Origin: Deltaproteobacteria bacterium Ga0077539
Lineage (GTDB): Bacteria; Myxococcota_A; Polyangia; Polyangiales; Ga0077539
Direction of reading: 5' to 3'
Assembly (NCBI GenBank): GCA_001465015.1
Contig: LNEO01000200.1
Coordinates: 1-64,000 of the forward strand
Length of the DNA stretch: 64,000 nt
Shown: piece after piece, positions 1 to 64,000 of the stretch
How positions within the stretch are numbered: the stretch's first letter is position 1
Layout: the number at the start of each line of letters is the position of its first letter
Position numbers and translations under genes: made by a program
The notes under the pieces: generated by a model
The model's database searches: none
Told to the model about the DNA's origin: nothing
Seen by the model: the letters and a program-made list of their open reading frames with translations, nothing else

Positions 1-125
1 TGCAACTCCCAATCGCCGTCTCAGCGGTGCAGTGTTCGGCGCCTCTGGGAGATCCGGGCATCTTCTGCGCTCGTGAGCAGGATGGGAATCACACCCGCGC
101 GCGCGGCGAGGCCGGGCGCAGCTCG

Positions 126-1550
126 CTATCGACTGCCGAGCAAGACGCGGCGCTCGACGCCGTTGACGCGCCCGACCACTTTGTCGCCATCGAGCTCGAT
201 CGAAAACGAGTACCCCGCCCCGCCCCCAGGCAGCGCGCTCGGAGAGAACAGCGCGTCGGCTCGGTACTCGATGGGCGCGGCTCCGCCCCGCGGCCAGGCC
301 CGCGCGAGCACGACGTTCGCCGCGCGCTCTTCAGCGCTGAGCGAGCGCTGTCGCGGGAGCACCACGAGCCACGCGCCGTCGGGGCTCATCGCCACGGGCG
401 GAGCGGGGTCGTGCGACGCCATCGTGTTTCTCTGCGTCGTCCGAGGAAAATCCACGGTGATCTCCGGCGTTCCCACGCAGCACGGACCCGGCCAGCTCTG
501 CGCGCGACGAGCGTCGAGCGTCATGCACCGCTGGCCGACTCGAATTTGTGTGTCTGCGTTTGGATGCGCTACGAGACACGCCGTCTGCGCGTGCGTCCCT
601 TGCGGAAGCGAGTACCAATCGCCCAGCGCCACGCCCCAGAAGCGCGCCCCCGGGTTGATCCCGACGCGCGGCACCGCGAGGTCGCCCGAGATCGCCGCGC
701 AAAACGCAGCGTCGCTCGAACCTCCGACCGCTCGCGCGTCGACCCGCATCACCATCCCCGCAGCGACCGGCGAGCGCGCTTCGCGCACCTCACCCTCGCA
801 GCGCGCCGTGGCGAAGCGACAGATCGATCCGCCGCACTGGCTCGAGACGATCGCGTCGACCTGCGGCGCGCCCTGCATGTTCGCGGCGATCAACGCGACG
901 CTGGTCTCCGTGAACAACACCGCGGTCGCATCGCTCGCCGCTCGGCTGAGCGGCACCCCCGCGTTGAGCGACCCGCGGCCGATCGCTCCGAGCGTGTTGC
1001 TCGCGCGCCCGGCGACGGCTGGGGCCAACCTGGCTCGATGCCCGTTCGCCGTCACCACGAGCGCCCCCCACGCGCCGCGCGACGACAACGCGAACACGCC
1101 GTCGAAAGCCTCGCAAAACGCCCGCTCTGTCGCGCTCGACCGATCGCGCGCCTCGAGGTCGACCGACACGCCATTGCGAAGCACGCGCCCGCCGATCGAC
1201 GCGGCCACCCACCGAACCGCGCCCGAGCAACGCAGGGTGTCGATCACGCACGAAGGACCGCGACACACGAGCTGCTCCAGCGCATCTTCGAGAACCCCCG
1301 CGCTCGGCGCGACGCTCGTGAGCGCGAGCTGCGCGCCGCTCAGCGAGAGTCTCTGCCCAGAGGGCGAAGCCTGGTTCGAGAGCCGTTCGCCGAGCTCGAT
1401 CACCGGCGGCCGCCCCTGCGCCGCGACGTCGCCAGCACACACAATCAAAGCAGCCGCAAAACCAACGAGCGACAGCGTCGTCGAGACCAGCAGACGGCCA
1501 GCGCGCGCCCGTCGTTGGCCGGGCATCGAGGCATGCGGCAGGGGCACCAT
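126..1550 (-). CDS. Exported protein with two related Cys-containing modules, function unknown
   Basis: This 474-residue protein has a hydrophobic segment at about residues 17-36 ending in GDVAAQ, which reads as a signal peptide. The mature part holds two similar modules. Each has a Cys-rich strip (VCRGPSCVIDTLRCSGAVR in the first, QCGGSICRFATARCEGEVR in the second) followed some 45 residues later by an AFC motif. That pattern points to an internal duplication. No catalytic motif was recognised. The ATG at 1550 was chosen because it puts the signal peptide at the N-terminus; an in-frame ATG at 1526 is an equally good start, and neither has a clear ribosome binding site. The first 125 bases of the window, downstream of the stop, hold nothing I can call. 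Confidence 0.7.
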   Translation of the reverse strand: MVPLPHASMPGQRRARAGRLLVSTTLSLVGFAAALIVCAGDVAAQGRPPVIELGERLSNQASPSGQRLSLSGAQLALTSVAPSAGVLEDALEQLVCRGPSCVIDTLRCSGAVRWVAASIGGRVLRNGVSVDLEARDRSSATERAFCEAFDGVFALSSRGAWGALVVTANGHRARLAPAVAGRASNTLGAIGRGSLNAGVPLSRAASDATAVLFTETSVALIAANMQGAPQVDAIVSSQCGGSICRFATARCEGEVREARSPVAAGMVMRVDARAVGGSSDAAFCAAISGDLAVPRVGINPGARFWGVALGDWYSLPQGTHAQTACLVAHPNADTQIRVGQRCMTLDARRAQSWPGPCCVGTPEITVDFPRTTQRNTMASHDPAPPVAMSPDGAWLVVLPRQRSLSAEERAANVVLARAWPRGGAAPIEYRADALFSPSALPGGGAGYSFSIELDGDKVVGRVNGVERRVLLGSR

Positions 1551-1590
1551 GGGGGGCTGTGACACCGACTGACCGCTCGAGCTTGGACGA

Positions 1591-2346
1591 TTACCGCGCG
1601 AGGATCCGCCGCACGATTTCGGCGTTTTCGACGGCGGCATATCCGTCGCCGAGCACGTCCTCGGCCCAGCGAACGACCTTGCCCGACCGCCACGCGAGCC
1701 CCTTGGGGCCGCCGCGCATCCACCCCAACGGACCGACGGTGTCACTGACCATCGACCACGCGGCTTCTGCGCTTGTCTCGGCGCCCAGCGCGCGCGACGC
1801 GACCTCGCAGGCCTCGGCGACGATGCGACGCGCCGTGCGCTCGTCGCGTTCTACGAGCGCGGCGAACGTGGACTCGTGCGCGTAGACGCCGGGGCCGACG
1901 AGGCAGCTCCACGCCGCTTTTTCACGGCCTTCTCGGGCGGCGACGTCCTGCGTGACAACGCGCGGGACCACCGCTGCCGCCCGCAGCCACGACGAGAGCG
2001 CGTCGGCCCACGGCCCCGCGAGCAGCGTCTCGCGGGCGTTCGCGAAGAACTCCCCCTTCGCGGTGAACCACAGCACGCCTCGGGTCACTTGGTGGCCCGC
2101 GAGCACTTCGTCGACGAAGCCGTTTTGCAGCACCACCACGTCGCTCGGACGCGCCGCGATCGCCGCGCGAAACGGCGCTTCGAAGTCGTCTTCGCGCATC
2201 GCGAGCACGATCGGCCCGTCCGCGGACGCCATCGCGTCGGACAGAGACTGCCCGCGTCGGACCTCGATCACCTCGACGTCGCACTTGCGCGCGCCATCGG
2301 CGACGCGACGACCGACCTCGCCCATTCCAACGATCACGGCGCGCAT
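1591..2346 (-). CDS. Ketopantoate-reductase-like NAD(P)-binding protein
   Basis: The 251-residue protein begins MRAVIVGMGEVGRR, a Rossmann GxGxxG dinucleotide-binding start typical of the ApbA/PanE ketopantoate reductase family. LAMREDDFE and VVLQNG match the second half of that fold, where PanE proteins have a conserved QNG. It is shorter than true PanE (about 300 residues) and I see no clear catalytic Lys, so the substrate is unknown. The ATG at 2346 lies only two bases after the TGA of the ABC ATPase upstream, with GAGGGA as a possible ribosome binding site, so the two are probably co-transcribed. A role linked to the transport operon is inference from position only. Confidence 0.7.
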   Translation of the reverse strand: MRAVIVGMGEVGRRVADGARKCDVEVIEVRRGQSLSDAMASADGPIVLAMREDDFEAPFRAAIAARPSDVVVLQNGFVDEVLAGHQVTRGVLWFTAKGEFFANARETLLAGPWADALSSWLRAAAVVPRVVTQDVAAREGREKAAWSCLVGPGVYAHESTFAALVERDERTARRIVAEACEVASRALGAETSAEAAWSMVSDTVGPLGWMRGGPKGLAWRSGKVVRWAEDVLGDGYAAVENAEIVRRILAR

Positions 2347-2348
2347 GG

Positions 2349-3125
2349 TCACAGCGGTCCCTCGACCTCGCCTCGAATGAACTGTCTGACCACAGGGAGC
2401 TCCGAGGCTCTGGCCTCCTCTGTGGTGCCGTCGAAGACGAGCTTTCCGCGAAGGAGCATGCCTACGCGATCGGTGACCGTGAGCAATCGGTCGATGTCGC
2501 TCGAGACCATGATGACCGTGGCGTTGGCCTCGCGCTGCTCTTTGCGCAAGAGGTTGAAGATCTTCTGCGAGGTCACGGGATCGAGGCCGGCGGCGGGTTC
2601 GTCGTAGAGCACGAAGGGCGCCGTCGAAACCGTGGCTCGCGCGACGCCGACGCGCTTCTTCTGCCCGCCGGACAAGCCGGACGGCATGCGCGACTCGAAG
2701 CCCGAGAGCGACACGGCGGCGAGCCGCTCTGCCACGCGCGCGGAGATCTCGTCTTCTGTCATTCCACCGCGTCTTCGAAGGGGAAACGCGATGTTTTCGC
2801 CGACGGTCATGTAGTCGAAGAGCGCGTAGTTTTGAAACAAGAAGCCGAACTTTCCGCGCGCGGACTGCAGCTCGATCTCGCTCAACGTACGAACGTCTGT
2901 CTCGTCGACGAAGATCCGTCCCGCGTCTGCCTCGAGCAGCCCGACGATGCTCTTGAGCAAGACGGTCTTGCCCGCCGCGCCAGGCCCCACGAGCCCGTAC
3001 AAACACCCCGTCGGAACAGTGAACGACACGCCGTCGAGCACCGTGTTCTTTCCGAATCGTTTGGTGAGTGCTTCGATCTTGATCAACGTTTGTGTCGCCG
3101 CTGGAGGGAGGGGACTCAACCGCAC
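2349..3125 (-). CDS. MlaF-like ABC transporter ATPase
   Basis: This 258-residue ATP-binding subunit has Walker A (GPGAAGKT), Q-loop (FLFQNYALFD), signature (LSGGQKKRV) and Walker B (VLYDEPAAGLDP). Length and the VTSQ/IFNLLR region match MlaF-type ATPases of MCE lipid transporters. It would energise MlaE permeases at the inner membrane. The GTG at 3125 is preferred because AAGGGCGGTGA precedes it and it sits one base after the stop of the upstream small gene; a TTG at 3086 is possible. Two MlaE-type permeases are divergently transcribed from 3604, so ATPase and permeases probably form one transporter. No MCE (MlaD) protein is adjacent. Confidence 0.88.
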   Translation of the reverse strand: MRLSPLPPAATQTLIKIEALTKRFGKNTVLDGVSFTVPTGCLYGLVGPGAAGKTVLLKSIVGLLEADAGRIFVDETDVRTLSEIELQSARGKFGFLFQNYALFDYMTVGENIAFPLRRRGGMTEDEISARVAERLAAVSLSGFESRMPSGLSGGQKKRVGVARATVSTAPFVLYDEPAAGLDPVTSQKIFNLLRKEQREANATVIMVSSDIDRLLTVTDRVGMLLRGKLVFDGTTEEARASELPVVRQFIRGEVEGPL

Positions 3126-3126
3126 T

Positions 3127-3498
3127 TCACCGCCCTTCGGCAACAGCGCTGCTCGACGGAGCAGCACTGATCGGGCGCACCTGCGTGGGCGCCGCGCGCT
3201 CGCCGAGCTTGGGAACGTCCACGAAGAGCCCCATCCACGGGCCCACATCGAGCGCCCACTCTGCGAGGGTGAAACGTCCCGCGAAACGCGGCTCGGTGAC
3301 GAGCCGGAGGTCCACGCGGGGCCACGTCGGGGCCTGCGTTCGCGCGACGGGAACCCGCGCTTCGATCGGGGTCCAGAACTCGAAGTCGGCTCGCGCATTC
3401 CCAGCCGCGATGGCGATCGACGCGCTGATCGCCGTCGACAACACGCCCCGCAGCAGACTCACGGATTGAAACGATCTCATCTCTCGCGCTGCGTTCAT
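3127..3498 (-). CDS. Small exported protein, first gene of the ATPase operon
   Basis: A 123-residue protein with an N-terminal basic stretch and a hydrophobic core (VLSTAISASIAIAAGNARA) followed by ADFEFW, which fits a cleaved signal peptide. The mature part is about 90 residues with several Trp and no Cys. I do not recognise a family. The ATG at 3498 starts the signal peptide. Its stop is one base before the GTG of the ATPase, and the MlaE-like permease genes diverge from the same 105-base gap, so a periplasmic or outer-membrane partner of this lipid transporter is a fair inference. Confidence 0.65.
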   Translation of the reverse strand: MNAAREMRSFQSVSLLRGVLSTAISASIAIAAGNARADFEFWTPIEARVPVARTQAPTWPRVDLRLVTEPRFAGRFTLAEWALDVGPWMGLFVDVPKLGERAAPTQVRPISAAPSSSAVAEGR

Positions 3499-3588
3499 GC
3501 GAGCGCCGCGCCAACCATCGCATCGCCGACCCCAACCGCGCAGCAGCACCCTTCGCCTGAAGAGCGACGGAACGGCGCGCCGACGCGC

Positions 3589-3594
3589 TACACT
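3589..3594 (+). promoter_or_regulatory. Candidate -10 element TACACT for the permease genes
   Basis: TACACT sits nine bases before the CTG at 3604 and matches the TANNNT pattern seen close to other starts in this window. No convincing -35 element is visible. If used, the transcript would begin at or next to the proposed start codon. Confidence 0.3.
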
Positions 3595-3603
3595 GACCGC
3601 GCT

Positions 3604-4416
3604 CTGGCCACCAACCCCACCGATGGCGCCGCGAACGGCGACGACTCGCAGTCACTCGCTGCGCAGGTCGGCGCTGCGTTCTTCGCGATCTCCGAGCAGC
3701 TCGGCGGGGTAGGAGTCCTCACTGCGAAGCTCGCGAGGAGGTTATTTCCCCCGCGCCTCGACGGCCCCGAGCTCTGGCGCAACCTGCACAAGATGGGCGT
3801 CCGGTCCGTGCCCATCGTCGCTGTGACCGCGCTCTTCACCGGGGCGATCATGGTCATTCAGGCAGGAGTGCTCATCAAGCGCTTCGGCGCCGAGGGGCTG
3901 CTCGGCTGGGGCGCGGGGTTCGCGACGCTCCGCGAGGTCGGCCCGATCCTCATCGCGTTGATGTTCTCGGGGCGCGTCGGCGCCAACAACACCGCCGAGC
4001 TCGGAACGATGAAGGTCACCGAGCAGCTCGACGCGCTCTCGACGCTCGCGATCGATCCGCTGAGCTACCTGGTTCTTCCGCGGGTCATCTCCATGGTGAT
4101 CACGCTCTTCGTGCTGACGATCTTCGGCGACGTCCTCGCGCTCGTCGGCGCTGCGGTCACCGGGCAAGGGCTGCTCGGCGTCTCGACGATGACCTTCTAT
4201 AACGGCTTCATCGAGACGATTCGACTGTGGGACCTCGCCACAGGACTCATCAAGAGCGGCTTCTTCGGACTCGTCATCGCCCTTTCGTCCTGTCACTTCG
4301 GGCTGACCGTCACCGGCGGAGCGCCCGGCGTCGGGCGCGCGGTCAACGCCTCGGTCGTCGCGAGCGCGTCCGGCGTATTCGTCGTCGACTACTTCTCGAC
4401 CTACCTGTTGCAGTGA
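3604..4416 (+). CDS. MlaE-type permease, first of two
   Basis: The C-terminal 210 residues form the MlaE (DUF140) fold: an amphipathic N-terminal helix, ALFTGAIMVIQAG as first core helix, then LREVGPILIALMFSGRVG and GTMKVTEQLDAL, the conserved family core. It is an inner-membrane permease of an MCE/Mla lipid transporter. The start is a problem. The homologous amphipathic helix begins before the first ATG (3793), yet there is no ATG, GTG or TTG in frame between that helix and the divergent gene. The CTG at 3604 is the only near-standard candidate, and a TACACT -10-like element lies nine bases before it. The stop overlaps the next gene's ATG as TGATG. Confidence 0.82.
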   Translation: MATNPTDGAANGDDSQSLAAQVGAAFFAISEQLGGVGVLTAKLARRLFPPRLDGPELWRNLHKMGVRSVPIVAVTALFTGAIMVIQAGVLIKRFGAEGLLGWGAGFATLREVGPILIALMFSGRVGANNTAELGTMKVTEQLDALSTLAIDPLSYLVLPRVISMVITLFVLTIFGDVLALVGAAVTGQGLLGVSTMTFYNGFIETIRLWDLATGLIKSGFFGLVIALSSCHFGLTVTGGAPGVGRAVNASVVASASGVFVVDYFSTYLLQ

Positions 4417-5273
4417 TGACCACCGGCAATCGAAGCGACCCCGCCCCGCACAAGCTCGACGAACCGTCGGTCGACCAAGCAGTGCCTCGCGTCCTTGCGC
4501 CGGTGCGCGACGTCGGTGAAGGCGCGCTCGAGCTCGCGCAGGCCGCGCGCGGGATGTGGTCGGTCTTCGTGCGAACGCTCTACTGGACGTTCGCCGGCCG
4601 CAGAGAGCCCGGCGCCGCCGTCGCGCAGTGCTACGAGATCGGAAACAAATCCGCCTTCTTCATCTCGGTCACGCTCGGTTTCATCGGGATGATCCTGGTG
4701 TTTCAGTCCGCGCTCCAGGCGTTGCGCGTGGTGCCGGACCTGCAAATGCTCGGCGCGACCTTCATCGAGATCCTCGTGCGAGACCTGGCCGCGTCGATCG
4801 GCGCGCTCATGCTCGCGACCCGCGTCGGAGCCGGCATCGCAGCGGAGGTCGGCTCGATGGTCGTCACCGAGCAGGTCGACGCGCTGCGCATGTCCGGCGT
4901 CGATCCTGTGCACTACCTCATCGTCCCGCGCTTCGTCGCGTCGTTGATCATGACGCCCGTCTTGATCATATGGGGCGGATTCGTGTCGCTCTTCGCGGGG
5001 ATGGCGACGGCGTATTTCATCTTCGACGTCAACCCGTCGACCTTCTTGAACCCCGTGCTCCTCGACTGGGGTGACTTCTCGATCGGCCTCGCCAAGTGCT
5101 TCGCCTACGGCGCCGCCATCCCGATCGTCTCGGGCTACTGCGGGCTCAGCACCCACGGAGGCTCCGAGGGCGTCGGGTGGGCCACCACGCGCGCCGTCGT
5201 CAACAGCTCGCTCGCGACGATCATCCTCAACTTCTTCATCTCGGGCGCAGGCTTCGCGATCTTTCCCGTGTGA
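4416..5273 (+). CDS. MlaE-type permease, second of two
   Basis: This 285-residue permease has the same MlaE core as its neighbour: FQSALQALRVVPD, then VRDLAASIGALMLATRVG and GSMVVTEQVDALRMSG, and about five membrane segments. An N-terminal extension of about 40 charged residues precedes the amphipathic helix. The ATG shares one base with the upstream stop (TGATG), which implies translational coupling and equal production of the two permeases. Two different permeases beside one ATPase suggest a heterodimeric membrane core, whereas canonical MlaE forms a homodimer. The gene converges on the decarboxylase at 5311 with 37 bases between them. Confidence 0.9.
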   Translation: MTTGNRSDPAPHKLDEPSVDQAVPRVLAPVRDVGEGALELAQAARGMWSVFVRTLYWTFAGRREPGAAVAQCYEIGNKSAFFISVTLGFIGMILVFQSALQALRVVPDLQMLGATFIEILVRDLAASIGALMLATRVGAGIAAEVGSMVVTEQVDALRMSGVDPVHYLIVPRFVASLIMTPVLIIWGGFVSLFAGMATAYFIFDVNPSTFLNPVLLDWGDFSIGLAKCFAYGAAIPIVSGYCGLSTHGGSEGVGWATTRAVVNSSLATIILNFFISGAGFAIFPV

Positions 5274-5310
5274 CCCGCGAGCCCTTTGCAGAGCGATCGG
5301 TCGACCAGGC

Positions 5311-6699
5311 TCAGCCTGGACGCAGCGCGGACACGAGCTGATCGACGATCGCTTCGGTGGTTCGAGAGGATACGATCGCCGCTCGAATCGCAGGATGACC
5401 GTCGGTCATCGTGACGACGTCCACGAAGACTCCCTCGCGCGCCGCGCGCCGTACGAGCGCCCCGAGCGCGCGACGGTCGAGGGAGTCTCTGCGCGCGCAC
5501 ACGACCGGCAGCGGAGTGCTGTTGGCGAGCGTCCAACCTTCGCCCCGCAGCGCATCTCTGAGCCTGGCGCCGAGCGCCGCGCGCTGCGCGAACTGACGCG
5601 CCCAGCCCTCGACGCCCTCGGTCGCGAGCGAGAGCCACACCTTCGCGCCGATCGCGCGCCGCGACCACTGCGGCGAGCGAGCGTACGGCTGCCCGATCGA
5701 GCGAGAACTCGCGACGTACTCGGCCTCGACCCCAAAGAGCGCGGCGAGCACCGCTGCGTCGCGCATGAAGAGCATTCCGCTGCCCAGCGAAAGCCCAGGA
5801 AACTTGTGCGCGTCCCACGCGATCGACCGAGCGCGCTCGATCCCATCGAGCCACCCGCGCGCGACCGAATCGAGCGCCGCTCCGCCCGCCCACGCGGCGT
5901 CGACGTGCAGCCACAGCCCCTCTCGCTCGCACAGCGCCGCGAGCGGACCGAACGGGTCGATCGCCCCCGCGACGGTGGTCCCCGCGGTCGCGACGATGGC
6001 GAGCGGTCTTTCTCCGCGCGAGCGATCGTCAGCGATGGCGCGCGCGACCGCATCGCAGTCGAGCGCGTACGTCGGCCCGGGAGCCTCGCACTCGCGCACC
6101 GCACGCTCGCCCCATCCCAGCATCCGTACACACTTGAGCAACGACCGATGCGCCTCACGCGACGCGTAGACCTTCGGACGACCGCCGAGCGCGAAGACTC
6201 CCTCGCTCGCCGACTCGGGAGCAGCCCACACCATCGCCGCTGCGAGCGCGATCGACAGCGACTCGCTCGCCCCCGTCGTAAACGAACACGCATCTGCGTC
6301 CATCGCGAAGCCCGCAGCATCCGAGAGCGTCGAGAGCGCCGCGCGCTCCATCGCGAGCGCGGCCGGCGCCGATTCCCAGAGGGCGCACTGAGGGTCGAAG
6401 ATCGCCGCCAGCGCGTCGCCCGCCACCGAGCTCGGGAGAGAGCTCGGGTTGGGATAGCCCAAGTGCTTCGCGCTTCCTGTGCGCAGTCCCCACGCGGCGA
6501 GCCAACGCGCAGCGAGCTCTGTCGCGTCTCCGAGCGAGCGCCCGCCGTGCACGAGATCCACCCGAGAGACCGCAGCGCGCACTGCATCCAGCGAACTACG
6601 ATCGAACGCGCGCCCGCGATCGAGCGCCTCGAGCAGCCGTTCGTCGATCCGCGCGAGCTGCGCGTACAGCTCCTTGCGCGCGCGAGCCTCGCTCGTCAC
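5311..6699 (-). CDS. Group II PLP-dependent decarboxylase-like protein
   Basis: A 462-residue fold-type I PLP enzyme. FTTGASESLSIALAAA forms the phosphate-binding region, ATAGTTVAGAIDP and HVDAAWAGG carry the PLP-ring residues, and WDAHKFPG holds the likely Schiff-base Lys near residue 298. This order matches the aromatic-amino-acid / glutamate decarboxylase family. The N-terminal YPNPSSLPS strip resembles the substrate segment of these enzymes, but the substrate cannot be named. The GTG at 6699 overlaps the stop of the kinase gene upstream (GTGA), so the two are translationally coupled. An in-frame extension upstream of 6699 lies inside the kinase gene. Confidence 0.82.
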   Translation of the reverse strand: MTSEARARKELYAQLARIDERLLEALDRGRAFDRSSLDAVRAAVSRVDLVHGGRSLGDATELAARWLAAWGLRTGSAKHLGYPNPSSLPSSVAGDALAAIFDPQCALWESAPAALAMERAALSTLSDAAGFAMDADACSFTTGASESLSIALAAAMVWAAPESASEGVFALGGRPKVYASREAHRSLLKCVRMLGWGERAVRECEAPGPTYALDCDAVARAIADDRSRGERPLAIVATAGTTVAGAIDPFGPLAALCEREGLWLHVDAAWAGGAALDSVARGWLDGIERARSIAWDAHKFPGLSLGSGMLFMRDAAVLAALFGVEAEYVASSRSIGQPYARSPQWSRRAIGAKVWLSLATEGVEGWARQFAQRAALGARLRDALRGEGWTLANSTPLPVVCARRDSLDRRALGALVRRAAREGVFVDVVTMTDGHPAIRAAIVSSRTTEAIVDQLVSALRPG

Positions 6700-8102
6700 G
6701 GCGCGTCGTCCGCCCGCACCCGAAACGCGCGCGCAAGAAACACCGCGAGCACGATCAGCTGCGACCCGCCGAACGCCAGGGCGGCGCTCGCTGGCCAGAG
6801 CGCGCACGCGGCACCGCCGACGGCGCTCGCGACCGCCGAGAGCAAGAAGTACTTGTCGTGCGCGACCCCGACGTACGCGCTGAGCGCCGCGATCACCAAC
6901 GCGTCTCCGCGAAGCGTAAGCTCAGTCGGCACCGGGTTCATGTGGTTGAGCGCACGATGGAGGACCGATGACCACGCAGCCACGTTTGCGACCGTGACCA
7001 GCGTGCGCGTGTAGGGCGAGCGAAAGAGCCGCTCGCGCCAGCGCAGCGTCGCGAGGCCGACCACCAGCGCGACGACGAGCGATGCGCCGAGCAGCCCTCC
7101 CGCCGTGACCGCCGTGGTGATCTGCGAGAGCGCCACCAGCGCGGCGCCGAGCACCATCGTCACGACGCCAACCTGAACCGGGGCGCTCGCGCGCGCCTGG
7201 CCGCTGGAGCGCACCTCGTCGAGCGCGCGCTCGAGCGCGTCGACGAGCGCGTCCATCGAAGGCCAGCGCGACGCAGGATCCGGCGCGAGCCCGCGCAGCA
7301 ACACAGCTTCGAGCGAGCGCTCGAGCGCGCTCTTCGGTGAGCGCGACTGCGGCGCCTCGGGCAGCGCCTTGACCCACGCTCGTCGCGGGCTCCCGCCAAA
7401 CGGATCCGCGGCGAAGAGCGCGTGGTAAAGCGCGATGCAGTACGAAAACTGGTCGCTCTGCGGCGTCAGCTCGGCGCCCCGAAAGAGCTCGGGCGCCATG
7501 AAGCCCATCGTCCCCACGACGGAGATGCCGCTGTTGCGAGAGCTGGCCGCGAACTGCCGCGCCATGCTGCCGAACTGAAGCTTCGCCGTCGAAGAGTCTC
7601 GCTGCAGCCCGAAGTCCAACACGCGAACGCGATCGTGAACGTCGACCATCACGTTTCCGGGCTTGATGTCGCGGTGCAAGACGCCCGCTGCGTGAGCGTG
7701 CGAGACGGCGCGACCGACATCGAGCCAGGCGCGAAGAACCCTCTCTCGGCTGACGCGACGAGCCCACACGTCGATCGTCGTTCCCTCGACGAGCTCCATC
7801 GCGACCCACACGCGCCCGTCCGGCGTGATCCCCACGTCGAACACAGGAAGGATGTTCGGGTGCGAGAGCTTCGCGAGCGAGCGCGCCTCGCCGACCAGCT
7901 GACCTTCGATCGATTCGCCGTCGGAGTCATCGACGACCTTGATCGCGACCCATCGATCCAGTCGCGGGTCGCGCGCGCGCAGCACGATGCCTTGTCCTCC
8001 GCGCGCGATCGTCGAGTCGATGACGTACGGGCCGACCGTCGCGCCGACGGCGAACGCCACCGGAGCTGAGTACTCCACGCCATCGCCACCGGTCTCGGCC
8101 AC
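6696..8102 (-). CDS. Ser/Thr protein kinase with multi-pass membrane C-terminus
   Basis: Residues 20-300 form a Hanks-type kinase: a glycine-rich loop IARGGQG, VAIKVV with the ATP-binding Lys, LHRDIKPGNV (catalytic loop, about residue 142), DFGLQ (Mg binding) and MAPELF. About six hydrophobic segments follow, from roughly residue 325 to the end, so the kinase faces the cytoplasm and is anchored by a membrane domain rather than by the usual single helix plus sensor. I chose the GTG at 8102, because AAGAGACGAG lies just before it and TATGGT lies 20 bases upstream. A TTG at 8135 would lengthen it by 11 residues. It is coupled to the PLP enzyme downstream. Confidence 0.85.
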   Translation of the reverse strand: MAETGGDGVEYSAPVAFAVGATVGPYVIDSTIARGGQGIVLRARDPRLDRWVAIKVVDDSDGESIEGQLVGEARSLAKLSHPNILPVFDVGITPDGRVWVAMELVEGTTIDVWARRVSRERVLRAWLDVGRAVSHAHAAGVLHRDIKPGNVMVDVHDRVRVLDFGLQRDSSTAKLQFGSMARQFAASSRNSGISVVGTMGFMAPELFRGAELTPQSDQFSYCIALYHALFAADPFGGSPRRAWVKALPEAPQSRSPKSALERSLEAVLLRGLAPDPASRWPSMDALVDALERALDEVRSSGQARASAPVQVGVVTMVLGAALVALSQITTAVTAGGLLGASLVVALVVGLATLRWRERLFRSPYTRTLVTVANVAAWSSVLHRALNHMNPVPTELTLRGDALVIAALSAYVGVAHDKYFLLSAVASAVGGAACALWPASAALAFGGSQLIVLAVFLARAFRVRADDAP

Positions 8103-8412
8103 GATTACTCGTCTCTTCGTCCACCATACGGCCAAACGCGCCGTTCACGGTGAGCCGAACCTGCCATTCGCGCGCGCTCGCGCGATCGCAGCGCCGCTTC
8201 GAACCGGCGCTGTCGTCGACCGCGGCTGCCGACGAAACACCAGCCAATTCGCCGTCACCCGCCTCCCGCCATCCGAGGAGCGGCGGTCACCCATCGCAGC
8301 CTCCGACATTTCAGAGGCTTACTCGCCACCGAGTCCGCGCCCTCTCGTCGAAGCAAGACGAAGCTGAGGATCACTTCTATATCTAATTCGACAGGAGATC
8401 CAAGCGTCGCTC
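8103..8412. other. Intergenic region between kinase and sulfatase-like gene
   Basis: About 310 bases lie between two minus-strand genes. On the minus strand TATGGT (8123-8128) followed by an AAGAGACGAG ribosome binding site serves the kinase. An AT-rich patch at about 8372-8398 follows the end of the sulfatase-like gene but has no stem-loop. No small gene was convincing. Confidence 0.4.
8123..8128 (-). promoter_or_regulatory. Candidate -10 element TATGGT for the kinase gene
   Basis: Read on the minus strand, TATGGT lies 20 bases before the proposed GTG start at 8102, with a ribosome binding site between. No good -35 element is seen. Confidence 0.3.
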
Positions 8413-11391
8413 TCACGGCGCCGCGGCGACCCGCACGTGCCCCAGCCAGAACGTCGCGCCGCTCTCGATCGTCCACTCGCCCTCGCCCGCCGGCAGACCT
8501 CCGATCGTCGCTCGCCACTCGCGCATCGCGCCCTCGAGCGCAAACCGCAAGACCTCGCGCCCGCTCAAGCGCACCACGAGCGCCCCCTCTCCCTTGGCGC
8601 GAAGCCACACCGTCAGGCGCTCGGCCGACGGCGCTTCGAGCCGCACCGTCACGCGCCCGCGCCCAGAGCACGCACGGGCGCCGAGCTCGACCCACGGAGA
8701 GTCGTCGTCGACCTTTCGGCACTCGAGCCACGGGCCTCCATCGCCGCGTCGCGCGTCCCACCCTCGCGGCGCTCGCAACAGGCCCAGCGCGCTCGCGGCA
8801 AACCGCTGCGCGCTCGCGTCCAAGCCCATCCGCTCGGCGATCAACGCGCTCGCCCGAGCGTCGCCCGTGAGCGCCATGCCGGCCACCGCCCACGCTCGAA
8901 CGTCGTCCGCGCGATCGTCTCGCGCGAGCCGCGTCAGCAGCGAGAGCGAGCCTCCGCCCGACACCGCACCGAGCGCGAGCGCGGCACGATAGCGAAGATG
9001 ATCGTCCTCGATCGCCTCGAGCACCGCCGCCTCCCCGCGCGTCGAGCGGATCCCCGACGAGATCGCGAGGCGAGTGAGCGCGTCGAGCGCCCGCTGCCGA
9101 TCGGACTCGTCTCCCGCCCGCAAGGCCTCGAGCAACACCGGCTCTGCCTCGGCTGCCCCGAGCGTCGCCAACGCGAACGCGCTGCGAACTCTCGTCGCAT
9201 ACGAATCGCCGCGCACCGACTCGACGAGCGTCGCGCGCGCCTCGCTCGTCGCGACCCCCGCGAGACCCAGCGCGATCGACGCTGACAACGCCAGCGCGCG
9301 CCGCCGATCGCGGACGATCGGCGCGAGCCCCGCGAGGAGTTCGCGATCCCTCGACAACGCGAGAACGTCGAGCGCGTCGATACGGTCGCGCTCGGGGGAT
9401 CGATCGTCGAGCGCGAGGGCCACGAGCCGCTCTTGCGCCCGGCGATCACCCATCCGCGCGAGGCCGAGATCCGCGCTCGCCGAGCCCCTCCCCAGCGAAG
9501 CGAGCCAGCCCTGGATCTCTCCCTCGAGCGAGGACACGACGCCTTGCTCGCGCGAAGCGAGGTTCACTCGCTCGCCCGGATCCGCGCCGAGGTCGTACAG
9601 CTCGCGCGTCGACCAGCGCACGTCCGCGATCAGCTTGTGCGGCCACCGCAAGGACATCAGCCTCGTGTTCACCGCAGAAAACACAGGCTCGGCGGCGCCT
9701 TCGCGACCCGCCATCCACGGACGCAGGTCACGACCGCGAACGGTGCTCGGCCGCGGGGCGCCGACCAAGGCCATCAACGTCGGCGCGAGGTCGACCAGCG
9801 CCACCGGCCGCGCGACCGCGCGCGGCGCAACGCCAGGAACGAGCACGAAGAGAGGCACTCGCACCTGCTCTTCGTAGAGCGCGCTGCCGTGATACACACC
9901 GCCGTGCTCGCCGAACTCCTCGCCGTGATCCGCAGAGAGCACGACGACGATCGGTCGACGCAGCCGCGCGCGCGCGCCTTCGAGCAGCCGATCGACCTCG
10001 CGATCCACCGTCGCGAGCGCGTCGTCGTATCGAGCCATCGGAGTTGCGCCGCGGCCGCGATACGGCTCGTGCGCGTCGAAGTAGTGCGCCCACAAGAGCG
10101 TCGGCGGCTCGCCGCGTCGCACGCTCTCGTCGAGCTCGCCGAGGGCGACGTCGGTCGTCGCGCGCGCGTCGAGATCACGGTGCTCCGCGCGGGAGAAATC
10201 CAGGTGTCGATCGCGGTAGGCCTCGAGCCGCTCGCCCTCGGTGAAGAAGATCCCGTTCGTGTAGATCGCCACGGTCCGATAGCCGTGCGCGCCGAGCGTC
10301 GAGGCCAGCGTCGCGATCGGCTGTCGCTGTCCGAGCTGCACGGTCTCGTGCAGGTACTCGCCCGTGTGCAGCGACGTGATCGAGTAGCTCGAGTGAGGCG
10401 CTTGCGCGTAGGCGCGCTGAAAGCGCACCGCGCGTTCTGACAGCGAAAAGAGCCGTGGAGTTCGCTCTCGCGTCAAGCGATCAGCGCGCATCGCGTCGAC
10501 CGTGACGAGCAAGACGTGCGCCCCCGAGGCGCGCGGAAGCGTGGGGTCCGACTCCCTCGCGAGCGCGGCCCGTTCACGCTCGGCCCGATCGCGCTCAAGC
10601 GTCCCTGTCGACAGCGCGCGCTGCGGCGGTCCGAGCGCGAGCTCGGAGGCGACCGCGATGTGTCGGACGTAGGGAGCGTGTGTTCCGAAGACCTCCGCGC
10701 GAACGTTGTCCCATCGCCCGAGCGCGAGGAGCCCAGCGACGAACAGCGGCGCCGCGAGAACGAGCGACGCGAGCCTCGCCTGTCGCGACGGCCTCGGCCA
10801 GACGAGCGCCGTAGCCGCGAGCGCGAAGGCCCCTGTCGCGACGCCGAGCACACCGTGCAGATACTCGTAGAGGCGTGGAAGAAACCGGTGATCGAGCGCG
10901 TGGGTCGCCATCGCGAGCCCGACGAACGCCGCGCTCGTCGCCATCCTTCGCGCCCGCGTCGCGCGCGCCGCGCGCTGGGTCACCCGCAGCAACGCGAAGA
11001 TGGCACCGGTAAACAGCGCGGCGACGACGATCCCGGCGAGCGGCCGCAGCGCCCACAGCGCGGGCATTCGTCGCATGCGCCCGCCAGAAAACAACATCCA
11101 GCCGACGAGGGCGCCCGGAACGCAACAGACCGCCGCCAGTCGAACGATCAGCGCGCGGCCGCGCGAGGCGTCGAGCTCGCCCGCGACGCCCGCGAAGAAC
11201 GCAGCGCCCACCAGCGCCGTCGCGCCCACCGACACGAGCGTGAGCACGAGCACGAGCTTGCGCTGATCATCGGTCGACGAGAGCCAGAGAATCGTGCTCG
11301 CGACGTCGAGCGCCGCAACGAATAGACCCGCGACCGCTCCCCACGCCGCGGCCTTGCCCATCGAAGACACGAGCGCCGAGCTCGAGCTCAT
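8413..11391 (-). CDS. Membrane-anchored sulfatase-like hydrolase with HEAT repeats
   Basis: This 992-residue protein has three parts. Residues 1-270 hold about seven hydrophobic segments. Residues 290-640 are an alkaline-phosphatase/sulfatase-fold domain with the metal motif LLVTVDAMRADR and ADHGEEFGEHGG (about residue 484). Residues 650-880 are rich in Ala/Leu/Arg helices of HEAT type (DRIDALDVLALSRDRE and similar), followed by a beta-rich C-terminus. The sulfatase signature CxPSR is not intact: the matching stretch SSYSITSLHTGEY (about residue 333) has Ser for the formylglycine Cys and Ile for the Arg. A phospho- or alkyl-transferase role on the outer face of the membrane is therefore as likely as sulfatase activity. 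The ATG at 11391 was chosen as the first before the membrane domain. Confidence 0.8.
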   Translation of the reverse strand: MSSSSALVSSMGKAAAWGAVAGLFVAALDVASTILWLSSTDDQRKLVLVLTLVSVGATALVGAAFFAGVAGELDASRGRALIVRLAAVCCVPGALVGWMLFSGGRMRRMPALWALRPLAGIVVAALFTGAIFALLRVTQRAARATRARRMATSAAFVGLAMATHALDHRFLPRLYEYLHGVLGVATGAFALAATALVWPRPSRQARLASLVLAAPLFVAGLLALGRWDNVRAEVFGTHAPYVRHIAVASELALGPPQRALSTGTLERDRAERERAALARESDPTLPRASGAHVLLVTVDAMRADRLTRERTPRLFSLSERAVRFQRAYAQAPHSSYSITSLHTGEYLHETVQLGQRQPIATLASTLGAHGYRTVAIYTNGIFFTEGERLEAYRDRHLDFSRAEHRDLDARATTDVALGELDESVRRGEPPTLLWAHYFDAHEPYRGRGATPMARYDDALATVDREVDRLLEGARARLRRPIVVVLSADHGEEFGEHGGVYHGSALYEEQVRVPLFVLVPGVAPRAVARPVALVDLAPTLMALVGAPRPSTVRGRDLRPWMAGREGAAEPVFSAVNTRLMSLRWPHKLIADVRWSTRELYDLGADPGERVNLASREQGVVSSLEGEIQGWLASLGRGSASADLGLARMGDRRAQERLVALALDDRSPERDRIDALDVLALSRDRELLAGLAPIVRDRRRALALSASIALGLAGVATSEARATLVESVRGDSYATRVRSAFALATLGAAEAEPVLLEALRAGDESDRQRALDALTRLAISSGIRSTRGEAAVLEAIEDDHLRYRAALALGAVSGGGSLSLLTRLARDDRADDVRAWAVAGMALTGDARASALIAERMGLDASAQRFAASALGLLRAPRGWDARRGDGGPWLECRKVDDDSPWVELGARACSGRGRVTVRLEAPSAERLTVWLRAKGEGALVVRLSGREVLRFALEGAMREWRATIGGLPAGEGEWTIESGATFWLGHVRVAAAP

Positions 11392-11598
11392 CGCAGCACC
11401 GTCGAGCGCGGACGAGACGATCGGCGCACCCGCAGCATTCGTTCGCCAATCACGACGGGTCGACGCGACGCTCGATCGACGAAACCGCAGCGCTTCGGCG
11501 ACGAGGCTCGCGGCAGGCTGGCCCTCGCCCCAGGGCACACCGACACGCACCTACCCGAGGTCGCTGCCTGTCGTGTGCGTTCGAGCGCGAGATTGCGG

Positions 11599-11604
11599 TA
11601 CACT
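11599..11604 (+). promoter_or_regulatory. Candidate -10 element TACACT in a divergent gap
   Basis: GCGGTACACT (11595-11604) lies in the 295-base gap between the sulfatase-like gene and the DUF1592 gene. The same GCGGTAC core precedes the starts at 16758 and 46790. Here the distance to the ATG is 82 bases. No -35 match is obvious. Confidence 0.3.
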
Positions 11605-11686
11605 CCGCGAAGGTTTGCGCGTCTTTGCCCGCCGCGTCGACGGAGTTTGGCGCTGGCGGGTGACGGTTGTGTTCGAGAGGTATGTG

Positions 11687-13411
11687 ATGACGGCTCGAAA
11701 GACCACCTCGATTGCGATCGCTTCGTGGCTCCTTGCCGCGTGCGTCGGATCGATTCAGGCCACGCCGCAGGAGCAGGCCGGCGCGGACACCGGCGTTCCG
11801 TGGGACCCCGACAGCGGAACACCACCGCCGCCAGGGACGGACGGCGGTGGCGTTCAGCCGCCGACGATCGTGATTCCGCCGACGACGCGCTTCCCGCGCC
11901 TCACGCACAACCAGTGGGAAGCCACGGTGCGCGACCTGCTGATGCTCACCGACGCGCCCGGCAACTCGTCGAGGTTCTCTCCCGACGCCCTGACAGGAAC
12001 GTTCGGAAACAACGGCACCACCCTGCGCATCGGCCAGCAGCTCTGGACCGACTACCAGTCCGCAGCCGAGGCGCTCGCGGCGCGGGTCGCCCGCGATCCA
12101 GCAGCGTTCGCAAGGCTGTTGCCGCCGGGAGCTCCCGCAGATCCGCGCATGCGCGCGCGGGCGTTCGTCGAGCACTTCGGGCGACGGGCGTACCGACGAC
12201 CGCTGTCGACGCAAGAGGTCGATCAGCACCTCACCATGCTCTACGACCGCGGCGCCATGATCCTCGGCGGCGACGCGTTCGTCTCTGGCACCGAGCTCTT
12301 GCTGCGCGGGATGCTCCAGTCCCCGCACTTCTTGTACCGCGTCGAGCGCAGCAGCACCGCGCGCGACGGGCGCATTCCTCTGGACGATTACGAGATCGCC
12401 ACGCGCCTCTCGTACGCGCTGTGGAACACCATGCCCGACGGCGACCTCTTCGCCGCTGCGGGCCGCGGCGAGCTCGTGCGCCCAGAGACGCTCGTCGCCC
12501 AAGCGCGGCGGCTGCTCGAGAGCCCCCGCGCCAAGACCGCGGTCCTCGCGTTTCACGGGCAGCTCTACGAGTGGGATCACTTCGCCGACGTGCGCCGCGA
12601 CGGGATGCGCTTTCCGCAGTGGCGGCCCACGCTGCCCGCGTCGATGCTGCGCGAGGCGCAGATGTTCGTCGACGACATCGTGTACGCGCGCCGCTCGACC
12701 TTCACACAACTATTCAACGCGAGCTACACGTTCGCCAACGATGACATCGCTCGCGTCTACGGCCTGAGCGGCACCTTCGACAGCAATTTCCGCAGGGTCG
12801 AGCTCGACCCGATGCAGCGACGCGGGATGCTCACGCAGGTGGGCTTCGTCGCCTCCCGCGCTTACTCGGTCGACCCCGACCCGATCCATCGCGGCGTCGC
12901 GGTCAACCTCAAGGTCCTCTGCGCTGCCCTGCCCAACGCGCCGCCCAACGTCCCGGCGGTGCCGATGGTTCCGCCCAACAGCACCAACCGGCAGACGGTC
13001 AACGCGCACACCGGTCCCGGAACCTGCGGTTCGGGCTGCCACAGCACGCTCATCAACCCGATCGGCTTCGCCTTCGAACACTTCGACTCGGTCGGCGCGT
13101 ATCGAACGACAGATCGCGGGCAGATGATCGATGCGTCCGGCGAGTATTCGCTCGATGGCAGGCCGATTTCGTTCAACGGCGCGGCGCAGCTGGCCAACTT
13201 CGTCGCCGAGAGCCGGCAAGCGCACGAGTGCTACGCGCGCTATTGGTTCGAATTTCTCGCGGGCCGCGGGCCGCAGACGGAAGACCGCGCCTTGATTCAA
13301 TGGATCGGAGCGCTGTCGCGCACAGACCGTCCCATCCTCGACCTCGTCGAGAACATCCTTTCGAGCCCAACGTTTACGGCGCGCTCGACCACAGTGGAGG
13401 CGATGCGATGA
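11687..13411 (+). CDS. DUF1592/DUF1588/DUF1585 exported lipoprotein
   Basis: A 574-residue lipoprotein: WLLAAC near residue 20 is a lipobox. After a Gly/Pro/Thr linker come the domains known from planctomycete and myxobacterial cytochrome-like proteins: FPRLTHNQWEATVRDLL (DUF1587-like), FVEHFGRRAYRRPLS (DUF1595), ATRLSYALWNTMPD (DUF1592), a DUF1588 strip with CGSGCHSTLINPIGFAFE, and a C-terminal DUF1585 part. The usual haem-type CxxCH is CxxxCH here, so haem binding is doubtful. GAGAGG sits just before the ATG at 11687. The stop overlaps the DUF1552 gene (ATGA). The family is known to occur in such pairs; the biochemical role is unknown. Confidence 0.88.
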   Translation: MTARKTTSIAIASWLLAACVGSIQATPQEQAGADTGVPWDPDSGTPPPPGTDGGGVQPPTIVIPPTTRFPRLTHNQWEATVRDLLMLTDAPGNSSRFSPDALTGTFGNNGTTLRIGQQLWTDYQSAAEALAARVARDPAAFARLLPPGAPADPRMRARAFVEHFGRRAYRRPLSTQEVDQHLTMLYDRGAMILGGDAFVSGTELLLRGMLQSPHFLYRVERSSTARDGRIPLDDYEIATRLSYALWNTMPDGDLFAAAGRGELVRPETLVAQARRLLESPRAKTAVLAFHGQLYEWDHFADVRRDGMRFPQWRPTLPASMLREAQMFVDDIVYARRSTFTQLFNASYTFANDDIARVYGLSGTFDSNFRRVELDPMQRRGMLTQVGFVASRAYSVDPDPIHRGVAVNLKVLCAALPNAPPNVPAVPMVPPNSTNRQTVNAHTGPGTCGSGCHSTLINPIGFAFEHFDSVGAYRTTDRGQMIDASGEYSLDGRPISFNGAAQLANFVAESRQAHECYARYWFEFLAGRGPQTEDRALIQWIGALSRTDRPILDLVENILSSPTFTARSTTVEAMR

Positions 13412-14868
13412 ACCGCAGGCTGTTTCTCAAGGGCGCGGGCGTCACGCTCGGATTGCCCCTGCTCGAGTCGCTCGGCGCCGTGGCCGCGCACGCGCAAACG
13501 CGGCCCGCGACCGCAGGACGGTTCGCGGTCTTCATGCGCCAGGCCAACGGCGTCGCGCAGGAGATCCGCAACGGCGACGGATCGATCCGCGAGGCCGAGA
13601 TGTTCTGGCCGACGGCGGTCGGCGACCTCACCGACGCATCGATGCGCGGACGCGCCGTCGAAGAGCTCATCGCGCACCGCTCGCGACTGCTCATGGTGAA
13701 GGGGACGAGGCTCAACTTCCCCGGTCGTGGCTGCGGCCACAGCGGCGGCGGAAATCAGATCCTCACCGCCAACGAGATCGACCGCACCGACCCCAACCTC
13801 GATCGCAATCAGTCCCGCGCCGTCGGCGAGTCAGTCGACTATCGCATCGCGCGCGAGATCAACCCGATGGAGGGCGCGCGTCGACGAGACCCGCTGACGC
13901 TCATGGCGGGTCCGCGCACCGGCTACATCGCCGAGGTCTTGAGCTACGGCGGCGCCCGCGACCTCCGCGGCGCCCAGCGCAATCCGTGGAACGCCTACCA
14001 GGCCGTCGTCGGTATGACCGGCGCGACCGACGCCGAGTTCGAGCGCATCCGCAGCTCGCGCGTGAGCGTCAACGACCTGCTTCGCGATCAGATGCGCGCG
14101 CTCCTCGGACGCACGGATCTGTCCCGCGACGACCGCGACCGCCTGCAGCTTCACTTCGACTCGATCCGCGACCTCGAGCGACGCATGACCTGTCAGCTCC
14201 CGACGGCCGAGGCCGGCGCGCTGCGCGCAGGCGTCATGCCGTTCGAGCGCGAGATGACCATCGACGGGATGCGACAGACCGTCCTTGTCGTCGATGGCTC
14301 GGCTTCGCTGCACACGATCGCCAGGCTCCACATCGACGTGCTCGACGTCGCGCTCTCCTGCGGCTACACGACGGCTGCGACCCTGCAGGTCGGCAACGGC
14401 AACGACGGGACGCCCTACACGCTGCCTGGATTCAACGGCGCTTTCTCGTTTCACTGGATCTCGCACAGAATCCAGGGAGACGGCGACACGGGCACCGCGA
14501 TCAACGACGCGCAGCAGCGGCACCACCAGATCGACCGCATGCACGCGAGGCTCTTCAAGTACCTCTGCGACAAGCTCGCGGCCAGGACGATGCCCGGCGG
14601 AGGAACGCTGCTCGACAGCGGCATGGCCGTCTGGGTCAACGACCTGGCCACCGGACCGCCCCACGGATACCAGGACGTCCCGTTCATCATCGCGGGCTCG
14701 GGCAACGGCTACCTCAGGCAGAACGCGTTCATCGACGCGAGGCAGTCGGGTCGCACCGTCGCGCACAACACGCTGCTCAACACGTTCATCAACGCGATGG
14801 GAATCACGAGCGCGCGCTTCGGACACGACTCGCTGCCCGCCGGCGAGCTCGCGGGCATCAAGCGCTGA
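13408..14868 (+). CDS. DUF1552 protein with Tat-type signal
   Basis: This 486-residue protein starts MNRRLFLKGAGVTLGLP, a twin-arginine signal of the RRxFLK form, so it is probably folded before export. The body matches DUF1552 proteins: NGVAQEIRNGDG near the N-terminus, an RSRLLMVKGTR region, SVDYRIA, YTLPGFNGAFSFHWISH, and a C-terminal stretch LLNTFINAMG. DUF1552 genes are regularly found next to DUF1592 genes. The ATG overlaps the DUF1592 stop (ATGA), giving tight coupling. Function is unknown; a surface or periplasmic complex with the upstream lipoprotein is inferred. Confidence 0.88.
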   Translation: MNRRLFLKGAGVTLGLPLLESLGAVAAHAQTRPATAGRFAVFMRQANGVAQEIRNGDGSIREAEMFWPTAVGDLTDASMRGRAVEELIAHRSRLLMVKGTRLNFPGRGCGHSGGGNQILTANEIDRTDPNLDRNQSRAVGESVDYRIAREINPMEGARRRDPLTLMAGPRTGYIAEVLSYGGARDLRGAQRNPWNAYQAVVGMTGATDAEFERIRSSRVSVNDLLRDQMRALLGRTDLSRDDRDRLQLHFDSIRDLERRMTCQLPTAEAGALRAGVMPFEREMTIDGMRQTVLVVDGSASLHTIARLHIDVLDVALSCGYTTAATLQVGNGNDGTPYTLPGFNGAFSFHWISHRIQGDGDTGTAINDAQQRHHQIDRMHARLFKYLCDKLAARTMPGGGTLLDSGMAVWVNDLATGPPHGYQDVPFIIAGSGNGYLRQNAFIDARQSGRTVAHNTLLNTFINAMGITSARFGHDSLPAGELAGIKR

Positions 14869-14892
14869 TCGTTCGAGACGCGCACGCCACGG

Positions 14893-16089
14893 TTACGGGA
14901 CCACCGTGACCGCGGCGCCCAGCGTTCGACGGATCACCGCGAGCCGCTCGTCCCTCAGCGCTGGCGCGACCGAGCGAAGCGCCACGAGCCGAAGCTCGTC
15001 GCCTTGCGAGCGGTTCTCGTTCCACAACGCGCGCGCTTCGAGACCGGTGATGCGCAAGGCGTTGGGCGTCCCTAGCTCGGCGCTCACGCGCAAGAGCACC
15101 ACGTCGCGCGTCATCGGGTTGTCGAGCGCAGAGCGCATCGCGGCGTCGTCGAGCGCGCGTCCCACGCGATAGCGATAGCCCTGGTTGGACACGAGATTGC
15201 CCAGCGAATACGCGCACACAGCCTCGCCTCTCGGCGACGGCAGCCGCTCGACCTCCTGCAAGATGTGAGGGCCCGTACCGACGATCACGTCCGCTCCCCA
15301 TTGGACCAACTGCCGCGCGAGCCGACGCTGCTCGGTCGTCGGAGTGCGCACGAAATCATGGCTCCAGTGGATCGAGAGCACCACGAGGTCCGCCCGCGAG
15401 CGCGCCTCCGCGAGCGCGCGCTGCACGAGCGACGGCTCGAACATGAATACCCGCACACCCGCGCGATTGGGCGAAGCGCCGTTGTTCATCCGCTCGGTCG
15501 TCGCGACGAAGGCGACCCTCACCCCGCCTCGCGTCACCACCACGGGCGCCCGCGCGTCGGTGTCGCTGCGGCCAGCGCCGACCGACAGCATCCCCGCTTG
15601 TCGAATGGCGTCGAGCGTGATCGCTAGCCCGTCGCCCGCTTGATCGAAGGCGTGATTGTTGGCGACCGAGAGCACGTCGAAGCCCGTCGCAGCAAGGTCG
15701 GCGCCGTACGACGTCGGCGCGCCGAGGACCGGCGGCGTGGCGTTCTCCGGGGAGCGAAACGACTCGGTCAGCGGCGACTCGAGGTTCACGTACGCGATGT
15801 CGTCCGCCGGAATGAGCGCGCCCATCCCCGCGAGCACCCAGCGAAACCCGCCCTCCTGCGCGTGCGCGTTGACCGCGGCGACGACTCGACGATGAACGAG
15901 CACGTCCCCCGTGGCCGCCACGGTGATCGACCGCGCGGTCGGCCGCGGCGCGCGCGTCGCGTCCGGCTGCGGCGCGCGTGGGCCCTGCGCCTGCTGCGCA
16001 AAGGCGCGGGACCGCGCGGTCAACCACGGGATGACGCACGCCGCTGCAACGCAAAGGGCAGAGCATTTCCAACGTTTCTGAAGCGACAC
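14893..16089 (-). CDS. CapA-family (poly-gamma-glutamate synthesis type) exported protein
   Basis: A 398-residue protein with the CapA calcineurin-like fold: VAATGDVLVHRR, YVNLESPLT, VANNHAFDQAGDGL, LSIHWSHDF, DVIVGTGPHILQ and YSLGNLV appear in the family order. These Asp/His/Asn motifs would bind a metal pair. An N-terminal hydrophobic stretch after KRWK and the AFAQ site indicate export. The GTG at 16089 puts the signal peptide at the start; the longest in-frame GTG (16155) adds a poor Arg-rich extension. CapA itself acts in polyglutamate capsules, but no capsule genes are near, so the substrate here is open. Confidence 0.83.
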   Translation of the reverse strand: MSLQKRWKCSALCVAAACVIPWLTARSRAFAQQAQGPRAPQPDATRAPRPTARSITVAATGDVLVHRRVVAAVNAHAQEGGFRWVLAGMGALIPADDIAYVNLESPLTESFRSPENATPPVLGAPTSYGADLAATGFDVLSVANNHAFDQAGDGLAITLDAIRQAGMLSVGAGRSDTDARAPVVVTRGGVRVAFVATTERMNNGASPNRAGVRVFMFEPSLVQRALAEARSRADLVVLSIHWSHDFVRTPTTEQRRLARQLVQWGADVIVGTGPHILQEVERLPSPRGEAVCAYSLGNLVSNQGYRYRVGRALDDAAMRSALDNPMTRDVVLLRVSAELGTPNALRITGLEARALWNENRSQGDELRLVALRSVAPALRDERLAVIRRTLGAAVTVVP

Positions 16090-16179
16090 GACGAGCGTTC
16101 TCTTCGCACATGGTCGCCTCGCCGTCGAGCGACCTCGACCGCTCGCCGCGCCCACCGATCCCGAATCAGCCCTCGCGTT

Positions 16180-16692
16180 CTAGAGCCACGCGGCTTCGAG
16201 CCCGTCCGACGCGGTGAACTTCGCGCTGGGAATCGCCTGACGAAGCGCCGCGAGCCACGTTCGCAGCTCCTCGCGCTCGGCCTCGGTCCGCATGAATTGC
16301 CCCACGCTCACGTCGTCTGCGGTTCCGAACTGCGCGTAGATCCCGACCGTACGACTCGACCCGAGCAGCGCGAGCTCTTTGATGTCCGCAAACCCGAGCT
16401 CGGTCGGCGTGGACTCGCCCAAAAGGCCCAAGCGACGCGAGCGCAGCACGCGCTTCTCTCGATCGAGCTGTGCGCGAACGCCGCGAGCGCCCGACACCGT
16501 CAGCCAACCGAGCAGCGCCATGAGCACGCCCATCACCACCGGAGTCCAGCGAAAATCCCCGGTGCCGCGCACGCGAAGCGACGCCACAACGCCGAGCAGC
16601 CCAAACGAGAAGAGTGCGACACCAAGGGCGATGCCGAGCTTTCTCGGAGCGACCTCCAGTTCGAGCACGTGTTGTGAAGGTTCGTGGAGCAT
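16180..16692 (-). CDS. Small membrane protein with two helices
   Basis: A 170-residue protein. Two membrane segments (about residues 20-38 and 48-68) form a hairpin, followed by a soluble domain of about 95 residues containing LGFADIKELALLG and a run of charged helices. This layout recalls small PH-like membrane proteins, but I cannot assign a family. It is divergent from the kinase at 16758 with only 65 bases between the starts. Confidence 0.62.
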   Translation of the reverse strand: MLHEPSQHVLELEVAPRKLGIALGVALFSFGLLGVVASLRVRGTGDFRWTPVVMGVLMALLGWLTVSGARGVRAQLDREKRVLRSRRLGLLGESTPTELGFADIKELALLGSSRTVGIYAQFGTADDVSVGQFMRTEAEREELRTWLAALRQAIPSAKFTASDGLEAAWL

Positions 16693-16731
16693 CGAATTCG
16701 AAGCGGAGTGTAAAGACAGCGCGGATCGCGG

Positions 16732-16737
16732 TACAGT
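16732..16737 (+). promoter_or_regulatory. Candidate -10 element TACAGT for the kinase gene
   Basis: GCGGTACAGT ends 20 bases before the ATG at 16758. TGTAAA lies 17 bases upstream, a poor -35 match. A GGGAG ribosome binding site stands between. Confidence 0.35.
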
Positions 16738-16757
16738 GCCGGCACTGGGAGCGCTGG

Positions 16758-18401
16758 ATGACCGCGTCGAAGCCGAGCATGCCGCACGATTCGAAGAGCG
16801 TCCCGACTCAACTGAGCGGCGCCGCGGGTTCGAGCGAGCAGCGCGCACACAGCGCGATCCTCGGCGCGGCGTTCGGTCGCTACGAAGGGCTCATGCGGCT
16901 CGCCGCGGGCGGCATGGGGCAAGTGCTCGTCGCCCGCGTTCAATCCGAGCGCGGGGTGCGTCGCCTCGTCGCGTTGAAGACCATCCTGTCGCACCTCACA
17001 GAGAACGAACTGTTTCTCAAGATGTTCATCCGAGAAGCTGAGATCGCTTCGCGGCTGCATCACCCCAACGTCGTCCCCGTGCTCGAGCTCGGACGCACCG
17101 AATACGAGCACTTTCTGGTGATGGAGTACTTTCCGTCGGTTCCGCTCAACACGGTCCTGAAGGAGGCGCTCAAGCGAGAGAAGCCCATGCCGTCCGACGT
17201 GGCCGCGGCCATCGTCGCGGACGCCGCAGGGGGGCTTCACGCCGCGCACGAGCTCACCGACGACGACGGCACGCTGCTCCACCTCGTGCACCGCGACGCC
17301 ACGCCATCGAACTTGCTGGTGGGCGGCGACGGAAGCGTGAAGGTCACGGACTTCGGCGTCGCCAAGGCGACGGGCGCGCAGTTCGAAAACATGACGGTCA
17401 ACGGCGACCTTCGCGGAAAGATCGGCTACCTCGCCCCCGAGCAGGTCACGGGCGAGTCGCTCGACCGACGCTCGGACATCTTCACGCTCGGGATCGTGTT
17501 GTGGGAGTGCGTCGCGGGCCGGCGTCTCTTCGGACGAAAAGACAGCGAAGTCGCTGCGATCCGCGCGCTCATGGACGAGCGCATCCCGGACGTTCGCGAC
17601 GCCGCGCCGGACGTGCCCGAAGCGCTGGCTCGCATCGTCGCGCGCGCCCTCGACCGGGACCGCGAACGGCGCTACCAGACCGCCGCCGAGCTTCGGCAGG
17701 CGCTCACCACGCAGCTGCTCGCAGACACCGACGCGCGTCGTCTCGCCTTCGCCAAAGAGACCATCGGCGAGATCCTATCGGACCGACAGCGCGCGATCGC
17801 AAACGCCGTCGCCGAGCTCGACTCACCGTCATCCGTCGCAAAGAGACGGCTCTCTTCGAGCGGCACTCCGGGAGAGTCGTCGGGCCACGAGCCGCTCAGC
17901 GTTCCGTCGCTGAACACGAGCGCAGCGTCCTCGTCCAAGACCGTGCCGCCCCCGCAGCCCACGAGCCGCCTGACGCTCGTGGCCGGATCGCTCGCGCTCT
18001 TGCTCGTGGGGGGCGGCGGAGCCATGGCCGCGAGCGGCATGTTGAAAAATCGCACACCAAATCAAGCGACGAACGGCGCGCCCCCCGCGCGCAACGCGCC
18101 GCGCGTCGAGCCGGCGCCACTGCCTCCGCCCGCGCTCGCGCCCACGACCGCTGCTGCGCTGCCGCCATCGACACCGACGACTCCGTCGACCGCGGCAGCG
18201 AGCAGCGACGCCGGCGCCCCGACCGTCGCGAGCGCCGAACCAACGACGGTCGCGCCATCGGGCGCAGGAGCGACGCGGCCCGGACGCGGCGTTCGCCCGC
18301 GCAGCGGACGCCCGAACTCGACCACGCAACCGACAGTCAACACACCGACCAACAGCGGGACGAGCACCAGCGCAACGCCACCAGAGCGCATCGAAATGTA
18401 G
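16758..18401 (+). CDS. Ser/Thr protein kinase with one membrane helix and a Pro/Ala/Thr tail
   Basis: A 547-residue protein with a kinase domain at about residues 42-305: AAGGMGQVL, VALKTI, VHRDATPSNLL (catalytic loop with Thr-Pro in place of the usual Lys-Pro), TDFGVAKA and LAPEQV. Myxobacterial kinases often show this HRDxxPxN variant. A linker leads to one hydrophobic helix near residues 408-428, then an extracytoplasmic tail rich in Pro, Ala and Thr without a recognised sensor domain. GGGAG lies before the ATG at 16758. The next gene, a large surface protein, starts 40 bases after the stop. Confidence 0.87.
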   Translation: MTASKPSMPHDSKSVPTQLSGAAGSSEQRAHSAILGAAFGRYEGLMRLAAGGMGQVLVARVQSERGVRRLVALKTILSHLTENELFLKMFIREAEIASRLHHPNVVPVLELGRTEYEHFLVMEYFPSVPLNTVLKEALKREKPMPSDVAAAIVADAAGGLHAAHELTDDDGTLLHLVHRDATPSNLLVGGDGSVKVTDFGVAKATGAQFENMTVNGDLRGKIGYLAPEQVTGESLDRRSDIFTLGIVLWECVAGRRLFGRKDSEVAAIRALMDERIPDVRDAAPDVPEALARIVARALDRDRERRYQTAAELRQALTTQLLADTDARRLAFAKETIGEILSDRQRAIANAVAELDSPSSVAKRRLSSSGTPGESSGHEPLSVPSLNTSAASSSKTVPPPQPTSRLTLVAGSLALLLVGGGGAMAASGMLKNRTPNQATNGAPPARNAPRVEPAPLPPPALAPTTAAALPPSTPTTPSTAAASSDAGAPTVASAEPTTVAPSGAGATRPGRGVRPRSGRPNSTTQPTVNTPTNSGTSTSATPPERIEM

Positions 18402-18441
18402 CTCGGCTCACGCGGCTCTCTCGCCAACGATCGAAGGCTCG

Positions 18442-21400
18442 ATGAACGCTGCGAATCGCACCTCGCCCCGAAACACGGCGCTCTTCCTCGCGACCGCGAC
18501 GCTCGTGTCGACCTCGATCGCGAGCGCGCAGAGCACAACCTGGCTTGATTTTCGTGGAGACCCGTCGCGAACAGGAACGGTCAGCGTGCCGCTCGCGATC
18601 TCGCAACCGCGCCTGGCGTGGCGGCTGTCTCGCGTGCCGATCAGCGTTCCGGTCGAAGGGTTCGGCCCCACTCTGATCGAGTTCGATCTCGACAGCGGCG
18701 GCCAGTCCGACCTCGTGTCGATCACCGATCGATCGATCGCCGCGTGGGACGCGGCAACGGGACAGCAGCGATGGCCGACAGGCGACGGCGAATACGCGCC
18801 GTGGCAGTACATCGTCGGAGTCGCCGACATGAACGGCGATCGATCGCAGGACATCATCGTCGTCGGCCGCGACAACGTCGTCGGGATCTACGATAGCACC
18901 GGGGTGCGCCGCTGGACGCTTCCGAGCAACCGGCTGACCCCCGCGTTTGCAGGGACGGTCCGCGTCGTCGACATGACCGGCACCGACACGAGCACGCAGC
19001 TGCTCGTGGCGCGGACGGACGGGACCGACACGGCGAGGATCAGCTTGTTCTCCTTCGACCGCGCGTTTGCCGAGACCGAGGCGCGGTCTGTCTCTTATAC
19101 GGGCGACTCGGAGCTATCGACCTTTCGCACGCAAGTGGGGGACTTCGACGGCGACTCGCTTCCCGACGTCGTGACGCTGCGCGCCGCGGCCATGGGCGCG
19201 ATGAACGTGGTGTTCGTGCGAGGAACCGGCGTGGCCGCAGGCGGCTCGTGGACCGCGAGCACACGGTTGATTGCGCCGCCGATGACAGGGTGCCTGCCCC
19301 GCGCAGGCGCAACGTGGCGAACGCAGACGTTCGCGGCTTCGGATCGGGACCTCCTCGCGGTCAAGCAGGGCCCGTTCACAGGAGCGCGCGGCTGCGTCGC
19401 GGTCGTTCGCAACACGGACACCGCGTCGACGCTGCAATGGAGCAGGCCGCTCCCCTCGGGCGACAGCGTCGCGGCTCCGTATGTGAGCAACCTCGCCGGC
19501 AGCCCGTCGCCCGAGATCCTCGCGTACTCGAGCGAGCTGGTCACCGTGTCGCCGACCGTGATGGCCCTGCACCACACGATCACTGTGTTCGACGCGATCA
19601 CCGGCAACATCGTCGGAACGATGGAGCCGTCGACGGACTCGAACGCGGGTTACGTCTGGCTCGGCAACGCGCGAATCGAGGGAGAGAGCGTCGATACGAT
19701 CGTCGCCTCGACGCCGTTGGGCACGAGGGTGTTCTTTCGACACAACGGCGCGAGCTTCGAACGCGGCGCGTTGCTCGGCTCGCTCAACATCGACCGATGG
19801 CCCCGCCTGATCGAGGGCGTCGAGATCTACGGCTTGCCGTCGGGAGGGCGAGTCGAGCCGATCGTCGTCGGAACCGGCGCCAACGCAGCGGTGCTCGCGC
19901 GAACCTCCGCGAGCGAGCACCGGGTGTTGGGGCTGCGTCGCAACGACCCGACCCCGTCGGCGACGACCGGGCTCCTGGTCGGCGGGAGGCGTCGCGGACG
20001 CGGCGCGTTCGTCGTGTCACTGCCCGCCGCGCTCGCAGACGCGTCGCTTCGAAAGCTCGCCCCGTCGCTGATGTACGACGGGCGCGCGTTCGTCGGCGAC
20101 GGCTTCGATCCGCCGTTGTTTCTCTGGTCCAGACCCTCCTATACGACCAGCGCTTTTCGGCAGGAGCTCCGGGCAGCACGCATCGGCTTCTCGCGGGGAG
20201 ACACGATCTTGTCGAGCAACCGCGCGAGCCTCATCGACGCGACCGAGGCGACGCCGTTCGACGTGATTCCTTCGAGCGTCCCCAACCCGAACGGCTGCAC
20301 CGAGAACCTCCAGGCGACGATCGGCGCATGGACGAGCACCGGCGAAGCGGTGTTTCTTCCCACGGCGAACTCTCCGATCGACACCGGGACGCGCATGCGC
20401 TTCGAACCAGCGATGCGCAACTGCAGTCGAACGCCGCTGTTTTCGTCGCAGTTCGCGCCAGCGACGGCGACTGGCGTCTCGTTCAACGGCGACTTCGCTC
20501 GACTGCCGATCAGCGGGTTGCCCGCACAGCCGGCGTTCATCGGGTGGCTGCAGCGCGACGTCGGACTCGACCGTGAGTTGAGCGCTTCAGCGCAGAACAC
20601 CGGCGATCAGCGCGTCACGATCAGCTTTCCCACGCAGCTCGCTGCGAGCCTACCTTCGCTCGGAACGATCGGGGGAACCTCGTTTCTCGCGGTCAACTCC
20701 ACGGTCAACTCTGGCGCGGCGCCTCCTCACGAAATTCATTTCGTCGTCGGCGAGCGCCCGCTCCGCATCACACGATCGCCGCTCAACGGCCCGCCGCTTC
20801 AGTTCGCCGCGCTTCAACCCATCCTCGTCCCCGCGAGCGAAGGCCACTTGTTGCTCGTCAACAACTCGCCCAACACGTCGAGCAACAGCGCGTACGCGCG
20901 CCCCACGGTCTGGCGCGTCGCCCCGAGCGGAACGGGCTACACAGTCACGCTCGCCGCGTGGACGAGCAACGCGACGCTCATGGATTCGCAGCCCGCGTCG
21001 GTCGTCCGTTGCGGCGCCGACCAGTATCGGCTGATCTTTCGCAGCCGCGTGACGGCGACCACCGGCGAGGAAGCCAAGATCGAAGCGTGGCAGTTCTCGC
21101 GGACCGCCGCAGCACCTGCGATGCCGGATTTCGCCGTCGCAACGAACCTCGAGCAGTCCTGGCAGCTCTGCCTCGACCGCGCTGCTCCCGCGTACGACTG
21201 CGCGACCCCGCCCCCCAGCCCGCGCCTCGGTCGCGCCTCGTGGAGCGGAATCGCTGCGTCACAGAACAACACCTCGCCCGTCGCGGTCATCACGAACTCG
21301 GCTGGGCAAACCTTCGCGATCGAGGATGTGTGCGCAAGAGGTAGGGTCCGTTGGGCCTTTCAAGAGTCGCGCTCCGCCGCGGCTCCCAGCATCATCGACT

Positions 21401-23436
21401 CCGACGGCGACAACGATGGCGAGGTCGTCGTCCTCTCGAGCGACGGCACGTATCACGGCATCGATCAGCGCGAGTGCGACCGCGTCGGAGACCCGCGCTG
21501 TCCCGCCTCGCGCCCGGTGTGCGACGTCGCGGCCAAGACGTGCGTCGAGTGCCTCGCCAACGCCGACTGTGCGAGCGTCGGCCGCGGCACCTGCAACGCG
21601 GACCGTCGGCTCTGCGTCCCGTGCACGATGACCGGAGCGGGCTGCGATCCATCGGGTGGAACCTGTACCGAGACCGTTCGCGGCGGCGTGTCGGTTCTTG
21701 TCTGCTCGTGCGTTCGCGATACGGACTGTTCGCAAGGTTTCGCCTGCGTTCGACCGCAAGGCACCGACGCTGGCGTGACTGGCGTATGTACGGCAGGATG
21801 CAATCCGCGCGAGCCCCGCTGCCCGCTCGGGTTGCAGTGCTCGACCAGCGGCGACGCTGGGATCGGGCGATGCGTCGGCGCGTGCACCAGCGACGATCAG
21901 TGCGCCTCGGGCTCGCCGAGCCGCCCTGTTTGTTCGTCGGCGTCCGACGCTGGCGCGAGGGCGTGCGTCGAGTGCAACACCAGCGGACAATGTGAAGCGC
22001 GAGATCCGACGCGGCCCGTCTGCGGCGCCAATCGCTGCGTGCAGTGCTCGGCGAGCGAGTCCGCGCTCTGCACGCGCGACGGACGTGGGTCGCGATGCCT
22101 GGGCGACGGACGCTGCGGCTGCGAGTCCGACTCGGACTGCTCTCTCGGTCGGTGCAACCCGCAGACTCGGGCGTGCACAACCGGCGCGGACAGCGGCGTA
22201 GCCACGCCCTGGGCAGACAACAGCTGCGCGTGCGACGCTCGCGCCCTCACCGCGTCGTCGCGCGCGAGCGACGCCGGCAGAGCGCTCGTGCTCGCGGCGG
22301 TCATCGCCGCCGCGCTCTCGGCGAGAAAGAAGCGCCGCACGCAGCGCTACGGGGTCGCGCTCGGTTCCTCGGCGCTCGCGCTCGCGACGATCGCGCCCGA
22401 CGCGCGAGCGCAGGTGGCCCCAACGACAGCAACCGCTGCGCCGCGCGCGCCGACGAGGCGCGCAGTTCAGTGCGGTGAAGACGCGTCAGCCGACCTCTTC
22501 GCAGAGGCTCGCGAGCACTTCGACGCAGGGCAAACCGCGCTGCTCGCCAACGACGCGGCGGGCGCGGAGCGATCGCTTCGCACGTCGATCGCGCTCTTCG
22601 ACAGCCCCAACACTCACCTCTTGCTCGGGCGCGCGCTCGCGGCGCAACAGCGACTCGAAGACGCATACGACGAGTTCGAGACGAGCGTGGTGCTCGCGAC
22701 GCGATGCTCGGTGCGCGACAGCACCGAGCGAGGTCGCGCGAGGTACATGCGTTCGATCGAGCAGGGCGCGGTCGAGCGCGGGCAGCTCGCGCCGCGCGTC
22801 GCGCTGTTCAGCGCGCGGTTCGAGGGCGGCGCCCCCTCTGGAGCGACCATTCAACTCGGGGATCGTCCGCCGATCGCCCTGGTGACAGACAGGACGGTCG
22901 CAGCCACGCCCGGCTCGGACGTCCGGGTGCACATCCGAGCGCCCGGCTACCAAGACTGGAACGGAACCGTGACCCTCGATCGCGGCCGCGTCGCCGCCGT
23001 CGAGGTCGCGCTGCAGCGAATCGTCGCGCAGACGCGGGTGATCGAGCGCACGGTCGAGCGACAGCTCGTCGCGGTGCGGAGGATTCCCGCGGCGTTTGGC
23101 GTGGGGCTCGCCGTTGCGGGCGCGGGGATCGCAGCGACGGCGACGGGCGCGGCGCTCTATCTCACCGCGCGCGGTCGCTACGCCACGCTCGAGCAAGCGT
23201 GCACGATGTCTATCTGCCCCAACGACCCCTCGTTTCTTCGCGCCGCCGAGCGCGGCGAGCGCCTCGAGTTCGCGGGGCAGGTCACGCTCTGGACGGGCGT
23301 CGGCGTCTCGGTCGTCGGCGCGGTGATCACGCTGATCGCTTTGCCTCGAACAGAATACGTCCCCGTTCGAGCGACCCGGCCCGGCGTGGCCCTGCGTCCG
23401 TCGCTCGGAGCGCTCGCGCTCGAAGGAGCATTCTGA
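18442..23436 (+). CDS. 1664-residue surface protein: FG-GAP-like domain, Cys-rich region, MYXO-CTERM-like helix, then TPR/PEGA-like protein
   Basis: The signal peptide ends at IASAQ (about residue 30). Residues 30-1010 contain repeats such as VADMNGDRSQDIIVVG and VGDFDGDSLPDVV, typical of FG-GAP/VCBS propellers. Residues 1020-1260 are Cys-rich (CVECLANADCASVG, CNPREPRCPLGLQC), like short disulphide modules. CACDA, a helix (ALVLAAVIAAALSA, about 1280-1294) and RKKRR look like a MYXO-CTERM sorting tail, which normally ends a protein. The frame continues: a second hydrophobic stretch ending DARAQ, a helical repeat part (AREHFDAGQTALLANDAAGAE), a PEGA-like strip and a second two-helix membrane end. 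The TGA overlaps the next ATG. It is either a true fusion of two genes or a lost stop. Confidence 0.8.
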   Translation: MNAANRTSPRNTALFLATATLVSTSIASAQSTTWLDFRGDPSRTGTVSVPLAISQPRLAWRLSRVPISVPVEGFGPTLIEFDLDSGGQSDLVSITDRSIAAWDAATGQQRWPTGDGEYAPWQYIVGVADMNGDRSQDIIVVGRDNVVGIYDSTGVRRWTLPSNRLTPAFAGTVRVVDMTGTDTSTQLLVARTDGTDTARISLFSFDRAFAETEARSVSYTGDSELSTFRTQVGDFDGDSLPDVVTLRAAAMGAMNVVFVRGTGVAAGGSWTASTRLIAPPMTGCLPRAGATWRTQTFAASDRDLLAVKQGPFTGARGCVAVVRNTDTASTLQWSRPLPSGDSVAAPYVSNLAGSPSPEILAYSSELVTVSPTVMALHHTITVFDAITGNIVGTMEPSTDSNAGYVWLGNARIEGESVDTIVASTPLGTRVFFRHNGASFERGALLGSLNIDRWPRLIEGVEIYGLPSGGRVEPIVVGTGANAAVLARTSASEHRVLGLRRNDPTPSATTGLLVGGRRRGRGAFVVSLPAALADASLRKLAPSLMYDGRAFVGDGFDPPLFLWSRPSYTTSAFRQELRAARIGFSRGDTILSSNRASLIDATEATPFDVIPSSVPNPNGCTENLQATIGAWTSTGEAVFLPTANSPIDTGTRMRFEPAMRNCSRTPLFSSQFAPATATGVSFNGDFARLPISGLPAQPAFIGWLQRDVGLDRELSASAQNTGDQRVTISFPTQLAASLPSLGTIGGTSFLAVNSTVNSGAAPPHEIHFVVGERPLRITRSPLNGPPLQFAALQPILVPASEGHLLLVNNSPNTSSNSAYARPTVWRVAPSGTGYTVTLAAWTSNATLMDSQPASVVRCGADQYRLIFRSRVTATTGEEAKIEAWQFSRTAAAPAMPDFAVATNLEQSWQLCLDRAAPAYDCATPPPSPRLGRASWSGIAASQNNTSPVAVITNSAGQTFAIEDVCARGRVRWAFQESRSAAAPSIIDSDGDNDGEVVVLSSDGTYHGIDQRECDRVGDPRCPASRPVCDVAAKTCVECLANADCASVGRGTCNADRRLCVPCTMTGAGCDPSGGTCTETVRGGVSVLVCSCVRDTDCSQGFACVRPQGTDAGVTGVCTAGCNPREPRCPLGLQCSTSGDAGIGRCVGACTSDDQCASGSPSRPVCSSASDAGARACVECNTSGQCEARDPTRPVCGANRCVQCSASESALCTRDGRGSRCLGDGRCGCESDSDCSLGRCNPQTRACTTGADSGVATPWADNSCACDARALTASSRASDAGRALVLAAVIAAALSARKKRRTQRYGVALGSSALALATIAPDARAQVAPTTATAAPRAPTRRAVQCGEDASADLFAEAREHFDAGQTALLANDAAGAERSLRTSIALFDSPNTHLLLGRALAAQQRLEDAYDEFETSVVLATRCSVRDSTERGRARYMRSIEQGAVERGQLAPRVALFSARFEGGAPSGATIQLGDRPPIALVTDRTVAATPGSDVRVHIRAPGYQDWNGTVTLDRGRVAAVEVALQRIVAQTRVIERTVERQLVAVRRIPAAFGVGLAVAGAGIAATATGAALYLTARGRYATLEQACTMSICPNDPSFLRAAERGERLEFAGQVTLWTGVGVSVVGAVITLIALPRTEYVPVRATRPGVALRPSLGALALEGAF

Positions 23437-24980
23437 TGCGCGCGCGTCCGATCGTGCTCATCGCGCTCGCGCTCACGATTTCGAGCTGCAGCTCGCCGTG
23501 GGGCTCCCTTCGCGAACGTTCGAGTCAGTGCGTCGCGGGCCGACGCGACTGCGACGGTGACCCCGCCAACGGCTGCGAGGTCGACACCGATGTGAGCCGC
23601 GAACACTGCGGGGCTTGCGGGCGTCGAGCGACCGTCGCGTGCGTCCAGGCTCGCCCCCTCGATCCGCGGCTGCTCGCCGGCGCTGCGGGCACGATGTGCG
23701 TCTCGGTCGCCGGCGACTCGCTCGGCGGGGTGCGCTGCTGGGGCTCGAACACACACAATCAAGTTGCCCCCGAGGCTCCCGCGACGGTGCGCGCGACCCC
23801 GACGGACCCAACCGTCAGCGACACGAGCGAGGTGCACTCGCTGACCGTCGGCGACGGCTTCGGCTGCGCGATCCGCGGCCCCTCGCGCACCCTGCGTTGC
23901 TGGGGCAACGCTGTGCGGTCGATCGTGCCCGACGGACTCGCGGCGCTCGAATCGGTGGTGGGAGCGAGGATGGTCGCCGCGGGCGCGAGGCACGCGTGCG
24001 TCGCCTTGCCCAACCCTGCCAACGATCGCACGGTGATCCAGTGCTTCGGCGACAACGATCGCGGCCAGCTCGGCGGTGAGCGCACCGCCGGGCCGTTCGC
24101 GACGGTCAAGACAGGCACTGGCGCGGCGCTGTCCATCGATCGATTCGCCGGGATCGTCGCGGGCGCGGCGCACACCTGCGCGTACAGCGAACAGCAGATC
24201 GTGTGCTGGGGCGCCAATGACCGCACGCAGCTAGGCCGGGGGCAGCGCGTCGGATCGTTCGCGATCGCGGCGGCCAATGTCGCGATCTCCGACAACTTCT
24301 CGATGGTCGTTCACGACGTCGCAGCCGGCGGCGACTCGACGTGCGCGGTGGTCTCGACGACGCGTAACGGCGCTGACGCGGGTCCGCCGGTCGACGCCGC
24401 TACAGACGCGACGGCGGACGCGCGCGACGCCGCGACAGCGCCGGGCGATTCTGGCGTCGGACCGATGGACGCGAGCGTCGACGGAGGGCAACCCGCATCG
24501 ACGTGCGGCGAGGATCAGAGCGCGCGACGCCGCGTGTTGTGTTGGGGTGCGCTCGCCGCCGATCGGATGTGCAGCGGTCGACAGGTCGGCGCCGTTCGTA
24601 CGGAGTCCGGCGCGCCGCTCGAAGACGTCGAGAGAGTGTTCGTTGGAGATCGGCACGCGTGCGCCATCCAACAATCGGGCGCGGTGCTCTGCTGGGGTGA
24701 CGGCGCGGACGGGCGCCTCGCCGACGGAACCCCGCGCGGTCCGATGGTGGCAGTGCCGATCGAGTCGCTTCGCTCGGCGCGGACGCTGTCGATCGTCGGC
24801 GCTGGAAACGTTCTGCCGCAAAGCGCCCGAACCGCCGATCGCGAGGGGTTCTGCGCGCTCTTCGACGAGACGGTGACCCCCGCGCGCGTGAAGTGCTGGG
24901 GCCCCAACACGAGCAACCAGCTCGGCGACGAGACCTTCGCCGCCAGACTGTCACCGACGCCGTTGAACGTACGCTGGTGA
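23436..24980 (+). CDS. RCC1-repeat lipoprotein
   Basis: A 514-residue lipoprotein; LTISSC near residue 18 is the lipobox. The mature protein has at least six copies of an RCC1-like unit marked by VRCWGSN, LRCWGN, IQCFGDNDRGQLGG, IVCWGANDRTQLG, VLCWGDGADGRLADG and VKCWGPNTSNQLGD, which predicts a seven-bladed propeller. A CDGDPANGCEVD segment at the N-terminus resembles Cys-rich calcium-type repeats. An Asp/Ala-rich insert (about residues 310-360) interrupts the propeller. GAAGGAG precedes the ATG, which overlaps the upstream stop (TGATG), so it is coupled to the large surface protein. The likely role is a surface protein-binding platform. Confidence 0.83.
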   Translation: MRARPIVLIALALTISSCSSPWGSLRERSSQCVAGRRDCDGDPANGCEVDTDVSREHCGACGRRATVACVQARPLDPRLLAGAAGTMCVSVAGDSLGGVRCWGSNTHNQVAPEAPATVRATPTDPTVSDTSEVHSLTVGDGFGCAIRGPSRTLRCWGNAVRSIVPDGLAALESVVGARMVAAGARHACVALPNPANDRTVIQCFGDNDRGQLGGERTAGPFATVKTGTGAALSIDRFAGIVAGAAHTCAYSEQQIVCWGANDRTQLGRGQRVGSFAIAAANVAISDNFSMVVHDVAAGGDSTCAVVSTTRNGADAGPPVDAATDATADARDAATAPGDSGVGPMDASVDGGQPASTCGEDQSARRRVLCWGALAADRMCSGRQVGAVRTESGAPLEDVERVFVGDRHACAIQQSGAVLCWGDGADGRLADGTPRGPMVAVPIESLRSARTLSIVGAGNVLPQSARTADREGFCALFDETVTPARVKCWGPNTSNQLGDETFAARLSPTPLNVRW

Positions 24981-24987
24981 CCGCCGC

Positions 24988-25899
24988 TCACGCGGCCCGA
25001 CAGAGCGCCGCCGCTCGCCGCGCGATCTCTTCGTCGCGGACGAGTCCGAGGCTCAGATCCCACAACCTGGCCTGCGCCTCGGGGTCGAGCACCGCCTTCT
25101 CTTCGGCGATCTCGACGAAGCCGTCGTCGCCTCCCGTGAAGAACCTGCCCGATTTCTTCAGGCTCTCGGCCTGCGCCTCGGTGAACAACGGCGCCATGAT
25201 CTCGCCGCATCGCTCGATCGAGATAAACGAGCCGAACCACTTCATGACCGTCGCCATCGCCCGCATCGGCCACGGGATGATCTCGAGCTGATTGCTCCAC
25301 ACGGTCTTCTGAATCTCGAAGCAGACGAACGCGGTCTTGCTGCCCTCGACGCGCCTGTGCAGCGCGTGGAGCCGAGACGAGAACATCCTCTTCGCGACCA
25401 TCGCTTGATGAACGCCGTCTTCGTAGCCCCACTTCTTCGTCATTTGCAGGTCGTCCCAGAAGATCTCTCCGCCCCGCGTCGCGTTGAAGATCACACGCCC
25501 GCCAGACTCCGATCGCGCGAGCAGCTCGAGCAGGCCGAGCGTCAGCATGAACTGCGACAGGTAATTGACCTGAAAGTGCGGGTCCATTGCGTCCTCGGTC
25601 TCCTGCCGGCGAGCCGCGTAGCCGAGGCCGGCGTTGATGAAGATCGCGTCCAGCGAATCGTAGCGAGCGCGAAGCTCGTCGACCATCCGGCGCACCGCCG
25701 CGAGGCTCGTGAGATCGCCGACGACGTACGAGAGACGCTGATTGCCCGTCGCGCTCCGAAGCTCTTGAACGGTGGCTTCGCACGCGCCCTTGGACCGACC
25801 GTGAACGACGATCTCGTGCCGTTGGTCGTCGTGAAGCGCGAGCGCGTGCGCGACGCCCTTGCCCATCCCGTTGGTCGCACCGGTGATCAGCACGCGCAT
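24988..25899 (-). CDS. Short-chain dehydrogenase/reductase with missing catalytic Tyr
   Basis: A 303-residue SDR. MRVLITGATNGMGKG is the NAD(P)-binding start and INAGLG the structural NAG motif. It resembles the protochlorophyllide/retinol reductase branch. The active site is unusual: in VHQAMVAKRM the Lys is present (about residue 170), but the position four residues earlier, normally Tyr, is Ala; the usual Ser strand reads FNATRG. The nearest Tyr (GYEDG) is 11 residues before the Lys. Catalysis by the standard mechanism is therefore unlikely. The ATG at 25899 follows GAAGGG. The gene converges on the RCC1 gene with a 7-base gap. Confidence 0.8.
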   Translation of the reverse strand: MRVLITGATNGMGKGVAHALALHDDQRHEIVVHGRSKGACEATVQELRSATGNQRLSYVVGDLTSLAAVRRMVDELRARYDSLDAIFINAGLGYAARRQETEDAMDPHFQVNYLSQFMLTLGLLELLARSESGGRVIFNATRGGEIFWDDLQMTKKWGYEDGVHQAMVAKRMFSSRLHALHRRVEGSKTAFVCFEIQKTVWSNQLEIIPWPMRAMATVMKWFGSFISIERCGEIMAPLFTEAQAESLKKSGRFFTGGDDGFVEIAEEKAVLDPEAQARLWDLSLGLVRDEEIARRAAALCRAA

Positions 25900-26132
25900 C
25901 TTCGTTGCCCTTCGCAGCGAGTGAACATGCGCCGACCGTAGCCGCCGATCACCGCACGCACATCGGCCAGAAGGCTGATCCTGCACTCGCTCGAGTCCAT
26001 CGTGACTCGAGCGGCGACGAGCCGCGCTGTCGACCCGCATCGCTCACGGTTGAGCCGACGCAACCGCGAGAGCGCCGCGCGATGTGCAGACCGCTCTTGA
26101 AAAGATGGGTCGCTCCACGACCGCCCCTGCCC

Positions 26133-26156
26133 GGCTCCACCGCCCCAGTGGAGTCC
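26133..26156 (-). terminator. Stem-loop downstream of tRNA-Cys
   Basis: GGCTCCAC and GTGGAGTCC can pair (eight pairs including one G-T) around a seven-base loop, about 20 bases beyond the 3' end of tRNA-Cys on the minus strand. There is no T-run, so intrinsic termination is only a possibility. Confidence 0.25.
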
Positions 26157-26175
26157 TTCGAGTTGCTCTCTTCGG

Positions 26176-26247
26176 AGGCGCGGATGGGATTCGAACCCAC
26201 GTATGGAGGTTTTGCAAACCTCTGCCTGACCACTTGGCTACCGCGCC
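26176..26247 (-). tRNA. tRNA-Cys (GCA)
   Basis: On the minus strand the acceptor stem GGCGCGG pairs with CCGCGCC, followed by discriminator U as expected for tRNA-Cys. The anticodon stem GAGGT/ACCTC closes the loop TTGCAAA with anticodon GCA. The T-arm reads GTGGG-TTCGAAT-CCCAT. The 3' CCA is not encoded (CCG follows the discriminator), so it must be added after transcription. Confidence 0.96.
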
Positions 26248-26254
26248 ACGCTCG

Positions 26255-26273
26255 CCATCGATCGGGTCGATGG
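26255..26273 (-). other. Leader stem-loop before tRNA-Cys
   Basis: CCATCGA and TCGATGG pair around a five-base loop between the promoter and the 5' end of tRNA-Cys. It would be removed with the 5' leader by RNase P. Confidence 0.35.
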
Positions 26274-26281
26274 GGACCCGA

Positions 26282-26310
26282 CTGTTAGCAACGCCCTCCT
26301 CGCTGGTCAA
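26282..26310 (-). promoter_or_regulatory. Sigma-70-type promoter for tRNA-Cys
   Basis: On the minus strand TTGACC (-35), a 17-base spacer and TAACAG (-10) precede the tRNA by about 34 bases. It is the clearest housekeeping-type promoter here together with that of tRNA-Leu. Confidence 0.75.
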
Positions 26311-26332
26311 CAGGGGATCTTCGCGATCGCCG

Positions 26333-26869
26333 TCAATCGTCGGCGCTCGGCTCTTCGTCCTGCACTTTGTCGTCGCGACGAGCCTGAGCCCAGGCGCCCA
26401 TGGCCAGGCCAAAGACCAGCAAAAACGAGAGCAGGACGACCTCGAACACGAAGTGCACCAGCCGGACTCCCGGCGGCGGCCCCGACCACTGCGGCCCTGC
26501 CGAACGCACGATGCGCACCCACGGAGCGAGTCGGTCGACCACCACGCTCGCGGCCATCGTCAGCGCCGTCACCCCGAGCGCCATCGTCCGCAGCGCGTCG
26601 CGATCGTCGTGCGCGACCCCCGCGCGGCTCGCGACGCGGCCGCCGACGTAGCCGCTGAACAGCTTGCTCGCGTACACGACGTACACGAGCGCGGCGGCGA
26701 CGCCGGGATGCCTGATCGCCGGCCTCGCGAACTGCGCTCCGATCGAAAACGCCAGGTCCAACGCGAGCGCCGCAGCGCCGCCGCGCAAGATCGCGTCGAT
26801 CGGCGCAGCAGGCGGCTCGCCTCGCTCGTCGTCGAAGCGATCGCGATCGTCATCAGGTCCGCGGTCCAT
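26333..26869 (-). CDS. Four-helix membrane protein, function unknown
   Basis: A 178-residue protein with an acidic, Arg/Asp-rich N-terminus (about 25 residues) and four hydrophobic segments: around residues 28-48, 55-77, 93-112 and 140-165. The C-terminus is charged (QDEEPSADD). No family was recognised. The gene follows the FGE-like gene by 16 bases on the same strand and probably shares its transcript. Confidence 0.6.
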   Translation of the reverse strand: MDRGPDDDRDRFDDERGEPPAAPIDAILRGGAAALALDLAFSIGAQFARPAIRHPGVAAALVYVVYASKLFSGYVGGRVASRAGVAHDDRDALRTMALGVTALTMAASVVVDRLAPWVRIVRSAGPQWSGPPPGVRLVHFVFEVVLLSFLLVFGLAMGAWAQARRDDKVQDEEPSADD

Positions 26870-26885
26870 CGAAGTATCCCCGTAC

Positions 26886-27860
26886 CTATACCGCGCCGCG
26901 CGGCCGCGTGCGAGCCGCGGGCCGGTCCGAACAGCAACGAAAGCCAATCTGGTAGTAGCGAAACAGCGGCCCGTGCGCTCGGGTGACGGCGCGGCACCGG
27001 TTGCGGACGTGCCCCCAGAAGCCGCCCATCAACCCAGAGCGCTGGCCCCAATCGGCGGTCGAGCGCACCCACTCGTCGACGTTTCCGGTCATGTCGTGCA
27101 CGGCGAAGGGCGAGACGCAGCGGGGCCTCGATCCCGAGGGCGTCGCCATGTACGTACGCGACACTTCGGCCTCGCTCGTCGCGCGATCGGACGAGTGCAA
27201 GAGGCGCTTGTCCGGCGCCCTGGCAAACAGGTCGATCGTGCAGGAGTCCGCCGAACGCTCGCGACCGTACGGGTACGGCAACAGCGCTTCACCGCTGCAC
27301 GCGAAGGCCCACTCGTCCTCCGTGCAGAGCCGCTTGCCTTGCGCCGCGCAGAGGGACTCGGCTTCGACGAAAGAGACCATCACCGACGGAAGCGCTCCCT
27401 CGCGGTTGGGCCACTCGTAGCGATCCATGCAGAAGCTCATCGGCACGCGCTGCCCGGTGCAGTGCGGGCGAGCGATGAACGCGAGGCACTGGTCTCGATC
27501 GTTGTCCGCCCAGCGCTCGCACGGCTCGTACACCTCGTTGCAGTAGACGCCTCGTACCGCAACCATATCCGCTGGACATGCTGGCGCCGCGTCGACGAGC
27601 TGAGCGCGATCGCGCGTTCGGCGGTCCCGTGACGCATCGTCGGCAGTCACGCCCCTCGCGTCCATCGTTGCATCGACGAGCGCCCCGTCGACGAGAGCGC
27701 TCGAAGCGCCGCCGTCCCATCGATCGCGCTCCGTGCGCGCCTGCGCTTGCGAAGGCGCCGAGCGGGTCGTCACCGCCAACGCCGCCGCCCCAACCGCGGC
27801 GCCGATGGCCATGGCCGTCGCAAAGAGCCGGACTCCGCTTCGTGTTCGCGCTGTCTTCAC
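26886..27860 (-). CDS. Membrane-anchored formylglycine-generating-enzyme-family (SUMF1/EgtB-type) protein
   Basis: A 324-residue protein with one N-terminal membrane helix (VRLFATAMAIGAAVGAAALA) and an Asp/Ala-rich linker. The C-terminal 220 residues show the FGE-sulfatase fold: MSFCMDRYEWPN, SFVEAESLCAAQGKRLCTE, DEWAFAC, HDMTGNVDEWV, and RNRCRAVTR followed by YYQIGFRCC. In this superfamily members modify sulfatase cysteines or act in peptide and ergothioneine chemistry; many myxobacterial ones have no known substrate. Many extra Cys residues suggest disulphides outside the cell. The GTG at 27860 was chosen because it begins the anchor helix; the longest TTG start (27956) adds an unlikely segment. 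Confidence 0.8.
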   Translation of the reverse strand: MKTARTRSGVRLFATAMAIGAAVGAAALAVTTRSAPSQAQARTERDRWDGGASSALVDGALVDATMDARGVTADDASRDRRTRDRAQLVDAAPACPADMVAVRGVYCNEVYEPCERWADNDRDQCLAFIARPHCTGQRVPMSFCMDRYEWPNREGALPSVMVSFVEAESLCAAQGKRLCTEDEWAFACSGEALLPYPYGRERSADSCTIDLFARAPDKRLLHSSDRATSEAEVSRTYMATPSGSRPRCVSPFAVHDMTGNVDEWVRSTADWGQRSGLMGGFWGHVRNRCRAVTRAHGPLFRYYQIGFRCCSDRPAARTRPRGAV

Positions 27861-28093
27861 GGTGCGTTCAGTGAGCTCTCTGGCCGTAGGGGCCGCTTGC
27901 GCCACCCGCGGCGCCTGCGAAAAACGACCGGTCCTGCCGACGCTCTTCCCTCGCAAACGGAGCGCTTGTCACGTGTTCGACAGCAAAGACATATTCTGAC
28001 CATCGATTCAGCGAGCGTTTCGAGGGGCTCTTCCCGGGTCACAGTATGTCCATACGCTGTGTTCGAGCGGTGATTCTCTAGGCGTTCGTGAGT

Positions 28094-28099
28094 TAGGGT
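28094..28099 (+). promoter_or_regulatory. Candidate -10 element TAGGGT close to a start codon
   Basis: TAGGGT ends ten bases before the ATG at 28110, which would give a leader of only a few bases. Confidence 0.25.
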
Positions 28100-28109
28100 C
28101 AGGCTCGTG

Positions 28110-28829
28110 ATGGCCGCGACCAAGACCGCCCCCCGACGTCCCCGCCCCGCTTCGATCCTCGAAGAGACGTTTACGAGCGAGGGGCGCAACTGGCTCTGGC
28201 GCGAAGGCCCCAGCGTACTGCCCGAGCGCTATCGCGCGGCGGGCGATCAAGCGCGCGAGGAGCTGCGGGCGCTGTTCGTTCGCAAGCTCGTTCCTGCCAT
28301 GGAGCGACGCGGGATCGCAGGCGAGGCCGTCAGCGCCGCGACGCCCTCGGGTATCGCCGCCGCGGACGTGCGGTGGATGAAGTGGTTTCGCGCCGACGAA
28401 GGCCAGTCGCCGCTCTGGGGACTGTTCGTTCAGTCGCGCGTCTTCGACTCCAACGACGCCGACAACGACACCTGGGTGCTCGTCGCGTGGGGCGACGGCC
28501 CCGCGCTCGCCTGGGTCTCGGACACGGCGCTCGCGCAGCGTTGCCTGCGCGCTGCGCTCCATGCTCCGCCCGCCTTCTTGAGCGGCGGCCTGCTCTCCCG
28601 AGACCCCTCGTTCGCCGTGCGTCTCGAGCGCACGACCCGCAGCGACAGCCGCGCGCGAAAGAGCGCCACCACCGCGCGCAAGTCCGCGCTCGTCGGAGCC
28701 GATCAAGAAGCAGGCCCCGACTCCCCACATCGGACAGCGTCGCGCGCGGCCGCGCCCGGCGACCGCCCCGCCGGAGCCCACGCGATCCTGGCAGCGTGGC
28801 GCCGCGCCAACCCGGCGCGCTCGGCCTGA
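28110..28829 (+). CDS. Soluble protein of unknown function
   Basis: A 239-residue protein without signal peptide or membrane segment. The first 150 residues look like a folded domain with several Trp (NWLWREGPSVLPERY, RWMKWFRADEGQSPLWG, WVLVAWGDGPALAWVS); the last 70 are Arg/Ala/Ser-rich and probably disordered. I do not recognise a family. A GTG directly before the ATG at 28110 is an alternative start. The kinase gene follows after 80 bases. Confidence 0.6.
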   Translation: MAATKTAPRRPRPASILEETFTSEGRNWLWREGPSVLPERYRAAGDQAREELRALFVRKLVPAMERRGIAGEAVSAATPSGIAAADVRWMKWFRADEGQSPLWGLFVQSRVFDSNDADNDTWVLVAWGDGPALAWVSDTALAQRCLRAALHAPPAFLSGGLLSRDPSFAVRLERTTRSDSRARKSATTARKSALVGADQEAGPDSPHRTASRAAAPGDRPAGAHAILAAWRRANPARSA

Positions 28830-28887
28830 GCGGTCTCCCGCGGGGACCGCTGCTCGCAACAAACGCCCGCTCTCCAAAAGACCGTGA

Positions 28888-28893
28888 TAGCGT
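28888..28893 (+). promoter_or_regulatory. Candidate -10 element TAGCGT for the tail-anchored kinase
   Basis: TAGCGT lies 16 bases before the ATG at 28910. No ribosome binding site is visible between them and no clear -35 is seen. Confidence 0.3.
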
Positions 28894-28909
28894 GGCGCTC
28901 CGTTTGTCG

Positions 28910-30316
28910 ATGACGTCCAGCCGTTCCTCGTGGAGGCCCTCCGGCGCCGGTTCCGACGGAACGGTGATGGTCACCCACCGTTACGAACCGGTCGCCGAAA
29001 TCGGCGTCGGTGGAATGGGCGCGGTCGTCCTCGCCCGAGCGCTCTCGGGCCCGAGCGCCGGCGAGTACGTCGCGATGAAGCGCTTGCTGCCGCACCTCGC
29101 GCAAGAGCCCGAGGTGCTCAAGGCGTTTCTCGACGAGGTGTACGTCATCTCGGCGATGCACCACCCGCACATCGTCGAGTCCATCGATTGGGGCGAAGAC
29201 CGCGACGGGCGCTTTCTCGTGATGCAGTTCGTCGCGGGCGACTCGCTGCGCGCCCTCGTTCACGCGCGCGAGGCCGCCCAGGCGCCGCTCCCGACAGACT
29301 TCATCGCCGAGGTCGTCGCTTGCGCTGCGCTCGGGCTCCACGCCGCGCACACCGTCGAGGCCGAGGGGAGAGAACTCGGGATCGTTCACCAAGACGTCTC
29401 GCCAGCAAACGTGCTCGTCGGCTACGACGGAAGCGTCAAGGTCATCGACTTCGGCGTCGCGCGCATCCTCTCGCGCGGCGAAGACTCCAGCACGCAGACG
29501 ATCCGCGGAAAGTTCGGCTACATGTCGCCCGAACAAATCCGAGGATTCTCCCTCGATCACCGCTCGGATCTGTTCTCGCTCGGCGTCGTGTTCTGGGAGG
29601 CGCTCACGCTCTGTCGGCTCTACCAGGCGAAGGACGAGTTCGAAGTCGCTCGCCTGGTCATCAACGAAGAGCCCGTCTCTCCCAGCGAGATTCGCCAGGG
29701 GATCGACCCAGCGCTCGACCGCATCGTCCTGCGATGCCTCGCGAAGAACCTCGACTACCGCTACGCCGACGGACGCGAGCTCGCGCGGGACCTCGAGCCC
29801 TTTCGACCGCCCCCCGCGCAGCGCGCAGAGGTCGTCGCCCACGTCACCCGCCAGTCGATGCCCGAGCGCTTCGCGTGGATCGAGAGCGTCACCAAGCGAA
29901 GCCTCAAGATCCCGCCCCGAACGATCGAGATCGAGCAGCCGAGGCCCCTTCGACCGAGCCAGAATCAGCTGCCAGTCGCGCCCGAACACGCGACCCCGAG
30001 CGCTCAGCCGACGCAGCAGACCGCGGCGCCCGTCGCATTTGCTCCCACCCCCGCGGCCGCGCCGACCGCGAGCGCCGCGCAAGCTCATCAGATCCTCGGC
30101 GCTCCCGCGTCTCCGTCTGCGCCCTCCACGCAGCCGATGCCCTCCGCGCAATCGACCGCGATCGCGCCCACCCGCGGTTCGACCGCGAACAAACCAGCGC
30201 CCAGCGCTCCGAAGAAACCAGCCGCTCGTCCGATGAACATCGGCGTCCGGATCGGAGCGCTCGCCGCGATCGCGATCGTCGCCCTCGTGATCGGACTCGT
30301 GCTCGGCAGCCGCTAG
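28910..30316 (+). CDS. Tail-anchored Ser/Thr protein kinase with HQD catalytic loop
   Basis: A 468-residue protein. The kinase domain spans about residues 22-295: IGVGGMGAVVLA, VAMKRL, IVHQDVSPANVLVG, IDFGVAR and MSPEQI. The catalytic loop has Gln in place of the Arg of HRD while keeping the Asp and Asn, so it may be an activation-loop-independent ('non-RD') enzyme. A Pro/Ala/Thr linker of about 100 residues leads to a single helix at the extreme C-terminus (IGALAAIAIVALVIGLVLG), leaving almost nothing outside the membrane. An ATG at 28966 is an alternative start that would remove a Ser-rich N-terminus. Confidence 0.86.
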   Translation: MTSSRSSWRPSGAGSDGTVMVTHRYEPVAEIGVGGMGAVVLARALSGPSAGEYVAMKRLLPHLAQEPEVLKAFLDEVYVISAMHHPHIVESIDWGEDRDGRFLVMQFVAGDSLRALVHAREAAQAPLPTDFIAEVVACAALGLHAAHTVEAEGRELGIVHQDVSPANVLVGYDGSVKVIDFGVARILSRGEDSSTQTIRGKFGYMSPEQIRGFSLDHRSDLFSLGVVFWEALTLCRLYQAKDEFEVARLVINEEPVSPSEIRQGIDPALDRIVLRCLAKNLDYRYADGRELARDLEPFRPPPAQRAEVVAHVTRQSMPERFAWIESVTKRSLKIPPRTIEIEQPRPLRPSQNQLPVAPEHATPSAQPTQQTAAPVAFAPTPAAAPTASAAQAHQILGAPASPSAPSTQPMPSAQSTAIAPTRGSTANKPAPSAPKKPAARPMNIGVRIGALAAIAIVALVIGLVLGSR

Positions 30317-30436
30317 CGCAAAGCCGTGATCGATCGCAGCCGAGGTCGGGAGAAGACACGCCACGAGCGCAATCGGGCGCGTGTCGCCAACCGAAGGCGC
30401 AGCCACGATAGTTCGACTTTCGCCGCGAGAATCACT

Positions 30437-30455
30437 GGATGACCGTAGGTCATCC
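30437..30455. terminator. Stem-loop between convergent genes
   Basis: GGATGACC, a three-base loop and GGTCATCC form a perfect eight-pair stem between the kinase (ends 30316) and the sigma-54 activator (ends 30463 on the other strand). There is no T-run, but position suggests a bidirectional terminator. Confidence 0.4.
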
Positions 30456-30462
30456 GTATCGC

Positions 30463-31863
30463 TCAACGAGAACGCGACGAGCGGAGCGACGCGAGGTCGA
30501 TGTTGTGCTTCTTGTAGAGCTCGCGCAGGTACCGACGATGAACGCCTGATCGTCGCGCAGCTTCGGAGAGGTTGTAGCCGCTCTCGATGAAGAGCTTCAT
30601 CAGGTACTCCTTCTCGAAGGTGTCGACCGCGAGCTGCTTGGCGTCTTGAAACGGCAGCCCCGTCGATGCGAGCGCGGCCACCGAGAGCCCGCCGGGCGGG
30701 ATCGTCGCAGGCACCGCGCTCATCGCGGTGTTGGTCGGCTCGTTGTTCTCTTCGAGCTCGTCGAACTCGTCGTCGTCGACGTCGAGCTGGTTGACCAGCA
30801 CCCCAGGACCGCCCGCGAGCATCACCGCGCGCTCGACGATGTTTCGCAGCTCGCGCACGTTGCCGGGCCACTCGCGGGCCTCGAGCTGCGCGATCAGGTG
30901 TGGCGAGAGCGTCGCGCCGAGCGACGCGGCGAAGTGCTTGGCCAGAATCGCGATGTCTTCGACTCGACTGCGCAGCGAAGGCGTCTTGATCCGCGTGACC
31001 GCGAGGCGAAACAAGAGGTCCTTGCGAAATCGTCCCGCTTCGACCTCGGACTCGAGCGAGCGATTGGTGGCCGCGATGATCCTCACGTCCACAGGGACGT
31101 AGCTCTCGCCTCCGACCGGCTTGACCTGCCGCGCTTCGAGCGCGCGCAAGAGCGCGGGCTGAAGGTCCAACGGCAGCTCGCCGATCTCGTCGAGAAACAG
31201 CGTGCCGCCGTGCGCGCGACGAAAGGCTCCTTCGCTCGATCCCGTGGCGCCCGTGTACGCGCCCTTGGTGTGACCAAACAGCTCGCTCGCGATGAGCGTC
31301 GGGGAGACCGCGGCGCAATCGAAGACGACGATGGGCTTGCCGGCCCGCGGCGATCGCTGGTGAATCGCGCGCGCGACGACCTCTTTGCCCGTGCCGGTCT
31401 CGCCTTCGATCAGCACGGTCAGCGTCGTCGGCGCCACGCGCTGCACCGTCGAGCGCAGCTTCTGAATGGACGCCGAGGCCCCCACGAACTCATCGAGCTC
31501 GGCTTTCTCGCGGGACTCGTCGACGACGCGGATGCGGATCGAGATGTTCTTTCCCAAAACGAGCGTCGCTTCGGAGCTCACGGGCAGCTCGCGGATCCGC
31601 GCGCCTTGAAAGTGGGTCCCGTTCTTCGTGTCGAGGTCCGCGACCTCGACGCCGTGCGGAAACACCCGAATCTCCAGGTGATTGCGCGAGACAAACGGAT
31701 CGTCGATCACGATCTCGTTGTTCGCGTCGCGTCCGATGCGCACTACGCCCTCGCGCACCTTCAGCAGCTGGGGATTGCCCGGCGATTGCACCTCGACGGT
31801 CCTCGTCGGCGGTGTCTTCAGTTTGAGCGCGAGCGCAGTGACGGTCTTCCCGTCGTCCGTCAT
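30463..31863 (-). CDS. FHA-domain sigma-54 activator (enhancer-binding protein)
   Basis: A 466-residue regulator. Residues 25-115 form an FHA domain (VRIGRDANNEIVIDDPFVSRNH, split here as VRIGRD and DPFVSRNHLE), which binds phosphothreonine. Residues 130-360 are the AAA+ sigma-54 interaction domain: Walker A GETGTGKE (about 152), GAYTGA (about 200) that contacts sigma-54, Walker B TLFLDEIGELP, and an arginine-finger region. A Fis-type helix-turn-helix closes the protein (YNLSEAARRSGVHRRYLREL). In myxobacteria FHA-type activators link Ser/Thr kinases to sigma-54 promoters, and a kinase gene lies next door. TACCTT ends ten bases before the ATG. A sigma-54 promoter serves the lipoprotein gene just upstream. 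Confidence 0.93.
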   Translation of the reverse strand: MTDDGKTVTALALKLKTPPTRTVEVQSPGNPQLLKVREGVVRIGRDANNEIVIDDPFVSRNHLEIRVFPHGVEVADLDTKNGTHFQGARIRELPVSSEATLVLGKNISIRIRVVDESREKAELDEFVGASASIQKLRSTVQRVAPTTLTVLIEGETGTGKEVVARAIHQRSPRAGKPIVVFDCAAVSPTLIASELFGHTKGAYTGATGSSEGAFRRAHGGTLFLDEIGELPLDLQPALLRALEARQVKPVGGESYVPVDVRIIAATNRSLESEVEAGRFRKDLLFRLAVTRIKTPSLRSRVEDIAILAKHFAASLGATLSPHLIAQLEAREWPGNVRELRNIVERAVMLAGGPGVLVNQLDVDDDEFDELEENNEPTNTAMSAVPATIPPGGLSVAALASTGLPFQDAKQLAVDTFEKEYLMKLFIESGYNLSEAARRSGVHRRYLRELYKKHNIDLASLRSSRSR

Positions 31864-31873
31864 GACGCGACAG

Positions 31874-31879
31874 AAGGTA
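31874..31879 (-). promoter_or_regulatory. Candidate -10 element TACCTT for the FHA activator
   Basis: On the minus strand TACCTT lies ten bases before the ATG at 31863, implying a very short leader. No -35 is evident. Confidence 0.3.
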
Positions 31880-31969
31880 TCAGACTTCGCCGCCCCAACA
31901 GCGAAGCGATTTGCGTCCCTCGGGCGGGCGCAGGTCGAATTGCCCCTCAGCCCCCCCCCTTCTATCGGG

Positions 31970-32860
31970 TCAGCGAACGCTCGCTTCGCAGAGCGTCTGA
32001 ACCAACGAATTCGCTCTCGGGCACAGCTCCGCGGCGCGCGCCGCGAGCCTTTGCCGCGCAATCTCCGCCGACGGCCCTTCGCTCGAGCGGACCGCTGCGC
32101 TGCGCACGTCGCCTGGCGTTCGCTCACGAGCGATCGAAGCAGTGCTCGAGCCCGCGACGTCGATCGCGACGTCGGTCGCGCTCTGTGTGGCTTCGACGCG
32201 CATCGCGGCGTCGGCGACCCCAGCGCCGCGCAGGCGCGAGCTCGCGATCACGACGGCCAACGCGTCGGCGTCCGCTGCGCCCTCGAGGCCTTCGCGGGCA
32301 AAGGCGCGGAGCGCGTCGAGCTGAACCCTCGCCCGCACCGCCCGCGTGTCGAGCCGAGCGGCGTGCTCGACCGCGTCGAGGTCCGACGCGCGCATGGGGT
32401 CACGGCGAAGGTGCTCGACGTGGTGGGCACGGGCTGCGGCGTTGGCGAGCGCGGCCTCGCGCGCCGCGGCGATCGACAGGTCGAACCAGCGACCCAGCCC
32501 TGCGCGGCGGGCGGACGTCATGCGCTCAGTGCGCGCGCGGCGGCCGATCGTCTCGCTGAGCCGATCCACCAGGTCGAGCTCGGCGCGAAGCAGGCCATCG
32601 ACGCTCGAGCCGCCGAGCTGCGCGACCTCCTGGCACCGCGCGGCGCCGGGCTCATCGAGCCGCAACACGCATCGAACCGCGTCGAGCGCCAGCTGCTCGG
32701 ATGCGTACACGCGAGGCTGCGAGGCCTCTGCCCCGGAGCTCTGCGCAGAAAGCTCGGTGCCGGACCGCGGCGCGGCGCTCTCGGAGCAAGCCGAAGCCGT
32801 CAGGGCCAACCACATCATCGAAGAACCGATCACGGCGCGCGATGAACGTCGAAAAATCAT
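31970..32860 (-). CDS. Helical lipoprotein controlled by a sigma-54-type promoter
   Basis: A 296-residue lipoprotein: MMWLALTASAC ends in a lipobox. The mature protein is almost all Ala/Arg/Glu-rich helix with a few Cys (AVRCVLRL, AARCQEVA, ELCPRANSLVQTLC) and no known domain. The ATG at 32860 has GAGGGAGAG upstream at good distance. A -24/-12 element (32912-32927) lies about 50 bases before the start, and the next gene on the same strand encodes an FHA sigma-54 activator, so autogenous control of the pair is plausible. Confidence 0.68.
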   Translation of the reverse strand: MIFRRSSRAVIGSSMMWLALTASACSESAAPRSGTELSAQSSGAEASQPRVYASEQLALDAVRCVLRLDEPGAARCQEVAQLGGSSVDGLLRAELDLVDRLSETIGRRARTERMTSARRAGLGRWFDLSIAAAREAALANAAARAHHVEHLRRDPMRASDLDAVEHAARLDTRAVRARVQLDALRAFAREGLEGAADADALAVVIASSRLRGAGVADAAMRVEATQSATDVAIDVAGSSTASIARERTPGDVRSAAVRSSEGPSAEIARQRLAARAAELCPRANSLVQTLCEASVR

Positions 32861-32911
32861 TGGAACAACGCTCTCCCTCTGCCCGGTCACTCGGACGATC
32901 CCTGGAGCTTC

Positions 32912-32927
32912 AGCAAGAAGCCTGCCA
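32912..32927 (-). promoter_or_regulatory. Sigma-54 (-24/-12) promoter
   Basis: TGGCAGGCTTCTTGCT on the minus strand matches the consensus TGGCACGNNNNTTGCW at all fixed positions except C6. The GG and GC are correctly spaced. Transcription would start near 32901, about 40 bases before the lipoprotein ATG, with a ribosome binding site in between. Confidence 0.7.
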
Positions 32928-33169
32928 TGTCAGACAAAGTAGGCAGGAGTATGCAGACTCGGTGGCATGCTGTCCAGATTCAGATTCGCGATCGCGTTGG
33001 GATCTGACCGCACGAACGGGGTTGCGTCGGTCGCACGAAGTCGCCGCGACGGGAGGTCGGCGCGCGTCCGCGTCAACGTTCGAGGTGCGACAGCGATGTC
33101 TCACTGGCGAAACAGCGTGCGTAGCAAAGCTGCGGAAGAGCGATGTTCGTTGTAAACCGCACCCCCTCT

Positions 33170-33223
33170 GATCTCGACGATCTCGACGATCTCTACGATC
33201 CCTACGATCCCTACGATCACCAC
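33170..33223 (+). repeat. 9-bp tandem repeat, six units
   Basis: Six units related to GATCTCGAC and GATCCCTAC follow one another without gaps, 50 bases before the lipoprotein gene. Two adjacent pairs are identical. It lies outside any gene I accept. Confidence 0.85.
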
Positions 33224-33272
33224 GACGAGCGGCGCCACGAACGAGCGCCGGCGACGCGACCCGAGAGGACCC

Positions 33273-34328
33273 ATGAACAACCGACTGCTTTCTGCCAGCT
33301 GCGCTCTTTTGACTGCGATGTCGCTCTCGAGCGCCGCGTGCCGCGAAATGACGCCGCCGCCCAACGACGTTCCGTCGGCGGACGCGACGACGACCGATCG
33401 CCCCGACCCGTCCGACGTCCAGGGAAACGACGTCCAAACGCCTCCCGTCGATGGCAGAGCAGAAGGCGGAATGGACGGCGGCGGCTCGGTCAACCTCACG
33501 CTGCGCCAGCTGCAGGACATCACGGATCCCGCGCACCCGATGCCGCGCGCCCGCGTCAACCTCGTGCAGCCCGACCTCGTCGCGCTCAGCGGCCGCATCG
33601 TGACGAGCAGCGCCACGGCGTCCGACTGTCGCTTCGCGGTGTGGGTCGGCACGGCGACGGGCGGTGATTTCGCAGGCGTGCAGGTGCAAGAAGTGGTTCC
33701 GCGCGGAGCGGCCCGGAACTGCTTCGACGCGATGCTCGTCCGCAAGATCCCGATGGACATCGCGCCGGGCACGCGCGTCACGTCGGTGATGGACGCTTCG
33801 TTCGGCGAGTTCTGCGCGGGCCCCACCGGCAGCAACCCCGCGATGTGCCGCAACTTCGAGCTCACCAACCTCTTTCTCGGCGCGGCCACCGCGGCGATCA
33901 ACACGATGGGCGCAGGCACCGCTCCGACGCCCAGCGACGTCAGCGCCGCGGATGTGGGTCAGGGCGCCATGGGCGTGCTCGGAATGCGCACGCTCGCCCG
34001 TGAAGGCACGCTCGTTCGCATCCCGATGTCCAACGTTCGCGTGACCACGACGGTGCAGGACGCCGGCTCGTCGTTCACCAACGTCTATCTCGTCGATCCC
34101 ATGGACGCGACGCGGTCGATCGAGGTTCAGATCTCGAACTTTCCGAGGACTGACTGCGTTCGCTCGTACTTCTCGGGTCGCAACATGATGAGCCAGGGAG
34201 CGGTCACAGGCATTCTCAACCCCGACTTCGGCGTGTGGAAGATCCGCGTCCGCAACGAGATGGACATCCAGGGACTCGACTGCAACACCGACGGCGGAGC
34301 GATGGACGCCTCGAGCGGCGGCGGCTGA
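33273..34328 (+). CDS. Exported lipoprotein, beta-rich, function unknown
   Basis: A 351-residue lipoprotein: MSLSSAAC is the lipobox. An Asp/Pro/Thr linker follows, then two beta-rich halves of about 120 residues that each look like an OB-type or jelly-roll unit (VNLVQPDLVALSGRIVTS and MSNVRVTTTVQDAGSS begin comparable stretches). Four Cys in the first half may pair. GAGAGG stands before the ATG at 33273. The NuoH-like chimera starts 40 bases after the stop and probably shares the transcript, so the two may work together in the envelope. Confidence 0.7.
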   Translation: MNNRLLSASCALLTAMSLSSAACREMTPPPNDVPSADATTTDRPDPSDVQGNDVQTPPVDGRAEGGMDGGGSVNLTLRQLQDITDPAHPMPRARVNLVQPDLVALSGRIVTSSATASDCRFAVWVGTATGGDFAGVQVQEVVPRGAARNCFDAMLVRKIPMDIAPGTRVTSVMDASFGEFCAGPTGSNPAMCRNFELTNLFLGAATAAINTMGAGTAPTPSDVSAADVGQGAMGVLGMRTLAREGTLVRIPMSNVRVTTTVQDAGSSFTNVYLVDPMDATRSIEVQISNFPRTDCVRSYFSGRNMMSQGAVTGILNPDFGVWKIRVRNEMDIQGLDCNTDGGAMDASSGGG

Positions 34329-34368
34329 TCGCCTCGTCCAGGCTCCGCGGCGACTGTTACAAATTCGC

Positions 34369-36378
34369 GTGGGGGACGCGAAATCCGCTATTCGCGCGAA
34401 GGTGAAGCACCCGCGCAACGCTCTGGCAGCGGCCGTGACCGCGGCCTCGCTCTTCGGCATCGGCTGCTCTTCGCAGAGCGCCGTCGACATCCTGCGCGTC
34501 AGCGACATCGGGCCGCGCCAGGTCGAGATCGGCGATCGGCTCGAGGTGACAGGGCAGCATTTTCCGCAGGCATCCGAGCTCAAGCGCGTGCGCCTCACGT
34601 TGCGCGCGACGCTCGCGCGCGGCGGGATGGCGCCCTGCGCCGCGCCCGTCGAGGTGACCATCACCGATCCGCCCGAAGGCGCGAGCGAGTTCGACCCGAT
34701 CAGCCAGCAGATGCGCGAGGCCACCTACGCGCGGACGTCGCAACGGACGCTGCGGCTCGACGGCCCCGATCGCGTCGCGCTCGTGCTCACCGAGCGGCTC
34801 TTCGAAGAGCTCACCCGGTGCCCCGGCGACCGAGGCGCGCCGCCCGTCGATCACGCGACGCTCTCCTTCGGCAGCGCGCACGCGCGCTACGCGCGGCTCG
34901 GCGTCACCGTTCGCTTCGAAGGCACCACCGGAACGCACGCGATCGAAGGCACCCTCCGCGGCGCGACCCTCGACCTGCTCGCTCCCGCCTCGAGCCGCGT
35001 TTTGCGCGTCGATCCCCTGCGCCGCCGCAGCGCCCGCGTCCTCGACGCGCTCGGCGTGACGCTCGCGGACGCCCACCCCACCAACGGCGGCCTCCGCGTC
35101 GCATCGGTGCGCAACGGCGGACCCGCAGCGCGCGTGGGCATCGGCGCCAACGACGTTCTCACGGCGGTCGACGGTCTCTCTGTCCTCGCGATCGAGGACA
35201 TGGCCGTCCCAGAAAACACCCGCGCCGTGCGCCTCGGCGTCGGCCGCGACGACATCATCGACGAGCGCGTCGTGGCGCTCGACGGCTTCGCGACGGCGTC
35301 TCCGACGGACATGCTCGCGGCGTGCATCATGGGCCTCGTGGTGATGATCCTGCTCGCCCTCGGGCTGCGATCGGCGCCCGGCATGTTGCCTTCGCTCGGT
35401 CGAATCGCCGAGCGCGCGCTCGGCGGAGGAGAGCGCGGCGCGCTGGGCCCCTGGCTCACCGAGCGCCTCCGCGACGCCGTGCGCGGTCGTTCGAAGCACG
35501 AAATCATCCCGTACGTCGTCCTCGCAGCGCCGCTCACAGCGCTCGGGTTTGCGCCGTTCGCTCCCGCGCTGTTGCGCCTCGGGTGGGACATCGGTCTGCT
35601 CTACGCGCTGGGCACGGGGCTACGACTCGTCTCGGGCCCTGCCCTGTCGTGGAAGAGCCTCTCGCGCGTGTTGCCGATCTCCATCGCGACCATCCTCGCC
35701 CTCGCCACCTCCGTGGTCGCGAGCGGAACCTTTCGCGCCGAAGGCGTCGTCAGCGCGCAAGGCGGCGCGCCGTGGGCGTGGCACGCGTTTCGATCTCCCT
35801 TCGCCGTCGCGTTGTCGGTGCTCTTCGTCGTCGGCCTCTGCGCAGGCGCTCCGCAACGTCGGCCCGCCAGCGAGCGAGCATCCCGCGTGGCGCTCGCCAA
35901 GGACATCGCTGGCTGGACCGGAACCTTTCTCGCCTCGTGCTCGGGCGTCACCGCGTTCTTCGGCGGCTGGCAAGTGCCCGGCACAGACCTCGGCCAACAA
36001 GAAGCCTCGGCAGCACTGCAAATGTCCGGCGCCGTGCTGTTCGTCTCCAAAGCGTGGGCGCTCACGATCTGCGCCGCGTGGCTTCGTTGGACAGGCTCGT
36101 ACGCTCGCTCGCAGGCGATCGTGCAGCGGTCGGCGCGCGCCATCCTCGTCATTTCCGTGTGCGCGGCGCTCGCGCACGGCGTGATCGTGCTCTCGGCGCC
36201 TCGGCTCCCGCAGGTGGCCGGCTTCGCGCTCTCGACCGCCACGTTCGCCCTCACGCTGATCGCGATCGTCGCGTCGCTCCTTCGCCCGCGTGCGCAGCGG
36301 CTCTGGGGACTTACGAGCTACGATCCGCCAGCGTTTCGCCGAGCCGACGAGACCGTCGCGGATCACACGACGCACTGA
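34369..36378 (+). CDS. Lipoprotein/PDZ protein fused to a NuoH-like membrane domain
   Basis: A 669-residue chimera. LFGIGC near residue 33 is a lipobox. Residues 40-210 are beta-rich. Residues 215-300 form a PDZ-like domain (GGLRVASVRNGGPAARVGI, NDVLTAVDG). After a helix near 310 and a linker, residues 370-640 resemble subunit H of complex I in order: WDIGLLYALGTGL, a helix pair, ASGTFRAEGVVSAQGG, then VTAFFGGW and SKAWALTICAAWLRWTGS. The acidic quinone-chamber loop of true NuoH is absent. No other Nuo or hydrogenase gene is near. The GTG at 34369 has no clear ribosome binding site; the GTG at 34402 would give a tighter lipoprotein signal. Confidence 0.75.
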   Translation: MGDAKSAIRAKVKHPRNALAAAVTAASLFGIGCSSQSAVDILRVSDIGPRQVEIGDRLEVTGQHFPQASELKRVRLTLRATLARGGMAPCAAPVEVTITDPPEGASEFDPISQQMREATYARTSQRTLRLDGPDRVALVLTERLFEELTRCPGDRGAPPVDHATLSFGSAHARYARLGVTVRFEGTTGTHAIEGTLRGATLDLLAPASSRVLRVDPLRRRSARVLDALGVTLADAHPTNGGLRVASVRNGGPAARVGIGANDVLTAVDGLSVLAIEDMAVPENTRAVRLGVGRDDIIDERVVALDGFATASPTDMLAACIMGLVVMILLALGLRSAPGMLPSLGRIAERALGGGERGALGPWLTERLRDAVRGRSKHEIIPYVVLAAPLTALGFAPFAPALLRLGWDIGLLYALGTGLRLVSGPALSWKSLSRVLPISIATILALATSVVASGTFRAEGVVSAQGGAPWAWHAFRSPFAVALSVLFVVGLCAGAPQRRPASERASRVALAKDIAGWTGTFLASCSGVTAFFGGWQVPGTDLGQQEASAALQMSGAVLFVSKAWALTICAAWLRWTGSYARSQAIVQRSARAILVISVCAALAHGVIVLSAPRLPQVAGFALSTATFALTLIAIVASLLRPRAQRLWGLTSYDPPAFRRADETVADHTTH

Positions 36379-36425
36379 TCATCGAGCTTCTGCGCGCAGA
36401 TTTGCAGCGCGAGGTGGCAGGGGTC

Positions 36426-37721
36426 TCATGCGCGCGGGAGGGTGACGCGGACGCGCGTTCCGCCAGCGTCGAGGGCGGTGATCGAAAACGTTCCGCGCAG
36501 AAGCTCGATGCGCTCGCGCATGCCGTCGACGCCGCGGCCCGAGCGCTCGCCGCTTCGGTCGTAGCCGCGCCCGTCGTCCTCGACCTCGAGCTCGATCGTC
36601 CGGTCCTTCTCGCAGAGCGAGACACGCACGCGCCGCGCGTTTGCGTGCCGTGCCACGTTGGTGAGCGACTCCTGGACGATGCGATACAGCGCGACCTCGA
36701 TCGCCGGCTCGAGCCCGTTCGGCGCGTCGATCGAGCGCTCCGCGATGCACCCGGTCTGCTCGCAAAACGCGTCGATCGCCCGCGAGAGCGAAGCCTCGAG
36801 CCCCACCTCGTCGAGCACCGCCGGACCCAATCGGGCGAGCGAGCGCCGCAGCTCTTCGAGCGCCGCGTCGGTCGTCTCGGTGACTCGAACGAGCACTTCG
36901 CGCTGCTCTTTCGCGGCGCCCTCGTCGGCGAGCTCCGCCGCGAGCTGCGCGTGGATGCGAATCGCGGTGAGCGCCTGCCCGACCGAGTCGTGAAGGTCGC
37001 GACCGATCGCGCGGCGCTCGTTTTCTTGCAGCGTCACGGCGCGCGCAGCGGTGGCCTTGAGCTCGACGTACGCGCGGTCGAGCGCTTCGGTGCGCTCTGC
37101 GACGTCGCGCTCGAGCCCCTCGTTGAGCGTCGCGAGCTCTGATCGCGAGCGCTCGAGGTCCGAGACCAACGCGACGATCCGCGACGCGGCGCGGGCGGCG
37201 GTCCGAATGGACAGGGCGTACACGAGCCACCCGAGCACGATCGACAGCGTCGAGAACACCGCCAGCAGAACCAACGACGCAGCCCGCAGCGGCGAAAGCG
37301 CCATCGCGACCCAGACCGTCCCGACGGTCTGTCCGCGGACGCGGACCGCGCGATCGCACCACACGAGGGCGGAGGACGACGGAGGCGCACCCGCGGCGAC
37401 GCCGGCGTCGTCGTACACCTGCATCGCAGCGACGGCCGCGCGCGATCGCAGCGCGCGCAAGTGCGCCACGATCTTGATCGAGTCGTACCGCCACAGACGC
37501 GGTCGCTCTTGAGCCTCGCGCGAGAGGTCCTCTGCTGCCCGGGCGGCGATCGTCGTGCAATCCGCCCGGAGCTCTCGCACGCCGACGACGTGATGGGCCA
37601 CCGGCGCGCCGAGCGCGAGCAGCGTCGCGAGCGTCACCACCAACGGCGCGAGCCGCGCGCGCAACGGCGCGAGGAGCTCGTCGCCACGGGGCTCGGAGCT
37701 GGCGTCGTCACGCTCGGTCAC
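36426..37721 (-). CDS. NarL/DesK-type sensor histidine kinase
   Basis: A 431-residue kinase. Two membrane helices (about residues 24-46 and 145-170) flank an extracytoplasmic sensor of about 100 residues. A coiled coil follows (DLERSRSELATLNEGLERD). HisKA_3 dimerisation carries the phospho-His in RRAIGRDLHDSVGQAL (about 239), and the ATPase domain has LTNVARHANARRV, VEDDGRGYD and GRGVDGMRERI. Partners of this class are NarL-type regulators; none is adjacent. The GTG start overlaps the stop of the binding-protein gene (GTGA), so the sensor is coupled to that exported protein. Confidence 0.9.
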   Translation of the reverse strand: MTERDDASSEPRGDELLAPLRARLAPLVVTLATLLALGAPVAHHVVGVRELRADCTTIAARAAEDLSREAQERPRLWRYDSIKIVAHLRALRSRAAVAAMQVYDDAGVAAGAPPSSSALVWCDRAVRVRGQTVGTVWVAMALSPLRAASLVLLAVFSTLSIVLGWLVYALSIRTAARAASRIVALVSDLERSRSELATLNEGLERDVAERTEALDRAYVELKATAARAVTLQENERRAIGRDLHDSVGQALTAIRIHAQLAAELADEGAAKEQREVLVRVTETTDAALEELRRSLARLGPAVLDEVGLEASLSRAIDAFCEQTGCIAERSIDAPNGLEPAIEVALYRIVQESLTNVARHANARRVRVSLCEKDRTIELEVEDDGRGYDRSGERSGRGVDGMRERIELLRGTFSITALDAGGTRVRVTLPRA

Positions 37722-38617
37722 GGCGCGCCTCCTTGCGGCTCGACCGTGAGAAATCCGCTCTCTTCGATGATCGACTGCCCCGCGTTCGACCGAACGAAGC
37801 GAAGAAAACTCTCGGCTAACGGGTGCGTGCTCGCGTGCACGAGCGCGACGAACGGCTTGACCAGCGGATAGCGACCCGTGAGCGCGTTTTCTCGGGTCGG
37901 CGCGACGCCGTCGAGCGCGAGCACGACGAGCGGTAGCCGGTCGATCGCGCTCGCCCCGAGGTCGGTGAGCCCGACGGAGCCGGTCGTCGACAACAGGGAG
38001 AAGCGAAGCTCGACGTCTGAATATAGAACACGAAATCGAGTCGCCTCTTGCGCCTCGCGCTCGGCCTGGCGAAATCCCGCGACCCTCGCGACGGCCGCGC
38101 GATGACTCGAGTCGCCTCGCTCGCGAGAGAGAAAGACCCGCGGCGACCCGTCGCTCCACGCGCTCGGCTCACCACGCAAGAGCGCCACCAGCGCCGCGGT
38201 GCTGATCGATCGATCGACGACCGCGGGGTGCGCGGCGAACACCACGACGGACCACGCGTAAGGGTGTTGAGCGAGCGTCGCCGCAGGCCCCGAGCGCTCT
38301 TCGGGCGACAGCGGCCGAGAGAGCAGCCCGATGTGCACGGCGCGATCGCGCACCGCCTGCACCGCGCCAGTGCTGCCGATGCTCGCGTGCAGGACGAACG
38401 CGCCGCGCGTCTGCTCCCTCCACGCCTCGAGCAGCCTTCGGGTGAGCGGCAGGTTCGAGCCGGATCCTGCGACCTCGAGCGCCGCTTCGCTCGCGCGAAG
38501 GGTCGATGCGTTTGCACCGGCGCGGGGCGACGGTCGCGGACCGGACTCTGCGCCGATGGCGACCGCGAGCGCGACAGCCGACAGGGTCGCGGCGATCGCG
38601 ATCGACGGTCTGCTCAG
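37718..38617 (-). CDS. PstS-like substrate-binding protein
   Basis: A 299-residue exported protein. A signal peptide (SIAIAATLSAVALAVAIGAES) precedes LEVAGSGSNLPLTRRLLEAW, the anion-loop region of PstS-type proteins; IGSTGAVQAVRD, VGLTDLGASA and FLRFVRSNAGQSIIEESGF complete the match. It likely binds phosphate or another oxyanion. No Pst permease is near; instead it lies between a phosphoesterase and a histidine kinase, so it may present ligand to the sensor. No ATG or GTG fits: the CTG at 38617 overlaps the upstream stop (CTGA) and has GGGGGCGAG just before it. Confidence 0.8.
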   Translation of the reverse strand: MSRPSIAIAATLSAVALAVAIGAESGPRPSPRAGANASTLRASEAALEVAGSGSNLPLTRRLLEAWREQTRGAFVLHASIGSTGAVQAVRDRAVHIGLLSRPLSPEERSGPAATLAQHPYAWSVVVFAAHPAVVDRSISTAALVALLRGEPSAWSDGSPRVFLSRERGDSSHRAAVARVAGFRQAEREAQEATRFRVLYSDVELRFSLLSTTGSVGLTDLGASAIDRLPLVVLALDGVAPTRENALTGRYPLVKPFVALVHASTHPLAESFLRFVRSNAGQSIIEESGFLTVEPQGGAP

Positions 38618-39759
38618 CGCTCGCCCCCAGCGGCCTTGCGCTCGGGCTCGACCGCCACTTCTTCGCTGCGCTGCACGTCCCGTGAGCTCTGCGCGACGCC
38701 AGTCGCGTGCGTCCCAGTGATGGGCGGAACGCGCTTGGTGCTGTGCGGTCCGCTCGCGTCCGCGTCGCGCTTGACGCGATGGTGAACGTTCGGGGACCGA
38801 TGATGGGCGTCTGGCCTGGTCATCGGCTCGGCTGGCGTTCCCGCGCGGTGCAAGGGCGCCTTGGGCGCGACGCCCGCGTGCGGCGTCCTGCGCTCGTCCC
38901 ACGGCTGACCGTCCCGCCAACAGGCGTCACCGCTCGTGCCCCAGCCCGCGAGCACGGCCCGACCGTCCCGCCATTCGGTCCAGAACACGGCGCCATCGGG
39001 GCGCGAGGCCTGATCGAGGCAGGCGATTCGAGTCTCTGTTCCGTCCGCGTGACGAACGACGGTGGCGAATGGAACGTGCGAGTGTCCGCAAAACAGCCAA
39101 CGCGGACGCATGCGCTCGACGAGCGAGCGGGCGACCTGGTTGCCGATCCACGGCGTGTGAAACGCCCGAAAATCCTTGTGAATCCCGCGTGATGTCGCGG
39201 GCGCGCGCGACGCCAGCCCTCGCGGCCACTCGTGGGTGAGCACGATATCCGCGGTCGAGACCGCGTCGAGCGCTCGCACTTCGTCGTGCCGGAAGTAACC
39301 CGCCTGCCGACAAGCGTCCGGCGTCGTCGGCGGCAACAGCGGTTTGTCGACGTACCGAGGCGCGTAGATACCCGAGAGCCACGCGACGTCGAAACCCGAG
39401 ATCGACTGGGCGCCGACGCGACCGAGAAAGTGCATGTTCGGCGCGACGAGGCCACCCTCGGGCATCGAGTGCAACGCCTCGAAGTCCTCGTTGTTGCCGC
39501 CGATGAAGTGCAACGGCCGCTCGAAGGCGCATCGGCCCGAGACGTAGTCCGCGAACTCCGCGGGCATCGCCCGTTTGGCGGCCTTGCGCCGGTGATCGTC
39601 GGCCGTGAGAAAAGCCTCGATGTCGCCGACCGCCAGGACGAGCGTAGCCGAGCGCCCGCGGGCGCTCTCGAGCGCCGCGATCCACTCTCTCACGCGATGG
39701 AATCGGCCGTGAATGTCGCCGACCACCACCACGAGGGCACTCTTTGTGGCCTCGCTCAT
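38614..39759 (-). CDS. DBR1-like metallophosphoesterase with a GNNE motif
   Basis: A 381-residue protein. Metallophosphoesterase motifs: GDIHGR (14-19), GDIEAF (45-50), GGNNED (87-92), LTHEWPR (about 174-180) and GHSH (225-228). Several stretches follow eukaryotic lariat-debranching enzyme DBR1 in order: EGGLVAPNMHFLGRVG, WLSGIYA, FRHDEVRAL, DIVLTHEWPRG, RPRWLFCGHSHVPFA. The normally invariant His of GNHE is Asn here, although the other metal ligands are kept. The last 95 residues are polar and probably disordered. No signal peptide. It is first in an operon with a PstS-like protein and a histidine kinase, coupled by CTGA and GTGA overlaps. Confidence 0.82.
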   Translation of the reverse strand: MSEATKSALVVVVGDIHGRFHRVREWIAALESARGRSATLVLAVGDIEAFLTADDHRRKAAKRAMPAEFADYVSGRCAFERPLHFIGGNNEDFEALHSMPEGGLVAPNMHFLGRVGAQSISGFDVAWLSGIYAPRYVDKPLLPPTTPDACRQAGYFRHDEVRALDAVSTADIVLTHEWPRGLASRAPATSRGIHKDFRAFHTPWIGNQVARSLVERMRPRWLFCGHSHVPFATVVRHADGTETRIACLDQASRPDGAVFWTEWRDGRAVLAGWGTSGDACWRDGQPWDERRTPHAGVAPKAPLHRAGTPAEPMTRPDAHHRSPNVHHRVKRDADASGPHSTKRVPPITGTHATGVAQSSRDVQRSEEVAVEPERKAAGGER

Positions 39760-39983
39760 GACTTGGTTATCGAAGTTGTAAAGTAGCCGAACCCGACCGG
39801 GTGGGCCATCCCTTCTTCGCCCGCCACACCGAAATATTCACGGGATTCTGTCGCTTCGAAACCACCGGAAATGCCGTTGATCGGAGCGAGCGAAGTCCTT
39901 TCCGTTGACTGCGCTGGACGCCCGTGCGAAGCCGTCGCGGCGAAGGCCCTCGGTGGGCGTTCTATTCAGGAGAGTGACGGTTC

Positions 39984-40130
39984 ATGTCGTCCAAGAGCGA
40001 GATCACAGATCCTTCGGGCAACGACCCCCAGATGAACTGGAACGCAACGAAGCTCATCGGCGTCGGCGCGGTCACGCTCGCGTTCGCGCTGGTGCTGATT
40101 CTGCTCGCGGCCAACGCCATCGGCGAGTGA
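39984..40130 (+). CDS. 48-residue single-helix membrane protein
   Basis: A short gene with CAGGAGAG 8 bases before the ATG. The product has a polar N-terminus (MSSKSEITDPSGNDPQMNWN) and one membrane helix (VGAVTLAFALVLILLAANAIG), ending in Glu. It stands alone between a phosphoesterase gene and an esterase gene. No family is known to me; size and layout resemble small membrane subunits or regulators. Confidence 0.65.
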   Translation: MSSKSEITDPSGNDPQMNWNATKLIGVGAVTLAFALVLILLAANAIGE

Positions 40131-40194
40131 GCCTCGAGGGCTGCGTCGCCGAGCGCGCGAGCGACTGAGCGACGATCGCAGCCTTATCTCTTTT

Positions 40195-40974
40195 CTATTG
40201 CGACAGGACGTAGCGCAGCGCGCTCGTGGCGCGTCGTCGCCAGGATCGTTCGCTGTGCGTTCCCCGAGGGTCGATGCGCAGGTGGAGATCGTCTCCATGG
40301 CGCCACCCTCGAACGGCTAGGAGCTCGGACATGCGGGCGGCGTCGCGCGCCAGCGTTCCGCGGGCTTCTCGGCGACCTGCGTCGAGATAGATCCGCGTCG
40401 ACCAGGGCCGAGGCGTCTTCTCGGCGACGTCGAAGATCGCCCCGGATCCGAGCCAGAACGACGGCGACATCGCGAGCACTCTCCCAAACGCCTCGGGCCG
40501 ACGGAGATGGGTGTACATCGCCGCGAGGCCGCCCATCGACGATCCGCCGATCACCACGCCGCTCGGCCCGTCATCGATCTCGAACTGCGACCTCACCGCG
40601 GGGATGAGCGTGCTCGCGAGCCAGTCTGCCAGCGGATCGAGCTTGGGCTCTCCGAAGCGCGTCTTGACCCAGCTCAGCTCGTTGATCCTGCGCTCGTGCC
40701 CGTGGTCGACAGCGACCACGATCGGCGCAGGTCTACGCACGCGCGCCAGCCGCTCGACCGCCGCGTGCAGGTGCCACCCGCCCGCGAACGAGGGCTCGTC
40801 GTCGAATACGTTTTGTCCATCGAACATCACGACGAGCGGCCGCGGTCGTCCCGGCCTCTTCGCTTGCGCCGGGACGTACGTGCGAACGACGCGATAGCCA
40901 TCGACGTGGGGGATTGGGTGGTGTGTCACGTGTACGGCACCATGCCGTAGCCCGCTCGGACCGATCAGGTTCAT
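40195..40974 (-). CDS. Esterase D / enterochelin-esterase-like alpha/beta hydrolase
   Basis: A 259-residue hydrolase of the putative esterase family. PLVVMFDGQNVFDD begins the core sheet, VIGGSSMGGLAAMY holds the nucleophile Ser, MSPSFWLG follows, and a C-terminal GTHSERSW supplies the catalytic His. No signal peptide, so it is cytoplasmic. Natural substrates of this family include siderophore esters and formylglutathione; this one is closer to the general iron-siderophore esterase-like group and cannot be narrowed. It is divergent from the alcohol dehydrogenase-like gene, 112 bases away. Confidence 0.85.
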   Translation of the reverse strand: MNLIGPSGLRHGAVHVTHHPIPHVDGYRVVRTYVPAQAKRPGRPRPLVVMFDGQNVFDDEPSFAGGWHLHAAVERLARVRRPAPIVVAVDHGHERRINELSWVKTRFGEPKLDPLADWLASTLIPAVRSQFEIDDGPSGVVIGGSSMGGLAAMYTHLRRPEAFGRVLAMSPSFWLGSGAIFDVAEKTPRPWSTRIYLDAGRREARGTLARDAARMSELLAVRGWRHGDDLHLRIDPRGTHSERSWRRRATSALRYVLSQ

Positions 40975-41086
40975 ACGAGGGTGGTGCCCTAGTGCGTCTT
41001 GGTCGCAACGTAAAGAACCCGTATCGTGGTACGGAGACGCGTCGCCCTCGACAGCGTCGAGCCTGCGCGGCAAAGGAACCACCGCC

Positions 41087-42055
41087 ATGCGCGCGCTCGT
41101 CCTCGACCAAAGTCACGTGACGCTCGCCCGCGATCGGGCGTCGCCTGATCGCCGCGCGGGCGAGGCGATCATCCGGGTCGACCTCGCTGGAATTTGCGAC
41201 ACAGATATTCAACTAGCCCGCGGATACATGGGGTATTCTGGCGTTCTTGGGCACGAGTTCGTGGGCACCGTGATCGAGAGCGAGACGCCCTCGCTGCGGG
41301 GTCGTCGCGTCGTGGCAGACATCAACGCGAGCTGCGGCGCCTGCGAGGACTGCCTCGAGCGCGACGGCCATCACTGCGCGGCGCGCACGGTGCTCGGGAT
41401 CCTCGCGCGAGACGGCGCGTTGGCCGACCGCGTGGCGATCCCCGAGCGGCGCCTCGTGCCCGTGAGCGACGCGCTCGACGACCAGCGCGCGGTGTTCGCC
41501 GAGCCCGTGGCCGCGGCGCTCCACGTGCTCGACGCAAACTCCTTCAGCGTTCCTTCGCGCGCCATTGTCGTGGGCGACGGAAAGCTCGGGCTGCTCATCG
41601 CGCTCGCTCTTCGCGGCGCGGGAGTCGAGACGCTCGTGGTCGGTCACCACGAGCGAAAGCTGGCCATCGCCCGCGCGGTTGACTGCCGAACCGCGCTCGA
41701 GAGCTCGCTCGACGATCGCTCGACGCGCGCGCTGCGAGCGCCGCTCGTCGTGGACGCGACAGGATCCGCCACGGGCCTCGCGCGCGCCCTCTCGCTCACT
41801 GCCCCGCGCGGAACGCTGGTCCTGAAGACGACAGTGGCCGAGGCGGTCAGCATCGACACCGCGAGGGTGGTGGTCGACGAGATCAACATCGTGGGCTCGC
41901 GCTGCGGGGACATGTCGCGCGCCGTCACGATGCTCGAAAACGGCAACGTCGATCCGACGCCGTTGATCGAGGCCCGCTACTCGCTCGACGAAGCGGACCG
42001 AGCGTTCGAGCACGCGCAGCGCAAAGGAGCCCTCAAGGTGCTCGTCGCTCCGTAG
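41087..42055 (+). CDS. Zinc-type medium-chain alcohol/polyol dehydrogenase
   Basis: A 322-residue MDR protein. AGICDTDIQLARGYM and LGHEFVG carry the catalytic-zinc ligands (Cys, His, Glu), NASCGACEDCLERDGHHC holds the four structural-zinc Cys, and VVGDGKLGLLIALAL is a GxGxxG-like NAD(P) site. It is slightly shorter than the 340-350 residues usual for this family. Substrate unknown; sorbitol- and threonine-type enzymes share these motifs. The MlaF-like gene starts 50 bases after its stop. Confidence 0.87.
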   Translation: MRALVLDQSHVTLARDRASPDRRAGEAIIRVDLAGICDTDIQLARGYMGYSGVLGHEFVGTVIESETPSLRGRRVVADINASCGACEDCLERDGHHCAARTVLGILARDGALADRVAIPERRLVPVSDALDDQRAVFAEPVAAALHVLDANSFSVPSRAIVVGDGKLGLLIALALRGAGVETLVVGHHERKLAIARAVDCRTALESSLDDRSTRALRAPLVVDATGSATGLARALSLTAPRGTLVLKTTVAEAVSIDTARVVVDEINIVGSRCGDMSRAVTMLENGNVDPTPLIEARYSLDEADRAFEHAQRKGALKVLVAP

Positions 42056-42105
42056 CGGTCGCACGATCGCTGTCCGCCGCAGGCCTTCTACGAATCCGCG
42101 TCGCA

Positions 42106-42852
42106 ATGATCGAGTTCAAGGAGATCCGAAAAGCGTTTGGCCCGAAGGTCGTCCTCGACGGCGTCGACTTGACGATCCGTGACGGTGAGGTGTTCTTCAT
42201 CATCGGCTCGTCGGGCGCAGGAAAATCCGTGCTCATCAAGCACCTGATCGGCCTGCTCAAGCCGGACTCGGGCGAGATCTGGCTGGACGGAGACGACGTC
42301 TCCAAGCTCGACGAAGCGCAGCTCTATCGAATCCGAAAGGTGTGCGCGATGGTGTTTCAGCACGCCACGCTCTTCGACTCGATGACGTGCGCCGAAAACG
42401 TGGCGCTGCCGCTACGCAAACACCGAGGCCTCTCGCCGAAGGACGCCTTGCACGAGGCCAAACGACGGCTCGAGCAGGTGCACATGGCAGAGTTCAGCGA
42501 GCGGTTTCCCGCCGAGCTCGGCGACGGAATGCGAAAGCGCGTCGCCATCGCCCGCGCGCTCACGGTCGACCCGCGCTACGTGCTCTTCGACGAGCCGACG
42601 ACCTCGCTCGATCCGGTGAGCGCGCGGCGGGTGGACAAGCTCATTCGCGAGCTCAGCGACAAGCTCGGCGTCACCTCCATCGTGGTGTCGCACGACCTCA
42701 CCTCGATCTTCTCGATCGCCGATCGCGTCGCGTTTCTCTACAAAGGTCGGCTCCGAAAGGTCGGCACGCCCAAAGAGTTTCTCGACGATCAGGAGGACCG
42801 GATCGTCCATCAGTTCATCCGCGGCGCGGCGGATGGACCGATGGAGGTGTGA
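42106..42852 (+). CDS. MlaF-like ABC ATPase with altered signature motif
   Basis: A 248-residue ATPase: Walker A GSSGAGKS (34-41), Q-loop MVFQHATLFD, Walker B VLFDEPTTSLDP and switch His in VVSHDLTS. It is MlaF-type throughout, including the C-terminal VHQFIRGAADGP strip shared with the ATPase at 2349. The signature is LGDGM (138-142) rather than LSGGM/Q, so the Ser that contacts the ATP gamma phosphate is Gly and the next Gly is Asp. Turnover may be impaired. The MlaD-like gene begins 39 bases downstream; no permease is next to it. Confidence 0.9.
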   Translation: MIEFKEIRKAFGPKVVLDGVDLTIRDGEVFFIIGSSGAGKSVLIKHLIGLLKPDSGEIWLDGDDVSKLDEAQLYRIRKVCAMVFQHATLFDSMTCAENVALPLRKHRGLSPKDALHEAKRRLEQVHMAEFSERFPAELGDGMRKRVAIARALTVDPRYVLFDEPTTSLDPVSARRVDKLIRELSDKLGVTSIVVSHDLTSIFSIADRVAFLYKGRLRKVGTPKEFLDDQEDRIVHQFIRGAADGPMEV

Positions 42853-42891
42853 GATTTCCTGAAGTATTCCAGCTACGATCGAGGATCAGCC

Positions 42892-43908
42892 ATGGCCGCG
42901 ACCAAATCGATCGAAGTGAAGGTCGGGATGTTGATCCTGGTGGGCGTCTCGCTGCTCGCCGCGCTCATCCTCGTGATGGGCGGGATCACGTTTCAAAAGC
43001 GCTTCCCGCTCTACGTCGACTTCGAAAACCCTGGCGGGATCCAGCCGGGAGCGCCCGTGAAGATGGCTGGCGTCCGCGTCGGCACCATCGAAGCGCTCGA
43101 GTTTCGCGCGTCGCCTCCGGATCCTCTCACCGGCCGTCGGACGCTGGTGCGCGCGAAGATCCTCGTCGAAGAGCGGTATCACCGCGAGATCCACCGCAAC
43201 GCGGAGTTCTACGTCACCACGCAGGGCGTGCTCGGCGAGCAGTTTCTCGCGATCGATCCGGGCACCGGCAGCGATCAAATCGCGGCCGGCACGATCGCCG
43301 TCGGGATGGGGCCGCCTCGCATCGACCTGTTCGTCGCGCGCGCCTATACGCTGCTCGACGAGGCGGTCGCGGGCGTCGCTTCGAACCGCGACCAAATCCG
43401 CGGGATCGTCCACAACCTCGCCGGAACGCTTCAGCACACCAACGATCTTCTGGCGCGCAACGGCTCGCGGATCGATCGGCTCATCGAAGACACAGACCAG
43501 CTGATCCGTGACGGCGACGGGCTCGTCAACGCGGCGCGCGCTCGGTACGTCGACGGCGCAGAAGTGCGCAGGATCATGGCGCGGGCCGAGAGCGTGCTGG
43601 CGACGATCGACCGAGAGGTCCCGCCGCTGTCACGGGACGCGCGGGCGCTGATGGCCAACGCCAACCGCATCGCCAGCGGGATGGGGGACGCGCAGATTCA
43701 AGACGTTCAAGCGGCCTTGCGCGACGTGCGGTCGATCGCGCGAAGGGCAGACTCGATCGCGGGCGACGCCCAACGCGTGAGCCAGAACATCCGTCAGGGC
43801 CGCGGGACTGTGGGCGCGCTGCTCATGGACGAAGAGGTCTACGACGACCTGCAAGAGCTCGTGCGCGACCTCAAGCACAACCCGTGGAAGTTCTTCTGGC
43901 GCGAGTAG
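42892..43908 (+). CDS. MlaD-like MCE-domain protein
   Basis: A 338-residue protein with one N-terminal membrane helix (VGMLILVGVSLLAALILVMGG), an MCE domain at about residues 38-125 (VDFENPGGIQPGAPVKMAGVRVG, cited here as NPGGIQPGAPVKMAGVRVG, and TTQGVLGEQFLAIDPG), and a long helical C-terminus that probably forms a tube or coiled coil. MCE proteins form hexameric rings that carry lipids between membranes. This is the only MCE protein in the window and would be the natural partner of the three permeases. The ATPase gene is directly upstream. Confidence 0.9.
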   Translation: MAATKSIEVKVGMLILVGVSLLAALILVMGGITFQKRFPLYVDFENPGGIQPGAPVKMAGVRVGTIEALEFRASPPDPLTGRRTLVRAKILVEERYHREIHRNAEFYVTTQGVLGEQFLAIDPGTGSDQIAAGTIAVGMGPPRIDLFVARAYTLLDEAVAGVASNRDQIRGIVHNLAGTLQHTNDLLARNGSRIDRLIEDTDQLIRDGDGLVNAARARYVDGAEVRRIMARAESVLATIDREVPPLSRDARALMANANRIASGMGDAQIQDVQAALRDVRSIARRADSIAGDAQRVSQNIRQGRGTVGALLMDEEVYDDLQELVRDLKHNPWKFFWRE

Positions 43909-43998
43909 CCCGCGCCGCGCGAAGAGCGCTGGCTCCGGCTCCGCGCCTCTCGTCGCGGCCCAGCTCAGCGCCCTTGCCCTCCAAATTGCTCGGGCCCC

Positions 43999-44187
43999 TT
44001 ACTCGGCGTCGGCTTCGACGTTCTTGGTGTCGCGCGTGACCAACTCGAGCAGCTCGCTCGCGAACGCGACCATCTCGCCGCGGTCGTAACCGCCGCGCTT
44101 GAGCTCTTTGAAGACAGACTTCGCCAGCACCTGGAGCGCGCGTCGCGCGTCGTTGGGGTGCTCGATCGAACCGTCAGTGTGAGACAT
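43999..44187 (-). CDS. 62-residue soluble protein
   Basis: A short gene with GGAGG nine bases before the ATG at 44187. The product is charged and helical (RRALQVLAKSVFKELKR, GEMVAFASELLELVTR) with an acidic tail, no membrane helix. No family recognised. A -24/-12-like promoter lies 75 bases upstream on the same strand, and tRNA-Leu diverges from the same gap. Confidence 0.65.
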   Translation of the reverse strand: MSHTDGSIEHPNDARRALQVLAKSVFKELKRGGYDRGEMVAFASELLELVTRDTKNVEADAE

Positions 44188-44257
44188 CGTTTGCTTCCTC
44201 CAGCGTCGTGGGCGGTGCGCCTGTGAAAGCGCGTCACGGACGCATACTCGACCAACT

Positions 44258-44271
44258 ACCCAGCACTGGGT
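44258..44271. promoter_or_regulatory. Palindrome ACCCAG-CA-CTGGGT
   Basis: A perfect six-base inverted repeat with a two-base centre that overlaps the -12 part of the sigma-54-like element. It could be an operator. Confidence 0.35.
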
Positions 44272-44277
44272 GTGCCA
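44262..44277 (-). promoter_or_regulatory. Sigma-54-like (-24/-12) element
   Basis: On the minus strand TGGCACACCCAGTGCT has the full TGGCAC box and TGC at the right distance, differing from consensus at the first T of TTGC. It would drive the 62-residue gene from about 75 bases upstream. Confidence 0.5.
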
Positions 44278-44447
44278 ACGATCGCGAGGCGCGGATTGGC
44301 TGCAATTCGAGCGATCTTCGAAATCCGTCGACGCCTGGTGCGTAGCGAGGTTCTCAGGAGGCTCCTGGAGCGTCGCGCGGTGCGCACGGACCTTCGCGTC
44401 CGCGCGCGTCACACGGCGCCGGTTGTGTGTGAGGGCGAAGATGCTCC

Positions 44448-44476
44448 TTGACGATGCGCGTCGATCGACATACAAG
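44448..44476 (+). promoter_or_regulatory. Sigma-70-type promoter for tRNA-Leu
   Basis: TTGACG, a 17-base spacer and TACAAG lie just upstream of tRNA-Leu, giving a leader of about seven bases. The same architecture precedes tRNA-Cys. Confidence 0.78.
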
Positions 44477-44489
44477 CCCGCCTCCCGTC

Positions 44490-44573
44490 GCGAGCGTGGC
44501 GGAATTGGCAGACGCACTGGATTCAGGTTCCAGCGGGGTAACACCCGTGAAGGTTCAAGTCCTTTCGCTCGCA
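44490..44573 (+). tRNA. tRNA-Leu (CAG)
   Basis: Acceptor stem GCGAGCG pairs with CGCTCGC, discriminator A. The anticodon stem CTGGA/TCCAG closes TTCAGGT with anticodon CAG. The long variable arm (CGGGGTAACACCCG) is typical of tRNA-Leu, and the T-loop reads GTTCAAGTC. The encoded 3' end is CTA, so CCA must be added or repaired. Confidence 0.96.
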
Positions 44574-44580
44574 CTAACGT

Positions 44581-44592
44581 TTGATTGTGTGT
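44581..44592 (-). repeat. Copy of the 12-mer ACACACAATCAA
   Basis: The complement TTGATTGTGTGT lies seven bases after tRNA-Leu. Three other exact copies occur at 1437-1448, 23751-23762 and 51156-51167. Confidence 0.7.
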
Positions 44593-44620
44593 GTTGTTGT
44601 CCGGGGGGAGTTGTGGTGGA

Positions 44621-44652
44621 GCATCCGTGAGTCCAATCGGACTCACGGATGC
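44621..44652 (+). terminator. Terminator hairpin after tRNA-Leu
   Basis: GCATCCGTGAGTCC, a four-base loop and its exact complement form a 14-pair stem 47 bases after the tRNA, followed by a short CTATTTG stretch. It is the strongest stem-loop noticed in the window. Confidence 0.75.
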
Positions 44653-44731
44653 CGCTATTTGTCCCCCCTCACCTCGCGCCCCCCTGTGACCGGCGCGGTC
44701 GACGCGCGACGCAGCCGCTCCAGAGTGCGGC

Positions 44732-45247
44732 TCAGTGCTTCATCGAAGGCGTGACACACGAGCCCTCGCCGTCACACTCGAGGCCCGCTCCGCACGGGTG
44801 CGTCGCGTTGCAGTCGCGGAAGCAAGCGCCGCCGGCGCTCAAGCTGAAGCAGCGGAAGCCCATCGGACAGCCGCCGGTGCTCACGTAGGTCGAGCCAGGC
44901 ATGCAGGTCGGGATGCAGATTCCTGTCATTCCCATGTCCGCGTCGCACACGGCGTTGGCCATGCAGGAGCCCATCGGGTTCGCCATGCCGCCGCCCATGC
45001 ACGCGCCGCCAGCGGCGTTCATCGCTGGGGTTCCCATCGCGAAGCCGCCGTTGCAGCCGACAGTGGAGGAGGCGTTCATGTCGGACGCCGAGCAACGGTC
45101 GCTCGAAGTGCCAGTGTCCGGTCGCGACGCATCATTGCCGCCCCCAGAGCGAGCGTCGACGCCACTGTCCGTCATGGGCGCGGGCATTCCGCACGCAACG
45201 AGGACCAACGAGAGAGCCAGGGGGGCGACAGAGCGAAGCGAGAGCAT
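44732..45247 (-). CDS. Cys-rich exported lipoprotein
   Basis: A 171-residue lipoprotein: LSLVLVAC is the lipobox. After a Gly/Asp/Thr linker the protein is rich in Cys, Gly and Met (GGACMGGGMANPMGSCMANAVC, cited in part as ACMGGGMANPMGSC), ending with CGAGLECDGEGSC, similar to Cys-rich 'DKK-like' modules seen in the large surface protein at 18442. TAGGAGAA precedes the ATG at 45247. Two inverted repeats lie directly upstream. Function unknown. Confidence 0.72.
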   Translation of the reverse strand: MLSLRSVAPLALSLVLVACGMPAPMTDSGVDARSGGGNDASRPDTGTSSDRCSASDMNASSTVGCNGGFAMGTPAMNAAGGACMGGGMANPMGSCMANAVCDADMGMTGICIPTCMPGSTYVSTGGCPMGFRCFSLSAGGACFRDCNATHPCGAGLECDGEGSCVTPSMKH

Positions 45248-45592
45248 GTCGAGCGATTCTCCTACCGTGAAATGATCTGCAAATTCGCGGGCAGATCGAA
45301 GCACTCCTTCGATCTCGCGGCCGCGGCGAACGGCGGAAGTTACTCGCCTCTCCGCCGATCTCCAGTGTTTTTTCTGGGATTCGTCGATTTCGCGCCGCGT
45401 CCCGCCAGGCGTCGCGCGAGCCGGGGCCGAGCGCCTGGCGGTGTTGCGCTGCGTCATCCGCTCGAACCACGGCGCCGTGCGCGCGCCTCACCGATCCGTT
45501 GATTGTCGAATCGACGTAGCCGCCCTGGCCCCCGAAGCCCCATCGATCGCGGACACGAGGGCGCGTTCGCCTCTCGGGAGGAGCTCAGAATC
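45248..45592. other. Divergent intergenic region with stacked inverted repeats
   Basis: 345 bases between a lipoprotein gene and the citrate synthase gene. The lipoprotein side carries inverted repeats at 45274-45315. The citrate synthase side has GGGAGGAG before the ATG but no clear promoter. Confidence 0.45.
45274..45315. promoter_or_regulatory. Two overlapping inverted repeats upstream of a lipoprotein gene
   Basis: GATCTGC-N10-GCAGATC (45274-45297) overlaps AGATCGAAG-N5-CTTCGATCT (45293-45315); both are perfect. They start 26 bases before the lipoprotein ATG on the minus strand, a fitting place for an operator or a switch between two structures. Confidence 0.5.
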
Positions 45593-46750
45593 ATGAATAC
45601 ACGCACATCTTTGTCGGTCAGCGGCCTGGACGACGTCTGCTTCGCGGACACGAGGCTCAGCGACGTCGACGGCGAGAAGGGACGGCTCGTGATCGCCGGA
45701 CGGGACGTCGAGTCACCCGGCGATCGGACCTCCTTCGAGTCCTTCGCGACCGCCCTGTGGAACGCCGGATCGCCTCTTTCCCCCGCGAGGCTCGCGGACG
45801 TCTCGGCGCAGATCGCCGCGGGGCGCATGGCAGCGTTCGAGCAGCTCGAGACCATGGCCTCGGCCCTCGCGCTGACCAACGGGATGGCCGCGGTCCGAAG
45901 CGCGCTCTCGATGCTGGACGAGACCTTCGAAGACCCCGCGCGAATCACCGGCGCGGCGGCGGTGTTCGCCGCAGCGTGGGCGAGACGTCGCGCTGGGCTA
46001 CCAGCGGTCGCGCCCGATCCGACCCTCGGACACAGCGCCGACCTCTTGCGCATGCTCCGGGGCGCGCCCGCGACGGTGGCCGAAGCGGAAGGGCTCGACG
46101 CATATCTCCGAACCGTGAGCGACCACGGGATGAACGCATCGACCTTCACCGCGCGCGTCGTCGCGTCCACAGCGGCAGACCTTCGATGCGCGGTCGCGGC
46201 GGCGATGGGCGCGCTCGAGGGGCCGCTCCACGGCGGGGCGCCGGGCCCAGTGCTCGACATGCTCGACGCCATCCGCAGCGAAGACCGCGCGGCCACGTGG
46301 CTCGAAGCCGAGCTCGCGGCGGGACGCAGGATCATGGGAATGGGTCACCGAATCTATCGCGTCAGGGATCCGCGGGCGGCGGTCTTCGAGCGCGCGATCG
46401 AGGCGCTCGCCAACGCTGGTCATCGCACCGAGCGGCTCGCGCTCGCGAGGGCCGTCGAGCGCGCGGCCGAAGGCGTTCTTCGCGCGAGGCATCCCAGCCG
46501 ACCGCTGCACGCCAACGTCGAGTTCTACACAGCGGTCCTCCTCGACACGCTCGGCGTCGATCGCGGAGCGTTCACAGTGCTCTTCGCGACGGGACGGATC
46601 GCGGGGTGGTGTGCGCATGTCCACGAGCAACGAGCCCATGGACGCCTGGTCCGGCCCGCATCCCGCTACGTCGGCGACCGCGCGCCGAGCAACGAGAACG
46701 GCGACCGCGCGCCGAGCAACGAGAACGGCGACCGCGCGCCGAGCGCGTAG
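45593..46750 (+). CDS. Citrate synthase-family protein with repeated C-terminal tail
   Basis: A 385-residue citrate/2-methylcitrate synthase-type protein. EGPLHGGAPG holds the first catalytic His, GMGHRIYRVRDPRA the second. The third residue, normally Asp in NVDFY, is Glu (HANVEFYTAVLLD), as I recall from some actinobacterial 'citrate synthase 2' proteins. The N-terminal domain is short. After the fold ends (WCAHVHEQ) comes a tail of tandem GDRAPSNEN units encoded by 27-bp repeats. GGGAGGAG precedes the ATG at 45593. True substrate cannot be told from sequence. Confidence 0.86.
   Translation: MNTRTSLSVSGLDDVCFADTRLSDVDGEKGRLVIAGRDVESPGDRTSFESFATALWNAGSPLSPARLADVSAQIAAGRMAAFEQLETMASALALTNGMAAVRSALSMLDETFEDPARITGAAAVFAAAWARRRAGLPAVAPDPTLGHSADLLRMLRGAPATVAEAEGLDAYLRTVSDHGMNASTFTARVVASTAADLRCAVAAAMGALEGPLHGGAPGPVLDMLDAIRSEDRAATWLEAELAAGRRIMGMGHRIYRVRDPRAAVFERAIEALANAGHRTERLALARAVERAAEGVLRARHPSRPLHANVEFYTAVLLDTLGVDRGAFTVLFATGRIAGWCAHVHEQRAHGRLVRPASRYVGDRAPSNENGDRAPSNENGDRAPSA
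46673..46744 (+). repeat. 27-bp tandem repeat in the citrate synthase tail
   Basis: Two full identical units and a partial third, encoding GDRAPSNEN. Length fits whole codons, so copy changes would keep the frame. Confidence 0.9.
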
Positions 46751-46771
46751 AACAGCGCGCTACCTTTGCGG

Positions 46772-46777
46772 TACGCT
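46772..46777 (+). promoter_or_regulatory. Candidate -10 element TACGCT
   Basis: GCGGTACGCT ends 12 bases before the ATG at 46790, predicting an almost leaderless transcript for the repeat lipoprotein. Confidence 0.3.
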
Positions 46778-46789
46778 CGGCGCTCGAAC

Positions 46790-47455
46790 ATGCGCCGATC
46801 CTTCGCTTGTGTCCTGTGCCTCGCGGCGATCACCTCTTGCGCTCCCGCCTCGATGACCGAAGTGGACGCCGCGCCCGCGGACGCGCGACCGCGCCCAGAC
46901 GCGATCGAACCGGTGTTCGACGCGCCTTCGTTCGACGCGACCGCGACGCCCGACTCGGGGGCGCCGGTCTCCTGCGCAGACTGGTGCTCGCTGAGGCTCG
47001 CCGAATGCGGCGACCCCCCTGAGCTCGCGAGGGAGCTCTGCAACGCGCGTTGCATGATGGCGTCGATGCCCAACGCCGCGATCAACTGCTTGCGATCAAT
47101 GGGCTGCGTCGAGATTCGCGCGGCGGTCTCGCGCAACACCGAGATTTGCGGGCTCGAGCCGGCAGGCGACTCGGGCGTCCGGATCGACACCGGCGTCGAC
47201 GTACGGACAGACACCGGCGTCGATGTGCGGACGGACACCGGTGTCGACGTGCGGACAGACGCAGCGGTGGACGCTGCGGTGGATGCTCGTACGGACACGG
47301 GTGTCGATGCCCGCGCAGATACCGGCGTCGACGCGCGCACCGACACAGGCGTCGTCGTCGATGCGCGGACGGACACGGGCGTCGATGCGCGAACGGACAC
47401 CGGCGTCGACGCGAGGACAGACACCGGTATCGATGTCCGAGCAGGCGGCGGTTGA
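46790..47455 (+). CDS. Lipoprotein with tandem Asp/Thr repeat tail
   Basis: A 221-residue lipoprotein: LAAITSC is the lipobox. A short Cys-containing domain (ADWCSLRLAECGD, LCNARCMMA, INCLRSMGC) of about 60 residues is followed by about ten imperfect DTGVDARTDTGVDVRT-type units to the C-terminus. The tail is probably an extended linker or calcium/surface spacer. The last 23 bases overlap the proposed ATG of the ABC ATPase. Myxobacterial lipoproteins often carry such D-T-G-V linkers near the N-terminus; here it is at the end. Confidence 0.75.
   Translation: MRRSFACVLCLAAITSCAPASMTEVDAAPADARPRPDAIEPVFDAPSFDATATPDSGAPVSCADWCSLRLAECGDPPELARELCNARCMMASMPNAAINCLRSMGCVEIRAAVSRNTEICGLEPAGDSGVRIDTGVDVRTDTGVDVRTDTGVDVRTDAAVDAAVDARTDTGVDARADTGVDARTDTGVVVDARTDTGVDARTDTGVDARTDTGIDVRAGGG
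47186..47441 (+). repeat. 24-bp-type tandem repeats in lipoprotein tail
   Basis: Imperfect units of 24 bases with shorter variants, encoding DTGVD(A/V)RT. Because of this pattern the opposite strand is also open. Confidence 0.88.
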
Positions 47456-48428
47456 TCGCGTGGGTGAAGCGACGGAGCCGATCGACGTTCGTGCGGTGGT
47501 CAAGCGCTTCGGCGCGCTCGCCAGGCCCGCGCTCGACGGGGCGACGTTCGTGGTTCGAAGCGGTCGACGCGCCTGCCTCCTCGGCCCAAACGGCGCGGGA
47601 AAAACCACGCTCATTCGCATTTTGACCGGCGCGCTCGCGCCGACCTCCGGCGAGGCGCGCGTCTTCGGCGCGACCCCCGGCAGCGCAGCGTGGAACGTGT
47701 CGCGTCGGAGGGTCGGCGTCGTTCCTCAGTTGCCAGGGATGTATCGGGACCTGACGGCGCGCGAGTACCTCGAGCTGGTTCGCGGAGTGTACGAGCGCGG
47801 CGACGTCGACGAGGCGGCGAAGAAGCTCGGCCTCACGCGAAAACATCTGCGACGATCGATGGCCGAGCTGTCCGGCGGATGGCAACGGAGGCTCACCCTC
47901 GCCGCCGCGCTGCTGTGCGAGCCAGACCTCGTCGTGCTCGACGAGCCGACAGTGGGCCTCGACCCGGTCGCCGCGCGCGAGGTCATCGCGATGCTCCGCG
48001 AGGCGACGGCGGGCCGCACCGCGCTCTTGTGTACGCACAACCTCGCCGAAGCCGAGGCGCTCTGCGACGACGTCGTGGTCCTTCGCGACGGCAAGGTGGT
48101 GCTCGACGACTCGATCGACGAGCTTCGACGGCGAGCTCCCGCGCACGTCGCGATCGGCGTTCGCGAGGGTGCCGCCCTCGCAGCGAGCGCGCTCTCGGAG
48201 CTCGGCCTCGACGCAAAGCCCGACGGAGACCGCGCCGTCTTTCTCGCGAGCGATCCCGAGGCGAGGCTGCCGCCCATCGTCAAGGCGCTCGTCGAGCGAG
48301 GGCTCTCTGTGTTCGAGTGCATCGCGACGCCGCCCACGCTCGAAGAGCTGTTCTTGCAAGCGGTGCAGAGAGACCAGGACCGCGCTCCGAAGGCGAGCGT
48401 CGCAGAGGGCGAGGGCCAACCGTCATGA
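47433..48428 (+). CDS. ABC-2-type exporter ATPase
   Basis: A 331-residue ATPase of the CcmA/DrrA/NatA type: Walker A GPNGAGKT, Q-loop VVPQLPGMYRDLTA, signature ELSGGWQRRL, Walker B VVLDEPTVGLDP, His switch LLCTHNLAEAE. A C-terminal domain of about 90 residues follows. The ATG at 47433 overlaps the lipoprotein gene by 23 bases; the GTG at 47460, just after that gene's stop with GGCGGCGG upstream, is an alternative. The stop overlaps the permease ATG (ATGA). Confidence 0.9.
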   Translation: MSEQAAVDRVGEATEPIDVRAVVKRFGALARPALDGATFVVRSGRRACLLGPNGAGKTTLIRILTGALAPTSGEARVFGATPGSAAWNVSRRRVGVVPQLPGMYRDLTAREYLELVRGVYERGDVDEAAKKLGLTRKHLRRSMAELSGGWQRRLTLAAALLCEPDLVVLDEPTVGLDPVAAREVIAMLREATAGRTALLCTHNLAEAEALCDDVVVLRDGKVVLDDSIDELRRRAPAHVAIGVREGAALAASALSELGLDAKPDGDRAVFLASDPEARLPPIVKALVERGLSVFECIATPPTLEELFLQAVQRDQDRAPKASVAEGEGQPS

Positions 48429-49177
48429 GCGCGTTTCGAACGCTGTTGCGCAAAGAGACCGTGCAGCTCTTGCGATCGAAGAGCGCCCTGGCGACGGCGA
48501 CGCTCTTGCCTTCGCTCTTGCTCTTGTTCGCGCCGCTGTCGTTGCTCGCGACGCTCGTCGACGTAGACCAGAAGGGTTGGGTGTCGGTGCTCCCGAGCAC
48601 CTTTCAGCCGCCGCGCGGGCTCGTCGGAATGGACCGCGATTCGTCGGTGATCGCGCGGTTCATGCTCGCGTCGCTCGTCTCGATGGGCGGGCTGGTGGTC
48701 CCCGCCGTGGCCGCCTCGTACACGATGGTGTCCGAGCGCGAGTCGCGGACGCTCGAGCTGCTCGCCGCGCTGCCCGTGACCATTCGACAGGTGCTCACCG
48801 CGAAGCTCGGCGTGATCCTCGCGATGTCGACCGCGGTCACCTCCGCGATGGTCGCGCTCGACGTCGCGGTGCTCTTGCGTCTGCAGATGGCGTCGATCGG
48901 CTTCGCTCTGTCGCTGTTTCCGCTGCTCGTCTGTGCGCTCTTGTACTCGACAGCCAGCGCGCTGCTCATCTCGCTGCTCGCCAGAGACTTTCGAACGGCC
49001 AATCAAATGGGCGGAGCCCTGCTCGGGCCCACGACGGTCGTCGCCGTGTGGGTGCTCGCGTTCGGGCCGCCAGGCGTTCCGTCGGTGCTCGTGCTCGCGG
49101 CGATCTTTCTTGTCGCAGCGGCGCTCGCCCTCTATGTCGCGCTGCGCGTGGTCACGTTCGAACGACTTCTTCGCTGA
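48425..49177 (+). CDS. ABC-2-type exporter permease
   Basis: A 250-residue membrane protein with about six helices, starting FRTLLRKETVQLLRSK, a typical cytoplasmic start of ABC-2 permeases. VSERESRTLELLAALPV is the family motif that couples to the ATPase. It overlaps the ATPase gene as ATGA. Substrates of such pairs include lipids, drugs and Na+; none can be inferred. RecQ follows closely. Confidence 0.88.
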   Translation: MSAFRTLLRKETVQLLRSKSALATATLLPSLLLLFAPLSLLATLVDVDQKGWVSVLPSTFQPPRGLVGMDRDSSVIARFMLASLVSMGGLVVPAVAASYTMVSERESRTLELLAALPVTIRQVLTAKLGVILAMSTAVTSAMVALDVAVLLRLQMASIGFALSLFPLLVCALLYSTASALLISLLARDFRTANQMGGALLGPTTVVAVWVLAFGPPGVPSVLVLAAIFLVAAALALYVALRVVTFERLLR

Positions 49178-49261
49178 CAGACAATGTCACGCAACGTTCG
49201 ACCTCCGCTCGAGACAACGTCCGCCGGTGCTATGAAAGAACACTCCGGTGAAAAGAGCGTC

Positions 49262-51148
<1,887 letters not shown>

Positions 51149-51155
51149 CGTACGC

Positions 51156-51167
51156 ACACACAATCAA
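51156..51167 (+). repeat. Copy of the 12-mer ACACACAATCAA
   Basis: Located eight bases after the recQ stop. The other copies are at 1437, 23751 and, on the opposite strand, 44581. Confidence 0.7.
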
Positions 51168-51235
51168 CCAACGCACGAGAGCGTCGATCGACGAGCCGGC
51201 GCGCTGACCGATAACGCACCACGAGCGCGACGCGG

Positions 51236-51688
51236 TCACTCGTCGCGCGGGGGCGCGATTCGCAGGCACGCGGATGGCGCGGCGTCGTTGCCCGTGTCCT
51301 GCGCGACGCCCGAGTCGAAGGGAGGAGAGAGGCAGGGCATCGGCGAGCTGTCGACGCCGGTGTCCACGCCCGAGTCGAGCGGCATGGGCGAGCCCGTGTC
51401 CACGCCCGAGTCGAACGGCGGCGAGAGGCACGGCATGGGCGCTGCGTCTGCGACATCGGCGCTCGCGGTCCCGTCGCCGCGAGCGTCGTTGCCGCTGTCC
51501 GGAGCGACGACCTCGAGGCATGGCGCTGGCGGAGAGCAGGCTTCGGTCGCGGCGAGCGCGATCGAGCTCATCGCTGCGACGACGAAGCGACGCCTGCGCG
51601 CGAGGATCGCCGCGGCGTCTTGCTCGTCACGAGACTCGTCGTTGTCCTCACGCTTCGGCTCGTCGCCCGAAGAAGCATCGCTCATCAT
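51236..51688 (-). CDS. Small exported protein with repeated PMPCLSPPFDSGV
   Basis: A 150-residue protein. A charged N-terminus (about 30 residues) with RRRR is followed by VVAAMSSIALAATEAC, a lipobox-like or membrane segment placed unusually far from the start. The rest is Asp/Gly/Pro-rich with two copies of PMPCLSPPFDSGV and a third partial. It may be a lipoprotein with an extended Tat-like n-region. No family recognised. An ATG directly follows the first one (51685). Confidence 0.6.
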   Translation of the reverse strand: MMSDASSGDEPKREDNDESRDEQDAAAILARRRRFVVAAMSSIALAATEACSPPAPCLEVVAPDSGNDARGDGTASADVADAAPMPCLSPPFDSGVDTGSPMPLDSGVDTGVDSSPMPCLSPPFDSGVAQDTGNDAAPSACLRIAPPRDE

Positions 51689-51806
51689 GAGCTCATTGTA
51701 CCGTCGCGTCGGGCGCAATGGGAGGCCGCGCGAGCGAATTGAACGACGCCGGACCGACGAGGCCTGCGGGAGTCTCTGCGCCCGAAACGCTGACGTGCGC
51801 GGCGGC

Positions 51807-52169
51807 TCAGAGCTCGTGGCCGCGGGGGAGGTCTCGGACCACGAGGCGGGCGGCGCCGAACATTCCACGCAGGACCGTGAGCGCGGCGTCGGCGTCGAGC
51901 GACGGCGAGCAGGTGAACAAGTCCGCCGCGGCGAAGCGGTGTTCGGGCCATGTGTGGACGCTCAAGTGACTCTCGGCCACGAGCAACACGCCGGACGCGC
52001 CCTGGGGAGCGAAGCGATGAAACGCAGCTCCGACGATGGTGGCTCCGGCGGCGTGCGCCGCGCTTCTCAGCGCGCGTTCGACGAGCGACACATCGTCGAG
52101 CAGCGCAGGGTCACAGTCGTAGAGGTCAGCCAGGACGTGACGACCGAGCTTGGAAGTGAAATCCGTCAC
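51807..52169 (-). CDS. speD: S-adenosylmethionine decarboxylase proenzyme
   Basis: A 120-residue bacterial-type AdoMetDC. AESHLSVHTWPEHRF contains the autocleavage site between Glu66 and Ser67 that creates the pyruvoyl group; His72 and the Cys of ADLFTC (about 86) are the processing and catalytic residues. It makes decarboxylated AdoMet for spermidine synthesis. No speE or speA is nearby. The GTG start overlaps the TGA of the regulator gene upstream (GTGA), so translation of SpeD depends on that gene. Confidence 0.94.
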   Translation of the reverse strand: MTDFTSKLGRHVLADLYDCDPALLDDVSLVERALRSAAHAAGATIVGAAFHRFAPQGASGVLLVAESHLSVHTWPEHRFAAADLFTCSPSLDADAALTVLRGMFGAARLVVRDLPRGHEL

Positions 52170-54112
52170 TGGTTGGACTCGTCGTGTCGTCGCAGCCCCT
52201 CGAGCAGCAGCGACTCGGCGCTCGCCTGAATGACGCGGGCCTGCGGCTTGAACGTCGGGTCGAACGCGAAGTCACCGTCGCTGAGGGTGCACATCGAGTA
52301 GAACGCGTCTTCGCCGCGGGCTCGGCCCCACATCGCGTTGACGACCGCGCCCTCGTCGAAGTGCACTTCGCCGCCCTCGCCGTTGGACAGACGCACCTTG
52401 AGGGCCCCTGTCTTTCTCGACTGCGACAGCACCTGAACGAGCTCTGGAAAGCCCATTTCGCCGAGCGAGCCCGACACGCCGCGCGCGGTGTTGCGCTGGC
52501 CGGTCTCGAGCACGCGCCTCACCTTGGCGACGACGACGTCCGTGGGCGTCGGCTTGACGACATAGTCGCTGGCGCCGAGCTCGAACGCCTTCTGAACGCT
52601 GTCGCGCGCCGCGTCGCGCGTGAGAAACATCCAGGGGATGCGCGCGGCGGGTTGTTGTTGTCGAATGTGCGCGAGCAGGTCGAGGCCCGACGCTCCGCGC
52701 AGCTCTGTCTCGCTCACGACGAGGTCGACGTCGCCCTTGGCGATCATTTGAATGGCCTGCTCTGCGCTTCGCGCCGCGCGCACTTCGTAGCCAGTCTCGA
52801 GGAGCCTGAGCTCGAGCACGGTGCTCTCTTCGGCGTCCTCGTCGACGACGACGACCGTGGGGCGATCGGCGAGCAAGCGCGCGCGAACGTCTTCGCCGAG
52901 CATGAGGTGCCTGAACAGGTCGACGATGTTCGAGTCGAAGATCTTGCCGCGGTAGCGAGAGAGGGCCTCGCACGCCTCGAGGGGAGTGAGGTTCTTTCGA
53001 AACGGGTTGCGAGAGTTTTGCGTCAGATCCGCGTACGTGTCGGCGATGGCGAGGATGCGACCGCCGAGGGGAATGTCCTTGCCGGACATGCCGTCGGGCA
53101 TTCCTTTGCCGTCGATGCGCTCGTACATGGTCCGCAGGGCCATCTCGGTCAGCGACGGCAGGCGCACTCCTTCGAAGAGGCGCACCGGCGCTGCGTGGGA
53201 CTTCTGCGCGGCGACGCGGTGGCCTTCGTACTCGCTGACGTTGAGGGCGGTGAGGTGATACGCGCCGATTTTTCCGACGTCGTGGAGCAGCGCCGCGACG
53301 GCGATCGAGTGCGTGTCGTGCGCGGACAACCCGATACGTTCGGCGATCTTTCGCGACAACCTCGAGACGAGCGAGCTGTGTCCTCGAAGCTCGCCGCGGT
53401 TGTTTTCGAGCAACGACAGAAGGACCGTGAGGGTCTCGCTGTAGTCCTCGAGGCTGATTCCGCCGGACACCGCCGGGCCCGCAGCGCGCTGCGCGCCGCG
53501 GTTCATGTCGTCCTGGGTGACGACCCGCTCTTGCTTTCGCTCGCGAATCGCAAACGTGGACGCGAGCGACTCCTCGCTGACGAGGTTGCGCTCGAACACG
53601 TTGAGCATGTTCTTGTACTGCTCGATCTGCTGCCGATCGATGTGCGAAAACGCGTGGATGTCTCCGCCGTAGAACTTCGAGATCGCAGCCTTCACCGCGG
53701 CGGGTCTCGCGACGAACACGCGCACTTCGCGGGCGTTGGACGAGACCTGCACCTGCTTGGTCAACTCGAGGTTTCCCGCGTCCGGTGTCACCACGCTGAG
53801 CACGCGGTTGGTCGAGTCGAACAGCACGGGAAACACCTGGAATTGCTCCGCGATCTTGCGCGGAATGGTCCCGAGCGTCGCCGGGTCGATGTCCGCCTTC
53901 GAGAGCCGATCGGTGCTGACGAACCGCGTGTTGTAGATCTTCGCGAGGTACTTGAGCAGCTCCGCCTCGGGCAGGATGGCCGTCTCGATCAGCGCCTCTT
54001 CGGGCGTCGAGCCCGTGCGTTGGATGTGGTGGAGCACCCCCTCGTACTGGTCCGCGGTGAGCTTCGACTCTTGTCGGAGTCGCTCGATCAACGGGCTTCG
54101 GGTGCTGGTCAT
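52166..54112 (-). CDS. MshEN/HD-GYP-like/receiver/DUF4388 protein with degenerate sites
   Basis: A 648-residue multidomain regulator. Residues 1-150 match the MshEN/T2SSE N-terminal fold, known to bind c-di-GMP in relatives. Residues 230-400 are HD-GYP-like: LLHDVGKIG (about 273) is intact, but the HHE motif reads MYE and GYP reads GMP (IDGKGMPDG, about 335). Residues 415-530 form a receiver: VVVVDEDAEES and VVKPTP are kept, but the phospho-acceptor Asp is Glu in LVVSETELRG. Residues 545-640 are DUF4388/PATAN (EMGFPELVQVLSQSRKTGAL). It would be a signal-binding scaffold rather than an enzyme, and is coupled to speD. Confidence 0.88.
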   Translation of the reverse strand: MTSTRSPLIERLRQESKLTADQYEGVLHHIQRTGSTPEEALIETAILPEAELLKYLAKIYNTRFVSTDRLSKADIDPATLGTIPRKIAEQFQVFPVLFDSTNRVLSVVTPDAGNLELTKQVQVSSNAREVRVFVARPAAVKAAISKFYGGDIHAFSHIDRQQIEQYKNMLNVFERNLVSEESLASTFAIRERKQERVVTQDDMNRGAQRAAGPAVSGGISLEDYSETLTVLLSLLENNRGELRGHSSLVSRLSRKIAERIGLSAHDTHSIAVAALLHDVGKIGAYHLTALNVSEYEGHRVAAQKSHAAPVRLFEGVRLPSLTEMALRTMYERIDGKGMPDGMSGKDIPLGGRILAIADTYADLTQNSRNPFRKNLTPLEACEALSRYRGKIFDSNIVDLFRHLMLGEDVRARLLADRPTVVVVDEDAEESTVLELRLLETGYEVRAARSAEQAIQMIAKGDVDLVVSETELRGASGLDLLAHIRQQQPAARIPWMFLTRDAARDSVQKAFELGASDYVVKPTPTDVVVAKVRRVLETGQRNTARGVSGSLGEMGFPELVQVLSQSRKTGALKVRLSNGEGGEVHFDEGAVVNAMWGRARGEDAFYSMCTLSDGDFAFDPTFKPQARVIQASAESLLLEGLRRHDESNQ

Positions 54113-54275
54113 ACGCGCCGCACAATGTACTAGCGCGGTCTCGAGCGTCGCGGCCAATTCTTGGGCGAGTCTCCCCGTTCTTCCGGTTCGACCGCGCGAC
54201 CCGGACGGGCCCCACCCCCGGTGGGCTTTGGCGCTCGCGCTGAGGGCCACGCGCCGGTATCGTCCCGCGTCGAAC

Positions 54276-54878
54276 GTGAGCTCGCTCGGTTTTTCTGTCA
54301 CCTACGCCTCTGCGCGTCGCTACGCGCTCGCCGCGATCCTCTGCGCGTTCGGCAGCTATGGCTCTGGCTGCACGACGACCCGAGCCCGCGTCGACGACAC
54401 GACTCGGCGCGTCGTCGCCCGAAGCGATCAGGGAGAGGACGAGGTCACCTACGTCCACGGACCCGTTCCGAGCGATTGGCGTCGCGTCGACGTCAACGAC
54501 GGCCCCGACGTCGCGTGGGAAGTGGGCAATTCTGGCGTGCTCGTCCACGTGTACCACGCGTGCGGACGCAACATGGACTCGCCCCTGCCCGCGCTCGTGC
54601 AGCAGCTGCTGATCGGCTTCACCGAGCGCGAGTTCGTCGAAGAAGAGACCATCGCCTTCGACGGGCGCGAGGCTCGACACGTGCTTGTTCGCGCGAAGCT
54701 CGACGGCGCCCCGGTGTTGATCGAGCTGTTCGTGCTCAAGAAGGACGGCTGCGTGTACGATCTCTCGATGGTCGGCCCGCCCGCCCGCGTCACTGCGATG
54801 CGGCCGACGTTTCGGTCGTTTGTAGACGGCTTTCACTCCGAGCGAACGCCGCTCTCTCGCGCCGCTGAGGGCCGATGA
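54276..54878 (+). CDS. Lipoprotein coupled to an MlaE permease
   Basis: A 200-residue lipoprotein: CAFGSYGSGC is the lipobox region. The mature domain of about 165 residues is mixed alpha/beta (VPSDWRRVDVND, HACGRNMDSPL, LFVLKKDGCVYDLSMVG, MRPTFRSFVDGF) and has two Cys. No family name. The GTG at 54276 starts the signal sequence; its ribosome binding site is weak. The stop overlaps the permease ATG (ATGA). A lipoprotein beside MlaE recalls MlaA- or MlaC-type partners by position, though the sequence shows no such similarity. Confidence 0.72.
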   Translation: MSSLGFSVTYASARRYALAAILCAFGSYGSGCTTTRARVDDTTRRVVARSDQGEDEVTYVHGPVPSDWRRVDVNDGPDVAWEVGNSGVLVHVYHACGRNMDSPLPALVQQLLIGFTEREFVEEETIAFDGREARHVLVRAKLDGAPVLIELFVLKKDGCVYDLSMVGPPARVTAMRPTFRSFVDGFHSERTPLSRAAEGR

Positions 54879-55759
54879 CGACCGGGCCCAAACCATCACT
54901 CCCGCCGCCGCCGCCGCCGAGGCTGTCGATCCCGCCGGGCGCTCCGTCGATTCCGCCCAAACCGCCAGCGCCGCGGTGGTCTGCAAGCGCGAGGCGCACC
55001 GTGCGCGAGGCGCTCGAGCACCTCGGCGCGTTGAGCAGCCTCACGTGGGACACGCTCAAGGCCATCCCGAAGCGACCGTTCGAGTTCTATCAGCTGGTCT
55101 ACCAGCTCGAGCAGATGGGGGTCCGCTCGTTCGCGATCGCCGCAATCACCGCGATCTTCGTCGGCATGGTGATGACCGTTCAGTTCGCCTTCAGCCTCGA
55201 GCGCTTCGGCGCCAGGGACTACGTCGGTCGCGTCATCGGCCTCTCGATCACGCGCGAGCTCGCGCCAGCGCTCACAGCGCTGGTCGTCGGCTGCCGCATC
55301 GGCGCGGGCATCGCCGCGGAGCTCGGCTCGATGGTGGTCACCGAGCAGATCGACGCGATTCGCGCGCTCGGCGCCGACCCCGTGAAGAAGCTCGTCGTGC
55401 CGCGCTTGCTCGCGTGCACGATCCTGATGCCGATCCTGTCGGTCTTCGCGGTGGTCCTCGGCTTCGGCGCCTCGATGCTCGTCGCGTACGTGCAGTTCGG
55501 GACGCAGCCAGCGTTCTTCTATCGCTCGGGGTTGAACTCCGTCGACATGACGGACTTTCTCTCGGGCGTGCTCAAGACGCCGGTGTTCGGCGCGCAGATC
55601 GCGATGATCGGATGCTACCTCGGCCTGATCACCCGCGGCGGCACCGAGGGCGTCGGCAAGAGCACGACGCGCGCCGTGGTCGCCGTGGCCATCGCCGTGC
55701 TGCTATCGGATTTCTTTCTCACCAAGATCTTTATCTCGCTCGGTCCGTCGCCCGGCTGA
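54875..55759 (+). CDS. MlaE-type permease, third in the window
   Basis: A 294-residue permease. A Pro-rich N-terminus of about 35 residues is followed by the MlaE fold: QMGVRSFAIAAITAIFVGMV, ITRELAPALTALVVGCRIG, GSMVVTEQIDAIRALG and YLGLITRGGTEGVG. It is closer in its core to the permease at 4416 than to the one at 3604. No ATPase or MCE gene is adjacent, so it must borrow them, perhaps from 42.1-43.9 kb. It overlaps the convergent methyltransferase gene by 29 bases. Confidence 0.9.
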   Translation: MTTGPKPSLPPPPPPRLSIPPGAPSIPPKPPAPRWSASARRTVREALEHLGALSSLTWDTLKAIPKRPFEFYQLVYQLEQMGVRSFAIAAITAIFVGMVMTVQFAFSLERFGARDYVGRVIGLSITRELAPALTALVVGCRIGAGIAAELGSMVVTEQIDAIRALGADPVKKLVVPRLLACTILMPILSVFAVVLGFGASMLVAYVQFGTQPAFFYRSGLNSVDMTDFLSGVLKTPVFGAQIAMIGCYLGLITRGGTEGVGKSTTRAVVAVAIAVLLSDFFLTKIFISLGPSPG

Positions 55760-56618
55760 TCGCGACGCGCTCGCGTTCCCAGACGCCCGAGGGGTCGACG
55801 TCGGGCATCAAGCGCGCGGCCATCTGCGCGGTGCCCTCGTCGGACGCGACCTCGAATCCGCGGCGCTCGAGGAGCGCCTGCGCCTCGTCGCGCTCGAGCA
55901 ACCCTTCGAAGCGCTCGCCGATCGCCCGCGTGACCGCGTCGATCGACTGCTGCCCCTGACTCCAACGCGTGACGACAGCGCGCGGAACGTACGTGAACGC
56001 CAAGACGCTCCCCGCGGCAGATCGGCTGCGCACCGCGTCGAGCGTCTCTTCGAGCGCAGCGCGCGAGAGATACACGCTCACGCCTTCGAGCACCCACGCG
56101 GTCTTCTGCGACGCTTGGTGACCCGCCTCCTCGAGGCGATGGGAGAGAGAGTCCTTGGTGAAGTCCACGGACACGAATCGAAGCTCTTTGCACCGCGGCG
56201 TACGCTGCTCGGCGCGAGCGCGCTTGTACTTCTGCGTCGCGGGGTGATCGACCTCCCACGCAGAGGCCGAGGACAGTTCGCTCATGCGCCACGGACGCGT
56301 GTCGAGCCCCGCGCCCAGCGTCACGAGCTGCGTGCAGCCGTCGGCAACCGCCTGCGCGACCGCGTCGTCGATGCACCGAGTGCGCAGCGCGACGTGCTCG
56401 CTCATGCCGAAGGTGGCGACGCGAAAGGCTCCTCGCGCCAGCTTCGGCGCGACGCTCCACAGCGGTCTCGCCATGCGCACGAGCGCGCGCAGCGCTGGGG
56501 AGAGAAGCGCTTCGGTGTGCTCGTCCCCAGTGGGCCCGAAGCCCTCGGGCGCGTCTGCGTACAGCGCGCGACCCAAGGCGACGATCGCCGCGGTTGTGCT
56601 CGGCTTGTCTTCTCTCAT
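55731..56618 (-). CDS. Class I SAM-dependent methyltransferase (LCMT/TIGR00027 type)
   Basis: A 295-residue methyltransferase. DGCTQLVTLGAGLDTRPWRM is the SAM-binding motif I, EVDHPATQKYKR carries the acidic residue that binds the ribose, and VLEGVSVYLSRAA is the conserved mid-region of the leucine-carboxyl-methyltransferase / polyketide O-methyltransferase-like family. Members methylate polyketides or carboxyl groups; the substrate here is unknown. The gene overlaps the end of the permease gene tail to tail. Confidence 0.87.
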   Translation of the reverse strand: MREDKPSTTAAIVALGRALYADAPEGFGPTGDEHTEALLSPALRALVRMARPLWSVAPKLARGAFRVATFGMSEHVALRTRCIDDAVAQAVADGCTQLVTLGAGLDTRPWRMSELSSASAWEVDHPATQKYKRARAEQRTPRCKELRFVSVDFTKDSLSHRLEEAGHQASQKTAWVLEGVSVYLSRAALEETLDAVRSRSAAGSVLAFTYVPRAVVTRWSQGQQSIDAVTRAIGERFEGLLERDEAQALLERRGFEVASDEGTAQMAARLMPDVDPSGVWERERVAISRATDRAR

Positions 56619-56639
56619 CTCGCAGCTCCGGTGTTCAGC

Positions 56640-57071
56640 TCAAACGACCTTGACAGATCTAAGGACATTCCCATCCACAAAGAGCTTGATCTCTCGCTGG
56701 CTGCTCGTGTCGATCTCGGCTTCGACCTTGGATTCGCCGATCTTGCTCTCGAGCTTGCGCTTGGGCGCGGTGCTCCATCGAAGCGTGTCCATCACTTCGT
56801 TTTCGACGAGCAGACGCGCGCGGGCCGTGCCGCGAACGAGCGACACGACCAGCAGCACGCCGAGCACGACGGACCCGACGATGCTCGCCTGCGCGGGGAC
56901 CGAAGAGAGCGCGAGCGCAGTGTCGCTGCTCGCGATCCACTTGAGCATCACCGCCGAGGGAAGCACCGCCAGCGCGACCCACACAGAGAGCCTCGCGACC
57001 GCGTCGTTGTCGACGACGACGACCACCGCCCTGCCATGCACCGTAAACGCAGCGAGACCTGTTGCCGCCAT
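56640..57071 (-). CDS. Two-helix membrane protein, function unknown
   Basis: A 143-residue protein with two membrane segments (about residues 27-47 and 62-82) and a soluble C-terminus of about 55 residues that is charged and likely beta-rich (KLESKIGESKVEAEIDTSS, KLFVDGNVLRSVKVV). The layout resembles the membrane protein at 16180, but no family is recognised. It lies 13 bases after the stop of the kinase-STAND gene on the same strand. Confidence 0.6.
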   Translation of the reverse strand: MAATGLAAFTVHGRAVVVVVDNDAVARLSVWVALAVLPSAVMLKWIASSDTALALSSVPAQASIVGSVVLGVLLVVSLVRGTARARLLVENEVMDTLRWSTAPKRKLESKIGESKVEAEIDTSSQREIKLFVDGNVLRSVKVV

Positions 57072-57084
57072 GCCGTGATTGTTG

Positions 57085-60000
57085 TCACGGAAGGGCCGTC
57101 GGGGGAGCGCCGATTTGCACGTTTCCTCCGGGGGTCACCGTGACGTTGGTTCGCGCGGCGACCCAGCGCGCAAACGCCTCGGGCAACTGCGGGGGCAGCT
57201 CGATTCGAAGCACCGTCGGGGCGGTCGCCGGCCCGGCGATCACGAGCGCGTTGTCATCCACGTCGATCGCGCCCTGCCCTCGCCCCATATCGCCCAGGCC
57301 CTCGAGGCGCCCGGCCGGATACACGACCAGCTCGCTGCTACGACCGCGAACGAGCAGTCGCACTGCGCCCTTCTCGCCGACCGACACCGCCGCGTCGCGC
57401 GCGATCGGCGCGACGTCGTCGCCGCGCCCGACCCATTCGACTCGACAGCGTTGGTCTCGACAAGACGCAAACCACGCTGAGCCGCGATCGTCCGCAGCGA
57501 ACAATTGATCGACGGTCGCGAAGCGAAGCCTCGTCACGCGCGCTTCGAAGAAAGCCGCGTGGCCGTTGGCGAGCGTGGTGAGCCCGCCCTGCTGCACGAC
57601 GCCGAGCCACCGGCCCGCCACGCCCAGCCGATCGGCGTTGGTCGCGAGCGCGGTCGCCGAAGAGAGCTCGCTGAAGGCCCGATACGAGATCATTCGCCAT
57701 TCGCTGCGGCTGATCGAGCGCCAGACCGCGTCTCCGCGAGGTCCGGACGCGGCCACGCGCGCGCCGTCCGCAGAGACCGCGACGGCCACGGGCGCGGCGC
57801 TCTCGAGAAGCGCGCCGCGCGTGCTGCGCTCGAGCTCGGGCTCGACGAGCACGCCCGAGCCGTCCGCGAGGCCGAGCAAGACGTAGTTTCCCTCGGCGCC
57901 GACCGCCACAGCGCTCGGCTCGAGCGCGGACCACCGCACGCGCTCGGTGAGCATATCGACCGAGAAGACGCCGAGGCCGACGGCGGCGACGGCGACTCGA
58001 GCGTCGGGAAGAGACGACGTCACGATCCGCGCCGACGACGTCGATCGAGCGCGCGCCGCATCGGTCGCAGACGACGGAGCGAGCCAGCTCGAGCGCGCCA
58101 CCGTCGAGCGCGTCGCTCCGTAGATGTGCAACGTCCCCGACTCGTCGACGAGCGCGACCCGGTGCGATGTCGGCTCGACCATCGCGCGCGAGACGGTCAC
58201 TCCGTCGACTCCGAGCGGCCCCGAGAACGGAAACCGCCCTCGCAACTCCGCTCTGCCATGCTCGTCACGCAGCACGCGAAGGTCGCCGCTCTCGGCCAGC
58301 AGCTCTCGCTCGGACCCGCCGCGCGACACCTCGAGCGCCGACGCTTCTTCGGGGGACAACGGACGCTCGGTCCCGCTGCTCACCGTCATCGCGCGCGGTC
58401 CGGACGCGTCGTGACACAAGAGCACGTCGTCTCGAACGAGGTACGCCTCGCAGTCGAGCACCTCGCCCGCCTGCGTCGCACCGCGATCGAGAGGAACTCG
58501 CCGCACCATCGTACGGACGCCGCTCGGCACCGCGAGCACCGCCGTCGAGCTCGTCGGCAGGTGCAGCCGCCACCGTCCAACGATCCGCTCGGGCAACAGC
58601 CGCTCGAGCACCATGCGCAGCGACGAGTCGCCAGGCAGCGCAGCGGCCAGCGGCCCTGCGTCGCGCGCGCGATCGACCCGTGAGTCTGCGGCGTCCCACA
58701 CCGAGAGGCGGTCGTTCGTCACGTCGACGATGACCGCGCGCGCTCCCGATGGGTCGCAGAGCACTTCGACTCCGCGAGGCATTTCGCTGGCGATTCGACG
58801 GCGCCCCCCATGTTCGTCCCAGCGCACCAGCTGCCGCGCGCTGTCGACCCAGTACAGCACCGCGCCGCCGCGCGACACCGCGATCGACCTCGGAGGTTGC
58901 TGCGCGTCGATGGGCCGCACGGTCCCGTCGGCGAGGTTCATCGCGTAGAGCGTCTCGTCGATGGCGCACGCGACGCTCGCCTGGTCCGCGCCGAAGGCGA
59001 CGCGGCTTGTGCAGCGAACGCGAGTCGCCACGCCGCGCTCGACGAGCCCGAGCGCCGCGATCCGCACCGCGCTCGTGGTGTCGCCAGCGGCGCGCGCCGC
59101 GCTCACCAGCCACGCGAGCGCCGAAGACGGATCACGCTCGGCAGCGTCGAGCGCCGCCGCCATCGTGCGGCCCGTGATCTCGACGCGGCCGCGCTGCTCG
59201 AGCCGCGTGAGCGCGACGGTCGCCGAAGCGCTCGCGCGGCGCGCGACGGACGCAGCGTTCGCCTGCCAGAGCGCAGCGCCGCCGAGCCCGAGCACCAAGA
59301 TCGACACCGCCACGACGCCGCTGCGTCGCGCGCGCCGCTCGCGCAGCACCGATCGGTCGACGAACGCGCGCTCCTGGATGGAGAGCGTGTCGTCGTACAC
59401 CTCGCGCCAGCGCGCGATCTCTTGCAAGAGCGCGCCGTGCCACAAGAGCTCGTCGCGATGACCCGAGGCGTCCCACGCGCGAACGGACTCAGAGAGCTGC
59501 TGGTGGAGCGCGCGGTCCTCGCGCCCCGCGTCGATCCACTGCCTGAGCCGCGGCCACGCGAGAAACAGCGACTCGTGAACGATCGTGTAGTTTCCCGTCG
59601 ATTCGTCGCCCTCGCACTGCACGAGGCGGGCTCGTGAGAACGCCTCGATCGCCCGAGCCAGCTCCGACGATCGGCCCGACGCGCTCGCCTCGAGCTCGGC
59701 GAGCGTCGCGTACCTTCGCGTTCCGTCGTTGGCCACGAGCCGCGAGAAGAGCGCGCGAGTGGCGTCACGCTCCTCTGCGCCGAGCCCCTCGTAGACGGCG
59801 TCTGCGTGCGTGCCGAGCGCGCCGACGACGCCGCCGAGCGACTCCCAAGCGCTTCGCTCGAGCAGCGATCGACCTCGGTCGCGACGATCCCACCACGCGC
59901 GCATCGCAAACGCGACGAGCGGCAGAGAGCCCGGGCTCGATCCGACGTCGGCGACGATCTTGTCGACGATCGCGTTGTCTTCGAACGTCGCCCCTGCCGC

Positions 60001-61779
60001 CTGCGCTGGCTCGACGATCGCCTGGCGGAGCGCCGCGCCTTCGAGCGGTCGGATGAGCTCTGTCGCCCGACCGAGCCTCGCGCCGAGCTCGCCGAGAGAT
60101 CCCAGTCGATCGAAGAGGTCGCTCCGCGCCGTCGCGAGCACTCTGACGCCGCGGGGAGAGACCTCGACGAGCGTCGCGAGCGCGAGCGCTACGACGTCTC
60201 GCTCCTCGCCCGCCGATGTCGTCACCAGCTCTTCGAGCTGGTCGATAAGCAGCAACACTCCTTGGCCATCGCGGACGGCGGCTTCGCGAAGCACCCTCGC
60301 GAGCGCGTCGGGCTGCACCGTGAGCTCGTTCAACAGCGCTTCGGACGCAGCGCTGTCGAGGCTCAACGTCGAGGCGATCGCCTCGGAGAGCGATCGCAAA
60401 GGCGACCGCCCGGGACGCACTCGGACGACGCGCCAGGGACGAAGCTCGCCGAGCGCGCCTTCGGCGACGGCGGGGGCGACGCCCGCGGCGGCGAGCGAGC
60501 TCTTTCCTGTGCCCGACGCGCCGACGAGAACGACCAGCGATTCGCCTCGCAATCGCTCGATGACTCGCGCGACGTCGTCGTCGCGACCGAAGAAGCGATC
60601 GCGGTCTTGCGCGTCCATCGCGCGAAGGCCTGGGTACGGAGCGTCCGTCCTCGGCGCGCGCGCGACGCGCTCGGCGCGCGAGAGGCGCTCGAGCTCCGAG
60701 AGCACCTCGCTGGCGCTCGCATAGCGCGTCGCGCGGTTCTTCGAGAGGCAGCGCTCGATGATCTCGATGAGCTCTGCAGGGAGATCCGCGCGCTTGTCCT
60801 TGAGCGGCTCGACCGGCGTCGCGACGAGGACGTTGAACGCGATTTCGGCCACGCTTCGTCCGTTGAAGGGCGGTCGGTTCGTCGCGAGCATGTACAGCGT
60901 CGCCCCGAGAGACCAGACGTCCGACGAGTTGTCGGCGCCCTCCGAGCGCCACACCTCGGGGGCCATGAAGAGCGCGGTGCCGCTCACTTGCGTTCCCGCG
61001 GCCGAGTCGCGAGAGCCCGACGAGCGCGTGTCGGTCACCGAGAACGTCTCGCTGTGAGCGACCTCGGACCCCGGCTGCAGCGTCGCGTCGAACGCCATCG
61101 CGTGCTTCGCCGCACCGTCGCTCGAAGAGTCGCTGCGCCCTGCGTCCGAAGCCCTGTCCGCGGTCGGCGCGATCGGCGTCGGCGCGCTCTGCCTTCCGTC
61201 TCCGGTCGCTCCGATCGAGGCCGTCGCCGCGGGCACGAGCGACTGCGCCGTGATTCTCCCGGTCGTCTCGCGCTCTGCAGCCCCCGCGAGCGTCGAGACA
61301 TCCGCGGTCGCGAGCTTGGCGATCCCGAAATCGAGGACCTTGACCGTGCCCTCGTCGGTCTCGAAGAGATTGGACGGCTTGATGTCGCGATGCACGACGC
61401 CGCGCGCGTGGGCGGCGGCGATTCCTCGAGCGGCTTCGATGGCGACCGTGAGCAGACGCGCCGAAGAGAGGGCGCCGTCCGACTCGAGGACGATGTCCAG
61501 CGATCGTCCTCGCAAGAGCTCCATCACGAGAAAGGGCGCGCCTCCCGTGACGCCGGCGCGGTAGACCGTGACGACGTTGGGGTGAGAGAGCCGCGCCATC
61601 GCGCGCGCCTCGCGCAAGAAGCGCTCGACGGCCTCGATCGTGAGCTCGCTCTCGGCCACGAGCTTGATGGCCACCTCGCGCTCGAGAAAGCGATCTCGCG
61701 CGAGGTACACGACGCCCATCGCGCCGCGGCCCAGCTCGCGGAGAATGTCGTACCCATCGATCGACGGCGCGTCGCTCAC
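57085..61779 (-). CDS. Ser/Thr kinase - STAND NTPase - membrane helix - propeller protein
   Basis: A 1564-residue signalling protein. Residues 10-370 are a Hanks kinase: LGRGAMGVVYLA, VAIKLV, VVHRDIKPSN (130), DFGIAK (150) and FMAPEV (273). Between DFG and APE there is a Ser/Thr/Ala-rich insert of about 100 residues. Residues 385-800 are an nSTAND1-type NTPase: PYPGLRAMDAQDRDRFFGRD, Walker A GASGTGKS (420-427), Walker B LLLIDQLEEL, a winged-helix region. One membrane helix (about 825-845) leads to some 700 extracytoplasmic residues resembling WD40/propeller sensors. The GTG at 61779 begins the kinase directly. Such proteins are known in myxobacteria and actinobacteria as large signal integrators. 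Confidence 0.9.
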   Translation of the reverse strand: MSDAPSIDGYDILRELGRGAMGVVYLARDRFLEREVAIKLVAESELTIEAVERFLREARAMARLSHPNVVTVYRAGVTGGAPFLVMELLRGRSLDIVLESDGALSSARLLTVAIEAARGIAAAHARGVVHRDIKPSNLFETDEGTVKVLDFGIAKLATADVSTLAGAAERETTGRITAQSLVPAATASIGATGDGRQSAPTPIAPTADRASDAGRSDSSSDGAAKHAMAFDATLQPGSEVAHSETFSVTDTRSSGSRDSAAGTQVSGTALFMAPEVWRSEGADNSSDVWSLGATLYMLATNRPPFNGRSVAEIAFNVLVATPVEPLKDKRADLPAELIEIIERCLSKNRATRYASASEVLSELERLSRAERVARAPRTDAPYPGLRAMDAQDRDRFFGRDDDVARVIERLRGESLVVLVGASGTGKSSLAAAGVAPAVAEGALGELRPWRVVRVRPGRSPLRSLSEAIASTLSLDSAASEALLNELTVQPDALARVLREAAVRDGQGVLLLIDQLEELVTTSAGEERDVVALALATLVEVSPRGVRVLATARSDLFDRLGSLGELGARLGRATELIRPLEGAALRQAIVEPAQAAGATFEDNAIVDKIVADVGSSPGSLPLVAFAMRAWWDRRDRGRSLLERSAWESLGGVVGALGTHADAVYEGLGAEERDATRALFSRLVANDGTRRYATLAELEASASGRSSELARAIEAFSRARLVQCEGDESTGNYTIVHESLFLAWPRLRQWIDAGREDRALHQQLSESVRAWDASGHRDELLWHGALLQEIARWREVYDDTLSIQERAFVDRSVLRERRARRSGVVAVSILVLGLGGAALWQANAASVARRASASATVALTRLEQRGRVEITGRTMAAALDAAERDPSSALAWLVSAARAAGDTTSAVRIAALGLVERGVATRVRCTSRVAFGADQASVACAIDETLYAMNLADGTVRPIDAQQPPRSIAVSRGGAVLYWVDSARQLVRWDEHGGRRRIASEMPRGVEVLCDPSGARAVIVDVTNDRLSVWDAADSRVDRARDAGPLAAALPGDSSLRMVLERLLPERIVGRWRLHLPTSSTAVLAVPSGVRTMVRRVPLDRGATQAGEVLDCEAYLVRDDVLLCHDASGPRAMTVSSGTERPLSPEEASALEVSRGGSERELLAESGDLRVLRDEHGRAELRGRFPFSGPLGVDGVTVSRAMVEPTSHRVALVDESGTLHIYGATRSTVARSSWLAPSSATDAARARSTSSARIVTSSLPDARVAVAAVGLGVFSVDMLTERVRWSALEPSAVAVGAEGNYVLLGLADGSGVLVEPELERSTRGALLESAAPVAVAVSADGARVAASGPRGDAVWRSISRSEWRMISYRAFSELSSATALATNADRLGVAGRWLGVVQQGGLTTLANGHAAFFEARVTRLRFATVDQLFAADDRGSAWFASCRDQRCRVEWVGRGDDVAPIARDAAVSVGEKGAVRLLVRGRSSELVVYPAGRLEGLGDMGRGQGAIDVDDNALVIAGPATAPTVLRIELPPQLPEAFARWVAARTNVTVTPGGNVQIGAPPTALP

Positions 61780-61941
61780 CAGCGCCCGCGAGCGTAGCGG
61801 AATCGCGACGAGAGAGTGAGGGCGACCCGCGGTCCCGATCGCTGACTGCGCGACAGCGGGGACGATGCGCCTCGGCCGATCGCGGGAGTGCCCGAGCGCC
61901 GCGGCTCGATGCCCGAGCGTCTCGAGTCGACGACACCGCTT

Positions 61942-61947
61942 TACTCT
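61942..61947 (+). promoter_or_regulatory. Candidate -10 element TACTCT
   Basis: TACTCT ends 15 bases before the ATG at 61963, with GCGAGAG as ribosome binding site between. Confidence 0.3.
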
Positions 61948-61962
61948 GCGAGAGTTCCGGCG

Positions 61963-62919
61963 ATGCCCAAGAAGCTCTGGCCTACACGCCCGCTGGAAAA
62001 AGACCCCTCACCCGATGACTATGCGGACCCCTCGCTCGAGATCACGCGGATCGTTCGAGCCCCAGATGGAGCGGCGATCTTCGCCGCGCGCTGCTGGGAC
62101 ATGGAGGACTTCGACCAGCAACACTCGGTGCTCTTTCGCGTACGCGACTTCGCCGAGCCAGGCGAGCGGCTCTGCGCGATCGACAAGCAGATCATGGACG
62201 TCGACCTTCGCGACGGCGCGCTGTGGGTGCTGGTCGAGGGGTCGCTGCATCGATTCTCCCTCGATGACCTGGCGAAGCCCGCCGAGTCGATCGCCCTGAA
62301 AGGCGAGGCGCAACGGGCGATGGCCTCTCTCGACAACGGCCAGCGCTACATCGTCGGCGACACCATCGCGTGGTTCGACGGAAAAAAGTGGCGCGAAGTC
62401 GAGACCGACGACGAGCTCGAGCTGCTCGCGGTCTGCGCGATGGGCGACGGCGCCGTGGCGGTGGGCGCAGACGGCGCCATCGTCTCGCTCCGCGACGGCA
62501 AGGCCGCTCGCATCGAGGTCGAGACCGACGAGCGACTCAACGGAGTGCGCGTTGATCGCGACAACACTCTGTGGATCGCCGGCGAAGGAGGCACACGGCT
62601 CCGCGGCCCGCTCTCGGCGCTCGCGCGAGTCGAGAGCGACTTCGAAGGCGACCTCAACGCCTCGTGCGTCTTTCGTGGTCAGGTGTACTGGAGCGCTGCG
62701 TTCGACGAAGGAGGGCTCTTTCGCGAGAGCGGCTCGAAGCTCGAGTGCGTGTTCGACGAGATCTGCTTCGACCTCACAGCCACCGAAGACGCCATCTACG
62801 TGGCGTCCGCAGCGCTCGCCGTTCGCTACACGCCCGACGACGTGCTCGTGGTCTCCATCGAGCACGACGACGAACGATCGCAGTGGGTGGCGCTCCCAGC
62901 CGAGCCCGTCGAAGAGTGA
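61963..62919 (+). CDS. Soluble beta-propeller-like protein
   Basis: A 318-residue protein with no signal peptide. About six repeating beta units of 40-45 residues each end in a motif such as ALWVLVEGSLHRF, GAVAVGADGAIVSLRDG, TLWIAGEGGTRLRG and AIYVASAALAVRY, which predicts a propeller of the NHL/YVTN kind. GCGAGAG precedes the ATG at 61963; a longer in-frame ATG at 61888 adds an Arg-rich stretch. It is divergent from the kinase-STAND gene, whose own outer part is a propeller. Function unknown. Confidence 0.75.
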   Translation: MPKKLWPTRPLEKDPSPDDYADPSLEITRIVRAPDGAAIFAARCWDMEDFDQQHSVLFRVRDFAEPGERLCAIDKQIMDVDLRDGALWVLVEGSLHRFSLDDLAKPAESIALKGEAQRAMASLDNGQRYIVGDTIAWFDGKKWREVETDDELELLAVCAMGDGAVAVGADGAIVSLRDGKAARIEVETDERLNGVRVDRDNTLWIAGEGGTRLRGPLSALARVESDFEGDLNASCVFRGQVYWSAAFDEGGLFRESGSKLECVFDEICFDLTATEDAIYVASAALAVRYTPDDVLVVSIEHDDERSQWVALPAEPVEE

Positions 62920-63122
62920 CCGCATCGGGGAGGGGAGCGGCGTCGCAACGGTGCGGACGCGCGACGGGCTACCGCGCCGGCGATCTGCGAGGAGCGCCCT
63001 GGGTCGAAGCACGCCGCACAGCGCCGTGACGTTCGACTGCGCTTGGCGAGGCGCGCGTTCGTTGCTCTCGCGTCGAGTCGCCCCGAATCGATCGAGAGAC
63101 CGACGATCGCTCTCGCAGCGTT

Positions 63123-63638
63123 TCAGCCCGTGAAGCGCACGTCGAAGCGCACTTTGACCGCGTCTTCGAGCTTGATCGCGCCGAGCGGAACCTTGGGCTG
63201 CGTCGCCTTCAGCGCCTCGAGCGAGATCATGCACTCTCCGCGAACCCGCGCGGCGGCTTCGGTGCGCTCGAGCTGAACCGGCAGCGAGACCTGCTGTCGA
63301 GCAGCGCCCGCGCTGACCGTAATGGTCGCGCGCGTTCCCGCGAGGGTGGCCTCGACTTGAATTGTGGAGACGCCGCGAAACACCTCGGCGGCGATCTTCT
63401 CTTCGATCTGCGCGCGGTCGCCCGGCGCCGGAGGCCCCCAGCGATCGGCGCCGTGCTTGCTCGACTCGTCGACGCGCATTGACCCGACGGTGCACGTCGC
63501 AACGCAGCGATCTTCGGAGACGAGCTCGCCTGCAATCGGCGCGAGTACGCGCAAGTCGTGCGCCAGAGACGCGAGCATCCCCTTGGCACGAGTCTCGATG
63601 ACGACGCGAGAACCAGCGGTGTCGATTCGGAGGGTCAT
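63123..63638 (-). CDS. YceI-like protein
   Basis: A 171-residue beta-rich protein. The start MTLRIDTAGSRVVIETRAKG with LASLAHDLRV and the end KATQPKVPLGAIKLEDAVK followed by VRFDVRF fit the YceI lipocalin-like fold, which binds isoprenoid or fatty chains. It lacks a signal peptide, unlike secreted YceI. Several Cys (RCVATC) are unusual. Assignment is moderate. It lies 75 bases downstream of the MYXO-CTERM gene on the same strand. Confidence 0.65.
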   Translation of the reverse strand: MTLRIDTAGSRVVIETRAKGMLASLAHDLRVLAPIAGELVSEDRCVATCTVGSMRVDESSKHGADRWGPPAPGDRAQIEEKIAAEVFRGVSTIQVEATLAGTRATITVSAGAARQQVSLPVQLERTEAAARVRGECMISLEALKATQPKVPLGAIKLEDAVKVRFDVRFTG

Positions 63639-63712
63639 TGCAGGGCGAGCGTCGTGGCACGAAGCGTTCCACCGGGGCGTTGCTGGTGAGGCAACGCCCG
63701 ATGGTGTGGCGA

Positions 63713-64000
63713 TCAACGACGGCGTCGTCGACCCATCGCCGCGGCGAGCGCCGCGGTGGCCGCGAGCGCGAGGAGCGCGCCAGGCGTGCTCGACGGACCC
63801 GCAGGAGCGCGGCACGCGCAACCGGAACGACGGAGGCCAGGACCGCCGAGATCGGCGTCCGCTGCAGTGCCTCGGCCGTCCATCACCCCGCCATCGGTCG
63901 GCGGGGGCGCAGCGCTGTCGGTCGCGCCAGGGTCGACGCCCGAGTCCGGCGGCGGATCGGGCATCGAAGGCGCGTCGTCGACGCAACGGCGCATCGCTCG
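63713..64000 (-). CDS. C-terminal end of a MYXO-CTERM-sorted protein, cut by the window edge
   Basis: The frame is open to the window edge, so the N-terminus lies outside. The visible 95 residues are Asp/Pro/Gly-rich and end with GCACRAP, a helix (GALLALAATAALAAAMG) and RRRRR: the tripartite MYXO-CTERM sorting tail, thought to be cut and the protein lipid-linked at the Cys in myxobacteria. It is a useful reference for the similar but internal tail in the protein at 18442. Confidence 0.8.
   Translation of the reverse strand, partial: RAMRRCVDDAPSMPDPPPDSGVDPGATDSAAPPPTDGGVMDGRGTAADADLGGPGLRRSGCACRAPAGPSSTPGALLALAATAALAAAMGRRRRR

Follow-up and report, generated by a model that had tools for sequence, protein, structure and literature searches.

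The question raised by this locus is why a NuoH-type membrane core, normally the quinone-site subunit of complex I, is joined to a secreted PDZ head in a region where complex I genes are missing. The region is a stretch of 64,000 nucleotides, here called the window. A preliminary description took the fused gene for a chimera and proposed that it might sense envelope tension or quinone.

Domain layout of the fusion

The gene uses a GTG start and has zero internal stops, and a second GTG at codon 12 is a possible alternative start. The features along it are the following.

34369-36378 (+): whole gene of 669 aa, comprising lipoprotein signal, beta domain, PDZ domain and degenerate NuoH domain (ORF call, Pfam, orthologues)
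34369-34467 (+): signal peptide and lipobox with Cys33 (sequence; Cys33 in the family alignment)
34480-35013 (+): beta-rich domain, residues ~38-215 (IPT/TIG-like by motif; secondary structure from a low-confidence model)
35014-35283 (+): PDZ domain, residues ~216-305, with the Pfam core (residues 228-272) at 35050-35184 (Pfam; HtrA-type PDZ matches in the PDB)
35296-36318 (+): NuoH-derived membrane domain, residues ~310-650 (Pfam, profile-profile comparison, PDB profile search)
35734-35799 (+): kept periplasmic loop TM4/5, RAEGVVSAQGGAPWAWHAFRSP, residues 456-477 (alignment with complete fusions)
35845-35916 (+): site of the lost acidic TM5/6 loop, residues 493-516 (alignment with complete fusions)
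35962-35982 (+): kept GGWQVPG of TM6 and periplasmic loop 6/7, residues 532-538 (alignments)

The open frame and the Pfam matches bear out the earlier view that lipoprotein signal, beta domain, PDZ domain and NuoH-type core form a single protein. The lipobox (..LFGIGC33) is found in most members of the window's family, and Cys33 is invariant in the seven members aligned, as are G453, Q464, P468, W469, P477, G532, P537, K561, and W563. By its signal peptide and lipobox motif the protein qualifies as a bacterial lipoprotein, with lipidation predicted. The PDZ matches of the window protein stand near the Pfam cut-offs: PDZ_2 (PF13180) is matched over residues 228-272 with E=4.5e-6 and 27.3 bits against a cut-off of 27, and PDZ_6 reaches 26 bits against 27. 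Other members of the fusion score 33.2 bits (L017) and 35.1 bits (L052). The N-terminal beta domain gave zero Pfam matches up to E=10, IPT/TIG models included, and an AlphaFold2 model of the protein, built from three sequences, had a pLDDT of 33, too low for a fold search.

Identity of the membrane domain

Residues 434-601 match NADHdh (PF00146) with E=3.9e-7 and 30.1 bits against a Pfam cut-off of 27. A search of the PDB with the single sequence returned weak NuoH matches (E about 2), and a profile made from the degenerate family alone gave clear ones among the solved NuoH/NdhA chains (best E=1e-11, to NdhA). The same profile matched E. coli NuoH at 4.9e-10 over profile positions 304-593. Profile-profile comparison (hhalign) gave P=99.0 and E=7.8e-18 against canonical NuoH, and E=6.6e-33 over 329 columns against complete fused NuoH, with NuoL, NuoM, and NuoN as negative controls at P<=0.1. 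The homology of the membrane part to NuoH is therefore independent of one weak score, because the degenerate-family profile and hhalign both match NuoH. The profile searches placed the domain in NuoH, as first suspected, and in zero unrelated families; its NCBIfam matches were to NuoH models only, and none were to the Hydrogenase-4 or Ech subunits HyfC and EchB.

The window protein thus shares with NuoH/NdhA/ND1 (PF00146) a homologous membrane domain and its helix order, and retains the GGW, the TM7 lysine, and the TM7-8 arginine. It differs in being without the amphipathic-helix motif, loop 3/4, and the acidic loop 5/6, in not being encoded with complex I, and in bearing a secreted beta-PDZ head. 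The absence of the acidic TM5-6 loop (PFDLPEAESELV..EYSG in complete NuoH), already noticed by eye, is confirmed by alignment with the complete fusions.

Origin in a second complex I

In other orders of the class, a complete NuoH carries a head that consists of a signal or lipobox, the beta domain, and PDZ. Against PF00146, these fusions and the complete members of the window's own order score 374-386 bits. The complete fused NuoH of the other orders sits in nuoA, (B, C), D, H, I, J, K, L, M, N clusters, where nuoH directly follows nuoD with no nuoEFG in between. This is the gene order described for the 11-subunit type of complex I (PMC11238625), and the head-bearing clusters are assigned to that type from the nuoD-nuoH order alone. 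The complete fused relatives thus share the gene order of the described enzyme, which differs in that a PDZ-fused NuoH was not found described for it; it has apparently been lost in the window's lineage. A description of a PDZ-NuoH fusion was likewise not found in the open-access literature. The idea of a free-standing chimera unrelated to complex I does not survive this comparison: because relatives have complex I operons in which a complete NuoH bears the same type of head, the window protein is, judged by homology, a leftover complex I subunit.

Several variants of this arrangement are found. In L090 and L091 the beta domain is present on NuoH and PDZ is missing. Four shorter class-level matches (L066, L068, L070, L071) were considered as intermediates and ruled out, being complete headless NuoH in nuo operons. 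In three operon-borne fusions (L087, L096, L099), an EF-hand-like stretch recognized by eye (e.g., LDANGDGNIAQHEL) is inserted in the PDZ region; it has no Pfam match and is missing from the window's form. A canonical-type NuoH of another family (L078) carries an N-terminal signal and an Ig-like extension; a periplasmic head may have been gained there independently.

The NuoM of the second complex I also bears a head, made of a signal peptide and an N-terminal Ig-like domain (L096:14937-16913, L090:14301-16232, L128, L129). The L096 copy has a HYDIN-type (HYDIN/ASH) Ig match over the cut-off, and in G149, G153, and G102 such a NuoM is kept at a separate locus.

Distribution, selection and co-occurrence

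The fusion is present in 13/13 genomes of the window's family and, by single-sequence search, in 116/184 genomes of the order. A separate count with a head-only profile matched the beta domain and PDZ in 62 of the 72 genomes sampled from the order; beyond the class this profile gave PDZ-level matches only. The survey found the same single-gene fusion in more than 100 genomes and not as split halves, and these intact orthologues rule out two genes merged by a sequencing error. Between near relatives, dN/dS runs from 0.10 to 0.27 in the two head domains (beta and PDZ) and from 0.16 to 0.49 in the membrane part. Values of 0.1-0.5 show, at the codon level, that the fusion gene is under purifying selection.

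Searches with ten Nuo subunits (tblastn) found no nuo gene besides the fusion in the 64 kb window, in agreement with what had been reported from the sequence. The phrase "without any complex I genes" is accordingly right for the window and wrong for the genome, where canonical NuoH and other complex I genes lie on other contigs.

The relation between the fusion and the second complex I is best followed in the family f10. Among the genomes examined, 17 hold a complete fusion (PF00146 at least 369 bits), which lies outside any nuo cluster in all nine surroundings read (L041-L045, L047-L050). Other subunits are found elsewhere, as nuoABD without nuoH (L101-L109) or as nuoLMN (L128, L129). A second-type NuoD (57-65% identity to L092) occurs in 14/17 genomes with the complete fusion versus 0/39 others, and a second-type NuoM (56-63%) in 15/15 resolvable genomes with the complete fusion versus 0/12 without it. 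The NuoM co-occurrence has a Fisher probability of 6e-8, which overstates the evidence since the genomes are related and not independent. G081 (73% complete), where NuoM of any kind was not seen, was left out of this count, and G110 holds a divergent NuoM copy (43%) alongside a degenerate fusion. From these counts it follows that the head-bearing NuoH is complete in the presence of the complex and degenerate in its absence.

In the window's family, neither second-type NuoD nor second-type NuoM was found, nor any NuoM distinguishable from the canonical one; the absence of a second complex I rests on nine family genomes jointly, the window's own assembly being fragmented and 91% complete. In the tree, the window protein, the degenerate forms, the complete fusions, and the headless class-level NuoH are split from canonical NuoH by a branch with 100/99 support, and the cell's own canonical NuoH (L003) falls on the canonical side. 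The degenerate sequences are nested among the complete fusions of the order. A single loss event (94/97 in the tree) is not asserted, and the number of losses is uncertain because the degenerate sequences form long branches.

Side-specific decay of the membrane domain

In NuoH the N-terminus is periplasmic, and loops 1/2, 3/4, 5/6, and 7/8 are cytoplasmic. This topology was used to assign sides to the alignment columns conserved at 80% or more in 28 complete relatives. The window's family keeps 15% of the 85 cytoplasmic columns, 30% of the 50 transmembrane columns, and 66% of the 17 periplasmic columns, with periplasmic over cytoplasmic retention at p=7.8e-8. At columns conserved at 95% or more, the corresponding values are 16%, 36%, and 88%. 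The degenerate members of f10 follow the same trend, with 32% cytoplasmic, 57% transmembrane, and 80% periplasmic columns kept.

In complex I, NuoH builds the quinone chamber together with NuoB and NuoD (PMC8357420). The loops of the quinone site and peripheral arm (WERKVSGRMQSRIGPNR, SYE, PFDLPEAESELV..EYSG) are deleted or replaced in the window's family, with 10-15% of their conserved residues left (12% in the amphipathic-helix loop, 15% in loop 3/4, and 10% in the acidic loop). Against this trend, a few cytoplasmic arginines are kept in the window protein (R349, R573). The TM4/5 periplasmic loop, on the other side, is the strongest conserved segment of the membrane domain from the complete fusions through the degenerate forms. 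As read from these alignments, the face toward the quinone and the peripheral arm is lost, and the outer face, on the predicted side of the PDZ head, is retained.

Intermediates with NuoL-like and NuoM-like genes

In at least 11 degenerate lineages (L124, L125, L127, L132, L133, L135, L136, L137, L142, L144, L149), NuoL-like and/or NuoM-like genes come after the fusion, with neither redox subunits nor any further nuo gene. The ion-path residues of these H-L-M sets are mostly or wholly replaced: in NuoM, E352 is kept in 1/10, K451 in 0/10, and K482 in 1/10, with E624 also among the replaced residues; in NuoL, E232 and K369 are each kept in 0/10. Several other NuoL and NuoM residues are fully kept. 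Such sets resemble Mrp antiporters and other membrane-arm-only modules in holding homologues of the complex I membrane arm without redox subunits, but differ from them in the loss of the key proton-path Lys/Glu and in the presence of a NuoH-like PDZ subunit. In L142 (11100-14600), the NuoL-like and NuoM-like matches lie in one open frame of 1258 aa, apparently a NuoL-NuoM fusion.

Genetic neighborhood

The neighbors of the fusion are conserved no further than the genus or near family. In f10 (L044, L045, L047, L049, L051), complete and degenerate cases alike have an ABC ATPase gene upstream and a gene for an uncharacterized zinc-ribbon protein downstream. Reading a function from the neighbors was rejected, since synteny is limited to close relatives and these two flanking genes are seen in f10 alone. 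Two distant genomes (L127 and L053) have ATP synthase genes close to the fusion.

Within the window, a same-strand gene for a secreted lipoprotein-like product with no Pfam match (33273-34328, +) stops 41 bases short of the fusion gene; it is present in near relatives, where its adjacency to the fusion is not constant. A Ser/Thr protein kinase gene lies beside an oppositely oriented FHA-sigma54 activator gene (28373-32127), a pair conserved in close relatives. Convergent with the fusion is a HisKA_3 sensor kinase gene (36426-38920, -), whose preceding ORF resembles a periplasmic substrate-binding protein. The window also holds an ABC ATPase gene followed by an MlaD-family gene (42106-43908, +), a lipid transport pair of the Mla/Mce type, and two tRNA genes, tRNA-Cys(gca) at 26174-26247 (-) and tRNA-Leu(cag) at 44490-44574 (+).

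Proposed role and alternative explanations

The window protein is probably a NuoH that has been taken out of respiratory service and now anchors a periplasmic PDZ head to the inner membrane, acting as a scaffold or receptor. NuoH would have gained a secreted, PDZ-containing head and later lost the rest of the complex together with the electron-transfer face. The protein would reside in the inner membrane. Its PDZ head and lipidated N-terminus would be on the periplasmic side, the side on which NuoH has its N-terminus. No longer handling electrons, quinone, or protons, the polytopic core would serve as an anchor, while its periplasmic surface, probably the AQGGxPWxW loop, may dock or position the head. 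The PDZ groove could then bind an envelope partner through its exposed or C-terminal peptides. Purifying selection maintains the head, the AQGGxPWxW..F..P and GGWxxPG loops on the periplasmic side, and a small number of membrane residues (K561). In HtrA/DegS-type periplasmic PDZ proteins, as is expected of the window protein, the PDZ domain is periplasmic and membrane anchored; the window protein, however, is without a protease domain and is anchored by a polytopic core derived from NuoH where those proteins use a single helix. A wider version, of somewhat less than even probability, is that in these soil myxobacteria complex I acquired a periplasmic superstructure (beta-PDZ on NuoH, Ig-like on NuoM), which came to have a function of its own; once the redox and pumping parts had gone, the membrane arm (H-L-M at first, later H alone) would have stayed as a non-redox, non-pumping scaffold in the periplasm.

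The sensor proposed in the preliminary description, in which the NuoH core would bind quinone or respond to membrane tension and signal via the PDZ head, is unlikely. The overall NuoH fold is retained and a sensor kinase gene adjoins the fusion, but the losses fall on residues at the quinone chamber and the peripheral-arm interface, which disfavors a quinone sensor, and the kinase gene is convergent and conserved in close relatives only. A periplasmic sensor or scaffold role is plausible. The H-L-M sets, together with the secreted Ig-like head that NuoM bears as well, would fit a redox-free H-L-M module that translocates ions and energizes the periplasmic head; this is quite improbable, as such NuoL and NuoM were not found in the window or in the genomes of its family and the sets have lost their proton-path residues.

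It is very doubtful that the fusion serves the cell's canonical complex I, either as an accessory subunit or as an alternative one. The genome does encode that complex, but with a canonical NuoH both present and intact; the fusion is an orphan without the loops that face NuoB, NuoD, and quinone, and the two types of NuoH stand far apart in the tree. Decay into a functionless remnant might explain the very long branches and the heavy loss of conserved NuoH residues. It is hardly credible for a frame that stays open in more than 100 genomes, has dN/dS well below 1 in all mature domains, and keeps specific residues invariant across the family.

Implications

The fusions form a natural series of NuoH proteins in which the fold is kept and the quinone site is gone, with graded steps visible from the full complex, through the H-L-M remnant, to H alone, kept for its outer face. 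Automatic annotation as an NADH dehydrogenase subunit would mislead for the degenerate proteins. If the reading of a superstructure on complex I is true, the result would be a novel type of envelope protein, built out of a respiratory enzyme. Because a core respiratory subunit can be seen parting from electron transfer step by step, a periplasmic side function of complex I in these bacteria becomes a testable question.

Follow-up and report, generated by a model that had tools for sequence, protein, structure and literature searches.

The locus described here raises the question of what a bacterial protein can do when it has the motif order of the RNA lariat debranching enzyme DBR1 and carries asparagine in place of the catalytic histidine of block III. 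The gene lies in the window (the whole stretch of 64,000 nucleotides that was analysed, from a genome of the Myxococcota), and it is listed with its neighbours in Table 1.

Table 1. Position of the phosphoesterase gene, of two segments within it and of the adjacent genes in the window.
Feature	Coordinates	Strand	Remarks
DBR1/Drn1-like metallophosphoesterase, GGNNE in block III	38614..39759	minus	381 aa, ATG start, Pfam and PDB matches
Block III GGNNE codons, residues 87-91	39487..39501	minus	Coordinates computed from residue numbering
Segment aligned with DBR1 lariat recognition loop, residues 128-162, LSGIYAPRYVDKPLLPPTTPDACRQAGYFRHDEVR	39274..39378	minus	Alignment; low model confidence there
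PstS-family substrate-binding protein (PF12849), next gene downstream	37718..38641	minus	Pfam; start approximate
Sensor histidine kinase (HisKA_3 / HATPase_c, UhpB/NarX-like), downstream	36426..38159	minus	ORF as listed; true start probably near 37720
Putative esterase (PF00756), upstream gene	40195..41088	minus	Pfam; order conserved in four genomes

The gene and its motifs

The encoded protein consists of a core conserved within the family (residues 9–290) and a variable tail (approximately residues 295–381) that is probably disordered, matches nothing in Pfam and, in several relatives, is short or lacking. No open frame was present in the plus strand at 38614–39759. Pfam Metallophos (PF00149) matched the protein at 2e-11, with the block III histidine replaced, and both the five-block motif set and the metallophosphoesterase (MPE) fold of this family were found by Pfam and fold search. 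No NCBIfam model matched it. All the motifs in DBR1 order that had been read in a preliminary description of the gene were present in the ORF translation and in the alignment, namely GDIHG (residues 14–18), VGD (44–46), GGNNE (87–91), EGGLVAPN (101–108), FLG (111–113), WLSGIY (127–132), THEWPR (175–180) and GHSHVPFA (225–232). The change from His to Asn in block III was also confirmed, N90 occupying the position of DBR1 His91. N89 and N90 are encoded by AAC-AAC both in the window and in those relatives for which the codons were examined, indicating that the asparagine is not a sequencing slip. DBR1 itself was correctly said to keep GNHE, as seen in the wild-type sequence from the PDB. The human and yeast DBR1 rows of our alignment keep it as well; the human CWF19L1 row matched the PDB sequence exactly.

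Affinity to DBR1 and Drn1

The protein was compared by phmmer with the whole PDB, and below E = 0.1 solely Entamoeba DBR1 chains were obtained (best 4.6e-20); CWF19L1 was non-significant in the same search (0.19). Such a resemblance exceeds chance by a wide margin. With a profile of 12 bacterial relatives, DBR1 was matched at 7.6e-43, followed by CWF19L1/Drn1 (7.7e-12) and, no longer significant, by MPPED2 as the next MPE (0.82). DBR1 was also the best match in fold searches with two AlphaFold models, which were built on 4–5 sequences and are of middling confidence (pLDDT 65.9 and 66.2). The Z scores were 17.6 with the first model and 20.6 with the second, while the best fold other than DBR1/Drn1 reached 14.8 and 15.6. 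Ordinary MPEs from the phylum of the window served as outgroup in the trees, in which the clade of the window protein, a clade of Myxococcota GNHE proteins, DBR1 and Drn1 grouped together with support 89/88, and with 90/92 when a viral-contig sequence was added. A wider group, which includes GNHEDF proteins, was split from the ordinary MPEs of the phylum at 97/95.

These results support the earlier claim of a DBR1 affinity as opposed to a place among ordinary bacterial phosphodiesterases, and the phylogeny that had been proposed as a check gave no tree lacking this affinity. The similarity to DBR1 might alternatively reflect nothing but general MPE conservation. In the related bacterial GNHEDF group DBR1 is also the sole PDB match, at a weaker 2e-9, and a placement of DBR1/Drn1 outside all the bacterial relatives was not rejected by the AU test (p = 0.485). 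Nevertheless, the distance between 7.6e-43 for DBR1 and 0.82 for the best other MPE of the PDB, the 97/95 split and the drop in Z from 20.6 to 15.6 beyond DBR1/Drn1 make an ordinary bacterial MPE a very improbable explanation. Joining the GNN-type proteins with DBR1 alone (p = 0.165), with Drn1 alone (0.253) or with a haloarchaeal protein (0.222) was not rejected either. The AU test thus leaves the inner order open: for the wide group as a whole the affinity to DBR1 is established, and a closer kinship of the window clade to DBR1 within it is likely but unproven. A literature search, with most subscription journals outside its reach, gave no report on bacterial DBR1 homologues.

Comparison of the protein with its two nearest PDB families revealed the differences between them. 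With DBR1 (Entamoeba 4peh and related entries), its best PDB match by sequence and by fold, the window protein shares the MPE core, the motif order and the YLG, SGIY, WP and GHxH segments. A segment of similar length (residues 128–162) is aligned with the lariat recognition loop of DBR1, R157 falling opposite its invariant Arg158, in a part of the models that has low confidence. The invariant Cys14 of DBR1, which replaces the usual Asp of block I (PMC4176325), is Asp15 in the window protein, and Asp is found in all the bacterial relatives checked. Asn stands in place of the catalytic His91 and Arg in place of Tyr64, and the helical C-terminal domain of DBR1 (Entamoeba residues 262–354) is missing. 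Drn1/CWF19L1 (human 8ro2, C. elegans 8ro1) is the second-best PDB family by sequence and fold and, like the window protein, has Asp in block I; the human protein also has Asn at the block III histidine, reading GANNQ in the PDB sequence. However, most metal ligands are lost in Drn1, whereas the window protein keeps all seven, and Drn1 carries further Cwf19 C-terminal domains, for which the window protein has no Pfam match.

Distribution and constraint of the block III asparagine

The gene is present in all 13 genomes examined of the Myxococcota family to which the window belongs (5 genera), with GGNN in every one, so that the asparagine is an old fixed trait and not an oddity. Between family members dN/dS is 0.05–0.14 (NG86), i.e. 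strong purifying selection. The seven metal ligands (D15, H17, D46, N89, H176, H226 and H228) are invariant in the aligned family sequences, and among the catalytic residues the His91 position of DBR1 is the only one that departs from ordinary MPEs. The preliminary description had named an asparagine standard among the homologues as an outcome that would speak against its reading, and this is the state seen in the group; the replacement itself is real.

Asparagine is also found in block III (GNNE) of haloarchaeal relatives. YfcE-type enzymes (class III C) have GNCD and are active; YfcE itself, in which GNCD replaces GNHD and the remaining motifs are unaltered, hydrolyses bis-pNPP with Mn2+ (PMC4320098). 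These enzymes resemble the window protein in lacking the block III histidine and differ from it in belonging to another MPE branch, in their size (~183 aa), in motif spacing and in having Cys rather than Asn. The block III histidine is therefore replaced in several MPE groups, with activity retained in at least one of them, and its loss need not abolish activity.

Active site and predicted chemistry

Protonation of the 2'-oxygen leaving group in DBR1 is ascribed to His91 (PMC4176325). The DBR1 chains 5k77 and 5k78, which were crystallised with branched RNA, have Ala at this position (GGNAE), as expected if loss of the histidine blocks cleavage of a poor leaving group, and to that extent they count against activity of the window protein. 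By analogy, human Drn1, with Asn here and non-catalytic (PMC10470207), would count against it too; yet most of its metal ligands have been lost as well.

Three residues, H56, R63 and H201, are invariant in the window clade and absent from the eight GNHE relatives compared, which have L or F at the H56 position and Y or H at the R63 position. In the alignment R63 occupies the place of the branch-stacking Tyr64 of DBR1, and H201 is aligned with D205, the guanine-contacting residue. From the missing His91 acid and the invariance of these three residues we infer that either the leaving group has changed or the acid has been relocated. The reading that we prefer, to which we give about an even chance, is that of a DBR1/Drn1-related two-metal phosphodiesterase that is active on a substrate unlike that of DBR1, and not of a lariat debranching enzyme. 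It would be a cytosolic phosphoesterase of the calcineurin-like type, from a bacterial branch akin to the eukaryotic DBR1 and Drn1, and its metals (Mn, Fe or Zn) would activate a water molecule to attack a phosphodiester, as in other MPEs. With Asn90 in the place of the general acid, the leaving group would either be easily expelled or be protonated by another residue. H56 and H201 are the candidate relocated acids, in parts of the protein where the models are weak. The protein is probably an altered but ordinary enzyme, and the GNNE clade lends itself to testing whether a general acid is indispensable to an MPE with two metals.

Gene neighbourhood and a possible binding function

The gene neighbourhood did not indicate a substrate. 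In the genus of the window and in one further genus, the genes for the esterase, the phosphoesterase, the PstS-like binding protein and the sensor histidine kinase follow one another on one strand. At window positions 36426–38641 (minus strand) the PstS-like gene is followed by that of a NarX/UhpB-type kinase, an order found in four genomes. These two proteins possibly form an oxyanion-sensing pair, the transporter genes not lying beside it. In the genus of genome G339 the next gene, which the phosphoesterase gene overlaps, encodes ModA, and a ModC-like ATPase is encoded further on. Two other genera, g2 and g3, instead have an FGE-sulfatase-like gene in convergent orientation beside the phosphoesterase gene. 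An adjacent gene for an oxyanion-binding protein was found in three GNN-type lineages and in none of the GNHE loci searched (three query proteins). This gives a hint of an oxyanion or phosphate context for GNN-type genes, seen after the fact, differing by genus and not general. A tRNA gene at 44490–44573 (plus strand) was the sole Rfam match between positions 30000 and 50000.

Instead of hydrolysing a substrate, the window protein could be a metal-loaded binder or sensor, either an oxyanion binder or a pseudo-enzyme comparable to Drn1 in its relation to DBR1. A phosphorylated ligand or oxyanion would then be held at the bimetal site, and the protein would act through partners such as the neighbouring binding protein and histidine kinase. 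The asparagine shared with the non-catalytic human Drn1 (PMC10470207) is consistent with such a role, as are the binding-protein and kinase genes adjoining it in four genomes, the ModA and ModC-like genes in the genus of G339 and the tungstate-type TupA and TupB genes that follow a Halorubrum GNNE relative. The retention of all the metal ligands, unlike in Drn1, argues against it; moreover, the neighbours vary by genus (the sulfatase-like gene replacing them in g2 and g3), a transporter was found in just one of four haloarchaeal records, and the pattern was noticed after the fact. We regard this explanation, the chief alternative to an active enzyme, as possible but doubtful.

Lariats, retrons and defence

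The lariat or 2'-5' substrate suggested in the preliminary description found no support. The Cys, the branchpoint-stacking Tyr and the C-terminal domain of DBR1 are absent, the neighbours are not RNA-processing genes, and nothing connecting the window protein with lariats, retrons or RNA processing came to light. A further alternative is a debrancher of retron msDNA or group II intron lariats, acting on 2'-5' linked nucleic acid. Besides the DBR1 affinity, the segment aligned with the lariat recognition loop includes an Arg158 equivalent, and reverse transcriptases (RTs) of type XIII retrons, whose msDNA has a 2'-5' branch, occur in 12 of the 13 family genomes, so that these cells may produce a 2'-5' branched molecule. 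Against this, the catalytic His is lacking, Arg stands in the place of Tyr64, and block-I Cys and C-terminal domain are missing. The RTs are also common where the gene is lacking (in 24 of 57 genomes of a different Myxococcota class and 10 of 21 in one family), one of the two carriers of a DBR1-like gene in that 21-genome family is devoid of them, and no genetic linkage between phosphoesterase gene and RT was seen. Such a debrancher is improbable in our judgement. It is similarly unlikely that the protein is a bacterial counterpart of the DBR1/Drn1 pair, with a full metal site and its general acid replaced, that binds or processes 2'-5' branched nucleic acid such as retron msDNA or an intron lariat.

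A specific link to retrons or lariats was rejected as a candidate, type XIII retron RTs being widespread in the phylum and, in the other class with 24 of 57, mostly unaccompanied by a DBR1-like gene. Their counts do not separate lineage from function and hence do not support a debranching role. Three of these RTs are encoded in the window's own genome (G000, contigs C109, C197 and C259).

No PADLOC model matched the window protein at E ≤ 0.01, including the PDC-S10 defence candidate, which its relatives match weakly. This model had matches in 10 of 14 control genomes, which places the weak matches of the relatives at superfamily level only. It behaves as a general MPE model, and a defence link through it was rejected. 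No close relative of the window protein was present in the phage and plasmid records.

Bacterial and archaeal relatives

Both trees place four Myxococcota DBR1-like proteins (L021–L024), from genomes G068, G174, G047 and G135, as closest sisters of the window clade (83/89 and 93/89), and in these proteins the GNHE block is intact. They share the WP and GHMH features and roughly 30–37% identity with the window protein and differ from it in keeping GNHE and in lacking R157, H56 and the C-terminal WGTSGE..W..WDER block of the window clade. One of them (L008, the same gene as L021) matched DBR1 in the PDB at 3.7e-29, more strongly than the window protein, which makes these four proteins better candidates for a bacterial debranching activity. 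The bacterial proteins form a branch beside DBR1 and Drn1 that has Asp, not Cys, in block I and includes GNHE as well as GNNE forms; they provide material on the origins of DBR1 and its non-catalytic partner and on the question of the ancestral substrate.

The haloarchaeal GNNE metallophosphoesterases (Halocatena, Salinigranum, Halorubrum) are distantly similar to the window protein (26%, 6e-6); they differ in length (~210 aa) and in their weak similarity to DBR1 (7.6e-4). They fall outside the window clade in the tree, and a common origin of the asparagine was not rejected (p = 0.222). In Halorubrum lacusprofundi pHLAC01 (L135:2001-4633) the GNNE gene is immediately followed by genes of a TupA/TupB-type tungstate transporter.

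A GNHE DBR1-like phosphoesterase with a PDB match to DBR1 at 1e-26 is encoded in a viral contig (IMGVR_UViG_3300001567_000262, L101:4998-5774). The tree puts it beside DBR1/Drn1, a weakly supported position. Its gene follows immediately on PglZ-like and BrxL genes, with a Fic-type gene downstream of it, and in this setting it looks BREX-associated.
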